Below are positions 1 to 64,000 of a stretch of DNA of 64,000 nt, piece after piece. The translations under genes and the position numbers were made by a program. A model generated the notes under the pieces. The model searched no databases. It worked only from the letters and a program-made list of their open reading frames with translations, and was not told the origin of the DNA. Each line of letters starts with the position of its first letter. The first letter of the stretch is position 1. This DNA is from Phycisphaeraceae bacterium (GTDB lineage: Bacteria; Planctomycetota; Phycisphaerae; Phycisphaerales; UBA1924), in contig JAHBXB010000001.1 of NCBI GenBank assembly GCA_019636655.1, forward strand, positions 1 to 64,000. Direction: 5' to 3'.

Positions 1-1
1 G

Positions 2-97
2 CGCACCCCCGGCCTGCTCCGCGACATCGCCTTCCGCGGCGACTCCCAGTCCTGGCGCGACTGGGCCCAGCGTGAGGTGGTGCTGAGGGGGTATTGA
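2..97 (+). CDS. C-terminal end of an unidentified protein (partial)
   Basis: Frame 2 is open from the window edge and ends in a TGA at 95-97, giving 31 residues that finish in REVVLRGY. The composition (Arg, Trp, Asp, high GC3) looks coding and matches the GC-rich genes elsewhere in the window rather than the lower-GC stretch that follows. The fragment is too short to assign to a family. It converges on the minus-strand lipoprotein gene that ends at 230; a strong hairpin at 237-261 lies between the two transcription units. Confidence 0.5.
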   Translation, partial: RTPGLLRDIAFRGDSQSWRDWAQREVVLRGY

Positions 98-229
98 CCA
101 TTGCGACGGCTGCGACAACGACAGGTTCTCTAGCGCCTGAGGGAGGCGGGCACCCGTGCGGCTCTACCCTTCCAGCAGAGCCGCCGGGACGTTATTCCAC
201 ATCGGGCACCGTTCACTGCGCGAGTCTCA

Positions 230-871
230 TCATCTCCTTGGAGTATTCACAATACTCCAAGAATCACCAACCCTTGTTGCGGTTAGCGCTACGCCATCTA
301 CTTGCACTTCCAGAACACCGTCGTCGCCGGCACGAAGCGGCGCCGGGTCGCTTGCAGAGTCAGGGCAAAACCATACCAGCTGGGGATGATAGGGAAGTAT
401 GCTGCTCGCACGAAATGGGTCCTTCGACACATCAGCACTAGACACGGGAACAGCCATTACGACAAGCGGGTGCACACACACTGCGCGAAATGTATGAGAT
501 AATGGAAACTGCTCAAACCCAGATTCGTCCGCCTTCGCGGCCGAATACTCGTCAAACTCGCGGGCATCAGGCGGATCCCTCAAATCATAGTAAAGCTTGA
601 ACCCGTGGCCCTTCATATACGTTATCACGCGATGCCACATGTTGCGTTCGTCATAGTCTATGAAGCCGCATCGCCAGGATCGATCAGTTTCAATTGTTCC
701 CTTTACAATGTCCCGCCACTCTCGACGCAGCTCCTCGGCTCGCCCGCAATCGCTACACCAAGGGCGAGCGTCGTCCGCAATCGTGTGATAGCTGCGAACC
801 GAACTGCACCCGAAAACACCGAGCAGAGCTGCGATCATCATGAGGACGCACTCACATCGATGTTCAGGCAT
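230..871 (-). CDS. Hypothetical lipoprotein of low-GC composition
   Basis: 213 residues with an N-terminal hydrophobic run ending in a lipobox-like VFGC at about residue 22, so probably exported and lipid-anchored. The rest contains scattered Cys and Trp (a WCSDC pair near residue 38) and no domain I recognise. The longest start (871) overlaps the end of the upstream gene (864) by 8 nt, which argues for translational coupling; Met11 or Met12 would also leave a complete signal. The third codon positions are visibly less GC-rich than in neighbouring genes, suggesting acquisition. Function unknown. Confidence 0.6.
   Translation of the reverse strand: MPEHRCECVLMMIAALLGVFGCSSVRSYHTIADDARPWCSDCGRAEELRREWRDIVKGTIETDRSWRCGFIDYDERNMWHRVITYMKGHGFKLYYDLRDPPDAREFDEYSAAKADESGFEQFPLSHTFRAVCVHPLVVMAVPVSSADVSKDPFRASSILPYHPQLVWFCPDSASDPAPLRAGDDGVLEVQVDGVALTATRVGDSWSIVNTPRR
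237..261. repeat. Perfect 11-bp inverted repeat with 3-nt loop
   Basis: CTTGGAGTATT (237-247), loop CAC, AATACTCCAAG (251-261). It overlaps the last codons of the minus-strand gene ending at 230 and faces the plus-strand gene ending at 97. No T-run follows on either side, so it is a weak intrinsic terminator at best; it could also be an mRNA 3'-end stabiliser or an operator. Its AT content is unlike the surrounding genome. Confidence 0.6.
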
Positions 872-1127
872 ACATGTTCTCGCTTATGGCGTCCGAAGAG
901 GACTCCCAAGTGCACTGTCCAAAGTCTGCCGCGTTACCAATGAAGCTGGTCAAAGACCGCCATGTGCAGTCGTGCCAAGACTCGGCGACTCGTGGCGGCA
1001 ATCCTGCAGGCCTGTTCGCAACCGGCTGCCCGTTCTGCGCAGCCCGCCACTTGCCGGCGGAATAAACAATGGCGGTGACTAACGTCGCACCCGTGGCGAC
1101 CAGAGCGCACGAACGTGCGAGTCGCAT
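864..1127 (-). CDS. Small membrane-anchored hypothetical protein
   Basis: 87 residues. The N-terminus (about residues 5-25) is hydrophobic and Ala/Thr/Val-rich and could be a signal anchor; the remainder is soluble with two Cys. No family recognised. It precedes the lipoprotein gene with an 8-nt overlap, so the two probably form one transcript and may act together. Like that gene, it has a more mixed base composition than its neighbours. It is short, so the call rests mainly on the overlap and on the plausible signal sequence. Confidence 0.45.
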   Translation of the reverse strand: MRLARSCALVATGATLVTAIVYSAGKWRAAQNGQPVANRPAGLPPRVAESWHDCTWRSLTSFIGNAADFGQCTWESSSDAISENMYA

Positions 1128-1132
1128 TAGGA

Positions 1133-1852
1133 CTAGTGCTGTGGCTTGGCCGTGTCGCCGGCCTTCTGCGCGTAGGCCGCGTCGACCATCGCGATGTACT
1201 TCGCAGGGTCTCTCTTGAGTGACTTGAGGCAGCCCTTGCAGCAGAGGCGCACAAGGCGGTTCGCGATCACGACATCGACGGGATCGCCCATGCCGCCGAG
1301 TTCATCGGCGCCGACGACGCACGTGGTCAGCGGGTAGGAGGCGAGTTGCGCGGCGATCACCGCCTGGTCGACCTTGGCGATCGCTTCGGCGGGGTTCTCG
1401 CGGACCTTGACCGCGCACTCCTTGCAGCACACCCGGATGAGACGGTTGTTCACAACAACGTCAAGACCGATGTCCTTGCCGTCCTCCACCAGGGGCTCGT
1501 CCATGATGACGCAGGTGGTCGCCGCGTAGTGCGGCTTCTGGTCCGCGATGATCAGGGAATCGAGCTTGGCGGTCCAGGTCTTCGGATCGGCCTCGAACGT
1601 AGCGGCTTCTTCCGGCGAGTAGAACTTGATCTCGCGGGTCTCGATGACCTTTACAACCACGGCGGAGGAGTCCGCGAGCTTCTTCCCGGAAACGGGGCAG
1701 ACCGCGAGTGGGTAAGGGTCGCCGACGGGCTTAGCCGCGGCTGGCGTCTTCTCGGTTGTCTTGCTGCCGGAGGGAGGGTCCGCGGCGACAAGGGTCGCCC
1801 CGACCAGACCCAATCCAAGGAACGCGCCGACAAGCACCTTCGCGCTGATCAT
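1133..1852 (-). CDS. Exported protein with three Cys-rich metal-binding-like repeats
   Basis: 239 residues from the ATG at 1852, which has AGGAGG six bases upstream; the ORF is open further upstream but without a ribosome site. Residues 1-24 form a signal peptide. Three repeats follow. The first has VCPVSGKKL and then a YSPEEAATFEADP stretch, as in YHS domains. The second and third share the pattern 'TTCV...D.VV.NR.VR.CCK.C......P...I..VD', with CCKEC and CCKGC motifs. YHS/TRASH-like modules of this kind bind soft metals, so a periplasmic role in copper or other metal handling is plausible but inferred. It follows the PEP-CTERM-like gene but is separated from it by a terminator. Confidence 0.7.
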   Translation of the reverse strand: MISAKVLVGAFLGLGLVGATLVAADPPSGSKTTEKTPAAAKPVGDPYPLAVCPVSGKKLADSSAVVVKVIETREIKFYSPEEAATFEADPKTWTAKLDSLIIADQKPHYAATTCVIMDEPLVEDGKDIGLDVVVNNRLIRVCCKECAVKVRENPAEAIAKVDQAVIAAQLASYPLTTCVVGADELGGMGDPVDVVIANRLVRLCCKGCLKSLKRDPAKYIAMVDAAYAQKAGDTAKPQH

Positions 1853-1934
1853 GAGAGCCTCCTGGCGGGTGTTGGATACGCCGCTGGAAATGATAGCGGG
1901 CTGTGCCTGGCGACTGGGCGGACGCGAGACGCCC

Positions 1935-1977
1935 AAAAAAGCAGGGAGCGGAGGCACGACCAGGCGCCGCCGCTCCC
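1935..1977 (-). terminator. Intrinsic terminator of the PEP-CTERM-like gene
   Basis: On the minus strand GGGAGCGG pairs with CCGCTCCC (1970-1977 with 1944-1951), with extra inner pairing, followed by TGC and six T residues (complement of 1935-1940). It lies 44 nt past the stop at 2021. Confidence 0.8.
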
Positions 1978-2020
1978 ACAGTGTCCGCCGCGAGCGGCGA
2001 ACGATCTGGCTGAGTGAGTA

Positions 2021-2716
2021 TCAACGACGGCGGCGGCGCAGGCCGAGTGCCATCGCCGCGAGCACGCCGGCCGAGGCCGGTGCGGGAACGGTGTTGATGG
2101 TGAGGTCGTCGATCATGAGGCGCGGGGCCGAGAGGGAGGCGCCGAAGGTGGCATAGATGTGGGCCGAGTCGAATTGCACGCCGGAGACCGAGAGCGTCGA
2201 GAACGCGATGTTGTCGCGCCCGCCCAGGTCGCTGATGGTGAACGAGTCGGTGCCGACGACGTTCCCGTTGAGGTAGGCATCGAGGTGGAACACGATGCCG
2301 CCCCACGGTCCGTTCTCATAGAAGACCATGTCGAAACTGATCGAGTCTGATACCTGCGGCAGGTCCATCCACGCGGTGGCGAAGGCGCCCAGCGACAGGT
2401 TCTCGCCGCCGATGTAGGAGGTTCCGAAGGTCAGGCAGTTGCTGGGGCTGCCCCATCCCGGGAAGTCGCCGTAGAGCAGCCCGGCGTTCTCGATGATGAA
2501 GTCGTTGCCGATGTCGGCGGGCACGAACGTGCTGCCGTCGGGGAATACGCCGCCGACGCCGTTCACGTCGCGGTATTGCACGCCGTTGTAGTCGAACGCC
2601 GAGCCGAGGAAGCCCTCGGGCAGGTCGTCGTAGTTGCTCACCTGGACGTCGGCAACGGCCACGCCGCAGACGGCGCTGATGGAGAGCAGGGCGGGGAGCA
2701 GGTTCTTCGCTTGCAT
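2021..2716 (-). CDS. Secreted protein with PEP-CTERM-like C-terminal anchor
   Basis: 231 residues from the ATG at 2716, chosen because AAGGAGG sits five bases upstream; an ATG at 2743 lacks such a site. A signal peptide (about residues 1-23) leads into a beta-rich, Gly/Asp/Ser-rich domain that resembles the concanavalin-like extracellular domains common in PEP-CTERM proteins. The C-terminus has the tripartite sorting form: VPAPASAG, a hydrophobic helix, then RRRRR. In this family the tail is recognised by an exosortase-type system; no such enzyme is in this window. Ligand unknown. A strong terminator follows. The HTH-like gene ends 23 nt upstream and may be co-transcribed. Confidence 0.75.
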   Translation of the reverse strand: MQAKNLLPALLSISAVCGVAVADVQVSNYDDLPEGFLGSAFDYNGVQYRDVNGVGGVFPDGSTFVPADIGNDFIIENAGLLYGDFPGWGSPSNCLTFGTSYIGGENLSLGAFATAWMDLPQVSDSISFDMVFYENGPWGGIVFHLDAYLNGNVVGTDSFTISDLGGRDNIAFSTLSVSGVQFDSAHIYATFGASLSAPRLMIDDLTINTVPAPASAGVLAAMALGLRRRRR

Positions 2717-2739
2717 GTCTTCCTCCTTCTTCGTGTGAG

Positions 2740-3978
2740 TCACGCGAGATCCGGGAGTGGGTGCCGCATCATGACCGTCACGGGCATGGGTGGGTATGGC
2801 ATCCGCACTCTGAACAGGTCGTAATCGTCGGCGTTCGCGCCGAGCGCGTAGAACGCGGCCGAGGCGAGGTCGGTGTACGCGGGGATGTCGGGGGTCTGGG
2901 CCAGGGCGACGCCGCGCCCGAGGGGAGCAATCCGCTCGGCTACAGGGAGCGAGTCGGAGTCGTCAAAGGCGATCGGCGAGGCGAGATCGCTGAATACCCG
3001 GAGTTCGCGCTCGACGCGACCAAAGAGCGAGCTGTGAACGAACAGGTCGTAGTGGAGCAGTTCCGCGGGGACGCGGACCGCGGTGCCGAAGTGGGCGACT
3101 CGATCGTGCTCGGTGGCATGGGCGGGGCCGATGTTCCGGGCCATCTCGCCGGTGACCAGGGTGCGTTCGCCGCGCTGGCCGACCGGGCCGGCGAGGAACT
3201 CGTCCATCACCATGCCGTCTGCCGCGCGTCGCCGGGTGAGTTCGGGCATTGGCTGCGAACAAAACTGCGGCATTACGGGGACTCCGCCGTGCCGGCTCGC
3301 GGCGGTCGGGTCGAGGGGGACTCGCTGAATGCTGTTTTCCGTGCGGGATGAGTCGTCGGCGACGACGGACTGATTCACGACCCAGCGCACCCCCGGGCGG
3401 GTCTGTCGGAAGCCGATGAGGCCGCGGAGCTGCGCCGCGTGGAAATAGCGCGGCTTGTCTTCGGAGGGAACGAGGACCATCAGGGCCAGCAGGACGCGGC
3501 AGTGGGCGCCCCAGACGAAGCTGTTGCCCTCGAACGACTGCTGGCGCCACCGGGCATGGGACTCGGCGTCGTACTGGGAAGAACAGGACTCGAGAAGCAT
3601 CTCGAGCTCGGCGCGGCTACCGGCGTGGGCCGCGGCGAGGGCCTCGAAGCGATCTGTCGCCTGGCGTGCGGCATTGACCATCGACGGGGGAACACCGACC
3701 GATTCGGCTGCGTCAAGCCAAGCAGAGAGGCTCTTGCCGCTTGGGATGTGTTTGGCCGCGACGAACGGGTCGTCGGTGTAAGAGACCTTGCCGACTTGCC
3801 AGGCGAGCTTGCGGTGGATTCCAAACTGCTCGCAGAGACTCGTAACTGCCTTGGAGCCTGGGCACTTATGTTCGATGATGCGAGCGAACGCACTGCGAAC
3901 ATCATGCACGGCGATCATGGTATCTCGCTCGAACGCACCACCTGGTTCGGGGGCTGAGTTGGTGGTCCGGAGAGCCAT
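2740..3978 (-). CDS. HTH-like protein of unknown family
   Basis: About 412 residues if started at the ATG at 3978; the frame is open to 4017. I prefer 3978 because a promoter-like TTGATG, 18 bp, TGAAAT in the upstream sequence would start transcription between the two codons. Near residues 35-60 a stretch with AVTSLCEQFGIHRKLAWQV could be a helix-turn-helix. The rest, about 350 residues, is mixed alpha/beta with no motif I know. A perfect TGTTTC-N-GAAACA palindrome lies in the promoter spacer, consistent with autoregulation. The PEP-CTERM-like gene follows after 23 nt. Function unknown; transcriptional regulator is a guess. Confidence 0.55.
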   Translation of the reverse strand: MALRTTNSAPEPGGAFERDTMIAVHDVRSAFARIIEHKCPGSKAVTSLCEQFGIHRKLAWQVGKVSYTDDPFVAAKHIPSGKSLSAWLDAAESVGVPPSMVNAARQATDRFEALAAAHAGSRAELEMLLESCSSQYDAESHARWRQQSFEGNSFVWGAHCRVLLALMVLVPSEDKPRYFHAAQLRGLIGFRQTRPGVRWVVNQSVVADDSSRTENSIQRVPLDPTAASRHGGVPVMPQFCSQPMPELTRRRAADGMVMDEFLAGPVGQRGERTLVTGEMARNIGPAHATEHDRVAHFGTAVRVPAELLHYDLFVHSSLFGRVERELRVFSDLASPIAFDDSDSLPVAERIAPLGRGVALAQTPDIPAYTDLASAAFYALGANADDYDLFRVRMPYPPMPVTVMMRHPLPDLA

Positions 3979-4017
3979 GGCTTGGAGCGTACCACCGATC
4001 CGATTTATTTCAAGCAT

Positions 4018-4030
4018 TGTTTCGGAAACA
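4018..4030. promoter_or_regulatory. Palindromic operator candidate upstream of the HTH-like gene
   Basis: TGTTTC-G-GAAACA, a perfect 6-bp inverted repeat with one central base, between a TTGATG (complement of 4032-4037) and a TGAAAT (-10-like) on the minus strand. A repressor bound here would block RNA polymerase. Confidence 0.45.
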
Positions 4031-4076
4031 CATCAAGAAATAAGCATGTACCCTGTTGAGGTGGTGGTAATCGAGT

Positions 4077-6584
4077 TCACTTTGGCTGTGGTTCGCCCGA
4101 CGCGAGTTGGGCTTCAATCTCGCGGAGCAGTTGGGTAGCTCCACGGGTTCGCTGGTGCTCGTTGCCGTAGAGGGCCTGGAACTGTGCAGCGGCCTGTCGG
4201 GCGTTGGGGGCGGCTTCGTCCAATCGCCCGGCGTCCCGGAGAGAGCGGGCGAGGGCGTCCTGCGTCTGCACGGACAACCAGTGCTTCGACCCGAGGACGC
4301 GGGTCACATCCGCGAGCAGGATCATGTACCCCTCGGCTGATTCGTTTGCCTCTTTGGCGAGCCGGAGGCTGTTGAGGTAGCCATAGCGGGCCGAGAATGT
4401 CTCGATCGTGTCAGGCCCGAGGGTCCGGGCGCTGGCCTCGGCGACTGACTTGTACAGATCAGCACCCTGTCGAGGGTCGCCGAGTTCGGCCTCGAGGCCT
4501 GCAAGGTTGCTGTTGATGGTCAGTGTGGCGGGGTTGTCGGGGCCGAGCCACCTGGAGGCCATTTCTGACGCGCGCTGCAGGTACGGCACCGCTTCGCGGT
4601 CTTTGTTGAGATCCTGATACGTGGCGCCGATGTTGTTGCACAGCCCGATGAGGGTCATGGGCGGCGGCTCATCGAGCGAATCGGCGATGTGGAGCGCCTC
4701 GATCTGCAGTTCGAGCGACTTGGCGGTGTCACCGACCCGCTCGTGCGCCAGGGCAAGGTTCCCGGTTGTGGCCAGCACCTGCGGATCACGGGCTCCCAGC
4801 AGACGCACTCGGCCGGCGAGGGCCTCTTTCAGCAGGGCGACGGCCTCCTTGCCACGGTCCATCGAGATGTAGACGCACCCAAGGTCGTTTACAGCGGTGT
4901 AGAGGACCGGGGCGTCCGGTCCGACGATGAGGCGGGCCCGCCGGATGGCATCGTTGAGGGCCCTGGCGGCCTCGGGCAGGCGCTCCAGTCTTGCCAGCAG
5001 GCTCGCCTGCGCGATTTCGGAGTGCACGGTCTCGGGAGCGTCGGCGCCCGCCGCGGCGCGGCGCAGTGCAACGGCTCGGCCGAGATGGGTTTCGGCTTCT
5101 TCGAATGAACCGAGTTCCATGTAAGCGACGCCGAGAGCGTGATGCACCGAAGCAGCGATGAGCGGGCGGTCGGGAAATCGACGATCCACCCTGCGGCTGG
5201 CGCGGTGGAGGAGGTCCAGCGCGGTGACATCGCGGCCGAGTTGCTCGGGCGAGGCCGCCGCGAGGAGGTCGTCGGTGAGGAAGCGGTTGAGTTCCAACTG
5301 GGCGTCGTATTGGTTGATCGCTTCGCGGCGCTGCGAGCGGGCCTCGATCAGGCCGATAGCGAGACCGGCCACGCCGACGACGCTGGCGACAACGATGACC
5401 GCGAGTGAGGCAACCAGGGCGCGGTTCCTGTTGCAGAAGCGTGCCGTTCGATAAGCAAGGGTCGCGGGCCGGGCCGCGATCGGCTCGTGCCGCAGCAGGC
5501 GACCAAGGTCCTCAGCGAGGGCCGCGGCGGTCGCGTATCGGCGGTCGGGGGACTTCTCGAGCGCCTTGGCAAGGATGCAGTCGAGGTCCGCGAGCATGTG
5601 CCGGGACACCGGATCCGAGCGGGAGAGGGCCGCATCGGCGGCACGCACGCGGCTTGCGGGCGGGGCGACGTCGTTTCGCACGCGGCGGAGTTGTTCGAGC
5701 GGATCGAGCGCGGCATCGCCCGTCGCGTCAATTGGGGGCTTGCCGCAAGTGAGTTCGTAGAGCACCGCTCCGATGGAGTACACATCGGCCCTGGTGTCGA
5801 CAGGCTTCCCGCCGGTCTGCTCCGGCGCCATGTACGCGGGCGTTCCGATCGCCTGGCCGATCGTGGGGGGGGAACCCTCCGCGATGGCCTCGGGGGTTGG
5901 CTTGGCGATGCCAAAGTCGAGCACACACGGGGTTGGTCGCCCGTTGACCTCACAGACGAGGATGTTCCCCGGCTTCAGGTCGCGGTGGATGACGCCGCGC
6001 TGGTGGGCGTGCTGGACCGCTTCGGCGACGGTGAGCATGAGGGCCACGCGGTCGACGAGGCGGACGGACTTCTCACGGCAGTATGCGGAGATCGGCACCC
6101 CGTCGATGTAGTCCATGACGAGGTACGGGAGGCCGTCGGCCGTTCGCCCGGCGTCGAGCACATGGGCGATATTCGGGTGAACGGCCCGTTCCAGCGATCG
6201 GCGCTCGAAATCGAACCGGGCTGCGGACTCGGGGCTGATCGCGGCGTGCGGCACGATCTTGATGGCGACCATGCGGTGAACAGGCTCGTGCTGCTCGGCG
6301 AGGAGGACGTACCCGCTGCCACCACGTCCGATGCGGCGGATGACGGTGTAGGGACCGATCTTTGCCGGGAGATGCTCGGTACCGGCGGGGCGCTGATCGA
6401 CATCGGCGCCGCCCGTGATCTCTTCGGCCGGCGTGTCGTGCGCCAGCAGCGACCGGACCTCCGCAATAAGCCGCGCATCCTTATTATCGGCCGACTTGAA
6501 GTAGGCCCGGCGGTCCTCCGCTGGGAGATCGCGGAGTTCGAGGAAAAGGGCCGACGCACGCTCGTGGAGTTCGCGGTCATTCAC
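4077..6584 (-). CDS. Membrane serine/threonine protein kinase with TPR repeats
   Basis: 835 residues. Residues 1-75 are a short N-terminal region typical of ECF-linked kinases. The kinase domain spans about 77-365: glycine loop GRGGSG (86-91), Lys109 in AIKIVP, HRDLKPGN with catalytic Asp202, DFG at 223-225, and GTPAYMAPE ending in the APE at 253-255. All catalytic residues are present, so an active Hanks-type kinase is expected. A single transmembrane helix follows (about 389-412), then roughly 400 residues of TPR repeats that would face the periplasm and bind a partner. The start codon lies 8 nt inside the upstream sigma-factor gene, so the two are translationally coupled and likely form one signalling unit. 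Confidence 0.93.
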   Translation of the reverse strand: MNDRELHERASALFLELRDLPAEDRRAYFKSADNKDARLIAEVRSLLAHDTPAEEITGGADVDQRPAGTEHLPAKIGPYTVIRRIGRGGSGYVLLAEQHEPVHRMVAIKIVPHAAISPESAARFDFERRSLERAVHPNIAHVLDAGRTADGLPYLVMDYIDGVPISAYCREKSVRLVDRVALMLTVAEAVQHAHQRGVIHRDLKPGNILVCEVNGRPTPCVLDFGIAKPTPEAIAEGSPPTIGQAIGTPAYMAPEQTGGKPVDTRADVYSIGAVLYELTCGKPPIDATGDAALDPLEQLRRVRNDVAPPASRVRAADAALSRSDPVSRHMLADLDCILAKALEKSPDRRYATAAALAEDLGRLLRHEPIAARPATLAYRTARFCNRNRALVASLAVIVVASVVGVAGLAIGLIEARSQRREAINQYDAQLELNRFLTDDLLAAASPEQLGRDVTALDLLHRASRRVDRRFPDRPLIAASVHHALGVAYMELGSFEEAETHLGRAVALRRAAAGADAPETVHSEIAQASLLARLERLPEAARALNDAIRRARLIVGPDAPVLYTAVNDLGCVYISMDRGKEAVALLKEALAGRVRLLGARDPQVLATTGNLALAHERVGDTAKSLELQIEALHIADSLDEPPPMTLIGLCNNIGATYQDLNKDREAVPYLQRASEMASRWLGPDNPATLTINSNLAGLEAELGDPRQGADLYKSVAEASARTLGPDTIETFSARYGYLNSLRLAKEANESAEGYMILLADVTRVLGSKHWLSVQTQDALARSLRDAGRLDEAAPNARQAAAQFQALYGNEHQRTRGATQLLREIEAQLASGEPQPK

Positions 6585-7149
6585 GGGCGCAGCCCTCGAC
6601 GTGAGCGCTGAGCTCTCGTGCCAGCCAGGCCCGTGCCACGGTCCAGTCGCCCTCGACCGCCCGCTTTGAGACGCCGAGCACAGTTGCGATCTGTTCCATC
6701 TTCAGGCCGGAGAAGATGCGCAGCGTGACGACCTCGGCCTGTCGCGGACTGAGGCGGGCGAGCCGCTCGATGGCGTCGTGCATGGGTCCGAAGTCCACCT
6801 GTGTGGCGTCGGGAGCGATCATGTCGCGTTCGAGATCGAGCCGGAGTGATCCAGCTTTTCCTGCGACACCTCCGCCGCGCTTCTGGGCGGTGTGCGCACG
6901 GGCGTGATCGACAAGAACCTGCTTCAGGACGCGGCCGGCGATCGCGAGTTGTTGCTCCCGCGAGACGGCCGGAAGGCCGAACGCCATGATCCGCATGCAG
7001 GCTTCGTTCACGACCGCCGTGGGCTGGAGGGTGTGATCGGCACGTTCCGAGGCGAACACCCGGCCGGCGACCTCCCTGAGTTCCTCGTAGAACCGGGTGT
7101 TCAGCGCCGCTTCTGATTCCGGTGCAGCCTGTGCGGCGGGGTCGCTCAT
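6577..7149 (-). CDS. ECF-like RNA polymerase sigma factor
   Basis: 190 residues from the ATG at 7149. Region 2 begins with ALNTRFYEELREVAGRVFASERADHTLQ and includes VNEACMRI; region 4 carries LARLSPRQAEVVTLRIFSGLKMEQIA followed by VLGVSKRAVEGDW, the -35-recognition helix-turn-helix. This matches the ECF subfamily (TIGR02999-type) that in planctomycetes is encoded next to large Ser/Thr kinases. The longer frame upstream to 7272 is rejected because family members start with the short N-terminus used here. The kinase gene starts within its last codons. A promoter-like GTGACA, 16 bp, TACACT lies on the minus strand at 7223-7250. Its target promoters are unknown. Confidence 0.9.
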   Translation of the reverse strand: MSDPAAQAAPESEAALNTRFYEELREVAGRVFASERADHTLQPTAVVNEACMRIMAFGLPAVSREQQLAIAGRVLKQVLVDHARAHTAQKRGGGVAGKAGSLRLDLERDMIAPDATQVDFGPMHDAIERLARLSPRQAEVVTLRIFSGLKMEQIATVLGVSKRAVEGDWTVARAWLARELSAHVEGCARE

Positions 7150-7222
7150 GGGTCGATTGAGGGCGTCGTCCCGCGAAGTGGTTGCGGACGCCCTCGTCCT
7201 TTGCGCATCGGTGTGGTAGGCC

Positions 7223-7250
7223 AGTGTACCACGGACCCGGCGGCTGTCAC
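7223..7250 (-). promoter_or_regulatory. Promoter candidate for the sigma-kinase pair
   Basis: Minus strand: -35 GTGACA (complement of 7245-7250), 16-bp spacer, -10 TACACT (complement of 7223-7228), about 74 nt upstream of the sigma-factor ATG. Confidence 0.4.
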
Positions 7251-7286
7251 GCCCCGCGGACGCTGTTTGCAACCCGAGGCAGCCCC

Positions 7287-7595
7287 ATGAAGGACTCTCT
7301 CTCGTTCAGGATGTTCTCGTTTTCGCACTTCATCACGCCCACGCTGATCAGGCTCCTGTTCATTATCGGGCTCCTGGTGATCGCGGTGGTGGGTCTGGTC
7401 ACGATCAAGCAAGGAGTTTCGGCGAGCTACGGCGGTGGGGTGATGGTGCTCACGGGGTTGTTCCTGCTCGTCCTGGGGCCCGTGGCGTGGCGGGTGGTGT
7501 GTGAGTTGTTGATCCTGCTGTTCAGGATGTACGACACGCTCGTGGAGATCGAGCAGCGCAGCCGCAGCGGAGGCGGCGCCGCTGCGAAGGTGTGA
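7287..7595 (+). CDS. DUF4282-type small membrane protein
   Basis: 102 residues from the ATG at 7287. Two long hydrophobic helices (about residues 20-40 and 50-75) are joined by a short Gly-rich loop, and the charged tail has VCELLILLFRMYDTLVEIEQ. This layout, including the phrase FITPTLIRLLF, fits the DUF4282 family of small inner-membrane proteins of unknown function. The ORF could be extended upstream to 7182, but that would add a Pro/Arg-rich stretch unlike the family and overlap the divergent sigma-gene promoter. It precedes two lipoprotein genes on the same strand. Confidence 0.75.
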   Translation: MKDSLSFRMFSFSHFITPTLIRLLFIIGLLVIAVVGLVTIKQGVSASYGGGVMVLTGLFLLVLGPVAWRVVCELLILLFRMYDTLVEIEQRSRSGGGAAAKV

Positions 7596-7652
7596 TTCGC
7601 ACCGTTGGCGCTGGTCCGCCGCGGTCCTGCCCACACACACGAGGATGGGAAC

Positions 7653-8027
7653 ATGATCCAGCAACAGAGGGAACGGAACGGACGGGTCGCGCTCGCTGGA
7701 GGAATCGTGCTGGTGGTTCTTGCGACTCTTGGGCTTGTGGGGTGCGGCGGCGGGCTCTCCGGCACGTACACGGAGCAGGATGGGGTCGGCAAGCTTGAGT
7801 TCAAGGGAGACCGTGTGTACGTCACGACGTTGCTGGGCATGACGTTTGTGGCGAGTTACGAGACCGACGGGAACCATGTCATCATCCGTGGTGCCGGCGG
7901 ATCGCAGGTGTACACGATCGACGGCAACACACTCGATGGGGGAGGCGGGGTCAGGTTCGTGAAGCAGGAAACAAGTCAGGAGCCCTCGGCGACGCAGCGC
8001 GCGGAGGTTTCAGGAGAACGGTCATGA
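7653..8027 (+). CDS. Small lipoprotein
   Basis: 124 residues from the ATG at 7653, preceded by GAGG at a spacing of eight. The hydrophobic segment ends in LGLVGC, a lipobox, so the mature protein would be lipid-anchored at about residue 31. The mature part is a small beta-rich domain with GTYTEQDG and KLEFKGDRVYV, as in small lipoproteins that assess fold through repeated strands. No specific family assigned. The stop overlaps the next start (ATGA at 8024-8027), so the two lipoproteins are translationally coupled and probably work together. Confidence 0.75.
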   Translation: MIQQQRERNGRVALAGGIVLVVLATLGLVGCGGGLSGTYTEQDGVGKLEFKGDRVYVTTLLGMTFVASYETDGNHVIIRGAGGSQVYTIDGNTLDGGGGVRFVKQETSQEPSATQRAEVSGERS

Positions 8028-9646
8028 GAACGTCACTCTGGTACGTGCTGGTCCTCATGCTCGCCGCGGTTCCGGTCACACTGACCGGATGCGGCAAGTC
8101 TCCACCGACCGGTGACGTCAAGGCGGCGATCGAGAAGGAGATCAGGAGCAGCCGACCGGACTTGATCGACACGTCGGTCGAGGGGGTTGACGTCACGTCG
8201 ATCACACTGGCCGACTTCAAGCAGATTAAGTCCGCGACGCGGGCAAACGCAGGACTGCCGGTATTCGAGGGCGACTGGACCGCCAAGGTACGGTTCAAGG
8301 AGCCCTACGGCTGGGTGGTCGTCATGATCGATGGGACCCGGGTCGTTCGTACGGTGGCGAACAAGGGGGACGAAGTCGAGTGCAAGGGGACAGTCCATGC
8401 GTACCTGGACGAGGACGACGAAAAATGGCACGCCACCGCGATGATGCAGGGCGAGCCATGGTCGACGCTCTGGGACAAGATCGCCGACAGCAAGGGCATG
8501 GCGCCGACGTTCGCCTACCGGGTCGTCTCCTCGGACGGGGGGTCGAGCACCGCCCCGCGCGGCACCGACTTCCTCCCCCATTCGAAGCTCAAGCCGATGG
8601 TGGTCGAGGACTCGCCGGAGATGAAGAAGCTGCTGGCGGATTCGGCCGAGAAGCAGCGGATTGCGCAGGAGGCGGCCGAGGCGGAGCGGCAGCGGAGGCA
8701 GGCTGAGGCGGTAGAGCGGCAACGCAAGGCGATGGAGGAGGCGGCGGAGCGCCAGCGGATCGCTCAGGCCGAAGCGGCCGAGCGTCAACGCGTCGCTCAG
8801 GAGCAAGCGGCGGAGCGCCGCCGAGTAGCCGAAGAAGAGGCGAAGCAGCAGGCGGAGGCGCAGCGTCGCGCCCGCCTGACCCCGCTGATCCAGCCATTCC
8901 AGGGCGAGTCTGGCGCGGTCATCGTGTCGGACGCCGGCACGACCATGGGGACGGTCATCCTGAACGCCCAAGTGGACGAGGAGAAGTTCACGGTCAAGGG
9001 CGATGGGATCGATCTTCGCGAGATGCCGTTCCGCGAGTTCACATTCGAAGCCACCATCGACCCCAGAAACGTGCTGGTGATGAAGTCATCGATCGGCGCT
9101 GCGCCGCTGGAGTTCTCCAGAGCGACCGCAAGCGGGATCACGGGCAACGGCGTGTCTCTCTCGTCCCTTGATGCGGCGGAGCGTCAGCGGCTTGACGCCC
9201 TGATCGCGACCGGCAAGAAACTCGGCTCGGCCACGCCCGCGGGGCTCAACGTCGAGGTGCTCGACGCCAACGCGGCGAAGGCCAGGCCGGCGGATCTCAC
9301 TCTGACGGGCATCCCGGGGACGATCTTCTATCGCGGCCGCAACGACGCGAGAATCGCCGGGCTGTTCGCCGGAACAGTGAGCCGAAGCGCGTACACGTGG
9401 CGGCAGGAACTGGTGTGTATCCGTCTTCCTGAGCCGGGGACCTGCGCCGGGCTATACATCCGGGGCTCGGGCGCCGCGACCGACAACCTGCTGGTTGTCG
9501 TCAACGGGGTCCACCGAGCGAGGATTGAGGCGATGCCCGCCAACGGCGCGGCCATCATCTCGCTGCCGCCCGGGACCGAGGTGCTGGACCTCCGGTTCGA
9601 GGCGCTGGGCTCGGCACAGTCGCGCGGGATCGCCATGATCAAGTGA
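8024..9646 (+). CDS. Lipoprotein with long charged coiled coil
   Basis: 540 residues. The signal ends in the lipobox LTGC at residue 23. Residues about 30-190 form a globular domain starting DVKAAIEKEIRSS. Residues about 195-288 are an almost pure E/A/Q/R heptad region (repeated AERQR and QEAAE units), a long coiled coil. Residues about 290-540 form a second globular domain rich in beta strand, ending with a carbohydrate-binding-like jelly-roll (the last 110 residues, beginning at GIPGTIFYRG). This suggests an envelope protein spanning some distance, with a binding domain at its tip. Function is unknown. The ATGA overlap links it to the preceding lipoprotein. The coiled-coil DNA is low-complexity and may show length variation between strains. 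Confidence 0.75.
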   Translation: MRTSLWYVLVLMLAAVPVTLTGCGKSPPTGDVKAAIEKEIRSSRPDLIDTSVEGVDVTSITLADFKQIKSATRANAGLPVFEGDWTAKVRFKEPYGWVVVMIDGTRVVRTVANKGDEVECKGTVHAYLDEDDEKWHATAMMQGEPWSTLWDKIADSKGMAPTFAYRVVSSDGGSSTAPRGTDFLPHSKLKPMVVEDSPEMKKLLADSAEKQRIAQEAAEAERQRRQAEAVERQRKAMEEAAERQRIAQAEAAERQRVAQEQAAERRRVAEEEAKQQAEAQRRARLTPLIQPFQGESGAVIVSDAGTTMGTVILNAQVDEEKFTVKGDGIDLREMPFREFTFEATIDPRNVLVMKSSIGAAPLEFSRATASGITGNGVSLSSLDAAERQRLDALIATGKKLGSATPAGLNVEVLDANAAKARPADLTLTGIPGTIFYRGRNDARIAGLFAGTVSRSAYTWRQELVCIRLPEPGTCAGLYIRGSGAATDNLLVVVNGVHRARIEAMPANGAAIISLPPGTEVLDLRFEALGSAQSRGIAMIK

Positions 9647-9659
9647 GCCACCGGAGTCC

Positions 9660-12600
9660 TTACTCGGACGCGTATTCGATGACCACGGTTCCGGTGGGCT
9701 TTGGTAAGCGGACCTCGTGTTCGGAGATGACCTCTGCGGGCTCACCATCGATCGTCGCCGATTTGATCCGCAGCGTGCCGACGCCGCGGACGACAACCCC
9801 GCCCGGCGGTGTTCGAAGACCGCCCGCGAGGTCGATCGTGGTTCGGTCGCCATCGTCCCGCAGTGAGTAGGTGACCGGTCCGTACTCCGTCGGGAACGCG
9901 CGAACACGCACCCCGGGCGCTTCGCGGGCCCACTGGGGCTTGATCCCCGCGGCGATGACCAATGAGCGGTCGCTCTCCCGCTCATAGACCATCATGGATC
10001 GAATCGCGTTGAGAAAGTCGCCGCCGACCCAGGTATGGGGCATGTCGCCGATGAAGCGGGGGGCCCGCTCGTCCTTCCAGACCACCTCGGCCCATTGGTT
10101 CCAGGCGGTGGGACGCTGGTCGTCGAGGAAGAAGTCGAGCAGCTCGTGGGCCCGCTCGGGCTGGCCGAGGCGAACGAAGATGCCGATGAGGCGGACTTCG
10201 TACGGGGTGTAGTCCTTCCACTCGGCCGTGCCGTCACGACGCCGAGTAAAGAACTCGAAGTACTTGTCGAATGTCCGCTGGAGCGCGGATTGCGGGGCCT
10301 TTCCCAGTTGACCGCATGGGAAGACGGCGATCGCCGTGGAGGTGGCGTCGAAGTCTCCCAGTTCGACGCACCCCGGGATGTAGTCGATTCCCTTGACCTT
10401 CATTGCCAGCGGGATCGATTCGTACAGCGCGGTCTCGTAGGCGTCGCGCGCGGCAGAAAATCGGTTCACGAGATCGGAGCGACCGATGGCCTGGGCGAGC
10501 TCCACGGCATCGGAGAGGCCGCGGATTGTGAAGAACGAGTCCCAGTAGGAGTGCATCGGCTTGGCGGAGTATCCCTCGTGGCTGATGGACTCGGGGACGA
10601 GGCCGAAGCAGGCGCGGACCGAATCGGGGCCGTCGGCGTATTCGCCCGTGCGGCGCTGGGCCGACAGGGATTGCAGGTACTCCACGCCCTTTTCGATCCG
10701 CGGCATCTGCTGCCTGACGAACTCCAGGTCGCCTGTGAAGGCCCAGTAGGTTCGCACAGCGTAGATAAACTGGCCGGTGGAGTCGTGCTCGTTCACCGGA
10801 TCAGGCCCGCGCGAATCAACGACGCAGGGGACCTTTCCGTTGTCGTACTGGCGCGGGCCGTACCACTCGATGAACTCGCGGGCCTCGCGTGGATGACCCG
10901 TCGCGAGTAGGGCGGCGGAGGTCATCGAGCCATCCCGGATCCAGGACCGCTCGTACGTACGAGACCCCGGCTGGATGGCCGGGCCGTCGCGGTTGATCAG
11001 GATGTATGCCTGCATGGTGCGGAACGCGGCGACGAGGCGCGACCCCGATGGGGGGAGTTCGAGACCCACCTGGTTGATTCGGTCGGACCACGCCAAAGCA
11101 ACGTGGCGGAACCGCTGCTGGACATACCCCTCGGGGGGGCGGGACGCCGGCGTGGCCGGGGGACGCGCGCCTTCACCAAGTGGAATACTGATGGTGGCGG
11201 TGAGTTGCTCACCCGGCGCGAGATCAACGTTGTACAGCAGCGCGCCCGAAGCCAGGCCACTTGGGTCATCGATCGCCTGCGCGGCGGGCGGTGAGCCGGT
11301 CGTCGCGAGGTGCTCGGCGATCTCGCCGCCATCGAAGGTGCTGGCGCCGAACGCCGCCGGGGACCACGCCTCGATCGTTCGGGTGCCGTTGACGACTACG
11401 CGGGAGGTGTCGAACTCGATGCGCGAGATCGGGGAAACACCACCAGTGATGTTCAGGTCCTGCCACCACGGGAGAACCTGGAACGGCCTGATCGCGAGCG
11501 CCAGGGCTCCTTGGAGCCGCCGCGGAGACGAGTTACGCAGGGTGTACTGGCCGATGACGCGGCTCTGACTCTGGGGCCCATCAGCGAACGCGGTGATGTC
11601 CAGCGTGAAGCCGGGGGCGTTCCAGAGCACGCTGGGGATCGGGAGGTCGCCGTGCTCAAGCCGCTGGGTCGCGGAGACATCGGCCCAGGTGAGGAGGCGA
11701 GGGGCTCCGTCGTCGTTCAGGACCACCATCGGCTCGACGGTGAACCCCTGCTTGGCGACCTCGAGCGTTCCATCCTCGCTCAGAAGGGCCTCCTCAGAGG
11801 ACTCCGGGGTGCCGACAATCGTCCAATATGCCTGCTCGTCGTGGAACTGGCGGGGGAACCACCCGCGGGGAGACTTTCGGGCCACCTCACGGATGAAGGC
11901 GTTGCGGGTGGATCCGAACGCGGCGTCGCGCACATCAAGCCGCTCGACTCGTACCGGAGCGTCCGGATCCGCGCGCCGGCGGACGGCCAGTCGCAGGTAG
12001 CGGCCCTCAGAATCAGGCGCCGCCACCCAGTCGCGGCCGCCGTTGCCGCCGCGGACGGACGCCACGGTCTCCCATTGCGAGCGGTCCTGGGATACCTCCA
12101 GGTCATAATCGGTGGCAAACGCGGAAGCGCTCCATTCAATGACCGCGCCGCCGATCTCGCACGACCGACCGAGGTCAAGTTCGAGCCAGGGTGAGCCATC
12201 GGTGGCGTCCGGAGTCCAGCCGAGAACTCCGTCGGTCGGGGGGCCCTGGGACGACAGGGATCCGGATGAGGCTCGCATGGCAGTCGCGCCCGCCGGCGCG
12301 ATGGACTCCGGCAGTTCCTCGAACGCGAGCGAATCGAGGAACACCGAGCCCCGCCCTCCCTCCGACGCAGCGATCGCAAACTCGATCGCCCCGATGCGAT
12401 CCATGCGCGCCCCCCCCGAGGGACCCCACGCGAACTGAAACTGCCTCGCGCGGTACCGGACCGGCGTCCAGGCGCTCGGGAACTCGTACGCCCGCTGGTT
12501 GACCCACCAGACGTTGTCGCCCGATGGATCGACGAGTTTGAACTCGAGGTTGTTGCGGGGCGGCTTGGCCCCCTCCGGACCCTCCGCGCGGATCTGGAAC

Positions 12601-12890
12601 GAGAAGCGGTAGTTGGGGGGGAGTGCTAGATCGATCTCTTTCCGGGCAATGCAGTAGCCGGCGCCGGCCTCGAAGTCGAAATCGAGCCGCAGGCCCCGGC
12701 CGTCGACGCCGTCAGTCGGACTGAGAGAGGCTTTGACTCCGTCCGAAGCAATGACCCGCCACCCCGCAGCATTCTCGCAGTTGTCGAGAACCCGCGGCTG
12801 TGCCTGTGCGCGAAGCGAGGCGAAGATCACGGCGATCGTCGCGGCGGCGATCCACCGGCTGAACAGGGGTGATCCGGGGGAGGTATTCAC
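9660..12890 (-). CDS. Secreted glycosidase-like protein with discoidin domain
   Basis: 1,076 residues from a GTG at 12890; the signal peptide (to about residue 31, ending AQAQ) supports that start. Residues about 30-190 are a jelly-roll binding domain, and about 195-325 an F5/8 type C (discoidin) domain with WLELDLGRSCEIGGAVIEWS. From about 480 to 1000 the sequence has the helical pattern of a six-hairpin glycosidase, including YERSWIRDGSMTSAALLATGH and NEHDSTGQFIYAVRTYW. I cannot name a GH number with confidence; glucoamylase- or GH63/GH15-like clans are options. A LacI-type operator (12899-12912) lies nine bases upstream of the start, placing the gene in the sugar regulon. The GH1 gene precedes it by 44 nt. 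Confidence 0.8.
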   Translation of the reverse strand: MNTSPGSPLFSRWIAAATIAVIFASLRAQAQPRVLDNCENAAGWRVIASDGVKASLSPTDGVDGRGLRLDFDFEAGAGYCIARKEIDLALPPNYRFSFQIRAEGPEGAKPPRNNLEFKLVDPSGDNVWWVNQRAYEFPSAWTPVRYRARQFQFAWGPSGGARMDRIGAIEFAIAASEGGRGSVFLDSLAFEELPESIAPAGATAMRASSGSLSSQGPPTDGVLGWTPDATDGSPWLELDLGRSCEIGGAVIEWSASAFATDYDLEVSQDRSQWETVASVRGGNGGRDWVAAPDSEGRYLRLAVRRRADPDAPVRVERLDVRDAAFGSTRNAFIREVARKSPRGWFPRQFHDEQAYWTIVGTPESSEEALLSEDGTLEVAKQGFTVEPMVVLNDDGAPRLLTWADVSATQRLEHGDLPIPSVLWNAPGFTLDITAFADGPQSQSRVIGQYTLRNSSPRRLQGALALAIRPFQVLPWWQDLNITGGVSPISRIEFDTSRVVVNGTRTIEAWSPAAFGASTFDGGEIAEHLATTGSPPAAQAIDDPSGLASGALLYNVDLAPGEQLTATISIPLGEGARPPATPASRPPEGYVQQRFRHVALAWSDRINQVGLELPPSGSRLVAAFRTMQAYILINRDGPAIQPGSRTYERSWIRDGSMTSAALLATGHPREAREFIEWYGPRQYDNGKVPCVVDSRGPDPVNEHDSTGQFIYAVRTYWAFTGDLEFVRQQMPRIEKGVEYLQSLSAQRRTGEYADGPDSVRACFGLVPESISHEGYSAKPMHSYWDSFFTIRGLSDAVELAQAIGRSDLVNRFSAARDAYETALYESIPLAMKVKGIDYIPGCVELGDFDATSTAIAVFPCGQLGKAPQSALQRTFDKYFEFFTRRRDGTAEWKDYTPYEVRLIGIFVRLGQPERAHELLDFFLDDQRPTAWNQWAEVVWKDERAPRFIGDMPHTWVGGDFLNAIRSMMVYERESDRSLVIAAGIKPQWAREAPGVRVRAFPTEYGPVTYSLRDDGDRTTIDLAGGLRTPPGGVVVRGVGTLRIKSATIDGEPAEVISEHEVRLPKPTGTVVIEYASE

Positions 12891-12898
12891 TCAGCAAG

Positions 12899-12912
12899 TG
12901 TAACCGATTTCA
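12899..12912 (-). promoter_or_regulatory. LacI-type operator before the discoidin glycosidase
   Basis: On the minus strand TGAAATCGGTTACA, matching the other four sites of this locus. It sits between the GH1 gene and the discoidin glycosidase gene, immediately upstream of the latter's start. I see no clear -35/-10 pair next to it, unlike the other sites. Confidence 0.65.
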
Positions 12913-12934
12913 GGCCGGGTACGACTGGTTTTGC

Positions 12935-14287
12935 TCAGAACTCGCCGCCGTTCGTGCCGATCACCCGCGCGTACCAGCGGCCAGAGTCCTTGATGGTCCG
13001 CCGCTGCGTCCCGAAGTCGACGTGGACAAGGCCGAATCGCTCCTTGTACCCCTCCTGCCATTCGAAGTTGTCCATCAACGACCAGTGGAAGTAGCCTCGG
13101 ATGTCGGCGCCATCGGCGATTGCCCGGCGCAGCTCCGCGAGGTATCGCCGCGTGAAGTCGATTCGCGGCTGATCGTGGACCGCGCCGTCCTGGCTGACCC
13201 AGTCGTTGCACGAGAGACCATTCTCGGTGATGTACACGGGAAGCCCGTACGCCTCGTGCAAGAAGCGGGGGCCCCAGTACAGTGACTCGGGGACCACGGG
13301 CCAGCGGATGGCGGTCTGCGGGTGACCGGGCGGGAAGGGGACTTCCTCGGGAGTCCCGTCGCGCCCGGCGCGAACACGAACCGACTCGTAGATATTGACG
13401 CCGAAGAAGTCGAGTTTCTGCGAGATCGTCCGCATGTCCTCGTCCGAGGGCTTTAGCGCATCAGCGCCATAGGTCCGCATTCCGGATTCGGGGTACGCGC
13501 CGCGGCAGACCGCATCGGCGTACCACGCGCTGTTCCAAAGATCGCGACGGGAAACGGTCATCATGGCGTCACGTGCCGCGGCGATATCGGCCGGTGAATC
13601 TGTTGCCGGGCTTCGCGCGTATCCGATCGGCGCCCAGCCGATCGTGGGGGGGCTCTTGGCCCGCGAGCGGATCACCTGCACCGCCCGGCCGTGGGCCACG
13701 AGCGAGTGGTGACACGCGAGGAGTTGGTCACGCAAGTCCAGCCGCAGCCCCGGAGCGTGACGGCCGTCGCCGTGGCCGAAGTGGATGAAGCACTGCGGCT
13801 CGTTCAGCGTGATCCAGTTCGAGACGCGGTCCGAGAGTGCGTCGACAACAAGTGCGGTGTAGTCCGCGAACCAGGCGGGGCTCTCGGTGTTCAGCCAGCC
13901 GCCGCGGCGCTGAAGCGCCGACGGATAGTCCCAATGGAAGAGCGTGAGCCACGGCGATATGCCCGCCGCGAGAAGGGTGTCGACCAGCCGGTGGTAGAAG
14001 TCGATCCCCGCTGTATTCACGCGGCCCGTGCCCTCCGGCAAGAGCCGGCTCCACGAGATCGAGAACCTGTAGGCGCCCAGGCCGAGGTCCTTCATGATCC
14101 GGACGTCGTCGGCTGCACGGTGGTAGTGGTCGCACGCGTGGGCGCCGGAGTGTCCCTGGTAGACCGCGCCCGTCCGGCGGCAGAAGGCGTCCCACACGCT
14201 CTCGCCCCGGCCGTCGGCCTCGGCCGCGCCCTCGATCTGGTACGCCGACGTTGATCCGCCCCAGACAAACCCGGTCGGGAATCCCAT
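12935..14287 (-). CDS. GH1 beta-glucosidase
   Basis: 450 residues from the ATG at 14287, with AAGGAGG eight bases upstream; this gives the standard GH1 length. The family features are present: FVWGGSTSAYQIEGA at the N-terminus, the acid/base Glu163 in TLNEPQ, the nucleophile Glu355 in YITENG, and the C-terminal W-SLMDNFEW signature. It has no signal peptide, so it should act in the cytoplasm on imported beta-linked di- or oligosaccharides, releasing glucose. It lies divergent to the MalK-type ATPase gene (115 nt apart) and upstream of the discoidin glycosidase, as expected for a beta-glucan utilisation locus. The exact linkage specificity cannot be read from sequence. Confidence 0.95.
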   Translation of the reverse strand: MGFPTGFVWGGSTSAYQIEGAAEADGRGESVWDAFCRRTGAVYQGHSGAHACDHYHRAADDVRIMKDLGLGAYRFSISWSRLLPEGTGRVNTAGIDFYHRLVDTLLAAGISPWLTLFHWDYPSALQRRGGWLNTESPAWFADYTALVVDALSDRVSNWITLNEPQCFIHFGHGDGRHAPGLRLDLRDQLLACHHSLVAHGRAVQVIRSRAKSPPTIGWAPIGYARSPATDSPADIAAARDAMMTVSRRDLWNSAWYADAVCRGAYPESGMRTYGADALKPSDEDMRTISQKLDFFGVNIYESVRVRAGRDGTPEEVPFPPGHPQTAIRWPVVPESLYWGPRFLHEAYGLPVYITENGLSCNDWVSQDGAVHDQPRIDFTRRYLAELRRAIADGADIRGYFHWSLMDNFEWQEGYKERFGLVHVDFGTQRRTIKDSGRWYARVIGTNGGEF

Positions 14288-14401
14288 GGCATCGGCCTCC
14301 TTCGAGCACGCTCCGGCGGGGAAACATAGCGGGGACGCACGCTCGCCGGCAGCACACACGTATCCGTGCAGACCCGGATGGGACCGGTACACTGCTCCGC
14401 C

Positions 14402-15520
14402 ATGGCAACGGTCACACTCGAGAACGTGAGCAAGACATACCCCGGCGGCGTCGCCGCGGTCAGGGACATCTCACTCTCGATTCCCGACGACGCGTTTTGC
14501 GTCCTGGTCGGCCCGTCGGGGTGCGGGAAGTCAACCACGCTCCGGATGATCGCGGGCCTCGAGGACGCGACCGAGGGCACGATCTCCATCGGCGGTCGGG
14601 TTGTCAACGACGTGCAGCCGAAGGACCGCGACATCGCGATGGTGTTCCAGAACTACGCCTTGTACCCGCACATGACGGTGTACAAGAACATGGCCTTTGC
14701 GCTCAAGCTGCGGCGAATACCGAGGGCCGAGATCGACCGGCGTGTCCGCGAGGCGGCGCGTACGCTCGACATCGAGCACGTCCTGGACCGCAAGCCCGCG
14801 GCCTTGTCGGGCGGGCAGCGCCAGCGCGTGGCCCTCGGGCGGGCGATGGTCCGAGTGCCGAAGGTGTTCCTCTTCGATGAGCCGCTCTCGAACCTCGACG
14901 CCAAGCTCAGGCTCTCGACGCGTGCCGAGCTGAAGGCGCTCCACATGCGGCTCAAGACCACCACGGTTTATGTGACGCACGACCAGGAGGAGGCGATGAC
15001 GCTCGGCGATATCGTCGTCGTCATGTCCAACGGCGTCATCCAGCAGGCCGGTCCGCCGCTGGAGGTGTACCACCGCCCGGTCAACCGCTTCGTGGCCTCG
15101 TTCATCGGAATGCCCCCGATGAACTTCCTGCCCGGAACAGTCAGCGATGGTGCGCCAGCCGCGTTCACGGAGCAGGGGGCCGGCGGCCAGACGATCGCGC
15201 TCGGTGACAGGTTCGGCAGGGTGGTTCGCGACGCCGGGGCGCCCGTGTGGCTCGCCTTTCGGCCTACCGCTCTAGGCCTGTCGGGAACAGGTGACAGTCC
15301 CGGATTCCCGGTCATTCGCGCTGTTGTTGATGTCGTCGAGCCACTGGGAGACCAGGTCGACCTTTTCTGCACGACGCCGGGCGGCACGCGGATCATCGCG
15401 CGCATCGCCACTACGTCGCTTCCCGTGCGAGGCGACCCCGTGGGGCTCGCCGTCGACCTCTCAAAGGCCCACCTCTTCGATGCCGGCGAGTTCGGCGCCA
15501 ACCTCACCCTTGGTTCGTAG
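14402..15520 (+). CDS. Sugar ABC transporter ATPase, MalK/UgpC type
   Basis: 372 residues from the ATG at 14402. Walker A GPSGCGKS (37-44), Q-loop in VFQNYALYPH (81-90), signature LSGGQ (135-139), Walker B VFLFDE (155-160), and a His in the VYVTHDQEEAM switch. The C-terminal 130 residues form the OB-type regulatory domain of the MalK group. It energises carbohydrate import, most likely for the permeases encoded at 24473-26256; one MalK often serves several transporters. There is no Shine-Dalgarno sequence; TACACT ends eight bases before the ATG, so the mRNA may be leaderless. Its end overlaps the convergent lacI-type gene by 17 nt. Confidence 0.95.
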   Translation: MATVTLENVSKTYPGGVAAVRDISLSIPDDAFCVLVGPSGCGKSTTLRMIAGLEDATEGTISIGGRVVNDVQPKDRDIAMVFQNYALYPHMTVYKNMAFALKLRRIPRAEIDRRVREAARTLDIEHVLDRKPAALSGGQRQRVALGRAMVRVPKVFLFDEPLSNLDAKLRLSTRAELKALHMRLKTTTVYVTHDQEEAMTLGDIVVVMSNGVIQQAGPPLEVYHRPVNRFVASFIGMPPMNFLPGTVSDGAPAAFTEQGAGGQTIALGDRFGRVVRDAGAPVWLAFRPTALGLSGTGDSPGFPVIRAVVDVVEPLGDQVDLFCTTPGGTRIIARIATTSLPVRGDPVGLAVDLSKAHLFDAGEFGANLTLGS

Positions 15521-16559
15521 CGCTGCTCTCTCGCACGATCAGGGAGGTCTCAAGGCGCACGCTCGAACGCGGCGCCGATGGGGAGTCGATCCGCTTGACC
15601 AGCATGGTGACCGCCGCGCGGCCGGCTTCGGCCATCGGGACGCGGACCGTGCTCAGCCGAGGCCGGACCAGCGACGCCAGGCGCGTGTCATCAAAGCCAA
15701 TGACGCGCAGGTCGTTCGGCGCACTCAGGCCCGCATCGGCCGCCCGCTGGAGGATTCCTAGCGCGATCTCGTCGTTGCCCGCGAGAATGCTCGCCCCGCG
15801 CAGGTGCCCCGCGGCGGCCATCGAATCACCCCAATCCTGCCCCCACTCGATCGCGTACTCACCGAACATGATCTGGTCGGTCCGTGGCTTGGCGCCGCGG
15901 GCGCCCAGGGCGCCGACAAAGGCCTGGGCTCTCTCCTGCGTGTCGAAGTTCCCGGCCGGGCCACCGACAAAGTAGCAGCGGGCAGGATCGCCACCGTCCA
16001 GAAGATGCTCGGTCGCCTGGCGGGCGCCGACGGCGTGGTCGATCACGACGCTGTCGACCCCGGGAGAATCGATGTTCGCATCGAGAACGACAAGCGGGAT
16101 CCTGAACCCGCTGACCTGAGCCCAGAGTTCCTCGTTCGGTTCCGTGATCATGAGAGCCAGGCCGCCGATGATGCCAAAGCCCAGTGAGGCATCGCGCTTT
16201 CCGTCGCTGTGTCTGGCCTCGGAACTGACCAGCAGGTGGTATCCCTGCTCGCGCGCCGCATCGTCGGCGCCGCGGAGCAACTCGGAATAAAAGTCGCCAT
16301 GGATGTCCGGGAGGGCGATCCCGAGGACTTCGGTCCGCCGGGTCGTGAGGCTGCGGGCGAAGGCGTTCGGGCGGTATCCCAACTCGCGGATAACCTGCTG
16401 CACCTTCGCCGCAGTCTCCGAAGCGACCAGGTTTGGGCTGTTGAGCACGCGGCTCACCGTGGCGGTCGACACGCCGGCCGCGGTGGCGACATCCTGGATC
16501 GAAACCGCCCACGGCCGGGTGGCCGTCGCTGCGTCGGAGGGTTTCTGCCGGGAGAGCAT
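15504..16559 (-). CDS. LacI-family transcriptional repressor
   Basis: 351 residues. The N-terminal helix-turn-helix (about residues 19-45) has VSIQDVATAAGVSTATVSRVLN, followed by the hinge helix region NAFARSLTTRRT and a periplasmic-binding-type sugar-sensing domain (VLGIALPDIHGDFYSELLRG to the end). It should bind the palindromic TGTAA-CGGTT sites found five times in this locus and release them when a sugar or sugar phosphate binds. The start codon is preceded by TAGACT ending six bases upstream (complement of 16566-16571), suggesting a leaderless transcript. The nearest operator (16603-16616) lies 44 bp upstream and could also affect its own expression. Confidence 0.95.
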   Translation of the reverse strand: MLSRQKPSDAATATRPWAVSIQDVATAAGVSTATVSRVLNSPNLVASETAAKVQQVIRELGYRPNAFARSLTTRRTEVLGIALPDIHGDFYSELLRGADDAAREQGYHLLVSSEARHSDGKRDASLGFGIIGGLALMITEPNEELWAQVSGFRIPLVVLDANIDSPGVDSVVIDHAVGARQATEHLLDGGDPARCYFVGGPAGNFDTQERAQAFVGALGARGAKPRTDQIMFGEYAIEWGQDWGDSMAAAGHLRGASILAGNDEIALGILQRAADAGLSAPNDLRVIGFDDTRLASLVRPRLSTVRVPMAEAGRAAVTMLVKRIDSPSAPRSSVRLETSLIVRESSATNQG

Positions 16560-16586
16560 GCGTGGAGTCTAGCATAACTCAAAATG

Positions 16587-16616
16587 TGGTAGACTCTGGT
16601 GGCGTAAGCGGTTACA
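16587..16616 (+). promoter_or_regulatory. Extended -10 promoter and LacI-type operator
   Basis: An extended -10 element TGGTAGACT (16587-16595) is followed by the near-palindrome CGTAAGCGGTTACA (16603-16616), 60 nt before the ATG of the PF10091 lipoprotein. A bound repressor would cover the transcription start. Confidence 0.7.
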
Positions 16617-16675
16617 TTGCTGGAAATGCGGTATCTCGTTGTCGTGAACCCTTCAGTTCACGGAGGGGAGGATCT

Positions 16676-18289
16676 ATGCGCCGACTATTCAGTGCCGTTC
16701 TGCTTGCCGCAACATCGGGTGTTTGTCCCGCTGGATGCGAAGAGCGGGCTCCGGTTGCTCCCGTTCAGCAATCGAAGGCGCCGACGGTGCATGCCAGCGC
16801 CGTGACGATCGAGCCGCCAGCAGGAACCCCGAAGCCGCCGTTCGCATTTTCCGCCGAGGACGACGCGCTCCTTGACGAGGTGCAGCGGGGTGCGTGGCAG
16901 TACTTCTGGAACCACTGCTCGCCGAAGACGGGCATGGTGGTAGACCGCTCGAGCAAGCCGGTGGTTTCCGTAGCCGGAGTCGGATTCCAGCTCTCGGCGA
17001 TACCCATCGCGGTCTCCCGGGGCTGGATCTCGCGAGAAGCCGGGCTCGAGCGGGCGAGGCTCATCCTGAACTCGCTTTCGAGCAACCCTGAGAACCGCAA
17101 GTTCGGGCTCTTCTTCCACTACCTCGGCGAGGACGCCGGGCCGACGCACGAGGGCTACGAGGTCGTGGTCTCGACGATCGACTCGGCGTTGCTGTTCAGC
17201 GGCATCATCACCGCATCCTCGTTCTTTGGCGATGACATCGCGGACCTTGCCGAGCCGCTGATCGCGGCCGCGGACTGGAAGGCGTTTGTCTCCGGCGACG
17301 AGGCCAAGCCGCACGAGCGCGGGTTCATCAGCCTTGGGTGGAAGCCAAGCGATCCGGGCCAGCCGACGGGCGATGGGTCGCTGTTGCCGTATTACTGGCT
17401 CGACAGCGGCGACGAGCACCGCCTGGTGACGTTCCTGGCGGTAGCAGCGGCTGATGAGGCAAGTCGGGCGAAGCCCGACCTGTACTACCGGTTGCGGCGG
17501 GGGCTCGGGCAGAACAATCCCGGCGAGCCGATGGTTTACTTCCCGTGGTCGGGGGCGCTCTTCACGGCGTTCTTCGCGCACTGCTGGATCAACTACGCGG
17601 CGATGGGACCTGACAATCCAGCAGCATTCAAAGTGGACAGCCGCGCTCGGGTGGACTGGTGGGAGAACAGCCGCCGGATTGCGATGATGCACCACGACAA
17701 GTGCGCGGCGAATCCTCGCTCGGTGCCCGGCCTGAGCGCCGTGGTATGGGGGCTGAGCGCTTCGGACTTCGCTGGCGGCTACCAGGTGCCGGGGCTCTTC
17801 CCCGCACCGATCACCATGGTGGATGCTGTTGGCGAGGTGGACTTTTCTCCGTTCGTTCCGGAGGACAACTACGGTGACGGCACGGTGGCGCCCTACGCCG
17901 CGGGATCCTGCGTGATGTTTGAGCCGGCGCTCGCCGTGGCGGCGCTCCGGCACTACCGGAGTCTCACGGATGCGAGTGGTGCTCCGCTGGTTTGGAGGGA
18001 TCCAGCGAACGGTGGTTGCGGCTTCCTCGACGCGTTCAATCTTGGTGGATCAGGCTGGGTCGCGTCGGACTATGTCGCGATCGATCAGGGGCCGCTCCTG
18101 CTCGCGATCGAGAATGCACGGACCGGGCTCATCTGGCGGCTGTTTCACGCGCACCCGGCAGTGCAGCAAGCAATGAATCGGCTAGGACTTGCGCTCGACA
18201 CCGGGGCCGAGCCGGCCAAGCCTGATCAAAATCCAAACAACAACATCGATCGACAAATCGGCGAGAAATCTCTTGACAGTGGCCGGTAG
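16676..18289 (+). CDS. Glucanase-like lipoprotein, glycoamylase family (PF10091/GH144-like)
   Basis: 537 residues from the ATG at 16676 with GGAGGGGAGG just upstream. The signal ends near SGVCPAGC, a lipobox-like site around residue 21. The rest matches the PF10091 'glycoamylase' family: LDEVQRGAWQYFWNH, VVDRSS, STIDSALLFSGIITA, a MGW-like LGWKP, SCVMFEPALAVAALRHY, and DAFNLG...WV..DYVAIDQGPLLLAIEN. Characterised members (GH144) are endo-beta-1,2-glucanases, and the fold also occurs in cyclic beta-1,2-glucan synthases. Here the enzyme would sit on the envelope and cut a glucan into importable oligosaccharides. It has its own LacI-type operator. Confidence 0.85.
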   Translation: MRRLFSAVLLAATSGVCPAGCEERAPVAPVQQSKAPTVHASAVTIEPPAGTPKPPFAFSAEDDALLDEVQRGAWQYFWNHCSPKTGMVVDRSSKPVVSVAGVGFQLSAIPIAVSRGWISREAGLERARLILNSLSSNPENRKFGLFFHYLGEDAGPTHEGYEVVVSTIDSALLFSGIITASSFFGDDIADLAEPLIAAADWKAFVSGDEAKPHERGFISLGWKPSDPGQPTGDGSLLPYYWLDSGDEHRLVTFLAVAAADEASRAKPDLYYRLRRGLGQNNPGEPMVYFPWSGALFTAFFAHCWINYAAMGPDNPAAFKVDSRARVDWWENSRRIAMMHHDKCAANPRSVPGLSAVVWGLSASDFAGGYQVPGLFPAPITMVDAVGEVDFSPFVPEDNYGDGTVAPYAAGSCVMFEPALAVAALRHYRSLTDASGAPLVWRDPANGGCGFLDAFNLGGSGWVASDYVAIDQGPLLLAIENARTGLIWRLFHAHPAVQQAMNRLGLALDTGAEPAKPDQNPNNNIDRQIGEKSLDSGR

Positions 18290-18314
18290 TCAGAGCATCG
18301 TGTAAGCGGTTTCA
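18273..18314 (+). promoter_or_regulatory. Promoter with LacI-type operator (PEP-CTERM-like gene)
   Basis: TTGACA (18273-18278), 17 bp, CATCGT (18296-18301), overlapping by one base the operator TGTAAGCGGTTTCA (18301-18314). The -35 lies inside the end of the upstream glucanase gene. Confidence 0.75.
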
Positions 18315-18381
18315 TCGCCATGTGTAGCCGGACGCGCTCGCGACCGGATGGCCGCAGAGGTTGGACGTAAGGAGAAGAGAT

Positions 18382-19179
18382 ATGAACGCGACGTCTCGTG
18401 CATGTGTCGCGACCGCGGGAGCCCTGATGGCTGCCAGCGGCGCGATGGCCCAGATCAACACGATCAACAGTTTCCGCAACAACTTCAGGAACTTCAACGA
18501 CTTTCCGAACAGCAACCTCGTCGCGTCATCGAACTACGGCGCCGGGACGGTGAGCATCAGCGAGAACAACTTCGGTCAGGGCAACACGCCGACGGCGTTC
18601 GCCAACCGGCACCGGGTGCTGTTCTCGAACAACGGCGGCGCCAACAACTACGCCCTTCAGAACAGCCAGAGCTTCGACCTCAGCTTTGACCTCAACCTGA
18701 CCGCCACGGCCGTGCGGCTCGCCGAGGCCGGGTTCTACTCCGACACGTTTGTCGGCGGTGAGCCCCGGTACATCGCCAAGGCCGGCGACGCGGTATTTGC
18801 GTTCGACGCCTGGCTGCCCTTCGTCTTTGCCGGCGGCTACGTGAACGGCACGACGACCAACATGCGCTTCGCGTACAACGCCGGCGATGGCGCGGCCAAC
18901 ACGATCCCGGCGACTGTCACGGTGTACCGCGATGCGGTCAACCTTGGCACGTTCAACGCGGGGAACTTCGCGGCGCCGGACTTCCTCAACGGCTACGCGG
19001 ATGGCTCGATCTTCGGCTTCTACGCCACATTCAGCCCAATCATCGACGCCAACGGCCTTGCGGATCCCAATGCCTCGGCTTCGTTGACGCTGTCGAACAT
19101 CCAGCTCGTCCCGGCTCCCGGGGCCGCTGCGACCCTCGCCCTGGCTAGCCTGGTGGCCATCCGCCGCCGTCGGCGCTAA
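18382..19179 (+). CDS. Secreted PEP-CTERM-like protein of the sugar regulon
   Basis: 265 residues from the ATG at 18382, which has AAGGAGA at a good distance. A signal peptide ends at about residue 24 (GAMAQ). The mature protein is rich in Asn, Phe and Gly, with few charges and many short beta strands, and ends in VPAPGAAATLALASLVAIRRRRR-type sorting tail: Pro-Ala-Pro, hydrophobic helix, Arg cluster. It is not an enzyme family I recognise; a glycan-binding or matrix role at the surface would fit. Its own promoter carries the shared LacI-type operator, so it is induced with the glucanase and phosphorylase, and a terminator closes the unit at 19206-19240. Confidence 0.8.
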   Translation: MNATSRACVATAGALMAASGAMAQINTINSFRNNFRNFNDFPNSNLVASSNYGAGTVSISENNFGQGNTPTAFANRHRVLFSNNGGANNYALQNSQSFDLSFDLNLTATAVRLAEAGFYSDTFVGGEPRYIAKAGDAVFAFDAWLPFVFAGGYVNGTTTNMRFAYNAGDGAANTIPATVTVYRDAVNLGTFNAGNFAAPDFLNGYADGSIFGFYATFSPIIDANGLADPNASASLTLSNIQLVPAPGAAATLALASLVAIRRRRR

Positions 19180-19205
19180 CGCCCTGCGTTTCAAGTGAAC
19201 CAAGA

Positions 19206-19240
19206 ACGGGCCCGGCTGCACGCTGGGCCCGTCTTCTTTC
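19206..19240 (+). terminator. Intrinsic terminator after the PEP-CTERM-like gene
   Basis: ACGGGCCC (19206-19213) pairs with GGGCCCGT (19225-19232) around an 11-nt loop, followed by a T-rich tail. It separates the gene from the GH94 operon promoter. Confidence 0.85.
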
Positions 19241-19259
19241 CTGAGACGGGAGGGGGTGC

Positions 19260-19305
19260 TTGACAAGCACAGCCCGGCGCTGCATAGTAAATGTAATCGG
19301 TTTCA
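19260..19305 (+). promoter_or_regulatory. Promoter with LacI-type operator (GH94-ABC operon)
   Basis: TTGACA (19260-19265), 17 bp, CATAGT (19283-19288), then operator TGTAATCGGTTTCA (19292-19305). Spacing between -10 and operator (3 nt) equals that at 26345-26354. Confidence 0.8.
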
Positions 19306-19383
19306 TCTCTCCTTGTCATCATTTCGCGACCGCCGACCCATTGGATCCGTATCGTCGGTGTGCCGGCCCGCTGGATCGCCTCC

Positions 19384-21834
19384 ATGACCTCAAATCCGTT
19401 CGGCCATTTCGATGCCGGGGGCCGTGCGTTTGTCATCACCGATCCGGGGACGCCTTCGCCCTGGGTGAACGTCATCTGCAACGGCCGATATGGCCTGGTC
19501 GTGAGCCAGAACGGCGGCGGCTTTTCTTGGCTCGACAACAGCCAGCTCAACGTGCTGACGCGCTGGGAGATGGACCTGGTTCGCGATCGGTGGGGGAAGT
19601 TCCTCTACCTCCGCGATCTGGAGACCGAGGACGTCTGGTCCGCCTCCCCCATGCCGTGCCGGGCGCGGTTCGATCGGTATTCTTGTACACACACGACCGG
19701 CGCGACGACGTTTCGAACCGAGTACGCCGGGATCAGCGCGACCTGGACGCTCACGGTGGCGCCGGATGACCCGGTAGAGATCTGGCGCGTCGAGTTGACC
19801 AATACGACCGCGCGCGAACGGCGGCTCAGGATCGCCTCGTTCTTCGAGTGGTGCTGCGGTGTCGCGCCGGATGCAAAGCGGGAGTTTCATCGGCTGTTCT
19901 TCACCACGCGGTATGACGCGGCTCGCCGGGCCGTGTTCGCGTCGAAGAACATGTGGGACGTCCCGGCTCGGGATGAGAAGGACCACTGGAACCGGCCGTG
20001 GCCGTATGTTGCGGCCCACGCCGTCGGCGGGCTCGCGTTCGAACGCGATGTCGCGATCTCGGACAAATCCGCGTTCCTGGGTCGGTACGGCGAGCAGGAC
20101 TGCCCCGAGGCAATGGCCGCTGACCGGCCCCCGTCCCCCGCGGGCTTTGGCCGCTTCAACGACGCCTCGGTGTCGCTCGGCGGGGACTTCAGGATCGCCG
20201 CCGGCGGCACGGTCCGACTCCACTACCTCACGGCGTGCGCCGAGACCGACGCCGCGGTGCACGAACTGATCGACCGGTACAACACCGCGAGCGCCGTTGA
20301 TGCGGCGGTCGGCGCGGCCGACGCGGCGTGGGCGAATCGCCTGGCTCCGACAAGTGTCCGCACCGAGATGCCCGATCTGGATCTCTTGAACAACCACTGG
20401 CTGCCATACCAGGCAATCAGCGGCCGGCTCTGGGCGAGGACCGGCTACTACCAGCAGTCGGGTGCGTTCGGCTTTCGCGACCAACTCCAGGACAGCCAGG
20501 TGTGGCTGCCGCTCGAGCCCGCGCGGTGCCGGGCGCAGATCCTGCAGCACTCGGCGCACCAGTTCGCGGACGGGAGTGTCTACCACTGGTGGCATCCGCT
20601 CACCGAGACCGGGCTGCGCACGATGTGCAGCGACGACTACCTGTGGCTCCCGTTCATCACGATCTCGTACCTCAAGGAGACCGGTGACTTCCAGATCCTC
20701 GACGAGCAGGCGCCGTTCGTGGATGTCAAGGCGCCGGCACCCTTGCTGGAGCATTGCCTCAGGGCATTCGCCCGGTGTTTTCAGCGTTTCAGCCCGCGCG
20801 GCCTGCCGCTGATCGGATCCTGCGACTGGAACGACGGACTCTCGGCGTGCGGAATCGAGGGCCGGGGCGAATCGGTGTGGCTGGCGCAGTTCCTGGCCGC
20901 GATGCTCGACGACTTTGCGGTCGTACTCGAACGCGCCGGGCGGGCGGTGCTGGCCAGGGAGTTCCGCGAACGCCGCGAACGGATCGCCCGCGCGGTCAAT
21001 GAACACGCATGGAACGGGAGTTGGTACCGTCGGGCGACGCGGGATGATGGCCGGTGGGTCGGGGATGTCGACAGTTCGGAAGGGAAGATCTACCTCAACG
21101 CCCAGACGTGGGCCATCCTCTCCGGCGTGGCCCCGGCCGACCGTGCTGCGGCCGCCTGGCAGGCAGTACAGGAGCATCTGCTTGGCGACATGGGCCCGTT
21201 GCTGCTGGCCCCTGCGTACACCGTCCCTGATCGTGATGTCGGCTACATCACGCGGTACACGCCGGGCCTCCGGGAGAACGGAGGGGTGTACATGCATGCC
21301 GCAACGTGGGCCCTCATGGCCGCGTGCATGATGCGAGACACCAGCACGGCGGAGCGGATCTGGCGAGCGATCTCGCCGCCTCTCAGAGGCGAGGATGCGG
21401 AGGCGTATGTCGCCGAGCCCTACGTGACCCCGGGCAACGTGGACGGCCCGCTCTCGCAGACGCCGGGCAAGGCGGGATGGACGTGGTACACCGGCTCCGC
21501 CGCGTGGCTCAACCGGGTATGCCTGCAGCACCTGTTCGGAATCCGCCCGACGTGGGACGGGCTCGTTGTTGAGCCGGCGCCATTCCCGTCGATGGGACGG
21601 GTCGATGTCACCCGAACCTGGCGAGGGTGCCCGGTGCGGGTCAGATTCGATGCCAGAGAGTTCAAAGCGGGCGCTGCGGCCCGCCTTGTCGTCAATGGGA
21701 AGACGATTGACGGCCACACCGTGCCCGCCGAGACGGCCCGAGCGGGGATGCCGATCAGTATCGAGGTTTCGTGGGGCAACAACGCCGGCACAGCGGAGGC
21801 CGCCGCGGTCGCCGCGGGGAGAACCTATCGATGA
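19384..21834 (+). CDS. GH94 family phosphorylase (cellobiose phosphorylase-like)
   Basis: 816 residues from the ATG at 19384 (a GTG at 19360 is in frame). The N-terminus [18 protein letters not shown]...[15 protein letters not shown] and the [12 protein letters not shown] stretch match GH94 enzymes; the proton-donor Asp lies at about residue 481 in GSCDWNDGL, and phosphate-site residues lie in the region around [12 protein letters not shown]. There is no signal peptide, so it acts in the cytoplasm, converting a beta-linked gluco-oligosaccharide plus phosphate to glucose 1-phosphate. Length fits cellobiose/laminaribiose/cellodextrin-type enzymes better than the longer beta-1,2-oligoglucan phosphorylases. 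It overlaps the next gene by ATGA and heads the operon. Confidence 0.9.
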
Positions 21835-22571
21835 AGACGCGCACCGGATCGGACGTGGGCCGCGGCTTTACGCTCATCGAACTGCTCGTCGTCATCAGCA
21901 TCATTTCCCTGCTCATCAGCATGCTGCTGCCTTCGCTGGGCAAGGCCCGCAACGCGGCAAGAAACCTCAAGTGCAAGAACAACCAGCGGCAGATCGCGCT
22001 CGCGATACAGATGTACATGGATGACCAGAAGGATCCCCGGTTCCTCGACCTGTACCCCAGGTCGCCCGCGGCGAGGGACCACTGGAACGCGATCGTTCAG
22101 CTCGACGAATACCTGGGCGGATCGAACATGGTCGCCAACCGCACCGGCGTGTTCAACTGCCCTTCGGCGGGGCCCGGCACGAGCGTACGAGACCCCAATG
22201 TTCGCCAATACTTGCAGAACGGCGGGCGCATCTTCTGGCGAAACTACGACAACGACCTGTCGACCGGCGAGGACGGCTTCGAACTCATCACGGAGTACTG
22301 GTTCAACGACTCGCCCATCGGCAACTACCTCGGCGGCCGCCGGCAGCACGGCGTCTCCGGGCAGTTGCTCCGCGGCATCGAGCACCCGGAGGAGGTGGTC
22401 TGGCTGACCGACGCCTACGACGAGGTCCCTCGCCACGAAGGGAAGAACTTCTTCGTCTTCGGCGATCAGCGAATCGAGGAACTCACACCGCTGCGGGCGA
22501 GGTCGCCCCTCTCGCTCGACAAGTATGGGTCCCCGGGCCCCTACTACAACTGGGGCCACTACTACCCGTAG
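21831..22571 (+). CDS. Type II secretion/type IV pilus-like pseudopilin
   Basis: 246 residues from the ATG at 21831, which overlaps the GH94 stop (ATGA). The prepilin signature is complete: [27 protein letters not shown], with cleavage expected after Gly12 and Glu at +5. The globular part has [20 protein letters not shown], typical of planctomycete pseudopilin-like (H-X9-DG/DUF1559-related) proteins, which are numerous in these genomes. Why it is coupled to a sugar phosphorylase and ABC importer is not obvious; it may help assemble a surface apparatus for polysaccharide capture. A small membrane protein gene follows after 46 nt. Confidence 0.85.
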
Positions 22572-22617
22572 TCGTGGCTCGTATGTGCGGCCAGCCGATA
22601 GTCGCACGGAGACGCCG

Positions 22618-23031
22618 ATGGACAGTTTTCGCGAGTTTCTGAAGAAGAACGCCTGGGCCGGGTGGGTGCTGGCGATGGTGTTCCTCGTCGCGAGCGTGAT
22701 CCTCTACCGCAAACTCAGCGGCGCGAACGATCCGTACTCGGTCGAGCGGCTCTCGGAGACGGTGACACTCAAGGATTCGCAGACCGGAGAAGAATGGACG
22801 ATGCCGCGTGGCGTCATGGAAACCCAGCTCCGTGAGCGCGGATTGAGTCTCGACGCGAAGGAGGGGCTTCCGAACCCAAAGACGGGCACGCTGACCGGGT
22901 TTCCCAAGAACAGTGAGTGGGAAGAGACGGTCACGCGGCTCAATCGCGAGACCCAAGAGTTGGTGAAATCCAGGCAGTTGCGGCCGCCGCAGCAATCCAG
23001 CACGCCGGCTACGCTGCCCGGGGGAAACTAG
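22618..23031 (+). CDS. Small single-span membrane protein
   Basis: 137 residues from the ATG at 22618. One transmembrane helix (about residues 14-32, AGWVLAMVFLVASVILY) is followed by a polar domain with TLKDSQTGEEWTMPRGVMETQL and a Pro/Gln-rich tail. The TGEEWTMPRG motif is the kind of short conserved segment seen in small proteins linked to planctomycete pseudopilins, but I cannot name a family. It sits between the pseudopilin and the sugar-binding protein genes, in the same operon, so it may be an accessory factor for either. Confidence 0.7.
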   Translation: MDSFREFLKKNAWAGWVLAMVFLVASVILYRKLSGANDPYSVERLSETVTLKDSQTGEEWTMPRGVMETQLRERGLSLDAKEGLPNPKTGTLTGFPKNSEWEETVTRLNRETQELVKSRQLRPPQQSSTPATLPGGN

Positions 23032-23051
23032 GCCCACAGCGAGGCAACGCC

Positions 23052-24476
23052 GTGCAAGACACTCCGGCTCGAGCCGTGTCCATGGCGCCGATGGTCATCA
23101 CGCGTCGAGCAGCGATCGCCGCCCTTGCCGGCTCAGGTCTCGCCTTCGCAGCGTTCGGACCGCGCGGCGCCAAGGAGTCGGTCGCCGGCCGGACCGTCAT
23201 CGACTACTGGGAGCATTGGACAGGGCACGAGGGCGCCGCGATGCGCACGGTCGTGGACCGGTTCAATGTCTCGCAGGATCGCATCTTTGTCCGCTATTTC
23301 TCGATGAACCTCATCGACCAGAAGGCAATGGTCGCGATCGCGGGCGGCGATCCTCCGGACGTCATCGGGCTCTGGAACTTCAATATCCCGGCGTACTCGG
23401 AGTCGAACGCGATCATGCCGCTCGACGACCTGGCCGATCGATTCGGCGTGCGCCGGGAGAACTACGCGCCGGCGATCTGGCCCCTGCTCACCCATGCCGG
23501 TCGGCTGTGGGGGGTTGTGAACACCTGCGGCTCGGTGGCGCTGTACTACAACCGGTCGCTGTTCCGTGAGGCCGGGCTCGATCCCGATCGTCCGCCTCGG
23601 ACCATCGCCGAGCTCGACGCGTTCGCCGCGAGGCTGACGCGGGAGGGAAAGGGACGGATTGACCGGCTCGGTTTCCTTCACACCGAGCCGAACTGGTGGC
23701 GATGGCACTGGGGGTATTTCTTCGGGGGCTCGATCTACGACCCGATCACCGGGCAGGCGACCGCGGCGTCGGCCGACAATACAAGGGCGTTCGAGTGGAT
23801 GCAGCAGCTGCCGTTGACTTACGGGGCGGATGCCATTGCCCAGTTCGAGTCTGGCCTCGGGAACTACTTCACGCCTCAGCACGCGTTCCTGACCGGCAAG
23901 GTCGCGATGACCAACCAGGGTCCATGGCTCGCCAACGTGATCAACCGCTTCAAGCCCGATCTTGACTACGCGGTCGCCCCGTTTCCGGTCGAGGAGCGAC
24001 TCTATGACCCGTCGCGGCCGATCGGGCTCCTCGATTGCGATATCCTGGTCGTGCCCGCGGGCGCCAGGAACCCAGAGGCGTCGTTCGAGTTCATCGCCTT
24101 CACGCAGCAACAGGATCAAGTGGAGTTTCTCTCGACGGTGCACTGCAAGAACTCTCCCTTGGCGTCGGCCTCTGACCGGTTCATCCGGGAGCACCCGAAC
24201 CGCTATGTGCGTGTCCACGACTCGATCGCGCAGAGTGATCGCGCCTTTCACTTTCCCAGGACGCGCGCATGGCCGCTCTACCGCTCCGAGTTTGATGCGG
24301 CCCAGCAGCGGATGTGGACGCTCCAGTCGGAGCCGGCAGACGAACTCCTGCTCCTGCAGGGGCGGGTGCAGTCGGAGCTGGACCGACTGGCGGATCGCCG
24401 CCGCGCCAGGGCTGGTCAGCGGCACGCCCGCTTCACAGGGCACCCCGGCGGACCGGCACGCGAGTTCGGGGCGTGA
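23052..24476 (+). CDS. Sugar ABC transporter substrate-binding protein (Tat-type signal)
   Basis: 474 residues from a GTG at 23052, chosen for the GAGG seven bases upstream; an ATG at 23082 is also possible. The N-terminus ITRRAAIAALAGSGLAFAAFG has the twin Arg and mild hydrophobicity of a Tat signal. The mature protein is a family 1 extracellular solute-binding protein: YWEHWTGHEGAAMRTVVDRFN, GDPPDVIGLWNF, and aromatic residues (WWRWHWGY) likely lining the sugar site. It should deliver oligosaccharides to the two permeases encoded directly downstream. The stop overlaps the first permease start (GTGA). Confidence 0.92.
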   Translation: MQDTPARAVSMAPMVITRRAAIAALAGSGLAFAAFGPRGAKESVAGRTVIDYWEHWTGHEGAAMRTVVDRFNVSQDRIFVRYFSMNLIDQKAMVAIAGGDPPDVIGLWNFNIPAYSESNAIMPLDDLADRFGVRRENYAPAIWPLLTHAGRLWGVVNTCGSVALYYNRSLFREAGLDPDRPPRTIAELDAFAARLTREGKGRIDRLGFLHTEPNWWRWHWGYFFGGSIYDPITGQATAASADNTRAFEWMQQLPLTYGADAIAQFESGLGNYFTPQHAFLTGKVAMTNQGPWLANVINRFKPDLDYAVAPFPVEERLYDPSRPIGLLDCDILVVPAGARNPEASFEFIAFTQQQDQVEFLSTVHCKNSPLASASDRFIREHPNRYVRVHDSIAQSDRAFHFPRTRAWPLYRSEFDAAQQRMWTLQSEPADELLLLQGRVQSELDRLADRRRARAGQRHARFTGHPGGPAREFGA

Positions 24477-25375
24477 GAGCACCGCGGCCCACGGCAAGAG
24501 GGGAGCGGACCGAACCGGTGTGGACCGGCCTGCTCTGGATCAGCCCGTGGCTCATCGGGTTCGTTGGCCTGGTGATCTTCCCGCTTGCTCTCTCGCTGTA
24601 CTACAGCCTCACCGACTACTCGGTGCTCGAGCCGCCGGTCTACCTGGGCGCCGACAACTACCGACACCTGCTGCACGATTCGCTGTTCTGGACGGCGCTG
24701 GGCAATAACGCCCTGTACGCCGCGGTCTTTATCCCCTTGTCCACCGCGATCGCGCTCGCCATCGCCTCGCTGCTGGCAAGGCCGATGCGGTGGGTGTCGT
24801 TTTTCCGCGCGGCGGTCTTTGTTCCCTCCCTGGTTCCGATCGTCGCTACCGCGATGATCTGGCTGTGGCTGTTCAACAGCGAGTACGGCCTGGTGAACCA
24901 GGCGCTCCGCGCCCTGCGACTGCCGGCCCCAAACTGGCTCAAGGACCCGAACTGGGCGATGATCTCGATCATCATCATCAGCCTGTGGCAGATCGGCCGG
25001 TCGGTCGTCGTCTACATCGCGGCGATGCGAGAGGTGCCGCGGCACCTCTACGAGGCCGCGCACATCGATGGGTTCGGTCGCTGGGGCCGCTTCTGGCACG
25101 TCACGCTCCCGATGATCTCCCCTTCCATCTTGTTCAACGTGGTGCTGGGCATCATCGATGCGTGGCAGGTCTTCGCGATCCCGTACATCATGACGGAGGG
25201 CGGGCCCGGCCGTGCAACGTACTTCTACACCCACTACCTCTATGACAACGCCTTCCGCTTCATGAACATGGGGTACGCCAGCGCCCTGGCGTGGGTGCAG
25301 CTCGTGCTCATCCTGGCGCTGACCGGGGTCGCGTTCCTGATCTCGCGCCGGCTTGTCCATTACAGCGCCGCATGA
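24473..25375 (+). CDS. Sugar ABC transporter permease, MalF type
   Basis: 300 residues from a GTG at 24473 that overlaps the upstream stop (GTGA); the longer frame to 24314 would run inside the binding-protein gene. Six transmembrane helices are evident, beginning WTGLLWISPWLIGFVGLVIFPLALSLYYSLTDYS. The cytoplasmic EAA loop, which docks to the ATPase, is at EVPRHLYEAAHIDGFGRWGRFWHVTLP. It pairs with the next permease and probably with the ATPase encoded at 14402-15520, since none is in this operon. The stop overlaps the next start (ATGA). Confidence 0.95.
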   Translation: MRAPRPTARGERTEPVWTGLLWISPWLIGFVGLVIFPLALSLYYSLTDYSVLEPPVYLGADNYRHLLHDSLFWTALGNNALYAAVFIPLSTAIALAIASLLARPMRWVSFFRAAVFVPSLVPIVATAMIWLWLFNSEYGLVNQALRALRLPAPNWLKDPNWAMISIIIISLWQIGRSVVVYIAAMREVPRHLYEAAHIDGFGRWGRFWHVTLPMISPSILFNVVLGIIDAWQVFAIPYIMTEGGPGRATYFYTHYLYDNAFRFMNMGYASALAWVQLVLILALTGVAFLISRRLVHYSAA

Positions 25376-26256
25376 TACGCCCCGACACCTCACCACCCTC
25401 CCCCCGTCGAGCGCCGCCGATTGCGTCGGGGATCGTGCTCTGTGTGCTGGCGGTGCTCTATGCCATGCCGCTGGTGTGGATGGTGTTCACATCGATCAAG
25501 CCCGAGGATCAGGCGATCTCCACCCCGCCGGTGCTGCTGCCGACTCCCGCCGCCGAAGCCCCCCGCTTCGCGTCGGAGAACTACTCGGCGGTCTGGAACG
25601 ACCCCTCGGTCCGCTTTCCCCTCTACCTCCGCAACACCCTGATCATCGCCGCGCTGGCGGTCTCGGGGATGGTCGTTTCATCGGCGGTCGTGGCGTACGG
25701 GTTTGCGCGCGTCCGCTGGCGGTTCCGCGGCGTGATGTTCGCGCTGGTGCTGGCGACGCTCATGGTCCCGTTTCCGGTCGTCATGACGCCGCTGTATTCG
25801 ATCTTCCGTTCGCTCGGGTGGATCGGGACGTTCAAGCCGCTGTGGGTCCCGGCGTGGTTCGCCTACGGCGGAGGCCTGAGCATCTTCCTGTTGCGGCAGT
25901 TCTACATGACCATCCCGCGTGAGCTTGACGAGGCCGCGCGGCTCGATGGATGCGGACACTTCGGCATCTTCTTCCGCATCATCCTTCCGCTGAGCAAGCC
26001 CGCGCTGGCCATGGTGGCGCTCTTCTACTTCAACTACGTCTGGAACGACTTCATCACACCGTACATTTTCCTGAACCACCAGGATCAGTTCACCCTGGCG
26101 CTCGGCCTGCAGCTCTATCAATCCCAGGCGGGCAACACGCCGTGGAACCTGCTCATGGCCGCGAGCACGCTCGTCGTGGCCCCGGTCCTGCTCCTGTTTT
26201 TTCTGACTCAAAGGACGTTTGTCCAGGGGGTGGCGGCGGAGGGGATCAAGGGCTGA
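25372..26256 (+). CDS. Sugar ABC transporter permease, MalG type
   Basis: 294 residues from the ATG at 25372 (ATGA overlap with the first permease). Six helices; the second-half EAA loop reads ELDEAARLDGCGHFGIFFRIILPLSKPAL. The periplasmic segment after helix 1 has IKPEDQAISTPP, as in carbohydrate-uptake permeases (CUT1). With the preceding permease it forms the membrane channel of the oligosaccharide importer. It is the last gene of the operon; about 60 bp later the next promoter of the regulon begins. Confidence 0.95.
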   Translation: MIRPDTSPPSPRRAPPIASGIVLCVLAVLYAMPLVWMVFTSIKPEDQAISTPPVLLPTPAAEAPRFASENYSAVWNDPSVRFPLYLRNTLIIAALAVSGMVVSSAVVAYGFARVRWRFRGVMFALVLATLMVPFPVVMTPLYSIFRSLGWIGTFKPLWVPAWFAYGGGLSIFLLRQFYMTIPRELDEAARLDGCGHFGIFFRIILPLSKPALAMVALFYFNYVWNDFITPYIFLNHQDQFTLALGLQLYQSQAGNTPWNLLMAASTLVVAPVLLLFFLTQRTFVQGVAAEGIKG

Positions 26257-26320
26257 ACGGATTCCCCCCTGGGAACCGGCCCCGGGATTGCCCCGAATGC
26301 TCCAATACCCACCAAAAGGG

Positions 26321-26367
26321 TTGACACACCACCACATCATCGGCCATACTCGATGTAAGCGGTTACG
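26321..26367 (+). promoter_or_regulatory. Promoter with LacI-type operator (dockerin-type gene)
   Basis: TTGACA (26321-26326), 18 bp, CATACT (26345-26350), then operator TGTAAGCGGTTACG (26354-26367). The leader to the ATG at 26455 is about 95 nt. Confidence 0.8.
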
Positions 26368-26454
26368 GCCGCGTTTTATCGCACTTCCAGTCCCCACCCG
26401 GCGCACGGTTCAGTGGCGTTGGACCAACGAACGCAGAACACACGGAGATGCTTT

Positions 26455-27264
26455 ATGAACAACACCATGCTCGCTTTCACGTGCGCGGCAGCGCTCGTTC
26501 CCGTGGCGGCCTTCGCCCAGCCAAATCTGGTCTTCAACCCCAGTTTCGAGGAGCCTGCAGCAAGCGCATTTGCCACCGGTTGGCAGACGTTCAACGCGGC
26601 CAACGTGTCGAGTGCCGCCGCCCGCACGGGCTTGCGTTCGATGGCCCTGCCCACCGACATCGACAACGCGTTCGTGGGTGCCACGACGAACGTGTTCAAC
26701 CCTGAGACGCTCGGCTATTACGACCCGGCCATCCAGTTCCCAGGCGGCGATATCACCGTCAAGGGGTGGTACATGATCCCGACGGGCCAGGCGCTGCAGA
26801 ACTGCAACTCGGGCCTGAAACTCGAGTTCCGCCGTGCGAACACATCGATCTTCGCGGCCTACGAATCGCTCAACATCAACCAGTCGACAAACGGCGTGTG
26901 GGTCCAGACAAGCATGACCGTCACCAACGCCCAACTCCAGGTGATCGCTGACGAGTTCCCGCCCGGTCCGGTGGCGGTCAGCGTTCTGCCGATCCGCTTC
27001 GGCGCCAACCCGAACAACCAGTCCGGGATCATCTACTGGGATGACCTTGAGGTCACACAAGGGAACCCCTGCCCGGCGGACCGTGACGGCAACGGGCTTG
27101 TCGAACCGACCGACATCGCTGTGTTCATCAACGACTGGTTTACCAGTATCAGCCAAGGCACCCTGGTCGGTGACTTTGACGGCAACGGCGTCGTCGAACC
27201 GGCTGACATCGCTGGCTTTATCTCGGCATGGTTCACCGCTGTGTCCACCGGTCATTGCCCGTGA
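26455..27264 (+). CDS. Secreted dockerin-type protein with jelly-roll domain
   Basis: 269 residues from the ATG at 26455 (GGAG seven bases upstream). Signal peptide to about residue 21 (AAFAQ). Residues 22-200 start with NLVFNPSFEEPAAS...WQTFNAAN, the opening of carbohydrate-binding-module-like jelly rolls. Residues about 203-269 are a two-repeat dockerin-like module: CPADRDGNGLVEPTDIAVFINDWF and FDGNGVVEPADIAGFISAWF, each with the Asp/Asn calcium loop, ending at GHCP. This is the planctomycete 'GC-type' dockerin, whose receptor is not in view. It is LacI-controlled, so likely a glycan-binding factor. The stop overlaps a GTG of the next gene. Confidence 0.85.
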   Translation: MNNTMLAFTCAAALVPVAAFAQPNLVFNPSFEEPAASAFATGWQTFNAANVSSAAARTGLRSMALPTDIDNAFVGATTNVFNPETLGYYDPAIQFPGGDITVKGWYMIPTGQALQNCNSGLKLEFRRANTSIFAAYESLNINQSTNGVWVQTSMTVTNAQLQVIADEFPPGPVAVSVLPIRFGANPNNQSGIIYWDDLEVTQGNPCPADRDGNGLVEPTDIAVFINDWFTSISQGTLVGDFDGNGVVEPADIAGFISAWFTAVSTGHCP

Positions 27265-29678
27265 TCGTCCTCACTCCCGATCGCGTGCGAACGAGCGCCG
27301 AGGGCCGAGTGCCCTCGGCGCTCTTCTTGGTTGGGCTCCTCACGTTGATCCTTGGGGCAACAACCTCAAGCGCCGGGCCGGTGACGGCCGCGTGGCCGGT
27401 CGACGGCCCCGACGATACAACCGCCGTCGCCGCAGCCGGTGTGGCCGGCTGGTACGCCACCGCCGATTCCTACGAGGACAACGTCGAGATCAGGGATGTC
27501 CAAGCGACGCTGGTGCACACCGTCACCAAGGCCCAGATCGAAGCCTTGCTGCCGTGGATGTCGCTGAACGGCTCGCAGGACGGGCTCAGCGGGCTCGCCT
27601 GGTCCGATTCAGGACGCCAGCTCTTCATCCTCGTTCACGACGCCGCACCCGCTGGCGACGGGCAGCCCTCCGACGCGGTGCTCCGTTACGACGTTCCCTC
27701 CGGAGCACTGACGCTCTTCGCTCGGCTCGAACTCTTCGATTCGGACGCAGCGTGGCCCCACCTCGCGGCGGCTCACTTCAAGGGTCGTCTGTACGTCGGG
27801 TCGGGCCTGTCTCCAACGATTACCGTGATCAACGCCCCGTCCTCAGCCGCGACCGGTTCGGTGCTGTCGACGGTCTCGCTTCCCGCAGGGGCCGCGGTCC
27901 ATGGCCTGACGATTGATCGCGACAACTCCGTGCTCTACGCCGCGAGCGACGCCGCGATCTATCGCTCCTCGGCCACAGCCTCACCGCTCTCGTTTTCGCT
28001 GGTGGGTTCATTGTCCGGTATCCGGTCGATGACGTTTGGCGATCACTATGGCGGCCCGATGAACCGCGGGCTGTTCGTGCTCCGCGACACGACTTCGCCA
28101 GCCGTGTCTCGCATCGACTTTGTGGCCGCCGCCCAGGCGGCTGGAACGCAGGCCTTCGCGCCAACTCTTTACGCGAGCACGACAGCGGTCTGGCACGCGC
28201 TCGCGGCGACCTCGGATGGGAAACTCCTCATCGGCGCGGACGAAGACGCCGTTGCCATGACCGACTCGTCCGATCTTCGTCTCGGCCTCGATGCGTTCCT
28301 GGCCGACGAATTCTCGCAGCACGTGGCGCTCGCCAAAGGATTAATCTCCCCAGACGGCGAGCCTCCGGGCTGGGTGATCGACGCCGATGTAGTCCCCTCA
28401 ATCTCCCGGTTCCATCCGGCGACGCCTGACGCCGCGGCGTGGGCAGTCCTGATGCTGATCGCCGCGGATGTGGTCCAGGGTGACCCACAGGCCCGTCCGC
28501 TGGTTCGTACGATCCTGACGAGGTATGCCGGGCTGGCATCCGACGGCATCGCGCCCTCCCGCAGCGCCGATGGCATCTACCGCCACTGGATCGACCCCGC
28601 CACCGGCGGTGTCAAACCCGGGTGGGATCCGGAGTTCGCGACCCTGAGCACGATGAAGATCCTCGCCGCCGCCGCGAGGGCACAGTCCCGCTGGCCCGAG
28701 GACGCGGTGATCCGGCGGGCGGGGAACCGGATCGTCTTCGGCGTGGTGAACTGGGATGCCTACCTGAACCCGGTGACCGACGCGATGTCATTCAAGGGGT
28801 TGCCGGCCGGCGGCCCGGACTGGAGCTCGGCGTCAAAGCCGTTCTTCGAGGGGATTATCTTCGTCGAGCAAGCAGCCAGGTACGGCGGCGCGGTGGCGGG
28901 CACCTCGTACTCGCGATGGCTCGACCGCGGGAACTGGCCCACGGCGAGTTACCTCGTCGGCCATCCGATTACCTCCACGAGCCCAAACGCGTTCGGCGCG
29001 GCGTTCATCAGCCTGTATTCCCACCTGCTCCAGTCCGACTACCGCGCCGTGCCGGCGTGGCGCCAGCAGGTGCAGAACCTGCGGTGGTCGTCCGCGGCGT
29101 GGACCGACGACTTCGGGCCCAAGTTCTACACGGTCTTCTCGGCGGGGACGACGCGCTCGGACTGGGGTGGCTACAACGCCGACTCACTCGGATTCCACCC
29201 GGGTAACGTGACGACCTTCACCAGCCTGATTGCCACGGCCGCCGCGCCCGGCGCCCCGAACCCGGCCGCGGAGGCCGTTTCGGCGTACCACGCCTACCGC
29301 AAGGGCGGACGCCAGGCGTTCAAGAGCGGCGCCATCCTCCTGTACCGGCGCAGCGACGTCGATCGGACCTACACGCCCAACTCGGCCGGTCTCCCCGACG
29401 TGACGCTGGCCGGACTCGCGATCGGCGAGCTCCTTCATCCCGGGCTGATCGACGGCTCGTTGGCCATCCCATACCCGGCTGCACCGATCTGCGACGCCGA
29501 CTGGAACGCCAACGGGACCATCGAGCCAGCGGACATCGCGGGCTTTGTGAACTCGTGGGTCCAATCACTTTCAACCGGATCACTCTCAGGCGACTTTGAT
29601 GGGAACAGCACCGCCGAGCCCGCGGACATCGCGCAGTTCATCACTGCGTGGCTGTCCGCCCTCTCGGGAGGATGTTGA
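27261..29678 (+). CDS. Large secreted dockerin-type protein, propeller plus helical domain
   Basis: 805 residues from the GTG at 27261 (GTGA overlap); a GTG at 27309 would leave a shorter but complete signal peptide, FLVGLLTLILGATTSSAG. Residues about 40-340 resemble a beta-propeller (repeats such as DNSVLYAASDAAIYRSS). Residues about 370-720 are helical, with GWDPEFATLSTMKILAAAARA recalling the STIDTALL segment of PF10091 glucanases, so a divergent alpha/alpha-barrel enzyme is possible. The C-terminus is a double dockerin-like module ending in SGGC. A perfect 12-bp hairpin covers codons 11-21 of the longer form. It is probably co-induced with the preceding gene. Confidence 0.8.
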   Translation: MIVLTPDRVRTSAEGRVPSALFLVGLLTLILGATTSSAGPVTAAWPVDGPDDTTAVAAAGVAGWYATADSYEDNVEIRDVQATLVHTVTKAQIEALLPWMSLNGSQDGLSGLAWSDSGRQLFILVHDAAPAGDGQPSDAVLRYDVPSGALTLFARLELFDSDAAWPHLAAAHFKGRLYVGSGLSPTITVINAPSSAATGSVLSTVSLPAGAAVHGLTIDRDNSVLYAASDAAIYRSSATASPLSFSLVGSLSGIRSMTFGDHYGGPMNRGLFVLRDTTSPAVSRIDFVAAAQAAGTQAFAPTLYASTTAVWHALAATSDGKLLIGADEDAVAMTDSSDLRLGLDAFLADEFSQHVALAKGLISPDGEPPGWVIDADVVPSISRFHPATPDAAAWAVLMLIAADVVQGDPQARPLVRTILTRYAGLASDGIAPSRSADGIYRHWIDPATGGVKPGWDPEFATLSTMKILAAAARAQSRWPEDAVIRRAGNRIVFGVVNWDAYLNPVTDAMSFKGLPAGGPDWSSASKPFFEGIIFVEQAARYGGAVAGTSYSRWLDRGNWPTASYLVGHPITSTSPNAFGAAFISLYSHLLQSDYRAVPAWRQQVQNLRWSSAAWTDDFGPKFYTVFSAGTTRSDWGGYNADSLGFHPGNVTTFTSLIATAAAPGAPNPAAEAVSAYHAYRKGGRQAFKSGAILLYRRSDVDRTYTPNSAGLPDVTLAGLAIGELLHPGLIDGSLAIPYPAAPICDADWNANGTIEPADIAGFVNSWVQSLSTGSLSGDFDGNSTAEPADIAQFITAWLSALSGGC
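27293..27330 (+). promoter_or_regulatory. Strong hairpin in the start region (terminator/attenuator-like)
   Basis: GAGCGCCGAGGG (27293-27304), 7-nt loop, CCCTCGGCGCTC (27312-27323), then TTCTT. It lies 29 nt after the stop of the upstream dockerin gene, and a GTG (27309) that could start the next gene begins in its loop. Confidence 0.75.
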
Positions 29679-29709
29679 CTCCCGCCGCAAACACTCAATA
29701 CAGGGAACA

Positions 29710-29733
29710 AACAGCCCATGCAAAGAGGCTGTT
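29710..29733. terminator. Hairpin between convergent genes
   Basis: AACAGCC (29710-29716) pairs with GGCTGTT (29727-29733) around a 10-nt loop. There is no long T-run, so termination would be weak or Rho-assisted. It serves the dockerin gene ending at 29678 and the convergent lipoprotein gene ending at 29773. Confidence 0.5.
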
Positions 29734-29772
29734 GTTCACTGTCCCGATCGCGTCTTGCCCGCGGGAAGGGGC

Positions 29773-30000
29773 TCAGTACGTCCTTGGGTCAACCGCCGGC
29801 ACGAGATAGGGGGTCATGGCCACGGTCTGGTCCGAGTGGTTCTCCACGGAGACTGACCGGGAGGCCGGCCGGCCGGCCGGCGCGCTGTCGCTGAACTCCG
29901 GGCTGGTCGGAGCGGACAGAGTCCCTCGCTGGCCTTGCGGAACCGTGCAGGCCGGCAGCAGGAGAAGCATGGGTACGAGGATGCGTGCGGAGCGCTTCAT
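29773..30000 (-). CDS. Small lipoprotein
   Basis: 75 residues; AAAGGAA lies upstream of the ATG. The signal MKRSARILVPMLLLLPAC ends in a clear lipobox at Cys18. The mature part is short, Pro/Ser-rich and apparently disordered, with the final 25 residues (SVSVENHSDQTVAMTPYLVP) possibly forming one or two strands. No function can be assigned. It faces the dockerin gene and is divergent from the acetyltransferase gene 191 bp away. That gap holds a TAGGCT (-10-like) about 32 nt before the acetyltransferase start and nothing else I recognise. Confidence 0.65.
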   Translation of the reverse strand: MKRSARILVPMLLLLPACTVPQGQRGTLSAPTSPEFSDSAPAGRPASRSVSVENHSDQTVAMTPYLVPAVDPRTY

Positions 30001-30191
30001 TCGGGATTCCTTTGGTTGGGCACCCGCTCAGGTGGCACGGCAGCGTGCCGTCGCTTGACACCTTCAGGACGTGCCGTCACGCCCTTAGAGTGCCGGTGCA
30101 CGCCCGGCGTTACACGCCGGGGACAGAAGTGCGCAAACGCGGCGCGGCAACATAGGCTCCGCCGTCAGAGCCTTTGCCGCATGGAGGATCA

Positions 30192-30722
30192 ATGACAGCA
30201 CCCCCGTGGTCTCTCCGCCGCGTTCACACGCTTGATGAGCCGCAGATCGAACAGCTCGCCGACGTTCTGATCGACTGCGTCGATGGCGGCGCCTCGGTGA
30301 GCTTCATGCACCCGCTGTCGCGCAAACGTGCGACGGCCTTCTGGCGCCACGTGGCGAGCGGGGTTGAGGCGGGGAAGCGGGTGCTCCTGATCGCCGAGGA
30401 CGCCGGCGGCGTGTGCGGCACCGTGCAACTCCTGCTCGATCAGCCCGAGAACCAGCCGCACCGCGCTGACCTGGCCAAGGCGCTGGTACACCGCCGCGCG
30501 CGCCGCCAGGGGTTGGGTGCCGCACTGATTGGGGCCGCGGAGGCCGCCGCGAGAGAGTGCGGCCGGACGCTGCTGGTGCTCGACGCGGTCACCGACGGCG
30601 ACGCGGCCCGGATGTACGAACGGCTGGGCTGGCAGCGCGTGGGCGTCATCCCGGGATACGCCCTGATGCCCCGCGGCGAGGTCTGCAGCACGACGGTCTA
30701 CTACAAGGTGGTCGGCGCGTAG
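30192..30722 (+). CDS. GNAT-family acetyltransferase
   Basis: 176 residues from the ATG at 30192, with GGAGG four bases upstream. The fold is a GNAT N-acetyltransferase: motif A around LVHRRARRQGLGAALIGAAE (the R-x-x-G-x-G/A acetyl-CoA pyrophosphate loop is RRQGLG) and motif B at ARMYERLGWQRVGVIPGYAL. The ending, with a GEVCSTTVYYK strand, resembles the small-molecule acetyltransferases related to phosphinothricin or aminoglycoside enzymes, but the substrate is unknown. It stands alone between a divergent lipoprotein gene and a convergent membrane protein gene. Confidence 0.9.
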   Translation: MTAPPWSLRRVHTLDEPQIEQLADVLIDCVDGGASVSFMHPLSRKRATAFWRHVASGVEAGKRVLLIAEDAGGVCGTVQLLLDQPENQPHRADLAKALVHRRARRQGLGAALIGAAEAAARECGRTLLVLDAVTDGDAARMYERLGWQRVGVIPGYALMPRGEVCSTTVYYKVVGA

Positions 30723-30745
30723 CCGCCTACTTCCCCTTCGCTCGA

Positions 30746-31075
30746 TCAAGCCGTCAGGCGGCCACGCGACGCCTTGGTAAGCCTCACGACACTCACCATG
30801 AGCCTGGTCAGCAGGAAGATGAGCGCGGCGACGCTGGCGATAAGCAGTGCCCACCGCACCACCGCGGCGGTTGGAACGGAGAGGCCGATGCCGGTGAACA
30901 GAAGGATGTAGCCGGCGACGCAGGCGGGGCATTTCGGCATGAGAGCGAGTGCGGTGAGAGGAAGCGCCCATTCCGCGAGCGTGGCGGTTCGGCGGAGCCA
31001 TCGCAGCGGTGCGGTGCTTGATGAGCGAGCACGACGAGCAGAATAGGAAGGATCGTCGGCGGCGCAGCAGTGCAT
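30746..31075 (-). CDS. Small membrane protein with CPAC motif
   Basis: 109 residues. Two or three hydrophobic segments: about 33-60, containing LMPKCPACVAGYILLFTGIG, and about 70-95. The MPKCPxC motif at a helix start occurs in small inner-membrane proteins near mercury/metal or redox genes in many bacteria; a thiol or metal role is inferred only. It is the last gene of the ArsR-led operon, 40 nt after the DUF899 gene. Confidence 0.65.
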   Translation of the reverse strand: MHCCAADDPSYSARRARSSSTAPLRWLRRTATLAEWALPLTALALMPKCPACVAGYILLFTGIGLSVPTAAVVRWALLIASVAALIFLLTRLMVSVVRLTKASRGRLTA

Positions 31076-31115
31076 GTTGAGTCCTCAAGCGGATGAGGCC
31101 GGGGGCGGTGCGGCA

Positions 31116-31916
31116 TTAGCGAGGCAGAGGACCGGTGATTCCGGGTTTCTCCGCCCACGGGTCTACGAAGTTGGTGTCGTCGTACCGGTCGTGGTGGCGG
31201 AGCCATCCCATGCCGTCTGTCTGCGCCTCATCGCGTCCCTTGGGGGTGATATCGAGATACCGGTACGCGGTGAGGAAGTCCTCCAGCCCCCTGGCGAAGG
31301 TGGAGTAGGTGTGATAGATCGTGCTGCGGGCCGCAGTCGCGTCTTTGACAAACACACTCAGACCCGGAAGCTCGCGGATCGGATAGGGCTTTCGGTTGAA
31401 GTTGTACACCGCTCGCTCCGACATCAGCTCCGGATCCGTGAACGAGACGCCAAAGTCGCGGCCGAAGTCGGTGTTCGCCGCGGATACCCAGGGGAACGTC
31501 CAGCCCATGCGGCCTCGAAACTGCTCGATGCTGTCGATCGGCGCCTTCGAAACCGTAACAAACGACACATCGCGATGGGCCAGATGCACGACGATGTTGT
31601 TGTAGTGGTCGGCGACGAACGAGCAGGACTTGCAGCCCTGGGACCATGTCGGGTCGTACATGAAGTGGTAGACGACCAACTGGCTGCGGGGGCCGAAGAG
31701 GTCTGCAAGCGATTGCTTGCCCCGAGCCGAATCGAACGTGTACGCCTTGTCGATCCTGACCCATGGAAGGCTGCGGACCTTGCGGCTCAAGGCGTCTCGC
31801 TGACGGGTGAGGGCTTTCTCTTCGCTGAGGAGCGAAAGACGCTCCTTGAGCCACTCGTCACGAGAAACGACACGGTGCCCCGTATCGGGGGCGGCGGGCG
31901 CATCGGTGGGTTTCAT
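31116..31916 (-). CDS. DUF899 thioredoxin-like protein
   Basis: 266 residues from the ATG at 31916 with AAGGAG seven bases upstream. The family signature is clear: VSRDEWLKERLSLLSEEKALTRQRDALSRKVRSLPWVRIDKAYTF near the N-terminus, FMYDPTWSQGCKSCSFVADHYN in the middle (the CxxC that marks this thioredoxin-like family), and VSKAPIDSIEQFRGRMGWTFPW. Biochemical function is unproven; redox or thiol chemistry is likely. The gene is often found beside ArsR-type regulators and AHSA1-domain genes, exactly as here. Gaps in the operon are 57 nt upstream and 40 nt downstream. Confidence 0.92.
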   Translation of the reverse strand: MKPTDAPAAPDTGHRVVSRDEWLKERLSLLSEEKALTRQRDALSRKVRSLPWVRIDKAYTFDSARGKQSLADLFGPRSQLVVYHFMYDPTWSQGCKSCSFVADHYNNIVVHLAHRDVSFVTVSKAPIDSIEQFRGRMGWTFPWVSAANTDFGRDFGVSFTDPELMSERAVYNFNRKPYPIRELPGLSVFVKDATAARSTIYHTYSTFARGLEDFLTAYRYLDITPKGRDEAQTDGMGWLRHHDRYDDTNFVDPWAEKPGITGPLPR

Positions 31917-31973
31917 TGCTTGACTCCTTGTCCCGCCGCCCAGGGGCGCGCGGTATGCGTTCATTCCCAAAAC

Positions 31974-32459
31974 TCAGCCCCGGCGTTGGGCCTGTCGTTC
32001 GGCGACCTGCTTGATGCGATTGATGCCGTGCTCCCAGCCCTGCGGCATCCCATCCCTGAGTTCCTGCGGGATAAAGCCCATGGCGCGATGAACGAGGGAA
32101 AGGCGGGTGCCGTTGCCCTCGGCCGTCAGACGGTACTGAACGTGGTTGACAGCGGGGTACGACATGGGCATCGGACCGTTGAGCTCCAGCAGCATCGGCG
32201 CCTTGATAACCTGCACATGACCCCAGAGATGGCCATACTTGTGTCCTCCGGACTCTCCGAGATCGCGGTACCACCGCCCCCCCGGCCACGGTTCAATCTT
32301 CATGGGGAAGGGCTTGCCATCGGGGAGTTGGCTCCCCGGCCCGAGTTCCTCGAGCAGCGCTTCAAACGCGATCTCGGGAGAGGCGGCGATGAGAATGTCC
32401 CTGCGGATGTCGAGGGACTGGACGGTCTCGTGATCTGTCATTGTCGCGGGGCTTGGCAT
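31974..32459 (-). CDS. SRPBCC/AHSA1-domain protein
   Basis: 161 residues from the ATG at 32459 with AGGAG six bases upstream. The sequence fits the START-like AHSA1 fold: RRDILIAASPEIAFEALLEELGPG at the first strand-helix, PGGRWYRDLG in the middle, and the long C-terminal helix from QGWEHGINRIKQVAERQ. Such domains bind hydrophobic ligands in a deep pocket. In operons with an ArsR-type repressor they are thought to sense or bind a small molecule. It lies between the repressor and DUF899 genes. Confidence 0.88.
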   Translation of the reverse strand: MPSPATMTDHETVQSLDIRRDILIAASPEIAFEALLEELGPGSQLPDGKPFPMKIEPWPGGRWYRDLGESGGHKYGHLWGHVQVIKAPMLLELNGPMPMSYPAVNHVQYRLTAEGNGTRLSLVHRAMGFIPQELRDGMPQGWEHGINRIKQVAERQAQRRG

Positions 32460-32501
32460 GAACAACTCCTTGGTGCTTGAGGGCGAGAGTGGGGGATAGG
32501 C

Positions 32502-32849
32502 CTATTCCTGCTTGGACTCGCGTTGCTTCCGCTCCGCGAGCTCCTTGACGCGATGGAGCTGGTGCTCCCAGAACCGCTCGAACGTCTTGACCCAGTCATG
32601 CACGGGCCGAAGCTCCTCGCCATTGACGCTGTACACGCGGCGGCGTCCCTTCCGGACCACGCTGACAAGGCCGACCTCCCGCAGCACGCCCAGGTGCTTG
32701 GAAACCTGCGGCTGAGGCCAGCCCAAAGCCTCGACCAGCCACGAGACATCGCGATCGCCCCCGCCTCCAGCAAGCGCCCCGAGGATCTCTCGGCGCCTCG
32801 GTTCGGCGATCGCTGCGAAGGCATCGGTGGTGGTCGCGGCGCGGGCCAT
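32502..32849 (-). CDS. ArsR-family transcriptional regulator
   Basis: 115 residues from the ATG at 32849. A winged helix is clear: TDAFAAIAEPRRREILGALAGG, then SWLVEALGWPQPQVSKHLGVLREVGLVSVVRKGRRRVYSVNGEEL. No metal-binding Cys motif is present, so it is more like the sub-group that controls AHSA1-domain genes than a metal sensor. A palindromic AT-rich site lies just upstream at 32865-32878. It heads a four-gene operon (repressor, AHSA1, DUF899, small membrane protein). Confidence 0.92.
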   Translation of the reverse strand: MARAATTTDAFAAIAEPRRREILGALAGGGGDRDVSWLVEALGWPQPQVSKHLGVLREVGLVSVVRKGRRRVYSVNGEELRPVHDWVKTFERFWEHQLHRVKELAERKQRESKQE

Positions 32850-32864
32850 ACCCAAATATATCAC

Positions 32865-32878
32865 CATATGGGCATATG
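32865..32878. promoter_or_regulatory. Operator candidate of the ArsR-family regulator
   Basis: CATATG-GG-CATATG, a double palindrome 16 bp before the regulator's ATG and also directly in front of the divergent DUF5946 gene. AT-rich inverted repeats at this position are usual for ArsR-type repressors. Confidence 0.6.
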
Positions 32879-32917
32879 TCAAGCCCGACCAGTGACGTTT
32901 GTCGAATACGCTCGCCT

Positions 32918-33421
32918 ATGAGCGAATCGCGCCCGACCGAATCGTGCGGCTGTGGTGCGGTCGTTCCGGTTGCCGACGTGCCAACGCACCCGTACATCGG
33001 AGCCACGTCCGGGTGCTGGAAGGTCTACGGCGATGTCCTTGGCCGGGAGTATGGGGACCTCCGCAACCCCGCATGGCATCGACTCACAGTCGACGCTTAT
33101 GCCGTGCAGCATCCCGGCACGGAATCGCGGCGGGCCCGGCAGTCCGTCGCCATCCACCTGATCGCCCTGCACTGGGTCATCGATCAGGGACTCGAGCCCC
33201 GGTTTGTAACCCGTCGCATGGCCGCGGCGGTGAGCATTTCGTCTGAGTTTGTGTGGCTTGAGGCGCCCTCATTCGCGGGCACAGCGAACATCGTGGAAGT
33301 GGCCGCCGCCGTTTCACCGCGCGAGCACGAACAAGCCGTCCATCGCTGGGCACGATCGGTGTGGTCAGCCTGGGACAGGCATCACCCGACCATCCGTCAA
33401 TGGGCGAGGCTCCTCGAGTAG
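32918..33421 (+). CDS. DUF5946 family protein
   Basis: 167 residues from the ATG at 32918 (an ATG at 32876 inside the operator region would add 14 residues). Recognisable family phrases: CGCGAVVPVADVPTHPYIGATSGCWKVYGDVLGREY, with a zinc-ribbon-like CGCG start, and HRLTVDAYAVQHPG. Helical throughout the second half. The function of this family is unknown. It is divergent from the ArsR-type regulator and shares its upstream region, so it may be co-regulated. Confidence 0.88.
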   Translation: MSESRPTESCGCGAVVPVADVPTHPYIGATSGCWKVYGDVLGREYGDLRNPAWHRLTVDAYAVQHPGTESRRARQSVAIHLIALHWVIDQGLEPRFVTRRMAAAVSISSEFVWLEAPSFAGTANIVEVAAAVSPREHEQAVHRWARSVWSAWDRHHPTIRQWARLLE

Positions 33422-33455
33422 CCTCCAGTCGAGCCCCGCGTGCTGTCCCCGATCT

Positions 33456-34604
33456 CTACTCCCAGGCGACGAGCAGCTCGGGATTGTCGACCCAGGCCAC
33501 AAAGTAGGGATGCGCTGCGCCACGGCGGATCATGAGGATCGCAAACGGTCCGTCGCAGATCATCCGCTTGGGATCCCGCGGCATCGGTGCACTGGTAACA
33601 ACGCCGATCGCCGCCTCGCTCTTGAGCACGGCCCCACGTTCGTCGAGGCGGAACCGGATGTTCTGCATCGCCTCGTCGATTACCCCGCGGGTCGAGGTGC
33701 CGACGATCTCCCTCCCGATCAACTCATGAAAACTGCGGGTGATGTCGAAGTTGAGGAGCGGGACGATCAACACGTCATCGCTGCCAAACTGGATCGGCCT
33801 CGCGCCGGGATCCCCGCCGCCGGCTCCCTCGGACACGAGCGATCCGACGATACATGCAGCCGTGTCGGCCAGCGTGCCGCCGGGTTCAAGGCGCGCGAGC
33901 ACGAGCCGGTCGCCGGCGGAGGTGCTCTTGAGTTCGACGACCCAGTCGGTCGGTGAGTCGTAGCGGTGTACGATGATCTGGTCCGCGATCTTCGAGCGGT
34001 TCGGGAGATTACCGCCGCTCCAGAGCCCGAAGGAAGCGAGCCGTTTGTCATTGAAGACCAGGGGCACCGTGCGTCGCATGAACGGGTGAGCGAACGACAG
34101 GTTCTTGAAGAGATACGTGTACGCCAGGATGCGATCCGGTGGGATGCTCTCGGGGAGCATGCTCGGCGAGGCCGCTCCGCCGAACGTGTCGTTGAGTCGC
34201 GATCGGATTGCCCCGATGATGCCGTCGCGCCCGAACCCCGCCATGGCGACAAACGACGCCGAATCCAGGTCCGCGCGGCCCTGCGGAGCCCTGTTCAATA
34301 GCTCGACGATTGGGGGGTCGCCATCGACGTGGACCGGCGGTCCCATGACAGACACAAGCTCGTTCCATGCAAGCTGGAAGGTTGAGCACCAGAGCAGACT
34401 GGTGCCCGGCGCTTGAGGCTGGCTGAGCGTCGCCGCGACCACCGTGTGCTTGAGGTCCCCGTCGGCGTCCTTGGCAACGAGCGAGGGCCTGCCCAGAACG
34501 TCATCATGACTCCGGGGGGGATCGACCGAGCAGCCGATCGCGAGAACGGCCGCCGTGGCAACAACTGTGTGCATCACCCGGGTCGCGGCAGTTGTCATCA
34601 TCAT
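33456..34604 (-). CDS. Serpin-like lipoprotein
   Basis: 382 residues; lipobox AIGC with Cys25. The body shows serpin landmarks in order: a start helix LLWCSTFQLAWNEL; the sheet-C strands with VLIVPLLNFDITRSFHELIG; residues about 321-335 DERGAVLKSEAAIGV matching the reactive-loop hinge; a 12-15 residue loop with PMPRDPKR; and the C-terminal strands GPFAILMIRRG...YFVAWVDNP that align with the serpin FLFLIR...FMGRVVNP ending. The hinge has Val-Leu-Lys where inhibitory serpins prefer small residues, so it may be non-inhibitory. If exposed on the envelope it could trap or bind proteases. The assignment is from motif reading only. Confidence 0.6.
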   Translation of the reverse strand: MMMTTAATRVMHTVVATAAVLAIGCSVDPPRSHDDVLGRPSLVAKDADGDLKHTVVAATLSQPQAPGTSLLWCSTFQLAWNELVSVMGPPVHVDGDPPIVELLNRAPQGRADLDSASFVAMAGFGRDGIIGAIRSRLNDTFGGAASPSMLPESIPPDRILAYTYLFKNLSFAHPFMRRTVPLVFNDKRLASFGLWSGGNLPNRSKIADQIIVHRYDSPTDWVVELKSTSAGDRLVLARLEPGGTLADTAACIVGSLVSEGAGGGDPGARPIQFGSDDVLIVPLLNFDITRSFHELIGREIVGTSTRGVIDEAMQNIRFRLDERGAVLKSEAAIGVVTSAPMPRDPKRMICDGPFAILMIRRGAAHPYFVAWVDNPELLVAWE

Positions 34605-34631
34605 CGCTGGGCCCCTTCGCGCTTGGTCGAC

Positions 34632-36647
34632 TCAGTCCCCCTGGTCGAGAACCGCCATGAACGCCTCCTGCGGGATCTCGACGCTGCCGATGGCCTTCAT
34701 CCGCTTCTTGCCCTCTTTCTGCTTCTCGAGGAGCTTCCGCTTGCGGCTGACGTCCCCGCCGTAGCACTTGGCGGTGACGTTCTTCCGGAAGGCCTTGATG
34801 GTCTCGCGGGCGATGATCTTGCCGCCGATGGCGGCCTGCACGGGGATCTCGAACTGGTGGCGGGGGATCTGCTCGCGGAGCTTGGAGACCAGGAGCCTGC
34901 CGCGGCGCTCGGCGTGATCGCGGTGGACGATGACCGAGAGCGCCTCCACGGGCTCACCGTTGACAAGGATGTCGAGCTTGACGAGGGTGTCCGAGCGGTA
35001 GCCGCCGTTCTCCGAGACCAGCTCGTAGTCCATGGTGCCGTAGCCGCTGGTGATGCTCTTGAGCTTGTCGTAGAAGTCGTAGATGATCTCCGCGAGGGGG
35101 ATCTCGAACGAGAGCATGTCCCGGGCGTCGGAAACAAACGTCTGGTGCTTGTAGACCCCCCGGCGCTCCAGGCACAGCTTCATGATGTCGCCGATGTAGT
35201 GCTTGGGCAGGATGATGTCGACGCGGCAGATCGGCTCGCGGATCTCGTCGATGAGCCCCGGATCGGGCAGGTCGGCGGGGTTGTGAACCTCCAGGAGCAG
35301 CCGGCCTTCCTTTAGGGTGGAGCCCGGCGTGCCTCCCTCCTCGAGAACGCGGATGTCCGAGGTGGCCCGCTTGCCGGACTTGAGTGTCGCCACGGTCGTG
35401 CGGGCGACGACGCGGTAGGAGACCGTGGGCGCGGTCTGCACGATCTCGACACCCCCCTCGCGCTCCAGCCGTTCCTGGACGATGTCCATGTGGAGCAGCC
35501 CGAGAAACCCGCAGCGGAACCCGAAGCCCAGAGCATCCGAGTGCACCGGCATGAACGTGAAACTCGAGTCGTTGAGCGACAGCTTCTCCATCGCCTCGCG
35601 GAGCTGCTCGAAGTCGTTGCCCTTCTGGTCCTCGGTGGTGGCGGGATAGAAGTCGCAGAAGACCATCTGCATCGGGGGCTTGTAGCCCGGGAGCGCCTCG
35701 CCGGCCGGGTCGTGCTCCAGCGTGATGGTGTCGCCGATCCGCACATCTTTCAGCGAGCGGATGGCCGCGACGACGTACCCGGTCTCGCCCGGAGATAGGG
35801 TCTGCACGCGGACCGGCTTGGGTGTGTACTTGCCGAGCTCAGTGATCTGGAACGTGCGGCCGGTCCCCATCATCCGGATCTTGTCGCCGACCTTGATGGC
35901 CCCGCCCTCCCCGTGCGTCCCTCCGTCGAAGACACGCACGTACACGATGACGCCGCGGTAGTCGTCGTACACCGCATCGAAGATCAGCCCACGCGTCTGG
36001 GTGACGACGGGCTTGCGCGGCGGGGGAAACTTCTCGCACACCGCGGCGAGCAGTTGAGCAATGCCGACGCCCGTCTTGGCGGACACGTAGATGCAGTCCT
36101 CCGCCGCGATTCCGAGCACCTGCTCGATCTCCATCGCCACCTCCTCGGGACGGGCGGAGGGGAGATCGATCTTGTTCACAACCGGGACGATCTTCAGATC
36201 TTCGTTGATCGCGAGGTAGGCGTTGACCACCGTCTGGGCCTGGACCCCCTGGGTGGCGTCGACGACCAGGATCGCCCCCTCGCAGGCCTTCAGGGCCCGC
36301 GAGACCTCGTAGTTGAAGTCCACGTGCCCCGGCGTATCGATGAAGTTGAGCATAAACAGCTCGCCCGCGGCGGCCGGGCCGGCCTCGTCCTCGCCGGCTG
36401 AGTCGCCGCCGGGGGCGGTGTCGGACCGGAGCTGGTCGCTCGTATCGCCGGGGGCGTGCCGGTGGAAGACCGTGACGGCCGAAGCCTTGATCGTGATGCC
36501 CCGCTCACGCTCGATGTCCATGGAATCGAGGATCTGCTCCTTCGCTTCTCGTGCTGAGACGGCATTGGTCGCTTGGAGGAGCCTGTCGGCCAGCGTGGAC
36601 TTGCCGTGGTCGATGTGCGCGATGATGGAGAAGTTACGGATCTGCAT
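34632..36647 (-). CDS. lepA: Elongation factor 4 (LepA)
   Basis: 671 residues from the ATG at 36647, where EF4 proteins begin (MQIRNFSIIAHIDHGKST); the ORF is open far upstream without support. GTPase motifs: G1 AHIDHGKS (10-17), G3 DTPGH (about 104-108), G4 NKID. The C-terminal LepA-specific domain is complete, with KCYGGDVSRKRKLLEKQKEGKKRMK. It promotes back-translocation/ribosome quality under stress. The loop between G2 (RERGITIKA) and the LNFIDTPGH strand is about 28 residues longer than in E. coli and is acidic/Gly/Ala-rich. The gene is divergent from gmhB-like 136 bp away. Confidence 0.97.
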   Translation of the reverse strand: MQIRNFSIIAHIDHGKSTLADRLLQATNAVSAREAKEQILDSMDIERERGITIKASAVTVFHRHAPGDTSDQLRSDTAPGGDSAGEDEAGPAAAGELFMLNFIDTPGHVDFNYEVSRALKACEGAILVVDATQGVQAQTVVNAYLAINEDLKIVPVVNKIDLPSARPEEVAMEIEQVLGIAAEDCIYVSAKTGVGIAQLLAAVCEKFPPPRKPVVTQTRGLIFDAVYDDYRGVIVYVRVFDGGTHGEGGAIKVGDKIRMMGTGRTFQITELGKYTPKPVRVQTLSPGETGYVVAAIRSLKDVRIGDTITLEHDPAGEALPGYKPPMQMVFCDFYPATTEDQKGNDFEQLREAMEKLSLNDSSFTFMPVHSDALGFGFRCGFLGLLHMDIVQERLEREGGVEIVQTAPTVSYRVVARTTVATLKSGKRATSDIRVLEEGGTPGSTLKEGRLLLEVHNPADLPDPGLIDEIREPICRVDIILPKHYIGDIMKLCLERRGVYKHQTFVSDARDMLSFEIPLAEIIYDFYDKLKSITSGYGTMDYELVSENGGYRSDTLVKLDILVNGEPVEALSVIVHRDHAERRGRLLVSKLREQIPRHQFEIPVQAAIGGKIIARETIKAFRKNVTAKCYGGDVSRKRKLLEKQKEGKKRMKAIGSVEIPQEAFMAVLDQGD

Positions 36648-36782
36648 GGGGGTGGAACCGGGGCCTCGGGAATGGGACAGTCGACAGGACGCGGGGGGGC
36701 CGGGGATGGTACGCGAGCGTGGGTCAGCCGCCGGCAAACGGAGCGGATTCCCGATGCGGCTCCCGTCGGAGTATCGTGGGGC

Positions 36783-37355
36783 ATGCGAAGAGCAGTGTTC
36801 CTGGACCGGGACGACACGTTGATCGCCACCCGGGAGGCCACCGCGGCGAGTACCCACCCGGGCGACCTCATCGATCCGGCTCTGGTTCGGCTGCTGCCGG
36901 GGGTCGCGGCGGGGTGTGAAAGGCTGCGAGAAGCCGGTCTGCTGCTCATCGTCATCAGCAACCAAGGGCTGGTCGCACGCGGCGTCGGGACCGTCGCAGA
37001 GGTCGATGCGGTCAATCGGCGAGTCAGGGAGTTGATCGAGCAGGGGGGGGGTCGGATCGATGCCACCTATTACTGTCCCTACCACCCAAAGGGGATCGTC
37101 CGCCCGTGGAACGTCGAGCATCCCTGGCGAAAGCCCGCGCCGGGCATGCTGCTCGAAGCGGCCGGCGATCTCGGCCTCGCAATCCCGCAGTGCTGGCTGA
37201 TCGGCGACTCCCCCCGCGATCGGGAAGCGGGCGTGGCCGCGGGGATGCCCGTGGAGCGAACGGTGCTGGTTGGAGAATCAGAGCGGTTCCGGTCCTTCGG
37301 TGAGGCGGCCGAGTGGGTCGCGTCGCAGGCGACCAGGGAGACGGAACCGGCCTGA
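36783..37355 (+). CDS. GmhB-like HAD phosphatase (heptose bisphosphate phosphatase)
   Basis: 190 residues from the ATG at 36783; TATCGT ends five bases before it and there is no Shine-Dalgarno. HAD motifs: DRDDTL (motif I), ISNQG (motif II), KPAPGM (motif III Lys) and GDSPRDREAG (motif IV). The middle CPYHP and the overall length fit D-glycero-D-manno-heptose 1,7-bisphosphate 7-phosphatase, but only one of the usual four zinc Cys is present (YYCPYHP, then HPWRKP instead of C-CRKP). The next gene is a heptosyltransferase, supporting an LPS-heptose role. Confidence 0.85.
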   Translation: MRRAVFLDRDDTLIATREATAASTHPGDLIDPALVRLLPGVAAGCERLREAGLLLIVISNQGLVARGVGTVAEVDAVNRRVRELIEQGGGRIDATYYCPYHPKGIVRPWNVEHPWRKPAPGMLLEAAGDLGLAIPQCWLIGDSPRDREAGVAAGMPVERTVLVGESERFRSFGEAAEWVASQATRETEPA

Positions 37356-37379
37356 CCGCGGGCTGCGCTGGAGGATTGG

Positions 37380-38489
37380 ATGGAGAGGCCGCTGAGATTG
37401 TTGGTCGTGCTTCCGTCGTGGGTCGGGGATGCCGTGATGGCGACCCCGGCGCTCCGGCTGCTGCGCGACTCGCTCAAGGGGAGTTTCATCGGCGCGCTGG
37501 CCCGGCCTGGCATCGACGACGTGCTCGCGGGCACAGGGTTGTTTGACCAGGTACACGTCGAACGGGCGAGGGGGGTCATGGGGCCGAAGAACGTCGCCGC
37601 GAAGATCCGCCCGATGCGGTACGGCGCGGCCTTGCTGCTCACCAACTCCTTCTCGACCGCCCTGATCACCCGCTTGGCGTTCATCCCGCGCCGGATCGGG
37701 TACGACCGGGACGCCCGCGGGTTGCTGCTGACCGAGCGGCTGCAGCCGGCCAGGCGCCAGGCGCCGCACCACGGCTTCGCGCCGGTCCCCGCGGTCGAGT
37801 ACTACCTGCGGGCGGCCCGAGCGGTGGTGGGGGGCGAGGCCGCCGCGGGCCGGCCACTCCAGCTGGAACTCGCGACTTCTGCGGCCGACGAGGCGATGGC
37901 GGACGAGATGCTCCGAAGGGCAACGCCGCCGTTGCACACAGGTCCGCGCCCGCTTGCCGTGCTGAATCCGGGTGCCAACAACGAGGCGAAGCGCTGGCCG
38001 GGAGAGCGGTTCGCACGAATCGGATCCCGCCTTGCGACAGAACACGGCATGAACGTCGTCGTGACCGGGGCGCCGGCCGAAGCGGAGCTCTGCGAAGAGA
38101 TCGCCGCGGAGTCACGTCGGCACGCCACCGATGCGGCCCCGATCGCGTCGCTCGCGGCTTTCGGCGGAACACTCGGAGCGCTCAAGGCGGTTGTCCGCCG
38201 CTGCGCGATCATGGTGACCAACGACACCGGGCCGCGTCACATCGCGGCGGCGTTCGGGGTGCCGCGGGTCGTCCTGTTCGGGCCGACCGACCGGCGCTGG
38301 ACAACGCTCCCCCACGATGATCGGGCGGAGGAACGCGAGATCCTGGCGGACCCAACGCTGCCCGACTCAGAGGTCGCCGACGATCATCCCGAGCGGTGTC
38401 GAATCGATCGGATCGAGTTCGGTCGCGTCGCAGAGGAGGTGGACTGTCTCCTCGCGGGTGTGCGAAGGCCGGATGCACCGATCGGATAG
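37380..38489 (+). CDS. Glycosyltransferase family 9 (heptosyltransferase II-like)
   Basis: 369 residues. GT9 features: N-terminal LLVVLPSWVGDAVMATPALRLLR, the KNVAAKIRPMRYGAALLLTNSFSTAL segment, GYDRDARGLLLTERL typical of WaaF, NPGANNEAKRWPGERFARI, and the nucleotide-sugar site TNDTGPRHIAAAFGVPRVVLFGPTD. It should transfer heptose from an ADP-heptose donor to the LPS inner core at the cytoplasmic face. It follows the GmhB-like gene by 24 nt, forming a small LPS unit, and indicates that this organism makes a heptose-containing outer-membrane glycolipid. Confidence 0.92.
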   Translation: MERPLRLLVVLPSWVGDAVMATPALRLLRDSLKGSFIGALARPGIDDVLAGTGLFDQVHVERARGVMGPKNVAAKIRPMRYGAALLLTNSFSTALITRLAFIPRRIGYDRDARGLLLTERLQPARRQAPHHGFAPVPAVEYYLRAARAVVGGEAAAGRPLQLELATSAADEAMADEMLRRATPPLHTGPRPLAVLNPGANNEAKRWPGERFARIGSRLATEHGMNVVVTGAPAEAELCEEIAAESRRHATDAAPIASLAAFGGTLGALKAVVRRCAIMVTNDTGPRHIAAAFGVPRVVLFGPTDRRWTTLPHDDRAEEREILADPTLPDSEVADDHPERCRIDRIEFGRVAEEVDCLLAGVRRPDAPIG

Positions 38490-38553
38490 ATCCGGTACCA
38501 TGGCCGGCGGGCGAGGAGAGCGGGGTTCACGACGAGATTGAGGGAAAGCGATA

Positions 38554-39537
38554 ATGGCGACGGCAGGACGGAACAGATGTTTTGCGGCGTCAGCACCCGT
38601 GCGTTCGACCACGGCCGGGGTCCTGGCAGCGGTCGCTGTATCGCTCACGCCGGGACTGGCCTCTTCCGCCGCGGCCCAGGAGGCGCCTGGCGCTGCGGCA
38701 TCGCCGCCGCCCTCGGCCAGTGTCAAGGCCGAGGCAGCGCCCGGCGCGAAGATCGAGGACGTCACGAACACCGAGCCGCGGCTCGAAATCGGGATTTCGC
38801 CCTACATCTGGCTGCCGAGCCTCACAGGCTCAATCACCGCGGCGGGGCAGAAGGCCGATGTCAATGCAACCTTCTTCGACATCCTCGGCGACACCGAGAC
38901 GGTGTTCGGACTCATGGGAGCGATTGATTTCAAGTATGACCGCGCAGTGTTCCAGATCGATGCATCGTGGATGTACGCGAAAGTCGAGGATCAGGAGGCT
39001 GTCGGGCTGGCGTCGCGGGGCACGCTCTCCGCGGACCTGAAGTCCAACATGACGTGGCTCGAGTTCTTCGGGGGCTACCGGTTTATTGACGAACGACTCG
39101 ACCGCGATCTGGAGTCGACCCGGCGTTTTTATCTTGACGGCATCGTTGGCGGCCGTGTCACGTTTCTGGACATGGAGGACACGCTGACTGCCAGTGCCGT
39201 CGTGACCCTTCCCGATGGGACCGTGCTGAATCCCGGGGAGTCGAGGACGTACAAACCCTCGGAGACATGGTTTGACCCGTTTGTGGGTCTCCGGATGGGC
39301 TTGGACTTCGCACCGGGATGGTCCTTGATAGTTCGAGGCGACGTCGGTGGCTTTGACGTCGGGTCGGACTTTTCATGGCAGGCGGCCGGGCTCGTGGGGT
39401 ACCGGTGGTACCACAAGGACTGGAGCATGGCCCTCTTCGGCGGCTTCCGCGCCCTCGGCCAGGATTACACCAACGGCAACTTCATCTGGGATGTCACGAC
39501 CTACGGCCCGCTGATCGGGATGGAGTTCGCGTTCTGA
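38554..39537 (+). CDS. Outer-membrane beta-barrel protein
   Basis: 327 residues; GAGGGAAAG precedes the ATG. A long signal region ends near SSAAAQEAPG (residue about 42), followed by a Pro/Ala linker, then alternating strands rich in aromatics: ISPYIWLPSLTGSI, KYDRAVFQIDASWMYAKV, FFGGYRFIDE, YLDGIVGGRVTFLD, DPFVGLRMGLDFAPGWSLIVRGDVGGF. The chain ends in GMEFAF with the C-terminal Phe used by the barrel assembly machinery. This suggests an 8-12 strand porin-like barrel. Ligand unknown. Encoded just after the LPS genes. Confidence 0.82.
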   Translation: MATAGRNRCFAASAPVRSTTAGVLAAVAVSLTPGLASSAAAQEAPGAAASPPPSASVKAEAAPGAKIEDVTNTEPRLEIGISPYIWLPSLTGSITAAGQKADVNATFFDILGDTETVFGLMGAIDFKYDRAVFQIDASWMYAKVEDQEAVGLASRGTLSADLKSNMTWLEFFGGYRFIDERLDRDLESTRRFYLDGIVGGRVTFLDMEDTLTASAVVTLPDGTVLNPGESRTYKPSETWFDPFVGLRMGLDFAPGWSLIVRGDVGGFDVGSDFSWQAAGLVGYRWYHKDWSMALFGGFRALGQDYTNGNFIWDVTTYGPLIGMEFAF

Positions 39538-39562
39538 GTTCCTCGGGGACGCGGGCTCGCCG

Positions 39563-39934
39563 TCAGTCCTGTCGGTCGTCAAGCACCTGCGACACCGAAA
39601 TGCCCGTCAGCCCATCCGAAAACACAAACCAGCGTGTCCGTGGGTAGGCCCGCTCCAGGCGACGGACGATCCGCACCAGCCGGTGGCGGTTCAGGATCAG
39701 CGCCGGATCCGAGATGTGGATCGAGCCCGCCTTGCAGTCCAGCTCCACGCGCCCCTTGGCCACAGGCTTGACCTCGGCGAACAGGTTGTCGTGGGACCAG
39801 TCGAGCCAGGAGGCATCCGGCTGGTCATACGCACGGCGGTCCTCGTGCAGCCGCCCGTCGTCGCCAAGGGCCCAGAGAGCAATGGGCCCAAAGCGCGGCC
39901 GGTGCCCAATATGGTGGTATTGCACGCGTGTCAT
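39563..39934 (-). CDS. Hypothetical protein
   Basis: 123 residues from the ATG at 39934, with AAGGGAG upstream; the frame is open further but only with Arg/Pro-rich filler. The sequence has Trp/His-rich stretches near the start (YHHIGHRPRFGPIALWALGDDGRLHEDR) and a basic segment LILNRHRLVRIVRRLERAYPRTRWF. It looks soluble. No family recognised. It converges on the outer-membrane protein gene 25 nt away. Confidence 0.6.
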   Translation of the reverse strand: MTRVQYHHIGHRPRFGPIALWALGDDGRLHEDRRAYDQPDASWLDWSHDNLFAEVKPVAKGRVELDCKAGSIHISDPALILNRHRLVRIVRRLERAYPRTRWFVFSDGLTGISVSQVLDDRQD

Positions 39935-40149
39935 GGCAGTGCGCTCCCTTTCCTGCGACCCGGCAGCGGCCCCGGGACGTCGTGGCAATACAGATCGGTC
40001 GGGAGAGTCCTGCGGATGAGTCCGCCGGTTCTGGTCTTGCCGGTTTCGCCATTTCGCCCGGCTGCGTGGACCGCAAGCGGCGGATAACTCGCGGGAAGGG
40101 CCTCCACCAGCCGTGGACAGAGTCACGGCCACCGTGTTCGAGGCCCGGG

Positions 40150-40177
40150 TTGACCGGGTGGCCGGACGCCGTACCAT
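40150..40177 (+). promoter_or_regulatory. Promoter candidate for tRNA-Ala
   Basis: TTGACC (40150-40155), 16 bp, TACCAT (40172-40177); the tRNA begins 28 nt after the -10. Confidence 0.6.
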
Positions 40178-40205
40178 GGAGGCGTCCGAAATCGCAACCC
40201 ATCCC

Positions 40206-40280
40206 GGGGGCGTAGCTCAGTTTTGGTAGAGCGCTTCCATGGCATGGAAGAGGTCGGGAGTTCGAGTCTCCTCGCCTCCA
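40206..40280 (+). tRNA. tRNA-Ala (anticodon GGC)
   Basis: 75 nt cloverleaf. Acceptor GGGGGCG pairs with CGCCTCC, giving the G3-U70 wobble that is the alanine identity element. D-arm GCTC...GAGC; anticodon stem CTTCC/GGAAG with loop ATGGCAT, anticodon GGC (reads GCC); T-arm GGGAG-TTCGAGT-CTCCT. Discriminator A at 40280. CCA is not encoded (TTC follows), so it must be added post-transcriptionally. Confidence 0.95.
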
Positions 40281-40549
40281 TTCCCGGGTAAACGTAGCCG
40301 AGCACGCGAGTGGCGTGCATCCGCCACACCGTTGGCGGCGCGGCCCTGAAGCTGGTCACGAGATGGTCAGTAACGACCACAGCGTCCAGTGCCAGCGCCT
40401 GTGCTTATGGCCAAGGCCCATTGACTTGTGCACAATCGCAACCAGCAGAACGCGATGCCGATCAGCGCGTTCAATAGGGCTATGCCGGCCTCTGGTACCC
40501 TTCCCACGGCAGATCCATACTGCCGACCTTTGGAACGGATGCGCCTTGC

Positions 40550-43246
40550 CTACTCCGACGGTGCTTTGTATCGATCCACTCGGTGTTTCGCCTGGTCGAT
40601 GAGCCACAACTCTCCGGCATCGGGCGAGAAAAAGGGGACCAGCAAGGAACCGCTGGCGGGGTCGCCCGGGATCGTGTACGTTTTGGCCGTGTTGGCGGTG
40701 CGATTGATGTACAGGAGTGAACGCTGCGAGACAACCGCGACCGCGTGGTCGCTCGCTGCGGCGCGGGCGATGATGCTCTCCTCGGGCAGCTCGTGCGTCT
40801 CCAGGGCATCACCAGCGGCGGAAAACAGGGTGACCGAGCTCGGGATACCGCCGCTTCCGAACGGAGCACGGGCAAGGATGGCGAAGGAGCCGTCGGGCGC
40901 GACGGCGGCGCTGAACGGGTAGTCGAGCCAGAGTTGGTCGGCGCGCCGTTCAAGCGTGCGAGTCATCTCCTGGTCAGCGTCGTAGAGGAACGCCCGTTCG
41001 TAGCCGACCACGACGCACTCCTGTGTTCCGGGGCGGAAGAACCACTCCTCGGAGACGTCGTCCGAGCGGCAGGGTTGGAGGCCGACGCGATTCCCCGCCG
41101 CGTCGAAGCTGAGGTATCTCGACTTGCCAGGGCCAATGCTGGTGGGTCTGGAGTACACCTCCCCGTCCCCGGCGATGGTAATCGAACCGATCCCGCAATC
41201 GGTTGGAAAGTCCGTCGGGTCGGGACGCAGGATGCGAGTGCGCCTGCCGGAGGAGTCAAAGACGTGAACGGCAGCGGTGTGGCCGTCAAGGGCATAGATA
41301 CGGCCGGCGCGATCCACGGTGACCGCGCGGATCTCACCAAGGGTGTCGTTGTCGGGCTTCGCGCCGATGACCATGTCAACCGTGCCGTCCTCGGTGAGGC
41401 GCAGGATCGAAGCGCGGTCGGAGGTCCAGAGCCGCCCGTTGGGGGCGCGGCGGACGTCGCCGTAGAGGCGGAACGTGCGACCGTCGTCGAAGTGGGGGGT
41501 GAACGACGCACGCTTTGTGTTGTCGGCGGAGAGGCGGACAACGGGAGGTTGGCCCCGGAAGTCGTGAACGATCCAGCCGCCGTCCTCATCGGGCTCCAGG
41601 CCGACGACGTAGTTTGGTCGTGAGCCAAACCCGGCTTCGATGCTGACCATGCCGGTGTGGCTCCCGTCTCTGTCAAACTTGAGGATCAGGCCCGGGACGC
41701 CAACCAGCACGCCAAGAGTGCCGTCGGGCCGGATTGCGGCGTCCTGGGTCATGGCGCAACGCGTGGTCCACAGACGCTTTCCGTTGGAGTCGTAGCGGAC
41801 GACCTCGTTGGACCGATAGTCACCGACTACCGCGAATCCGGTCTCGCCGCCGCTGATGACACCGTGGCCGAACGTGGGCTTTGGCGAGGAGAAGCCGACG
41901 ATCGGGGAGACCGTCTTGCTGTCGAGGTCGGCGATCCACGCGAGCGATGGAGAGTTGTTGTGGAAGCCCTGGACGATTACCCATCGGTCGCCGCCAATCC
42001 ACGCAACCTGAGGGGCGGCAGTCTCTCCTTCGACCTCGGCGAGTTCGAGCGGAAGATGCAAAACACTCCCGACTGGGTCCGGTGAAGCGGGGTCAATGAG
42101 AACCAGTTCGAACACCCCGTCGCCCCGGAAAGGAATGAACCCGCAGCGGGAGCGATCGTCGAAGGCGAATCGGGCGACGCTTAGGTTGTCGGAAGTGTCG
42201 CTGTTGCCGAGTGGGAACGATCCGATGTTCACCAGGGTGGGCGCCGGAGGCTTGGGTTCGGCTGGGGCGACGACCTTCGGATCGGGACGGTGTCCAATCT
42301 GGACCACTTCTGGGGTTGAACCGACTTCTTCAACACTCCACCCGCCATCGGCTCCCCGGTTTGTCGCGAAGGTCACCGCGGCTTGCCGAGCGCGGCTCAA
42401 GTAGACAAAGCGATTGTCGGCAAAGCGAGCGGCGGGCGTGACGTCCGTCTCCTTGAGGTACCTGGGGCTGAAGTACTCGAGGCCGGTGAACTCGGTCGTC
42501 CACTCCTGCGACCAGACCTCGTTTGCATCCTTGTCGATGAGTACGAGTCGGATGCCCTCATCGCTGGCGTTGCTGGGCCGCCACGCGGTGCGAGTCCAGA
42601 CTACGAGGGAGAGTTCCGTGCCCGGCACGGCGTCCGCGTCGGCCGCCATGTACCAGAGTCGCTCTCCGCCAGCGGGAGCCGCAACAGCGAGGTCACCGGT
42701 GAGCTTTCCGTCGGTGATCGAGTAGAGCAGCCACCGCTCGTCACGCACGTTGTAGTCCGGCTTCGCATCCAGCCGGATCACGAATCGACCAAGGTCCGGC
42801 TGCAACAGGATCCCGCGAGGAGACGGATGCCGACTTGGTGGGCAGGTGTGGCCCCAGTCGTCGCGTGGAGTGGTCTCGCGGGCAATCTCGGATCCGTTGT
42901 CGCCGATGAGCGCAACGATGAGATCGCCGTAGCCAGCGGGGGCTCCCCACCCCTGAAACCCGTGGGAGTAGGCGTAGCCAGCGGCACGCCCATCGTCAGA
43001 GACGACCGCTTCCCAGAATGTGAACGGGACGTCCTTCGACCACACGGTGTCGCCTCGTCGCTTCAAGGTGTAGCGGCCCGGGCCGATCCCGTGCAGGTGG
43101 GACGGGTCTACATAGAGCGAGTACTCGCCGGAGGGTGAGAAGTACGTCTTGGGTTGGAGCTTTGGGGGTGGGCCTTCGCTCGCGACCGTCGGGGAAGTCA
43201 GCAGCAGGGCGAAGACGAGGAATGTGATGAGAGCGGTGTATCGCAT
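40550..43246 (-). CDS. Secreted beta-propeller protein
   Basis: 898 residues from the ATG at 43246 (GAGGAG six bases upstream). Signal peptide to about residue 23 (TVASEG). The chain consists of repeated four-strand blades, many of NHL/SMP-30 type, such as IRAVTVDRAGRIYALDGHTAAVHVFDSSG and GNRLWTTRC-like turns, enough for two propellers. Propellers of this size act in ligand binding or as lyases/hydrolases; no catalytic signature is evident. It stands alone, with the tRNA gene downstream and DinB divergent. A roughly 270-bp stretch between its end and the tRNA shows no convincing gene. Confidence 0.8.
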   Translation of the reverse strand: MRYTALITFLVFALLLTSPTVASEGPPPKLQPKTYFSPSGEYSLYVDPSHLHGIGPGRYTLKRRGDTVWSKDVPFTFWEAVVSDDGRAAGYAYSHGFQGWGAPAGYGDLIVALIGDNGSEIARETTPRDDWGHTCPPSRHPSPRGILLQPDLGRFVIRLDAKPDYNVRDERWLLYSITDGKLTGDLAVAAPAGGERLWYMAADADAVPGTELSLVVWTRTAWRPSNASDEGIRLVLIDKDANEVWSQEWTTEFTGLEYFSPRYLKETDVTPAARFADNRFVYLSRARQAAVTFATNRGADGGWSVEEVGSTPEVVQIGHRPDPKVVAPAEPKPPAPTLVNIGSFPLGNSDTSDNLSVARFAFDDRSRCGFIPFRGDGVFELVLIDPASPDPVGSVLHLPLELAEVEGETAAPQVAWIGGDRWVIVQGFHNNSPSLAWIADLDSKTVSPIVGFSSPKPTFGHGVISGGETGFAVVGDYRSNEVVRYDSNGKRLWTTRCAMTQDAAIRPDGTLGVLVGVPGLILKFDRDGSHTGMVSIEAGFGSRPNYVVGLEPDEDGGWIVHDFRGQPPVVRLSADNTKRASFTPHFDDGRTFRLYGDVRRAPNGRLWTSDRASILRLTEDGTVDMVIGAKPDNDTLGEIRAVTVDRAGRIYALDGHTAAVHVFDSSGRRTRILRPDPTDFPTDCGIGSITIAGDGEVYSRPTSIGPGKSRYLSFDAAGNRVGLQPCRSDDVSEEWFFRPGTQECVVVGYERAFLYDADQEMTRTLERRADQLWLDYPFSAAVAPDGSFAILARAPFGSGGIPSSVTLFSAAGDALETHELPEESIIARAAASDHAVAVVSQRSLLYINRTANTAKTYTIPGDPASGSLLVPFFSPDAGELWLIDQAKHRVDRYKAPSE

Positions 43247-43570
43247 GGATGCTCCTCTCGACTTGGCGTAGCGGCAGCTTACCCAGCAGGACACACTGGG
43301 GACACACCTGCTGCTCAAGACGAGGACCGTGGGGCATTTCGCGCATTGCCCGCAGCGACTCGCAGTTTCTTGTCCGCCTCGCGAGGAGTCGGCGATTGTG
43401 GTAAATCCTTGGTGGTACGAGTTTTGGAGATGACCGCGCCGCTACGAATCCGTTTATTCCTGGGGTAAGACCGATCGGCCACGAGCCGAGTGCACCGCAC
43501 GGTCCAACCGTCGCGACCCCGCTAGCCGCTCAACCGCCGTGAGCCAGTCCCCGTTGCTTACACTGCAACG
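43247..43570. other. Divergent intergenic region
   Basis: 324 bp between the propeller and DinB genes. Apart from a TACACT at 43559-43564 just before the DinB ATG, I see no promoter, hairpin or conserved gene; a 61-codon minus-strand frame at 43315-43500 has no coding signs. Confidence 0.5.
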
Positions 43571-44086
43571 ATGGATGCGCTCAAGGTCTATGACTACCTG
43601 ACCACCTCCCGCGAGCGAGTCTTCGACGCGATCAGGCCGCTCACCCCGGAGCAGTACGCCCGCGTGTTCTCGTTCGGCCTGAAGTCGATCGCCGCCACGC
43701 TCACCCACATCATGATCTCGGAGTGGTACTACGTCGAGCGGGTTGCAGGACGTACGGTCGCACCCTACAGCCAGTGGCCCATCAAGTACGAACACGCGCC
43801 CGCCTTCGAGGTCGTGGAGCGCACCTGGCGCGAGCAGGCCAGGAATACCAGAGCCACGGTCGCGGCCGAGCGGGACTGGGCCCGGTCAATCACCTGGCTG
43901 AGTTTCCCCGACGACAAGGGCAGGCGATTCAACATCACCGCCACATCGGGCGACTTCTTCGCACAACTCGCGTTCCACGAGGTCCATCATCGCGCCCAGG
44001 TCATGGTGATGCTGCGAGAACTCGGCCGTCCGCTGGAAGACCTCGACTACAACGCCCTCATGTTCCAGCGGCAGCCGGCGGTGTGA
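43571..44086 (+). CDS. DinB family protein
   Basis: 171 residues from the ATG at 43571; no Shine-Dalgarno, but TACACT ends six bases upstream, so the mRNA may be leaderless. DinB four-helix-bundle signs: VYDYLTTSRERVFDAIRPLTPEQY, AATLTHIMISEWYYVERV with the first metal His, and FHEVHHRAQVMVMLRELG with the second His pair. These domains bind a divalent metal and include thiol-dependent transferases; the substrate is unknown. A SnoaL-like gene follows after 89 nt. Confidence 0.9.
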   Translation: MDALKVYDYLTTSRERVFDAIRPLTPEQYARVFSFGLKSIAATLTHIMISEWYYVERVAGRTVAPYSQWPIKYEHAPAFEVVERTWREQARNTRATVAAERDWARSITWLSFPDDKGRRFNITATSGDFFAQLAFHEVHHRAQVMVMLRELGRPLEDLDYNALMFQRQPAV

Positions 44087-44175
44087 GTCGCCCGGGCGAT
44101 GGCGGGGCGTAGGCGCCATAGACTCCGGCCGCCGAAAGATCCGACCGGTACGCACCCGCAACACAGGAGCCTCCG

Positions 44176-44535
44176 ATGTCCGTCCAGAGCATCGCAAAGC
44201 AGTTCGTCGACCTGTGCAACCAGGGCAAGAACTTCGACGTCATGCGCACGCTGTACGCGCCGGACATCGTCTCGGTCGAAGGCGACGGCCGCGAGACCGC
44301 CGGGCAGGAAGCGGTCATCAAGAAGTCCGCCGATTGGGTCTCCGACAAATCGTTCGACAGCCAGGTGATCCGCGGCCCGTTCTTCAGCGGCCCCACCCAG
44401 TTCGCCGTCCACTTCGTCCACAAGGTCACCCCCAAGGCGACGGGCAAGCAGGTGACGCTCGAGGAAGTCGGCGTGTACACCGTGAAGGGCGACAAGATCG
44501 TCCGCGAGCAGTTCTACTTCGCGGGAGAGCGGTAG
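44176..44535 (+). CDS. SnoaL-like (NTF2 fold) protein
   Basis: 119 residues; AGGAG precedes the ATG. The NTF2-like cone fold is indicated by QSIAKQFVDLCNQGKNFDVMRTLYAPDIVSVEGDGRETAGQEAVIKKSADW and the closing strands VTLEEVGVYTVKGDKIVREQFYF. SnoaL-like proteins include small isomerases/hydrolases and non-enzymatic binders; the active-site residues are not distinctive here. It converges on the DUF1579 gene with a bidirectional terminator between. Confidence 0.88.
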   Translation: MSVQSIAKQFVDLCNQGKNFDVMRTLYAPDIVSVEGDGRETAGQEAVIKKSADWVSDKSFDSQVIRGPFFSGPTQFAVHFVHKVTPKATGKQVTLEEVGVYTVKGDKIVREQFYFAGER

Positions 44536-44594
44536 CCCCGCACCGGAGCCTCGGCAGGCCGAGACAGAAGCGACTCGGCGACACGATCGACCAT

Positions 44595-44622
44595 GAAAAA
44601 CGGGCCGGTCTACCCGGCCCGT
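44595..44622 (-). terminator. Intrinsic terminator of the DUF1579 gene (bidirectional hairpin)
   Basis: 9-bp perfect stem ACGGGCCGG (44600-44608)/CCGGCCCGT (44614-44622) with a 5-nt loop; on the minus strand five T residues follow. It also lies 60 nt after the SnoaL-like gene. Confidence 0.85.
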
Positions 44623-44653
44623 CGGCATTCCTTCTCCTCGCCCCGTCGCGCTG

Positions 44654-45304
44654 CTACTGCTTCTCGAACACGCCCTCGAAGCACTTGTACTCCTTGCCGT
44701 CCGGCCCAGTGGCGTACGACACCATCGTGTGCCGCTTCGGGTTGGACATGTCGATGCTGTCGCGAGAGCGCACCCGCTTGCCGGTCATCGGATCGAGCCG
44801 ATCCCCCTCGAACGTCAGCGTCTTCTTCGCCGCGTCGTACGTGCCCGTCGCGGTGGCCATCCACGTGACCACATTCTCCATCCACACGCTCTCGTACTTA
44901 TTCTCCAGCCCGTTGTACCCGACGATCCCCAGCCCCTTGAACGGCTGCTCATCGGGACCCATCGGGGGAGCGGAGACGTGCTCCATCAGGTACCGCCCGT
45001 CCAGGATCATCTCCCGCTTGGCCGTGCCGTGGGTCTTCATCGGTTCCGCACCCGGCGCCATCCACATCGTCACGTTCCCCTCCCACACGCCAAGCATCTG
45101 CTCCAGCACCTTGTGATGCTCCCCGGGCGTCATCGCCTTCATGATCGCGGGGTCCATGTCCATGCCCGGGTGGTCGCCCGCGGGCTGCGCGGCCTTCTTG
45201 TCCGGCGGCTGCGCGAGAGCGCTGTCCCCGATCGATCCCGCCCGGCCCGCCGCGTACGCCACCACCGCGACACCGACCGCAACCGCTGTGTGCTTCCAGT
45301 TCAT
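44654..45304 (-). CDS. Secreted DUF1579 protein
   Basis: 216 residues from the ATG at 45304 (AGGAG seven bases upstream). N-terminal signal/anchor to about residue 32 (DSALAQPP). DUF1579 signature: MTPGEHHKVLEQMLGVWEGNVTMWMAPGAEPMKTHGTAKREMILDGRYLMEHV and the later FEGDRLDPMTGKRVRSRDSIDM. This is a lipocalin-like beta barrel of unknown function found in many exported bacterial proteins. Terminator downstream at 44595-44622. Confidence 0.88.
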   Translation of the reverse strand: MNWKHTAVAVGVAVVAYAAGRAGSIGDSALAQPPDKKAAQPAGDHPGMDMDPAIMKAMTPGEHHKVLEQMLGVWEGNVTMWMAPGAEPMKTHGTAKREMILDGRYLMEHVSAPPMGPDEQPFKGLGIVGYNGLENKYESVWMENVVTWMATATGTYDAAKKTLTFEGDRLDPMTGKRVRSRDSIDMSNPKRHTMVSYATGPDGKEYKCFEGVFEKQ

Positions 45305-45437
45305 GCCAGGGCTCCTGATGAGTACCCCCGTCCCGGATCGGTACACTACCACAGGCCGACGATCGGTCGTACCGATGGATCGGTCCGTGGTGGCCTCAAT
45401 CCCGCGGCAGAAGCCTGTGATCGCACGCTCGCCAACG

Positions 45438-45464
45438 CAAAGAGCGAGGGCAACGCCCTCGCTC
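45438..45464 (-). terminator. Intrinsic terminator of the Arg/Gly-rich gene
   Basis: 10-bp perfect stem GAGCGAGGGC (45442-45451)/GCCCTCGCTC (45455-45464), 3-nt loop, then TTTGCGTT on the minus strand, about 30 nt past the stop at 45494. Confidence 0.75.
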
Positions 45465-45493
45465 CTGCGAAGTACCCCGGTCTGTAATCCGTT

Positions 45494-46321
45494 TCAGGTC
45501 TGGTCATCACGATCCGCAGGCGCCGGCTGCCCACGCCGCCCCCGCGGTGGGCTGCGATCGCCGTTGTCTCGGTCGCTACCGCGATCCATGCCACCGCGAT
45601 CGCGCCCCTGCCCATCAGCCGGTGGTCGCTGACGACGATCAGACTGGCCGCGCATCCGATCGGCCCCATCGTCCTGTCGCTCGCGTCCTTGCTGCATGCC
45701 GCGGCGATCGCGCGGAGTGTCGCGCCCATCGCCCGATGGTCCACCCGGGCCCCGGCCCTCGGGGCCACCCCAACCCTGCCCACCCCACCGAGGTCCACCC
45801 TGGAACTGTCGACCCCCCATGCCCTGATCCCCTCCAAGCCGCCGCTCATTCATCATCGGCGGCGGACCAAACTGCCGACCGCGCGGCCGCGTCCCCTCCA
45901 TCTGACCCCGTCCCCAGCCCCCGTGCCGCGGCGCCATGCCCGGGCCTTGATCGGAGAACCGCCCGCCGTGCATCTTCTGCATCCGGCCCCTCATCCACCC
46001 CAGAAACTCCCGCCGTGCACGAGGATCCGCTCGAAGCCACTCGCGGAACACCTCAGGCCCAGGTCCCCGCATCCGATCCATCCCCGGCCCTCGCCCGGCG
46101 CGAGGCCCGAACTGCCGCGGACCGCCGCGATCGCGGTCCCGATCCCGACCTCCGAACCGTGGCCCTTCGTTCCAACGCCCACGCGCCCCATCATCGTCCA
46201 GGCGGTTTCCCATCCGCGGCGGGCCATCCGGTCCGCCCCCGCCCCGACCAGGCTGGGCCACGGCGCCCCCCGCCCAGACCACCACTCCCGCCACCGCTGC
46301 CCACCACGCTGCTCGCTTCAT
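45494..46321 (-). CDS. Secreted Arg/Gly/Asp-rich low-complexity protein
   Basis: 275 residues from the ATG at 46321 (AAGGAG seven bases upstream). Signal peptide to about residue 22 (GGAVAQPG). The rest is almost entirely Gly, Arg, Asp, Pro, Gln and Met in short repeats (GRGPGMDRMRGPGPE, RGG and DRDRGG units); only the segment around FREWLRADPRARREFLGWMRGRMQKMHGG looks helical. It is likely disordered, with mixed charge, and could bind anionic polymers or mineral at the surface. The nucleotide repeat content invites length variation. Function unknown. Confidence 0.65.
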   Translation of the reverse strand: MKRAAWWAAVAGVVVWAGGAVAQPGRGGGGPDGPPRMGNRLDDDGARGRWNEGPRFGGRDRDRDRGGPRQFGPRAGRGPGMDRMRGPGPEVFREWLRADPRARREFLGWMRGRMQKMHGGRFSDQGPGMAPRHGGWGRGQMEGTRPRGRQFGPPPMMNERRLGGDQGMGGRQFQGGPRWGGQGWGGPEGRGPGGPSGDGRDTPRDRRGMQQGRERQDDGADRMRGQSDRRQRPPADGQGRDRGGMDRGSDRDNGDRSPPRGRRGQPAPADRDDQT

Positions 46322-46558
46322 GACACGCTCCTTGGAATCACACACTTGTGACCGAAAGTCCAACGCACACGCTGCTGACAGATTGCGTCAGTTGGATCGC
46401 CAGGGGACACGCTCTTCTGTGTGTTTCGCGTGTGCTCCGCGAGAGTTGGGCGGCTGTTTGCACGAAATCGCGGCAAAATGCGCGACATAGGTGCGAGCCA
46501 CTCCATGCCCGTGCAGCGTCCGGTTATGCTCGAGGCTCACTCATACCGGAGATACGCC

Positions 46559-48271
46559 ATGCACCTCCGTTACTCTCGAACGCTCGCTGCCCTCGCAGTC
46601 CTCGCCATTGGGTCCATTGCACCGGTCTCTCTCGCCCAGCAGCCGGCGGCCCCGGCCGCGCCTCAATCGGCCAAGACGCCTCCCCTGTTCGACGGCATGG
46701 GTCCGCACCGGCGGACAGTGACCACGACTTCGCCCGACGCGCAGAAGTACTTCGATCAGGCGCTCACCTGGACCTACGCCTTCAATCACGATGAGGCGAT
46801 CCGCTCGTACCAGCGCGCGGCGGAACTCGATCCCAACTGTGCGATGGCGTTCTGGGGAGTCGCCCTCTGCAACGGTCCGCACATCAACGTCCCGCTCATG
46901 GACGAAGCACGCTCGAAGGCCGCCTGGGACGCGATCAAGCAAGCCCAATCGCTCGCCGACAAGGCGTCGCCGGTGGAGAAGGCGCTGATCCAGGCGCTCG
47001 CAGCCCGCTACGCCGATCCGGCCTCCGGCTCATTGCCCCTGACGTTTGAGGAGCGAGCCCCGCTCGACCGCGCGTACGCGGACGCAATGAAAAGGGTCCA
47101 CGGTCAGTTCCCGGACGACCCTGACGTCGCCACGCTGTACGCCGAATCGCTGATGGACCTCCGGCCGTGGGACCTGTGGGATCCGGCGACGGGTCAGCCC
47201 CGCCCCGAGACCCCCGAGATCCTCGCCCTCCTCGAGATGGTGATGACGGCCCAGCCGACCAATCCGGGCGCGAGCCACCTTTATATCCACGCCGTCGAGG
47301 CCTCCCCGCACCCTGAAAAGGCCACCGCGGCAGCCGACCGGCTCCGCACCCCGCTGGTCCCGGCATCAGGGCACCTGGTGCACATGCCGGCGCACATCGA
47401 CGTCAGAACCGGCCGGTGGGCCGAGGCCGCCGAGCAGAACCGGCGGGCGAGCGCCGTCGATGCCACATACCGCCAGATCTCGCCCAAGCAGGGCGTCTAC
47501 CGCTTGTACATGGCGCACAACGACCACTTCCTCTCGTACGCCTGCATGATGCTCGGCCGCCGCGAGGAGGCCGTGTCGGCCGCGCGGGCCATGCTCTCCA
47601 AGATCCCCTCCGACTGGGTCAAGGAGAACGCCCCCCTCGCCGATGCGTACGCCGCCATCGAGATCGAGGCCCTCCTCAGGTTCGGCCGCTGGGACGAGGT
47701 GATCGCACTCTCCAAGCCGCCGGAGTTCCTCCCGATCACGACCGCCCTCTGGCACTTCGCCCGCGCCAGCGCGTTCAACGCCAAGGGGGACGCCGACAAG
47801 GCCAGCGCCGAGCAGGCCCAGTTCCGCGCCGCCGTCAAGGCGGTGCCCGAGGACGCGATGATGGCAATCAACCCGGCCCACACCGTCCTTTCGATCGCCG
47901 AACACACGCTGGCCGGCGAGATCGCATTCCGGCAAGGAGACGCCAAGGAGGCGATCACGCAGCTGCGGAAGGCCGCCGAGATCGAGGACAGTTTGCTCTA
48001 CATGGAACCGCCCGACTGGGTGCAGCCGACGCGCCACGCCCTCGGGGCCATCCTGATCGCCGACGGCCAGTTCGCCGAAGCCGAGAAGACCTACCGCGAG
48101 GACCTGGCCCGTTGGCCAGGCAACGGCTGGTCGCTCTTCGGCCTTGCCCGGGCCCTCTCGTTGCAGAACTCCCCCCAGGCCGGCGCGGCAAAGGACGCCT
48201 TCAACAAGGCCTGGGCAAGCGCCGACACGACGATCCACGCGACGTGCCTGTGCGTGCCCGAGGTCGAGTAG
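46559..48271 (+). CDS. Exported TPR protein
   Basis: 570 residues from the ATG at 46559 (GGAG seven bases upstream). Signal peptide to about residue 26 (SLAQQP). TPR-type helices run through most of the chain, starting AQKYFDQALTWTYAFNHDEAIRSYQRAAELDPNCAMAFWGVAL; a central part has SHLYIHAVEASPHPEKA and the final repeats EKTYREDLARWPGNGWSLFGLARAL. The pattern of conserved His, Trp and Asn in the middle is typical of this planctomycete/Bacteroidetes family of exported tetratricopeptide proteins, but no activity is known. YbjQ follows after 67 nt. Confidence 0.85.
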   Translation: MHLRYSRTLAALAVLAIGSIAPVSLAQQPAAPAAPQSAKTPPLFDGMGPHRRTVTTTSPDAQKYFDQALTWTYAFNHDEAIRSYQRAAELDPNCAMAFWGVALCNGPHINVPLMDEARSKAAWDAIKQAQSLADKASPVEKALIQALAARYADPASGSLPLTFEERAPLDRAYADAMKRVHGQFPDDPDVATLYAESLMDLRPWDLWDPATGQPRPETPEILALLEMVMTAQPTNPGASHLYIHAVEASPHPEKATAAADRLRTPLVPASGHLVHMPAHIDVRTGRWAEAAEQNRRASAVDATYRQISPKQGVYRLYMAHNDHFLSYACMMLGRREEAVSAARAMLSKIPSDWVKENAPLADAYAAIEIEALLRFGRWDEVIALSKPPEFLPITTALWHFARASAFNAKGDADKASAEQAQFRAAVKAVPEDAMMAINPAHTVLSIAEHTLAGEIAFRQGDAKEAITQLRKAAEIEDSLLYMEPPDWVQPTRHALGAILIADGQFAEAEKTYREDLARWPGNGWSLFGLARALSLQNSPQAGAAKDAFNKAWASADTTIHATCLCVPEVE

Positions 48272-48338
48272 CCGCTCTGACCGCGCGATCGTGGTAGATT
48301 CAGCCGTCAACCGGGCCAGCGGCCAAAGGAGGACGGCG

Positions 48339-48674
48339 ATGGATATCGCGGTAACAACCACGTTCACGATCGAGGGCCACCGGATCGTGAAGTACTGCGG
48401 GGTGGTGCGCGGGCTGATCGTCCGCTCGCCGACGATCGCGCAGGGCATCATCGGCGGGCTCAAGAGCATCGTCGGGGGCCGGATCGGCGCGTACACCGAG
48501 ATGTGCGAGCAGACCCGCCAGCAGGCGTTCGACCTGCTGCTCGACCACGCGCGGGCGCTGGGCGCCAACGCCGTCGTCGGGTTCAGGTACGACGCCTCGG
48601 AGATCGGCGGACAGATCGCGGCGAGCGAGGTGCTGTGCTACGGCACCGCCGTCGTTGTGGAGCCGGACGAATAG
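48339..48674 (+). CDS. YbjQ/UPF0145 family protein
   Basis: 111 residues from the ATG at 48339 with AAAGGAGG seven bases upstream. Family features: VTTTFTIEGHRIVKYCGVVRGLIVRSPTIAQGIIGGLKSIVGGRIGAYTEMCEQTRQQAFDLLLDHARALGANAVVGFRYDASEI. YbjQ proteins form pentameric beta-sandwiches and were named heavy-metal-binding-like from the Cys and fold, but function is not established. A TAGATT (-10-like) lies near 48295. Confidence 0.92.
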   Translation: MDIAVTTTFTIEGHRIVKYCGVVRGLIVRSPTIAQGIIGGLKSIVGGRIGAYTEMCEQTRQQAFDLLLDHARALGANAVVGFRYDASEIGGQIAASEVLCYGTAVVVEPDE

Positions 48675-48689
48675 GAGCCGGCGCGGCCC

Positions 48690-50120
48690 TTATCGCGATC
48701 CGCGATGCTTGGTCGGCTTGTTCCAGCCGCGGGAGTGCGACTTGGTGTGGCCCGACGCATGGCCGGAGGAGTGTCCCGGCGTCCGCCCGTTCCCGCTGGC
48801 GTGCCCGCGGGAGCCCTCGGAGTGACCGCTGGAGCCGCGGGACGCCGGCGCGCTGGGTGACCGTCCCGGGCGGGAGCGCCTCGGGGCGGAGCGTCCCTCG
48901 GGCCGGTGGCCGGAGCGGTGGTGCACGCGTTCCTCGGACCGGTCTGAATGCCCCTCGACTTCGGCGAGCGCCGCGACGCCCTGGGCCTTGAGCACGGTGA
49001 TCTTCTGGCCGAGGAGTTTCTCGACCTCGCGAAGGAGCGACCGCTCCTCGTGGTCGCAGAACGACACCGCGATCCCTGTCGCCCCGGCCCGGCCGGTGCG
49101 GCCGATGCGGTGGACGTAGGCCTCGGGCTCGACTGGGAGGTCGAAGTTGATGACGTGCGTGATGTCGTCTACGTCCAGGCCGCGGGCGGCGACGTCGGTG
49201 GCGACCAGCACGCGGGCCGCGCCGGAGGCGAAGCGGTCCAGGGCTCGCTGGCGCTGGCTCTGGGAGCGGTCGCCGTGGATCGTGTCGGAGCCGATGCCGG
49301 CGCGGGCGAGCCGCTTTCCGACCCGGGTGGCGCCGTGCTTGGTGCGGGTGAAGACAAGCGCCCGCTCGACCTTGAGGGCGGGATCGGCGAGGAGATGGTG
49401 CAGCAGGGCCTGCTTGCTCTTGCGGTCGACCATGTACACGCCCTGCTCGATCTTCGGCGCCGCCGAGCCGACCCGGTCGACCGAGACCTTGACAGGCTCG
49501 TGCAGCAGCGAATGGGCGAGCTGGACGATCGCCTTAGGCATCGTGGCGGAGAACAGCAGCGTCTGGCGCCGCGCTCCAGGGCGGACAGCCGCGGCGATGC
49601 GCCGGATGGGCTGGATGAATCCCATGTCGAGCATGCGGTCGGCTTCGTCGAGGACGAAGATCTCGACCGCGCTCAGGTCGGCGATGCCCTGCTCCATCAG
49701 GTCCGTGAGGCGGCCGGGAGTTGCCACGATGATGTCGACGCCGGCCCGGAGGGCCTTCTCCTGCCGGTGCTGGCTGACGCCGCCGTAGATGACGGCGACA
49801 TCGAGGTGGGTGCCCCTGCCGTAGGTCGAGAACGAATCAGAGATCTGCTGGGCGAGTTCGCGGGTGGGGGAGAGGATCAGCGCCCGGGCCTTGCGCGGGC
49901 CGCGGTGGGCCTTGTCGGGCGCGGTGCCGGCGAGCCGTTGGATGATCGGCAGCGCGAATGCCGCGGTTTTGCCGGTTCCGGTCTGGGCGCAGCCGAGGAC
50001 GTCCTTGCCTTCAAGGACGTGGGGGATGGCCTGGGCCTGGATCGGGGTGGGGGTGTGGTACCCCTCCGCTTCGAGCGCGCGCAGGATGGGCTTGGACAGG
50101 TTGAGATCGGAAAAGAGCAT
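48690..50120 (-). CDS. DEAD-box RNA helicase (RhlE-like)
   Basis: 476 residues. Q motif with [10 protein letters not shown] (25-34), Walker A AQTGTGKT (45-52), [17 protein letters not shown] as [15 protein letters not shown], and the C-terminal RecA domain with [10 protein letters not shown]. After about residue 380 comes a basic, Ser/Gly/His-rich tail ending in [24 protein letters not shown]; such tails bind RNA non-specifically. It should unwind RNA in ribosome assembly or mRNA turnover, often during cold stress. It converges on ybjQ 15 nt away. GGAG lies upstream of the ATG. Confidence 0.95.
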
Positions 50121-50303
50121 GAGCCGGGTATCTCCGTAGGGCGGATCAGGCCGTACTGGGTCAAGGTGTGACGCGGCGTGCGCGACGGTGCGCTGTTTGG
50201 CCGCGGCCAGCAGAAACCCAGATTGAGGCCATGGGAGCTACCGGCGATCACGGGATACTAGGAGGGCCGCGACCCCGACGCGCGACCCGGCGGATGCCGA
50301 CGG

Positions 50304-50759
50304 TTATCGGTTCTGCACCTTCACATGCAGGATGTAGCGGTTTGCAGGGGCAACACCGGTTTCCCACGGCCGCTCGTTGACGAACTCCAGCGTCGCCTCG
50401 CCGGTGCGGTTGGCCCTGAACGAGAAGACCTCCTGGAAGGGACCGCCCGGGAGGTTCGCCGTTCCCGGCTCGCGCTCGGTGGCCTTGCCACGGAACGAGA
50501 GGACGCTCCACTCGTTGGTCCCGGTGACGAGCCGCCAGCTGTAACCGGTTCCCGATTGCGAGGCGAGCCGCACGATGATTGTCGTGGACGGGTCGATTGT
50601 TGCAGACGCCTCTTCCTGAGAGGCCTTGCCTCCGGTGAGGACAACGTCGCCTTGTTTGTTCGCGAAGCGGTCCCGATCCGAGACGCAGGCGAACGCGGTC
50701 AGGGTCGCGGCAGCCAGAGCCGCCAGCACGATTCGTCGAGGTGAGAGTGGTGTGATCAT
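50304..50759 (-). CDS. Chagasin-like (I42) protease-inhibitor lipoprotein
   Basis: 151 residues from the ATG at 50759. Lipobox LTAFAC, Cys25. The mature part carries the three inhibitor loops of the chagasin family in order: QSGTGYSW (about 68-75, equivalent of NPTTGYxW), GGPFQEVFSF (105-114) and ERPWE (129-133). Chagasin-type proteins block papain-like cysteine proteases by inserting these loops into the active-site cleft. Here it would sit on the cell envelope, either protecting against foreign proteases or controlling an own exported one. It lies between the helicase and aroC, unrelated by function; the start region lacks a strong Shine-Dalgarno. Confidence 0.85.
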   Translation of the reverse strand: MITPLSPRRIVLAALAAATLTAFACVSDRDRFANKQGDVVLTGGKASQEEASATIDPSTTIIVRLASQSGTGYSWRLVTGTNEWSVLSFRGKATEREPGTANLPGGPFQEVFSFRANRTGEATLEFVNERPWETGVAPANRYILHVKVQNR

Positions 50760-50981
50760 CAGGGACGATCCTATCTCGTGACTGACAGGGGCGGCGTCCG
50801 GGCCCGCGAGAGAACCACGCCGCGGCTTCCCGGATCGACCAACGACGGTATTCGATTTCGCATGTGTGCATGCCCCCTCCACACCCAATGCCGCAACGGT
50901 ACCTCCTGGCCGGCACCGTGCAAGGGGGAGCGCGTGCAGTGCGCCAATTCGGCGCACAGAGGCGCTCCTTGGGCACAGGTT

Positions 50982-52175
50982 TCAGGCCAGGGTCGCCCGC
51001 GGCGGGCTCAGGGGCAGGGCGCGTGCGACCCGCAGGAACGCGTCGAACGAGTTGCGGAGTTCGTCCATCGTGTCCGATGGGAACTTCTCCAGCAAGGCAC
51101 GGGCGACCTCGAAGGCGACCACGTGCTCGACCACCACGCTCGCGGCGGGGACCGCGCAGATGTCGCTCCGCTCGTACGCGGACGGCGCCGCCGTGCCGGA
51201 TGTGAGATCGACGCTCGGCATGCCCCGAAGCAGGGTGGAGATCGGTTTCATGGCGGCGCGCACGACAATGGGCGCTCCGTTGCTCATGCCTCCCTCGATG
51301 CCGCCGGCGTTGTTGGTCGGCCGGGTAAACCCCAGGGAGTGCGTATCGATGCGGTCCCGGTCCCACTCAATGGGATCGTGCACCTGGGAGCCCGGGCGAG
51401 ACGCGACCTCCTTGCCGAGCCCGATCTCGACGCACTTGATGGCCTGAACTCCCATGACCGCCGCGGCGAGCTTGGAATCCAGTCGGTCTCGCCAGTCCAT
51501 GGTCGAGCCGATCCCGGGCGGGCAGTTGAAGACGTGGGTCTCCACGATGCCGCCGATGGTGTCCTTGTCCACCTTGGCCTGCCGGATGATGTCGACTTGC
51601 TCCGACGTTGCAGCGGTATCTGGGCAGTACGTCTCGCTTGCATCGCGGGCCGCGCTCAGCGATGAGTGGTTTTCCTCCGACACTTTGCCGGGCCATTCCC
51701 GTCCGCCGATCGCGCGAACGAATCCGAACGTCTGGATCCCAAGTTCACGAAGGAGCAGCCGGGCGACGGCTCCCGCGGCCACACGCGGCGCCGTCTCGCG
51801 GGCGCTGGCCCTTTCGAGCACCGGGCGGCAGTCAGTCGAGAGGTACTTCACGGCGCCGGCAAGGTCGGCGTGCCCCGGACGGGGCACATGGATGGGCGGA
51901 GTTCGCTGCTGGTCGTCGAGGCGGGCGTCGGCGTTGTGGATGACCAGCGTGATCGGCGACCCGATAGCGACCTGGCCGCGGATGCCCGAGAGGATCTCAA
52001 CTCGGTCCGATTCGATCCGCTGGCGCGCCCCGCGGCCATACCCGCCTTGGCGCCGACGGAGCTGCTCATCGATGAATCCGGCATCGACCGTCAGGCCGGC
52101 GGGTACGCCGGAGACGATCGCCGTCACGGCCTTGCCGTGAGATTCGCCGGAGGTGAGGTAATGCAGGGCGGGCAT
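50982..52175 (-). CDS. aroC: Chorismate synthase
   Basis: 397 residues. Signatures: SGESHGKAVTAIVSGVPAGL at the N-terminus, RRRQGGYGRGARQRIESDRVEILSG, RPGHADL, RASARETA, NNAGGIEGGMSNG and ERSDICAVPAASVV. Enzyme of the last shikimate step: converts 5-enolpyruvylshikimate 3-phosphate to chorismate with reduced FMN. No Shine-Dalgarno; TACGCT ends five bases before the ATG (complement of 52181-52186), suggesting a leaderless mRNA. It is transcribed alone, with a zinc-ribbon gene upstream on the same strand. Confidence 0.98.
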   Translation of the reverse strand: MPALHYLTSGESHGKAVTAIVSGVPAGLTVDAGFIDEQLRRRQGGYGRGARQRIESDRVEILSGIRGQVAIGSPITLVIHNADARLDDQQRTPPIHVPRPGHADLAGAVKYLSTDCRPVLERASARETAPRVAAGAVARLLLRELGIQTFGFVRAIGGREWPGKVSEENHSSLSAARDASETYCPDTAATSEQVDIIRQAKVDKDTIGGIVETHVFNCPPGIGSTMDWRDRLDSKLAAAVMGVQAIKCVEIGLGKEVASRPGSQVHDPIEWDRDRIDTHSLGFTRPTNNAGGIEGGMSNGAPIVVRAAMKPISTLLRGMPSVDLTSGTAAPSAYERSDICAVPAASVVVEHVVAFEVARALLEKFPSDTMDELRNSFDAFLRVARALPLSPPRATLA

Positions 52176-52267
52176 GGGAAAGCGTAGGAGACGGGCTGGA
52201 TTCTCGGGGTTGGAGCGGCCCGGAGTGGCGGGATCGAGGCCTCACGGGGTGGGTAATCCGTCCAGCG

Positions 52268-52540
52268 TCAGGCTGGTTTCGAATAGCGAGAGCCGCACCG
52301 CGGGCACCTCGCATCGCTGTGCCGCATCGAGCACGCGGAGCACCGACGCGGGCCGCCGCCGGCAAGCAGCGTCTCGTGTGCGCGGGCGAGGTCCTCACCC
52401 GTGCCCGGCGGCACGGCGGCCACCGGGAAGGCCATCCCACACTCGGGGCAGTGCCCCTCGGTGAGCCCCGCGAGCGGGTACCGGCATCGCTTGCAGCGAC
52501 GCGTCGGATCGGGCGGTGTGCGAGGGGTGGGAGAGCCCAT
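52268..52540 (-). CDS. Small double zinc-ribbon protein
   Basis: 90 residues from the ATG at 52540 (an ATG at 52555 overlaps a TAGAAT -10-like element at 52554-52559, so the inner start is preferred). Two zinc-ribbon knuckle pairs: CKRCRYPL...CPEC near the N-terminus and CSAC...CPRC near the C-terminus, with a short Pro/Gly linker. Such planctomycete miniproteins bind one or two zinc ions; partner unknown. It precedes aroC by 92 nt and is divergent from the HAD gene. Confidence 0.7.
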   Translation of the reverse strand: MGSPTPRTPPDPTRRCKRCRYPLAGLTEGHCPECGMAFPVAAVPPGTGEDLARAHETLLAGGGPRRCSACSMRHSDARCPRCGSRYSKPA

Positions 52541-52593
52541 GGCGCGCTCGATCATTCTACCGGAGCCCGCGTAGAGCGATAGACTCGGCCCGT

Positions 52594-53343
52594 ATGGCGT
52601 CGCGGCGGTTTGACATCGTGGTCTCGGACATCGACGGGTGCCTTTCGCCCGAGGGGCCGCTGGCGTTCGACGCGCCGCGGCTGGCGAAGATCGCCGCGTT
52701 CAACCGCGAGGCGCAGGCGCGCCGGGACCGGCCGGTTGTAACGGTCTGTTCCGGGCGACCGCTGCCCTTCGCGGAGGCGATGTGCCGGCTGATCGGCAAT
52801 ACGAGCGTCCCCTGCGTCGCCGAGAACGGCGTGTGGGTGTACCACCCGGGAACCAACGAGTACCTGATGGACCCGCGCATCACGCGGGAGCACCTGCAGG
52901 CCGTCCGGGCCGCGGCCGAGTGGCTGCGGGAGGAGTTCGGTCCACGCGGCGTGACGCAGCAGCCAGGCAAGTCGGCTTCGATCTCGCTGTACCACCCGAA
53001 GACGGGCGTGCTCCACGAGATCCGTGATGGGATCAAGGCCGAGTTTGATCGTCGCGGCTGGCCGCTCCGGGTCTCGATGACCTGGCTGTACATCAACTGC
53101 GACCTGGAGCACGTCTCCAAGGCGACCGGGCTCGACCGACTCATCGACATGGTCGGCGCGACGAAGGACCGGCTCGCGGGCATCGGCGACACGACGAGCG
53201 ACCTGGCGATCCGCCGGCACGTCGCGTGGTTTGGCTGCCCCGCGAACGCCGTTGAGGACCTCAAGCCTCACGCCGACCTTGTCGCCGCGCACGACGAGGT
53301 CGAGGGCGTGCTCGAGATCCTCGAGACGATCAGGCGGTTGTGA
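52594..53343 (+). CDS. HAD-superfamily (Cof/IIB type) phosphatase
   Basis: 249 residues from the ATG at 52594; TAGACT ends eight bases upstream and there is no Shine-Dalgarno. HAD motifs: SDIDGCLSPEG (motif I), VCSGRPLPFAEA (motif II), and GIGDTTSDLAI with the terminal acidic pair (motif IV). The cap domain and WLYINCDLEHVSKATGLDRL are as in sugar-phosphate phosphatases such as mannosyl-3-phosphoglycerate or sucrose-phosphate phosphatase types. Substrate unknown. Its end overlaps the convergent thiamine gene by 14 nt. Confidence 0.85.
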   Translation: MASRRFDIVVSDIDGCLSPEGPLAFDAPRLAKIAAFNREAQARRDRPVVTVCSGRPLPFAEAMCRLIGNTSVPCVAENGVWVYHPGTNEYLMDPRITREHLQAVRAAAEWLREEFGPRGVTQQPGKSASISLYHPKTGVLHEIRDGIKAEFDRRGWPLRVSMTWLYINCDLEHVSKATGLDRLIDMVGATKDRLAGIGDTTSDLAIRRHVAWFGCPANAVEDLKPHADLVAAHDEVEGVLEILETIRRL

Positions 53344-54448
53344 CGCGGGGCCCGCGGGCCGGCTCGGCCGCGGTGTCGGCGGAAAGCGACGCCAGGATCG
53401 CCCGGCATGCGCCCGCCGGGTCCGCCGCGGCACACACGGCCGACGACACCGCGACGCCGCGGCAGCCGATCGCGGCGAGCGTGCCCGCGTTGCCCGGTCC
53501 GATGCCGCCGATGCACAGGTGCGGGCGGGAGGTCGCGAGTGGCGAGGCGAGGAACTCGCCGAGGTACGCCGGGCCCGCGAGACGCGGCTTGTCCTTGGTG
53601 GTGGTCGGGAACATCGGTCCCAGGGCGCAGTAGTCGGCGCCGCCCTCGGATGCGGCCCGGGCCTGCGCGAGGTTCTCCGTGGAGACGCCGATGATCAGAC
53701 CCGGTGCCAGGCGGCGTGCGTCGGCGAGCGGCAGGTCGTCCTGGCCGAGGTGGACGCCATCAGCGCGGGCGAGGAGGGCGATGTCCGGCCGGTCGTTGAT
53801 GATGATGGCGGTACGGGCCTCCCCGGTGGTCGAAGAGGAAAGGGCGGCTGCGCGATCAACAAGCCACGCCGCGCGATCCAGCAGTTTGCGATCGGGAAGG
53901 GCCTTCTCGCGGAGTTGGATGCAGTCGGCGCCGGACCGGATCGACATCTCCGCCACGTCGCGCCAGGAGTGGTGGGTGCAGAGCGATTCGGTGATGAGCA
54001 CGCATAGGCGCCACTGGCGCGCCCGGCCGCACCCGAAGGCGAGCACCAGCCGGCGATCGGCTTCGTAGGAGCGGTACCGCAGCCGCTCGAACTCGGCCCC
54101 GGCGCCCGGCGCGAGTTTGGCGCATTCCTCGATCGAGCGGAGGGCCTCGGTCAGCCGCTTTCCCGCGGCGATCGCCACGTGCCGCAGGTCGTCGCGCCGG
54201 CCCTCGCCGGCGGTGGAGACGGACGTCCCGACGTCCCCGGCGGTGTCGCGTGACGCGTACAGGGCGACTTCCGTCGGGTTGTCCCCCAGCGTTGCACTCG
54301 TTGCGTGGTGCAGGTCGTGCCGGATGCCCTTGAGTTCGCGGCAGAGCGGCTCGTGGTCGAGGGCGAATCGGGCGATGTCCTCCATGACGCGCAGGGCTTC
54401 CCGGGCGCGGTTGAGGTTGGCATCGATGATGCGGAGGCGCGGATCCAT
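53330..54448 (-). CDS. thiE: Thiamine-phosphate synthase with N-terminal ThiD2-like domain
   Basis: 372 residues from the ATG at 54448; TACCCT ends six bases upstream, no Shine-Dalgarno. Residues 1-140 (MDPRLRIIDANLNRAREALRVMEDIARF...) match the ThiD2 type of HMP-phosphate kinase domain that is often fused to ThiE. Residues about 150-365 form the ThiE barrel: DCIQLREKALPDRKLLDRA, IIINDRPDIALLARADGVHLGQDDLP, ADYCALGPMFPTTTKDKP and GIGPGNAGTLAAIGCRGVAVSSAV. The protein would phosphorylate the pyrimidine and join it to the thiazole phosphate. Divergent from zwf; its end overlaps the HAD gene. Confidence 0.93.
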   Translation of the reverse strand: MDPRLRIIDANLNRAREALRVMEDIARFALDHEPLCRELKGIRHDLHHATSATLGDNPTEVALYASRDTAGDVGTSVSTAGEGRRDDLRHVAIAAGKRLTEALRSIEECAKLAPGAGAEFERLRYRSYEADRRLVLAFGCGRARQWRLCVLITESLCTHHSWRDVAEMSIRSGADCIQLREKALPDRKLLDRAAWLVDRAAALSSSTTGEARTAIIINDRPDIALLARADGVHLGQDDLPLADARRLAPGLIIGVSTENLAQARAASEGGADYCALGPMFPTTTKDKPRLAGPAYLGEFLASPLATSRPHLCIGGIGPGNAGTLAAIGCRGVAVSSAVCAAADPAGACRAILASLSADTAAEPARGPRVTTA

Positions 54449-54525
54449 GCACCAAGGGTACGGATGCGGCGGCGGCCCCGGCGGCGGTCCCGGTTTCCTT
54501 CCGTCGGATGCGGTACCCTTGGCGC

Positions 54526-56094
54526 ATGACAACGCACGTGAGTGCAACCGCCGATGCATGCGTCCTGGTGATCTTCGGGGCGTCGGGCGACCTGACGCAC
54601 CGCAAACTGGTTCCCGCGCTGTTTGAACTCGACCACGCCAGGCGCCTGCCCAAGGGACTCCAGGTCATCGGCATGGCCCGGACCCCGATGAGCGACGACG
54701 AGTTCCGCGCGAAGATGCGGGAGAGCGCCGCGAAGTTCGCGTCCGGGTTCGATGCCGGTGAGTGGGACGAGTTCGCCAAGCGGCTCCACTACCACGCCGG
54801 GGACGCTGCTGCTCCCGACGCCATGCCGCCGCTGGCAAAGCGGATCGAGAGCGTGGCGGTCGCCGCGGGCATCCAGAAGAAGTCCGGTAGCGCCAACGTA
54901 CTCTTCTACCTGTCGGTGGCGCCGGGTCTCTACGAGCCGATCATCGCGAACATCGGGTCCTGCGGACTCGTGAGCGAGGGGAAGCGGTGGTGCTCGATCG
55001 ATCCCGCGGGGGCGTCGTGGCAGCGGATCATCGTTGAGAAGCCCTTCGGCCAGGACCTGCACTCGGCCGAGTCGCTGAACCGTGCGCTGGGGCGCGTGTT
55101 CGAAGAGGACGACATCTTCCGGATCGACCACTATCTCGGCAAGGAGCTCGTCCAGAACATCCTGGTGATGCGGTTTGCCAACTCGATCTTCGAGCCGGTG
55201 TGGAACCGGGTCCACGTCGACCATGTGCAGGTGACAGCGGCGGAGACCGTCGGCGTCGGCAGCCGCGCCGCGAACTTCTACGACGCGGCCGGCGCCATGC
55301 GAGACATGATCCAGAGCCACCTCCTGCAGGTGCTCGCGCTGGTGGCCATGGAGCCGCCGAGCCTGTACGACGCGGGCGCGATCATGCGGGAGAAGATCAA
55401 GCTCTTCAACACCGCCCGCCCGGTTCCCGCCGAGAAACTGCCGCTTTGGGCGACGTTTGGCCGTTACGGGCCCGACCCCGCGAAGTCCGAGCCGGCGTAC
55501 GCCGACGAAAAAGGAGTCGATCCGGCCCGCCGCACCGATACGTTCGCGGCGATGCGACTGGAGTTCGACAACTGGCGGTGGGCGGGAGTCCCGTTCTACA
55601 TCCGCAGCGGCAAGAAGATGGCGACCAAACTGACCGAGGTGGTTGTCCAGTTCCGCCGCCCGCCGACGAACCCGTTCCGGGTGATCCGGCCCGATTCCGA
55701 GGAGCGGCCCGGCAACCGGCTGGTGATCAGCATCGCGCCCCACGAGGGGATCACCCTCCGCATCGAGGGCAAGGTGCCCGGCGCGGGGATCAAGCTCGAT
55801 TCGGCGGACCTCGATCTCAACTACCTCGAGCGGTTTGGCGGCGAGCCGGTCGAGGCGTACGGGCCGCTGATGCTCGATGCGATGCGCGGCGACCGCACGC
55901 TCTACAAACACCGCGACGAGGTTGAGAGTGGCTGGCGGATCTGTCAGCCATTCCTCGATTGCGAGCCGCTCCGCAGCTCGATCCACACCTACACGCCGGG
56001 CTCTTGGGGGCCCGGCGCGGCCGACGAGCTGATCCAGCGGGATTCGCCCAATCCCCGCTCCTGGCACAACCCCCAGCCCGAAGCGAAGGGGTGA
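54526..56094 (+). CDS. zwf: Glucose-6-phosphate 1-dehydrogenase
   Basis: 522 residues from the ATG at 54526; TACCCT ends six bases before it. NADP site GASGDL (18-23); active-site signature RIDHYLGKE at about 198-206 with the catalytic His; substrate residues in EKPFGQDL; C-terminal half with GVPFYIRSGKKM. It oxidises glucose 6-phosphate to 6-phosphogluconolactone at the head of the pentose phosphate pathway. The next enzyme of the path, Pgl, lies downstream on the same strand at 62044, separated by four dockerin-type genes. Divergent from the thiamine gene. Confidence 0.97.
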   Translation: MTTHVSATADACVLVIFGASGDLTHRKLVPALFELDHARRLPKGLQVIGMARTPMSDDEFRAKMRESAAKFASGFDAGEWDEFAKRLHYHAGDAAAPDAMPPLAKRIESVAVAAGIQKKSGSANVLFYLSVAPGLYEPIIANIGSCGLVSEGKRWCSIDPAGASWQRIIVEKPFGQDLHSAESLNRALGRVFEEDDIFRIDHYLGKELVQNILVMRFANSIFEPVWNRVHVDHVQVTAAETVGVGSRAANFYDAAGAMRDMIQSHLLQVLALVAMEPPSLYDAGAIMREKIKLFNTARPVPAEKLPLWATFGRYGPDPAKSEPAYADEKGVDPARRTDTFAAMRLEFDNWRWAGVPFYIRSGKKMATKLTEVVVQFRRPPTNPFRVIRPDSEERPGNRLVISIAPHEGITLRIEGKVPGAGIKLDSADLDLNYLERFGGEPVEAYGPLMLDAMRGDRTLYKHRDEVESGWRICQPFLDCEPLRSSIHTYTPGSWGPGAADELIQRDSPNPRSWHNPQPEAKG

Positions 56095-56110
56095 AGGCGA
56101 AAACCCCGGG

Positions 56111-56138
56111 TTGTGCATCGGTCGTGATCGGCTAGGCT
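56111..56138 (+). promoter_or_regulatory. Promoter candidate before the first tandem dockerin gene
   Basis: TTGTGC (56111-56116), 16 bp, TAGGCT (56133-56138), about 42 nt before the ATG at 56181. Confidence 0.5.
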
Positions 56139-56180
56139 CTTCGTTGTGCAGCGGGTGCCGGGGAACTGGAGGTCTGTTCC

Positions 56181-57467
56181 ATGCGCGGAGTGTGCACGTG
56201 TGCGGTGGCGGGTGTCGTCGGGCTTGGGATCGGAGTCGCGAACGCGCAGACCCGCTTCAACGTCAATGACCGTACCAACGACTCGATCTACCAGTTCTTC
56301 GACGCCAACCATAACGGCGTGATCGACGAGCCGGGCGAGGTGACGCTCTACTTCTCCGCGGCCAACGCCGGCGGTCTCCCGGGCCCGCTCAATCCGACCA
56401 CGCTCGGCGTCCGTCGCGACGGTCTGACGCTCATGGGCGATCAGGACTCCACACGCCGCCTGCTCTACCTGCTCAAGGACCTTAATGGTGACGGCGACGC
56501 CAACGACGCCGGGGAGGCGATCATCGCCGCGGACGCGACCAATGCGTCCGGGGTCTCATTCGCATTCCCGACCGGATCGGAGTTCGACTCCCGCGGCCGC
56601 CTCTACGTCGTCAACGCCGGGAACACGTTCGGCAACGACATCATTGTCCGGCTTGTCGATCTCAACGGCGACGGGGATTTCCAGGATGTGGGAGAGATCA
56701 CCGAGTACGTCGCCGTGCCGTTCTTTGGTGCGGGCAACGGCCCGTACTCGCCGCAGGAAATCGTGTTCGACCGTGATGACGCGATGTACCTTCACAACTC
56801 GTCGGCCAACCTCCACGGCGTCTGGCGGTTCGTTGATGCGAACTCGAACGGTCGGGCTGACGACGCCGGCGAGGCGACGGTCTTCTTCGACTCCACCAAC
56901 GCCTCGGGCGTGACCATCAGCGCCGGGTTCGCCATCGATGTCGACCCGGTCCGCCCCCGATCGCTCTACTTCCAGCAGACGGCGACCGGCGGTGTCGACC
57001 AGCTCTACCGGCTCTCGGACCTGAACGCCGACGGCGATGCCAACGACGCCGGCGAGGCGGTGCTCGTCTTCTCCACCGCCGAGGCTGGGTTCACCGTCAT
57101 CGACGCTCTGGCGATGTACGACGGCCGCGTGCTGCTGACCGACAACTCCGGGAAGAAAGCCATCGTCCTGACCGACGTCGACACTGACGGACTCTTTGTC
57201 TCCGCCGGCGAGCGGGCCGACTACTTCGCCAACGTCACCGCCGTGCTCGGGGATATCCGCCAGATGAACATCGTCCCGTGTCCCGGCGACTGGGACCGCA
57301 ACGGCGTGATCGATCCATCCGACATCGCGTCCTTTATCAATGACTGGTTCAACAGCCTCTCCAGCGGCGGGTTCCGCGGCGACTTCGACTTCAACGGATC
57401 GGTCGAGCCCTCCGATGTGGCAGGCCTAGTGACCGCCTGGCTCGCCGCGCTGAACGGGGCCTGCTGA
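56181..57467 (+). CDS. Secreted dockerin-type protein with calcium-loop repeats
   Basis: 428 residues; GGAGG precedes the ATG. Signal peptide to about residue 23 (ANAQTR). The body has at least four related segments with an Asp/Asn loop: FDANHNGVIDEPGEV, DLNGDGDANDAGEA (twice, once as DLNADGDANDAGEA), DLNGDGDFQDVGEI, DANSNGRADDAGEA, probably calcium-binding blades of a propeller. The C-terminal double dockerin-like module (DRNGVIDPSDIASFINDWF and DFNGSVEPSDVAGLVTAWL) ends in NGAC. First of four such genes in tandem between zwf and pgl. Confidence 0.85.
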   Translation: MRGVCTCAVAGVVGLGIGVANAQTRFNVNDRTNDSIYQFFDANHNGVIDEPGEVTLYFSAANAGGLPGPLNPTTLGVRRDGLTLMGDQDSTRRLLYLLKDLNGDGDANDAGEAIIAADATNASGVSFAFPTGSEFDSRGRLYVVNAGNTFGNDIIVRLVDLNGDGDFQDVGEITEYVAVPFFGAGNGPYSPQEIVFDRDDAMYLHNSSANLHGVWRFVDANSNGRADDAGEATVFFDSTNASGVTISAGFAIDVDPVRPRSLYFQQTATGGVDQLYRLSDLNADGDANDAGEAVLVFSTAEAGFTVIDALAMYDGRVLLTDNSGKKAIVLTDVDTDGLFVSAGERADYFANVTAVLGDIRQMNIVPCPGDWDRNGVIDPSDIASFINDWFNSLSSGGFRGDFDFNGSVEPSDVAGLVTAWLAALNGAC

Positions 57468-57635
57468 CGGACTGGCATCGAGTGCCCTGTATTCGGTCCT
57501 CGGGTCTTCGCTAGGGTCGGTCCGGCAGTCGGTAGGCCACCATAATCTCTTGCGAACCCGGGGATCTTTGGTATTCTCGATGGGTCGTCTCGGCACCCGT
57601 TGGTGCCCACGGTGCAGGCTGGAGGAGTCCCGGGA

Positions 57636-58358
57636 ATGAAGATTGCGTTGACCGCCGCGGCGAGCGCGGTTGCGTGTGTCGCAGCGCCGGCTCTGGCCCA
57701 GTCTGTCGCTATCGATCTGACCGGGGTCCAGATCCGAAACGCTGTAACCCAGTCCCGTCAGAGCACGGCGACGCTGCTCCCGGCCCAGCGGTACCGGATC
57801 GTCGTTGCTGGAAACGTGCAGGGAAGCCCGCTGTCGCTGCTGGGGATCCTGTACCCGAGCCCGACACCCCTCGCCCAGGTGCTCGAAACCTTTGCGCCCG
57901 GCGCGTCCCAGGCCCTTGACACCACGAGCACGAATCCGACGACTCCCCCCTCGCACCCCTTCGCCCCGGCCCCAGTGACCCAGGGCGGCACGACGACCAT
58001 TCTGAGCACGACGGTCACCTTCAGCGCCACGATCGCCTCGGGCATCGGGGCGGACAACAAGGCGTTCTTCTCGCTGACCAACGTGGTCATTACGCCGTCG
58101 ACTGTCGGCTACCTGACCTTCACGTCGGGCTCGGCGACCGTCACGCGGATTCCCTGCCCCGTCGATTACTGGGGCGACCGCAACGGCCAGGTCGAGCCGA
58201 CCGATATCGCCGTGTTCGTCGCGGCGTGGCTGAACAGCATCTCGGCGGGCACTCTGGGCGGCGATTACGACCTGAACGGCACGGTCGAGCCGTCGGATAT
58301 CGCCGCGTATGTGGGCCAGTGGTTCGCGGCGATCAACGGCGGCGGGTGCCCGTCATAG
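57636..58358 (+). CDS. Secreted dockerin-type protein
   Basis: 240 residues from the ATG at 57636 (GGAGGAG upstream). Signal peptide to about residue 22 (ALAQSV). Residues 23-170 are Thr/Ser/Pro-rich beta strands with two parallel blocks (VTQGGTTTILSTTVTFSATI and FSLTNVVITPSTVGYLTF), likely one small binding domain. Residues about 172-240 form the dockerin-like pair with RNGQVEPTDIAVFVAAWL and LNGTVEPSDIAAYVGQWF, ending GGGCPS. No enzymatic motif. Second of the four tandem genes; the gap of about 170 bp on each side suggests separate transcripts. Confidence 0.8.
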   Translation: MKIALTAAASAVACVAAPALAQSVAIDLTGVQIRNAVTQSRQSTATLLPAQRYRIVVAGNVQGSPLSLLGILYPSPTPLAQVLETFAPGASQALDTTSTNPTTPPSHPFAPAPVTQGGTTTILSTTVTFSATIASGIGADNKAFFSLTNVVITPSTVGYLTFTSGSATVTRIPCPVDYWGDRNGQVEPTDIAVFVAAWLNSISAGTLGGDYDLNGTVEPSDIAAYVGQWFAAINGGGCPS

Positions 58359-58500
58359 GAACAGGAATTCGCTGGGGACCGCTGGGTTCCCGCATCGGAA
58401 AGGTCAGGATAGACGTACCGGCTAGTGACAGGCTGTGGGCGAGCCGATCGTGCGAGCCCCCAAGAGAGAGGCGATTGCCACACTCCCAGATGAGGATGCC

Positions 58501-60045
58501 ATGAGAACACGACGTGCCGTTTTCACTGCTGCTGCCCTGATCGCTGCGTGCCTGATGCCCCTGACGGTCTCCGCGGAGCAGCCCTCCAAGACCGCCATGC
58601 AGTCCGAGGGCGGGCGGCGGAAGGAACTCCCGGTCACCATTGATGCCCTGCCCCGTTTGCACGTCACCACTTCCGGCCGCGTGATCCTCGACGAAATGCC
58701 CGGCGGAGGCGGCCTCCGTGGCCCCTGCCCGCCAACCGTCTCGACGCACACGGATGCCAACTTCCAGGGCGGCTCGTACGTCATCCAGGCCGGCTTTGGC
58801 GAGCAGGAGATCGCCGCCGCGTCCTACACCATCCCCGCGGCGTCTTTCCCCATCAAGATCGACCTCATGGAGTTCATTCTGGCGGGACAGAGCCTGAACC
58901 AGCAGACCGTCACCAAGTGGGGGGTCAGGGTGTGGGATGGCAATCCGAACACCGGGACCCTGGTCGCTCAGTACGACTCTGACGACCTGATCCTGCCCCA
59001 CGCACGCATCGGCCCGGGTACCGCCGGCGTCAATATCCAGGTCTCCGTGGATCCGAGCGATCCCGAGCAGATCTTCGTGACCAATGTCAGCGGAACCAAC
59101 ACATTCAGCATCGGGCTGGTCATCGTGGATCACCACAACCAGACCGCTAATCCCTGCATCACGGCACCCCCTTCAAACTCCAATGCGTTCCCGGTGACGG
59201 ATACATCGGGGCTTTCGCAGGCGAGCCGGAACTGGCTCTTTGGACTGAACTGCGGCACCTTCGGATGCCCGCCTAATGGGGGCTGGGCCACGTTCCAGGC
59301 TCTCAATGTCCTGTGCCGCCCCTCGGGCGACTGGGTCATGAAGGCGACCTGGTCCAAGGTCGACTGCCAGCCGGCGACAGGCTCGTGCTGCACCGCGGGG
59401 TCATGCCAGGTGACCACCCAGGCGGCCTGTGTCGGCGGTGGTGGGGTCTATGCCGGGGATGGCACCACCTGCGTTACGAATCCCTGCCCGACTCCTCAGG
59501 GTGCCTGCTGCTTCTCAAACAACGCCTGCGTGGTTCTGACCCAGGCTGACTGCACGACCGCGGCTGGCACCTATCTCGGAAATGGGACGGCCTGCTCGGG
59601 CAATCAGTGCCCACAGGGCGCCTGCTGCCTCGGAAACGGTGGGTGCATCACCACCACCCAGCCTGGGTGCGTGAGCGCCTCGGGAACCTTCCAGGGCGTC
59701 GGTGTCTCCTGTGCTTCGGCGAACTGTCCGCAACCAACGGGCGCCTGTTGCACATCCGGTGGCGGCTGCCTGACCCAGACGCAAGCGAACTGCTCCCTGA
59801 TCCCGGGCGCCACGTGGCGGGGTGCCGGCACGGCCTGCCCGCAGGCCTGTCAGTGCCGGCCGGACTGGGACCACAACGGGTCGCTGGAGCCCTCGGATAT
59901 CGCCGCGTTCATCGTTTCCTGGACTACCAGCCTCTCGCAGGGCACGCTGGGAGGCGACTACGACGGCAACGGGACAGTCGAACCCTCTGATATCGCCCAG
60001 TTTGTTGCCGCATGGCTCACCGGCTTGCAGAACGGATGCCCATAG
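58501..60045 (+). CDS. Secreted dockerin-type protein with Cys-rich repeats
   Basis: 514 residues from the ATG at 58501 (GAGG five bases upstream). Signal peptide to about residue 25. Residues about 80-285 form a beta-sandwich resembling extracellular adhesion domains. Residues about 290-435 contain four to five imperfect repeats of about 37 residues of the type GxCCxxxGxCxxxTQAxCxxxxGxYxGxGTxCxxNxCP, six Cys per unit, likely disulfide-linked. The C-terminus is a double dockerin-like module (HNGSLEPSDIAAFIVSWT and GNGTVEPSDIAQFVAAWL) ending NGCP. The repeats are a known feature of planctomycete surface proteins; their ligand is unknown. Confidence 0.85.
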   Translation: MRTRRAVFTAAALIAACLMPLTVSAEQPSKTAMQSEGGRRKELPVTIDALPRLHVTTSGRVILDEMPGGGGLRGPCPPTVSTHTDANFQGGSYVIQAGFGEQEIAAASYTIPAASFPIKIDLMEFILAGQSLNQQTVTKWGVRVWDGNPNTGTLVAQYDSDDLILPHARIGPGTAGVNIQVSVDPSDPEQIFVTNVSGTNTFSIGLVIVDHHNQTANPCITAPPSNSNAFPVTDTSGLSQASRNWLFGLNCGTFGCPPNGGWATFQALNVLCRPSGDWVMKATWSKVDCQPATGSCCTAGSCQVTTQAACVGGGGVYAGDGTTCVTNPCPTPQGACCFSNNACVVLTQADCTTAAGTYLGNGTACSGNQCPQGACCLGNGGCITTTQPGCVSASGTFQGVGVSCASANCPQPTGACCTSGGGCLTQTQANCSLIPGATWRGAGTACPQACQCRPDWDHNGSLEPSDIAAFIVSWTTSLSQGTLGGDYDGNGTVEPSDIAQFVAAWLTGLQNGCP

Positions 60046-60469
60046 TGAGCGGGATCCCTGGGAAAGAACCGGTATTCTCAAATCAGGTGCAACCTCGGAC
60101 CGACATGGGGCGTATTGGCACTCGCACCTGCGTTTCGGACCATCTAGTCCGAAGGTATCGGGCAGTCAGCCCGATGGGCACTGTACTTCTTCAAGCGGGT
60201 CGAAGGACAAGCAGTTGACACGGTCCGGTGCAACAACAACCGGCGTAGGCCTGATGGAAGCCCCAGGGGCGTGTCCTGTCGCTGTCTGGTTCATAACGTC
60301 TGATAGGAGCTGAAGTTCCCGTCTCTTGTCTCGTTCCTTGACAGGAGATGGATTTGAGAGAGAATCGTACGGGGAGTTCTCCCCGCTCACGTTTGGTTAG
60401 AGGACGGAAGTCGGCTCGTTCCGAGGCGCTCGCCGCGGGCTCGGTTTGACAGCCACGAAAGGAGATCCA
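60046..60469 (+). other. Long intergenic leader region
   Basis: 424 bp without a convincing gene. It holds a promoter candidate TTGACA (60338-60343), 16 bp, GAGAAT (60360-60365), giving a leader of about 100 nt to the ATG at 60470. The first 290 bp are of mixed composition; I see no riboswitch or tRNA-like fold there. Confidence 0.5.
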
Positions 60470-61933
60470 ATGGCGCGTCGTCAGATCCAGTTGTTGGCCG
60501 CAGTGGGTAGCTGCCTTGCCTCGGCCGCGGTATTTGCACAGTGTCCGGTGCCGACCGGCCCGGATGTGATCGTTGGTGATATGGCCTCCCCTGTGACCAA
60601 TGGTCCGGTCGGCGCTACCACCACGTACTCCTTTGGTACAACTTCCTGCAACATCGGGAACGCCATCATCAAATGGGTCTCCGGTACGCGGGAACACCCG
60701 GTGATCGGACAGAATCTGTACCGCATCAAGGACGGCCGCTTCGAGCAGCTCGGCCAGTCATGGCTGAAGCACGGGTTTACCGCCCTCACCGGCAGCGTCT
60801 GCTGCACGTGCACCGGCGGCGGCGGCAGCTACCTGTCGCCCTCCTGCTCCGACCCCTACACCGCCGGCCGTAACGCCACCCAGTCGAACCTCGGCCCCAA
60901 GTGGCCGGTGAACGCGAACTCGGGCTTCTACCCGTATCCGTTTACCTCCAGCAGCGCGACGTACGGCTACACCGCGCCCCCCAGCGCTCCGGCCACGATT
61001 GGCCGCCGTCTGCAGGTGGCCACGGCGGATGTCGCCCCGGCCAGCAACCCCGGCGCGATTTACTACTGCGATACGCACTACGTCACGCAGGACGACGCCC
61101 TCGCCGGCAACGGGCTCAACAATCTGTCCGCCCGCAAGATCAACAACGCCTCGGCACCGGGCAGCCTCAGCTTCATCGGTGCGACCATCCGCCAGAAGGC
61201 CGCGATCCAGGTTTGGAAGGACAACGAGGATCCCTCCGTCGTTCTCCAGGCCGTTGATTACCCCGAAACCAACTACCCGAACCCGACGCCCGGCGCCACC
61301 CTGACCGCCACGGTCACGGCTCGCTTCTGGGTCGCGGCGAAGGTCACCAACCTCGGTGGCGGCGTGACGCGGTACTCCTACTCCGTCATGAACGTCAACT
61401 CCGATCGCAGCGGCGGCTCGCTGACCGTGCCGGTTGGCTGCGGCGTGGATGTGTCCAACCTGTACTTCAACGACGTGGACTACCACAGCGGTGAAGTCTG
61501 GGACAACACCGACTGGGGCGTCACCCAGACCGCCGGCGGCATCGAGTGGAAGTCCCCCAAGGTGTATAGCGCCGATCCCTACACCAATGCCCTCCGCTGG
61601 AGCACGACGTACACGTTCTCGTTCGATACCACCGCGACGGCGACGACCACCGGCACCCTGACGCTCGGGCTGTTCAAGCCGGCGATCAACGCCGGGGCGC
61701 CGGACAGCCTGTCGGTCCCGAACATGCCCATCCCCGCCGCGGGTTGCCGCGCGGAGCAGGACGGTGTGGCCGGCATCACCCCGTCCGACATCGCGGCGTT
61801 CGTGAACGCCTGGTTCACCGGCATTTCCGGCGGCACGCTCCAGGGCGACTTCGACTGCTCCGGCGTGGTCGAGCCCTCGGATATCGCCCAGTACATCAGC
61901 GAGTGGTTCAGCGCTCTCGGCGGCGGCTGCTGA
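60470..61933 (+). CDS. Secreted dockerin-type protein
   Basis: 487 residues from the ATG at 60470 (AAAGGAG five bases upstream). Signal peptide to about residue 22 (AVFAQCP). The long middle part (about 25-420) is rich in Thr, Gly, Asn and aromatic residues, with several Cys (SVCCTCTGGGGSYLSPSC) and a typical planctomycete segment WVSGTREHPVIGQNLYRIKDGRFEQLGQSWLKHGF. This segment recurs in many 'hypothetical' secreted proteins of the group. The C-terminus is the dockerin-like pair (VAGITPSDIAAFVNAWF, with an atypical first loop, and CSGVVEPSDIAQYISEWF) ending GGGC. A strong terminator follows. Confidence 0.82.
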   Translation: MARRQIQLLAAVGSCLASAAVFAQCPVPTGPDVIVGDMASPVTNGPVGATTTYSFGTTSCNIGNAIIKWVSGTREHPVIGQNLYRIKDGRFEQLGQSWLKHGFTALTGSVCCTCTGGGGSYLSPSCSDPYTAGRNATQSNLGPKWPVNANSGFYPYPFTSSSATYGYTAPPSAPATIGRRLQVATADVAPASNPGAIYYCDTHYVTQDDALAGNGLNNLSARKINNASAPGSLSFIGATIRQKAAIQVWKDNEDPSVVLQAVDYPETNYPNPTPGATLTATVTARFWVAAKVTNLGGGVTRYSYSVMNVNSDRSGGSLTVPVGCGVDVSNLYFNDVDYHSGEVWDNTDWGVTQTAGGIEWKSPKVYSADPYTNALRWSTTYTFSFDTTATATTTGTLTLGLFKPAINAGAPDSLSVPNMPIPAAGCRAEQDGVAGITPSDIAAFVNAWFTGISGGTLQGDFDCSGVVEPSDIAQYISEWFSALGGGC

Positions 61934-61962
61934 GTTCGAGCGGCTCTCGCAACTGGAATCAC

Positions 61963-62004
61963 AAGGCCCGTATCCACCATGGATGCGGGCCTTTTCCTTT
62001 TTTT
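61963..62004 (+). terminator. Strong intrinsic terminator after the tandem dockerin genes
   Basis: AAGGCCCGTATCC (61963-61975) pairs with GGATGCGGGCCTT (61981-61993), one G-U pair, 5-nt loop, followed by TTTTCCTTTTTTT. It ends the dockerin block and insulates pgl. Confidence 0.95.
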
Positions 62005-62043
62005 GCGATTGGCCCGGGCCGCGCGGCGGGGCGACAATAGCCG

Positions 62044-62871
62044 ATGAGCAGCCTCCCCGACTTCGCCGCGCCGCCGCCGACCCCCAAACTCCCCGGTACC
62101 GTCGTCGTCCGTGAAACCGCCGACGCCGTTGTGGACTCGATCGCCGCGGACCTGATGATTCACGCCATGTCGTGCGTCCGGGCGTTCGGCGACTTCCACC
62201 TGGCGCTCTCGGGCGGGAAGACGCCGCTCCCCCTGTACCTCCGGATGATGTACGACCCTGCCTACCGCGCCTTCCCCTGGAACCGCACCCACCTGTGGAT
62301 CGTTGATGAGCGACGCGTGCCCTTCGATGACGAGCGCAGTAACTTCAAGGCGATCAACGAGATCATCGGCGACCACTCCGACATCCCTCGCGAGCAGGTG
62401 CACCCGATCTTCGCGATGGCCGACGACGCCGACGTGCGGTACGAGCGGGAACTTCAGGAGTGCCTCGCCTGGCGCGAGAAGGGGCACGACCGGCTCGACT
62501 ACGTCCTGCTCGGGATGGGTCCGGACGCCCATACCGCCAGCCTGTTCCCGCACTCCCCCGCGCTGGTGGAGGAGCCGGAGCGCCCCCGGTTGGTGCGGAT
62601 CAACTCCGGCCCCCGGGTGACCCCGCCGGACCGCGTGACCATGACGTTCCGGTTGATCAACGCCTCCCGGTTCGTTAGCGTGCTCGCGGTTGGTCCGGAA
62701 AAGCAACCGACATTCGAGCGGGTCGTCAAGGCCGTTGGCGACGCCGCCGGTCCGGGCGGGCGTGAGGTCGTGCAGGAACTCCCGATCCTGGGCGTCCGGC
62801 CGGTCGGCGGTGAGCTGCGGTGGTACCTCGATCACGCGGCCTGCCCGGCCGCGGCCCCCCGCGGTACGTAG
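62044..62871 (+). CDS. pgl: 6-phosphogluconolactonase
   Basis: 275 residues. DevB/Pgl signatures: FHLALSGGKTPLPLYLRM, WNRTHLWIVDERRVPFDDERSNFK, and LDYVLLGMGPDAHTASLFPHSPAL with the substrate-binding His. It hydrolyses 6-phosphogluconolactone made by Zwf, the second step of the oxidative pentose phosphate pathway. It directly follows the strong terminator, so it must have its own promoter within the 40 bp upstream; a GACAAT lies there (62033-62038), five bases before the ATG. An RluA-type gene follows after 28 nt. Confidence 0.96.
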   Translation: MSSLPDFAAPPPTPKLPGTVVVRETADAVVDSIAADLMIHAMSCVRAFGDFHLALSGGKTPLPLYLRMMYDPAYRAFPWNRTHLWIVDERRVPFDDERSNFKAINEIIGDHSDIPREQVHPIFAMADDADVRYERELQECLAWREKGHDRLDYVLLGMGPDAHTASLFPHSPALVEEPERPRLVRINSGPRVTPPDRVTMTFRLINASRFVSVLAVGPEKQPTFERVVKAVGDAAGPGGREVVQELPILGVRPVGGELRWYLDHAACPAAAPRGT

Positions 62872-62899
62872 GGCCCCTCTCGGCGGCTACCGTGTCGCC

Positions 62900-63697
62900 A
62901 TGGCCACACTCTCGGTAGAGCCCAACGACCAGGTGACCTTCCGCGCGTGCGTGGAGGACGAGCACCTGATCGTGGTCGAGAAGCGCAGCGGCTTGGCTAC
63001 GCAGCCGGGCCTGGGCCACGAGCGAGACACGCTCCTCAACGCCCTGTTCGCACGCTTCGGCTCCACGCTGCAGAACCTGGGAGCCTCGCGGGACTTCGGC
63101 CTGCTGCACCGCCTCGACAAGGACACGTCGGGCCTGCTCGTCGTCGCGCTCAGTGTGCGGGCCTACGACCTGCTCCGCGCGTCGTTCGAGGCACGCGAGG
63201 TCAGGAAGTTCTACTGGGCGCTGTGCGCCAAGCCGCCGAAGGAGCCCACCGGCCTCATCACACTGCCGCTGATCGAGTCGGGGGGGACGCGCGGCAAGCC
63301 GAAACTCTCGAGGGTGTCCCGCAGCCGCGACTCCAAGCCTGCCGCCACCGCCTACCGCGTGCTGCAGGCGTCGGATCGCGCCACACTCATCGAGTGCCGA
63401 CCGCTTACGGGCCGGCTCCACCAGGTCCGCGTGCACCTCGACGCCATCGGCTGCCCCATCCTGGGCGACGAGTTCTACGCGATCCCCGCGATCGCCGGAT
63501 CATCACCCCGCCTGGCCCTGCACGCCCACCGGCTCGCGTTCACCCACCCGATCACCCGCGAGGCCGTCGATGTACGCTCAAAGTGGCCGCATGATCTCAA
63601 GCCGCTCTTGAAGCGGATGAAGCTCGAGCGGCCGGATCAGGTTGCTCCGCCCGCGGGCCGTCCGGCGGACAGCTCCGATGACGCACCGCCGGAATGA
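62900..63697 (+). CDS. RluA-family pseudouridine synthase
   Basis: 265 residues from the ATG at 62900; TACCGT ends six bases upstream and no Shine-Dalgarno is seen. Catalytic Asp73 in the HRLDKDTSGLLV signature; LTGRLHQVRVHLDAIGCPILGDEFY and LHAHRLAFTHPITRE are the other RluA motifs. There is no S4 domain, so it resembles the short RluA/TruC group that modifies tRNA or 23S rRNA uridines. The C-terminal 25 residues are a Pro/Asp-rich tail. It converges on the HemW-like gene 4 nt away. Confidence 0.93.
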   Translation: MATLSVEPNDQVTFRACVEDEHLIVVEKRSGLATQPGLGHERDTLLNALFARFGSTLQNLGASRDFGLLHRLDKDTSGLLVVALSVRAYDLLRASFEAREVRKFYWALCAKPPKEPTGLITLPLIESGGTRGKPKLSRVSRSRDSKPAATAYRVLQASDRATLIECRPLTGRLHQVRVHLDAIGCPILGDEFYAIPAIAGSSPRLALHAHRLAFTHPITREAVDVRSKWPHDLKPLLKRMKLERPDQVAPPAGRPADSSDDAPPE

Positions 63698-63701
63698 CCG
63701 C

Positions 63702-64000
63702 CTATGGGGACGGGACCGCCCGCATCAGTTCCCCCGCGATCGCATCCGCAAACATGAATCCATCCTCGCTCAGGGTCCACCGCCCCGCCGTGTCCAGCAG
63801 GTGCCCCCGGGCGGCCACGCGGTTGGCGGCACCCCGTAGCGAAGACTCTCCGGCGGGATCGATCGCGCGAAGGTCCATAAGCAGGCCATCCGCATCGATC
63901 CCCTCGCGCAACCGGAGGCCCATCATGAGCCGCTCCCGGATGAGCCTCGCCGGATCAGCGGACTCGAAGTCGATCACGGGCGAGTGCCCGGTCGACGCCA
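63702..64000 (-). CDS. HemW-like radical SAM protein, C-terminal part (partial)
   Basis: Open to the window edge on the minus strand (99 codons visible). The sequence RERLMMGLRLREGIDADGLLMDL and the closing WTLSEDGFMFADAIAGELM match the C-terminal domain of HemW (formerly called oxygen-independent coproporphyrinogen oxidase-like), a heme chaperone. The radical SAM part with its CxxxCxxC cluster would lie beyond 64000 and is not visible here, so the assignment rests on this domain only. Confidence 0.8.
   Translation of the reverse strand, partial: ASTGHSPVIDFESADPARLIRERLMMGLRLREGIDADGLLMDLRAIDPAGESSLRGAANRVAARGHLLDTAGRWTLSEDGFMFADAIAGELMRAVPSP

Follow-up and report, generated by a model that had tools for sequence, protein, structure and literature searches.

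Does the serpin-like gene at positions 33,456 to 34,604 of the window (the whole 64,000-nucleotide stretch of DNA analysed here) encode a protease inhibitor, or is the serpin fold put to another use at the bacterial envelope? An earlier note, made from the sequence by eye, had described a divergent, envelope-anchored serpin with bulky hinge residues that might abolish inhibition. That observation is right and useful, and the protein is better described as belonging to a serpin-fold family that is reduced, probably non-inhibitory and in part fused to sigma factors. What the earlier note missed is the family itself, with its own hinge signature, its shortened core and its fusions to sigma factors.

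The gene and its genomic neighbourhood

The earlier note gave the coordinates of the gene correctly and left its strand unstated. The minus strand reads openly for 382 codons from an ATG start, and frame 1 of the plus strand contains three stops over the same bases (Table 1). Two genomes from the window organism's taxonomic family hold long homologues (52% and 49% identity), which indicates that this frame is a real gene. Given the 27-base gap to the upstream neighbour lepA, co-transcription with lepA is possible. This adjacency carries little meaning, since different genes lie within 1.5 kb of the copies in the two related genomes (by eye). No neighbour gene was conserved across the 48 loci at which we found relatives, the next largest clusters occurring at 4 of the 48. 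The serpin-like gene has a GC content of 0.648, the window 0.662 and lepA 0.659 (third positions, 0.812 versus 0.880), values that put no strong mark of foreign origin on the gene. The called lepA frame is longer than the protein, with approximately 155 extra residues ahead of the GTP-binding domain, and translation probably begins at the internal ATG of MQIRNFSIIAHIDHGKST.

Table 1. Features of the serpin-like gene and its neighbour in the window.
Feature	Position	Strand	Basis
Gene for divergent serpin-fold protein, 382 aa (P0001)	33456..34604	minus	open frame from ATG, homologues, model
Probable signal peptide, residues 1-25, ending in a lipobox-like AIG-C (Cys25)	34530..34604	minus	by eye; model helix 7-22
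Strand and helix, residues 69-85, with TFQLAWNE	34350..34400	minus	model secondary structure, conservation
Helix 129-141	34182..34220	minus	hhalign-aligned to canonical INxWVxxxTxGxI segment
Strand 159-170, s3A equivalent	34095..34130	minus	model, hhalign
Strand 313-321, s5A equivalent, Gln314 replacing the conserved serpin His	33642..33668	minus	model, hhalign, conservation
Hinge, residues 324-333 (P15-P6), GAVLKSEAAI; 324-329 predicted strand	33606..33635	minus	model, conservation
Reactive-loop equivalent, residues 334-346, variable, mostly low confidence, contains VTSAPMP	33567..33605	minus	model, conservation
Last strands s4B and s5B, residues 354-375 (FAILMIR ... YFVAWVDNP)	33480..33545	minus	Pfam, model, hhalign
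lepA (elongation factor 4)	34632..37121	minus	upstream neighbour, same strand, 27 bases from serpin-like gene

Kinship to serpins by sequence

All of the peptides that had been aligned by eye with serpins (DERG, AAIGV, PMPRDPKR, GPFAILMIR, FVAWVDNP and LLNFDITRSFHELIG) are present in the 382-residue translation. The Pfam Serpin model (PF00079) aligned its profile positions 300-370 (of 370) with residues 303-375 at a score of 16.5 bits and an E-value of 0.0053, which does not reach the gathering cut-off of 27 and agrees with the description of the protein as a divergent serpin. This C-terminal match is weak alone, yet it exceeds chance and becomes stronger when the family profile is used. The Pfam Serpin model searched against the window organism's own genome gave no match at E-values up to 0.001, which shows how far the window protein has diverged. 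NCBIfam gave no match for the window protein; among 39 family members it matched nine families, each in one member.

From the 48 loci found in a contig search, 38 relatives were aligned with the window protein (alignment A1, 39 rows); the A1 loci had been fetched with six patterns, the TFQLAWNE pattern among them. The A1 profile returned 55 matches among PDB sequences at E-values up to 10, and 54 of the 55 were serpins, although many of these are antitrypsin and PAI-1 variants and hence do not amount to 54 separate proofs. The best match was to Serpin-12 (E-value 1.5e-4, profile positions 119-357). Scanned singly, 22 of the 39 A1 members matched Pfam Serpin at E-values up to 1, the best at 2.5e-6.

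Canonical serpins above the Pfam cut-off are present in 11 of 163 genomes of the window organism's taxonomic family, and these 11 proteins (L008-L018) were aligned as A2. Comparison of A1 with A2 using hhalign gave an E-value of 5.5e-7 and a probability of 92.3 over 226 columns running from helix F to the C-terminus, with the N-terminal third outside the aligned region. The same comparison moves LLNFDITRSFHELIG, which the earlier note had assigned to sheet C. It follows P282, which aligns with the invariant Pro260 of canonical serpin L008, and in serpin anatomy this place corresponds to s6A leading into helix I.

Predicted fold and shortened core

The AlphaFold2 model of the window protein built with A1 has a mean pLDDT of 86.9 and a pTM of 0.83. 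Foldseek comparison of this model with the PDB gave a best E-value of 2.3e-8, and all 50 matches listed were serpins, with native and cleaved structures mixed in the top rows. TM-scores by query length were 0.31-0.47 and rmsd values 6.9-12.5 among the matches listed. The best VIA match was cleaved PAI-1 (Z 17.0, 271 residues, rmsd 4.6). Ten of the first 16 VIA rows are titled cleaved or loop-inserted and the native-titled rows have Z-scores of 14.6-15.5, with gaps under 1 counting as ties, such that the row order is merely suggestive. The three-sheet serpin fold that the earlier note expected of a predicted structure is present in the model. Together, Pfam, the family profile against the PDB, hhalign, Foldseek and VIA bear out the serpin relationship.

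The fold is reduced ahead of helix F. Residue 133 of the window protein aligns with residue 129 of L008 within helix F (hhalign), and Asn/Ser69 corresponds by eye to Asn20 of L008, before the first B strand. The span from Asn/Ser69 to helix F is 64 residues, compared with 109 in L008, or about 45 fewer. By these alignments the core shortening precedes helix F, and the missing residues belong to the region of helices C to E and strand s2A. An early reading of the model had helix F itself absent; hhalign ruled this out by placing helix 129-141 on the canonical INxWVxxxTxGxI segment, which we take to be helix F. We infer from the model that residues 69-85 are s6B and helix B.

The family has its own hinge signature

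To A1 we added 55 rows, giving a hinge sample of 94. The added rows derive from 73 frames, in loci found by genome searches, that cover most of the profile (frames covering less were dropped and are not counted among the 73), minus 16 already in A1 or in A3, the alignment used below to model a sigma-fused relative, and minus two identical rows. The family hinge follows the signature G-[AGV]-x-[LIV]-x-S-E-A-x-[IMV], as opposed to GTEAAAA in inhibitory serpins. Gly occupies P15 in 94 of 94 rows, A/G/V/I/M occupies P14 in 94 of 94, and L/V/I occupies P12 in 93 of 94; Ser is found at P10 in 90 of 94, Glu at P9 in 69 of 94, Ala at P8 in 72 of 94 and I/M/V/L at P6 in 79 of 92. Conserved positions (P14, P12, P10, P8 and P6) thus alternate with variable ones from P14 to P6, a strand-like pattern that speaks for insertion of the hinge, and of the variable P13, P11 and P7, the first two are mainly polar. 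P17 is Glu in 54 of the 94 rows. In the alignment of 11 canonical serpins, P12 and P10 are always Ala and P8 is always Thr. In PMC8233489, the inhibitory hinge is given as ExGTEAAAA from P17 to P9, with small residues at P12 to P9. The family departs from this pattern, with A/G/S/T throughout P12 to P9 in 0 of 94 rows, and the argument of the earlier note that bulky hinge residues speak against inhibition is upheld.

The hinge signature survives in rows gathered by whole-protein or profile search, unlike TFQLAWNE. That peptide, found in 39 of 39 rows of A1, had been considered as an invariant active motif, and was rejected, as the A1 loci were fetched with that very pattern and it varies elsewhere. 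The 55 rows not seeded by the motif have T75 in 44 (Ser in 10), F76 in 38, Q77 in 38, L78 in 42, A79 in 25, W80 in 54, N81 in 38 and E82 in 11 (Asp in 27). Cys73 of P0001, in the strand ahead of helix B, is conserved in 32 of 39 A1 rows and 46 of the 55 added rows.

A second departure lies in the s5A-like strand, where the conserved serpin His is replaced by Gln in 37 of 39 A1 rows and in 54 of the 55 rows not seeded by the motif. We take the shutter residues to be Ser53, Ser56, Asn186 and His334 of antitrypsin; of these four sites, that of His334 is the only one placeable residue by residue, and it is the one that carries this Gln.

The loop beyond P6 varies in both length and sequence across the family. 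The earlier note had hinted at a bait for trypsin-like enzymes from the Arg and Lys residues of the loop, a hint that the sequences do not support. Counting from Gly324 as P15, P1 would be Ser338, and the Arg/Lys residues at 343-347 come after it. Position 346 is basic across the family (R/K/H in 38 of 39 A1 rows; R/K in 46 of 53 rows not seeded by the motif) and therefore looks structural rather than bait. Loop length after the hinge Gly has a median of 25 and a range of 17-32 in the 92 of 94 rows measured by a rough rule, the loop ends being cut by a regular expression that is wrong in a few rows. Canonical relatives have loops of 26-30 residues (6 of 11 measured), so trapping is not precluded by length. 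The dipeptide SA is present in 19 of 94 family loops, against a shuffle mean of 7.8 and a maximum of 15; of the 11 canonical relatives, 7 have TSA at the corresponding place, and the loop of the window protein, IGVVTSAPMPRDP, closely resembles IGIRVTSAPMPEDP in canonical L012. By these resemblances the family loops keep a weak trace of the canonical bait.

Predicted insertion of the hinge into sheet A

The window model has a strand at residues 324-329 (P15-P10), straight after the s5A-like strand 313-321; residues 330-336 and 339-342 fall below a confidence of 50. The model of L063, a clostridial sigma-fused relative, was built from A3 and has a pTM of 0.56, a value that a flexible membrane segment between the domains may account for. 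In this model strand 469-482 is followed by strand 486-499 (P15-P2), with block confidences of 96 and 92. In the VIA alignments the L063 model, up to its residue 500, is matched with several antitrypsin and antichymotrypsin chains as far as their residue 358-360, which in that numbering is the end of the inserted loop. Among the 50 VIA matches listed for L063, 22 are titled cleaved and 4 are sigma factors; the cleaved chains end at the cut, which may favour their alignment.

AlphaFold kept antithrombin and its variants native despite experimental relaxed forms, according to PMC11226102, and a strand-like hinge prediction is thus not explained by such a native-state bias. From its place after s5A and from the matches to loop-inserted serpins, we infer that the predicted hinge strand lies within sheet A. 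The window protein and its family are most likely loop-inserted and non-inhibitory.

Probable envelope location and fusions to sigma factors

The window protein carries VLAIG-C ending at residue 25, with Ala at -3, which by eye resembles a lipobox. A simple pattern search found lipobox-like sites in several relatives. The lipoprotein proposed in the earlier note is plausible at the level of this motif, and from its N-terminal sequence the protein is probably surface-anchored through a lipid.

Several relatives, in clostridia and in planctomycetes, join the serpin-like domain to an ECF sigma factor. Pfam detected Sigma70_r2 and Sigma70_r4 in one frame with the serpin-like domain in L050, L052, L063, L068, L112, L114 and L116, and in the planctomycete fusions L075 and L078; a purpose-built sigma profile detected further in-frame fusions in L054, L064, L113 and L115. 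L102 was counted with L063 as a sigma-fusion entry. The L063 model runs from a sigma part (residues 1-172) through a helix (182-210), taken as a membrane segment, to the serpin-like domain, and its sigma part matches SigW with a VIA Z-score of 15.8. The clostridial and planctomycete fusions lie apart in the tree, where the starred branches force at least three changes; one old gain followed by repeated loss may be the alternative history.

In three other loci, all clostridial, the two parts are separate genes. At L117 (1420-3232, minus) a sigma gene overlaps the following serpin-like gene by 8 bases, and at L126 (1425-3117, minus) the overlap is 59 bases as called from the first start codon; the open frames of L127 (1504-3253, minus), a near-copy of L126, overlap likewise. 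The serpin-like proteins of L117 and L126 have a short N-terminal part, a hydrophobic stretch and an outer domain, and a sigma gene followed by an overlapping membrane-protein gene is the arrangement of sigma/anti-sigma operons, with the serpin-like gene in the anti-sigma position. Sigma-like frames are also found in the flanks of L029, L064, L091, L122, L125 and L136, none adjoining the serpin-like gene, and these flank frames were excluded from the sigma links. Most relatives are without sigma linkage, and the purpose-built profile found no sigma-like frame in the 64-kb window at an E-value of 1e-3. Other in-frame partners are HEAT repeats (L030), T2SSG (L044), DUF1559 (L082), DUF2950 (L074), CarboxypepD_reg (L108), Ig-like Big_14 (L125) and DUF3221 (L114; below the cut-off in L121).

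Distribution of the family

The serpin-like family is sporadic in distribution. A search of 61 genomes with the window protein matched five, of which four, including its own, hold the family; the match in G031 is a canonical serpin. Of 294 genomes of the phylum, the A1 profile matched 19 at E-values up to 0.001. In the taxonomic family of the genome carrying L063, matches were present in 40 of 117 genomes, some of them fragments. The labels on named records span ten phylum-level groups, and 7 of the 47 rows fall into none. Most records are metagenome bins, with Clostridium akagii, C. acidisoli and Youngiibacter fragilis as the isolates. A pattern scan of viral contigs gave two pattern matches and no relative, and tblastn against plasmids gave no match to the family.

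A 95-row tree places the window protein together with the two copies from within its taxonomic family (support 95). The description of the genome as planctomycete-like is plausible in that the nearest named rows of this tree are Planctomycetota, although in a smaller tree the sister bin is labelled Myxococcota.

Y. fragilis has two tandem copies (G472:C61:40796-42950; L100 and L109). The copies in the clostridial genomes G539, G514, G593 and G484 are broken by several stop codons, which suggests repeated loss. A DUF1287 gene lies near the serpin-like gene in C. acidisoli (L049:4090-4767 and L035:5944-6621), and C. akagii has a DUF1287-like gene split across two frames.

Discussion

On balance of this purely computational evidence, we consider it probable that the window protein is directed to the envelope and belongs to a branch of the serpin superfamily that is reduced and most likely non-inhibitory, and that it serves for binding or sensing. 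Its hinge, with part of the 'reactive loop', would lie in sheet A from the outset; with its loop pre-inserted the molecule would be in the relaxed form, and protease trapping would be impossible. What would be left, outside the cytoplasmic membrane, is a stable serpin-fold domain for binding or sensing. In some clostridia and planctomycetes this module forms the outer portion of a sigma factor tethered to the membrane, or stands in the anti-sigma position, and these sigma-linked members would probably relay signals from the envelope to transcription. The copy of the window organism would be a free, probably lipid-anchored protein; as the window holds no sigma gene, a ligand-binding or envelope-stress role for this copy is extrapolated. 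Common to the family are a domain on the outer face, carried by varied anchors, a strand-built hinge and the loss of the inhibitory consensus; these fit a non-inhibitory binding or sensing scaffold, and the sigma linkage supports signalling for part of the family.

A more specific proposal, possible and clearly less probable, is transmembrane signalling, in which the outer serpin-fold domain and a tethered ECF sigma factor would report envelope proteolysis or a ligand through insertion or release of the hinge strand, the window protein being the lipoprotein version. It is unlikely that the family acts as a one-shot protease sensor, in which an exposed loop would be cut, the hinge would snap into sheet A and the change would be relayed across the membrane, to the sigma factor in fused relatives. 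A hinge conserved as an insertable strand, a long and variable loop and sigma fusions in two phyla would suit such a sensor, and AlphaFold may depict its end state; however, the bulky P12 should slow insertion, the bait is not conserved, a transmission path is not evident and a signalling partner is absent for most members.

We rate lower still the chance that the protein, for all its unusual hinge, is a functional protease-inhibiting serpin shielding the envelope. The bulky P12, the Glu at P9 and the absence of an all-small P12 to P9, together with Gln in place of the conserved His, the loss of about 45 core residues and the strand-like hinge of the models, all argue against it, despite a loop of about normal length, the likeness of the window loop to that of L012, the enrichment of SA in family loops and the retention of P15 Gly in every row and of P17 Glu in over half. 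That the protein is no serpin at all, with a convergent C-terminal match and a loose fold call, is highly improbable: the Pfam score below cut-off, the range of Foldseek TM-scores and rmsd values and the hhalign alignment that stops short of the N-terminal third could be read that way, but sequence and fold searches return serpins almost exclusively, in the same order along the chain.

The non-inhibitory binding or sensing module that we favour can be set beside several known systems. Canonical bacterial serpins (PF00079; L008-L018, miropin 5nct and the prokaryotic serpin 1mtp) have their elements in the same order between helix F and the last strands, and their DE-x-G ahead of the hinge and D-x-P-F are also in the window protein; the latter differs in its score under the Pfam cut-off, its approximately 45 fewer residues before helix F, its Gln for the conserved His, its bulky P12 and its Ser at P10. 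In ECF sigma/transmembrane anti-sigma pairs of the SigW-RsiW type the sigma factor resembles that of L063, and the gene order is like that of L117 and L126. In our family, by comparison, the outer part is a serpin-fold domain, and sigma factor, membrane helix and domain are often in one chain.

Ovalbumin and HSP47 are non-inhibitory serpins. The hormone-binding globulins likewise put the scaffold to non-inhibitory use and are a precedent for ligand binding, which they achieve by exploiting the stressed-to-relaxed change, as set out in PMC8233489. The present family differs from them in being bacterial and envelope-directed, with a reduced core and a loop predicted to be inserted from the outset, and so would be without that change. 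The Streptomyces Group U serpins have an altered breach and shutter, and their authors suggest that they may be non-inhibitory (Spence et al. 2021, PMC8233489). As that paper describes them, Group U serpins are still similar to other serpins by BLAST, and the hinge consensus is intact in many of them, whereas the window family has lost this consensus and is weakly found by Pfam. Neither the family nor its sigma fusion was found described in the titles and abstract openings of the papers listed, drawn mostly from outside subscription journals.

If our interpretation is true, the family would be a concrete bacterial use of the serpin fold beyond inhibition, linked to sigma factors in two phyla, and would supply a natural serpin whose loop is a fixed strand, apparently built relaxed. 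It is a distant branch in which to ask how the metastable trap arose or was lost.
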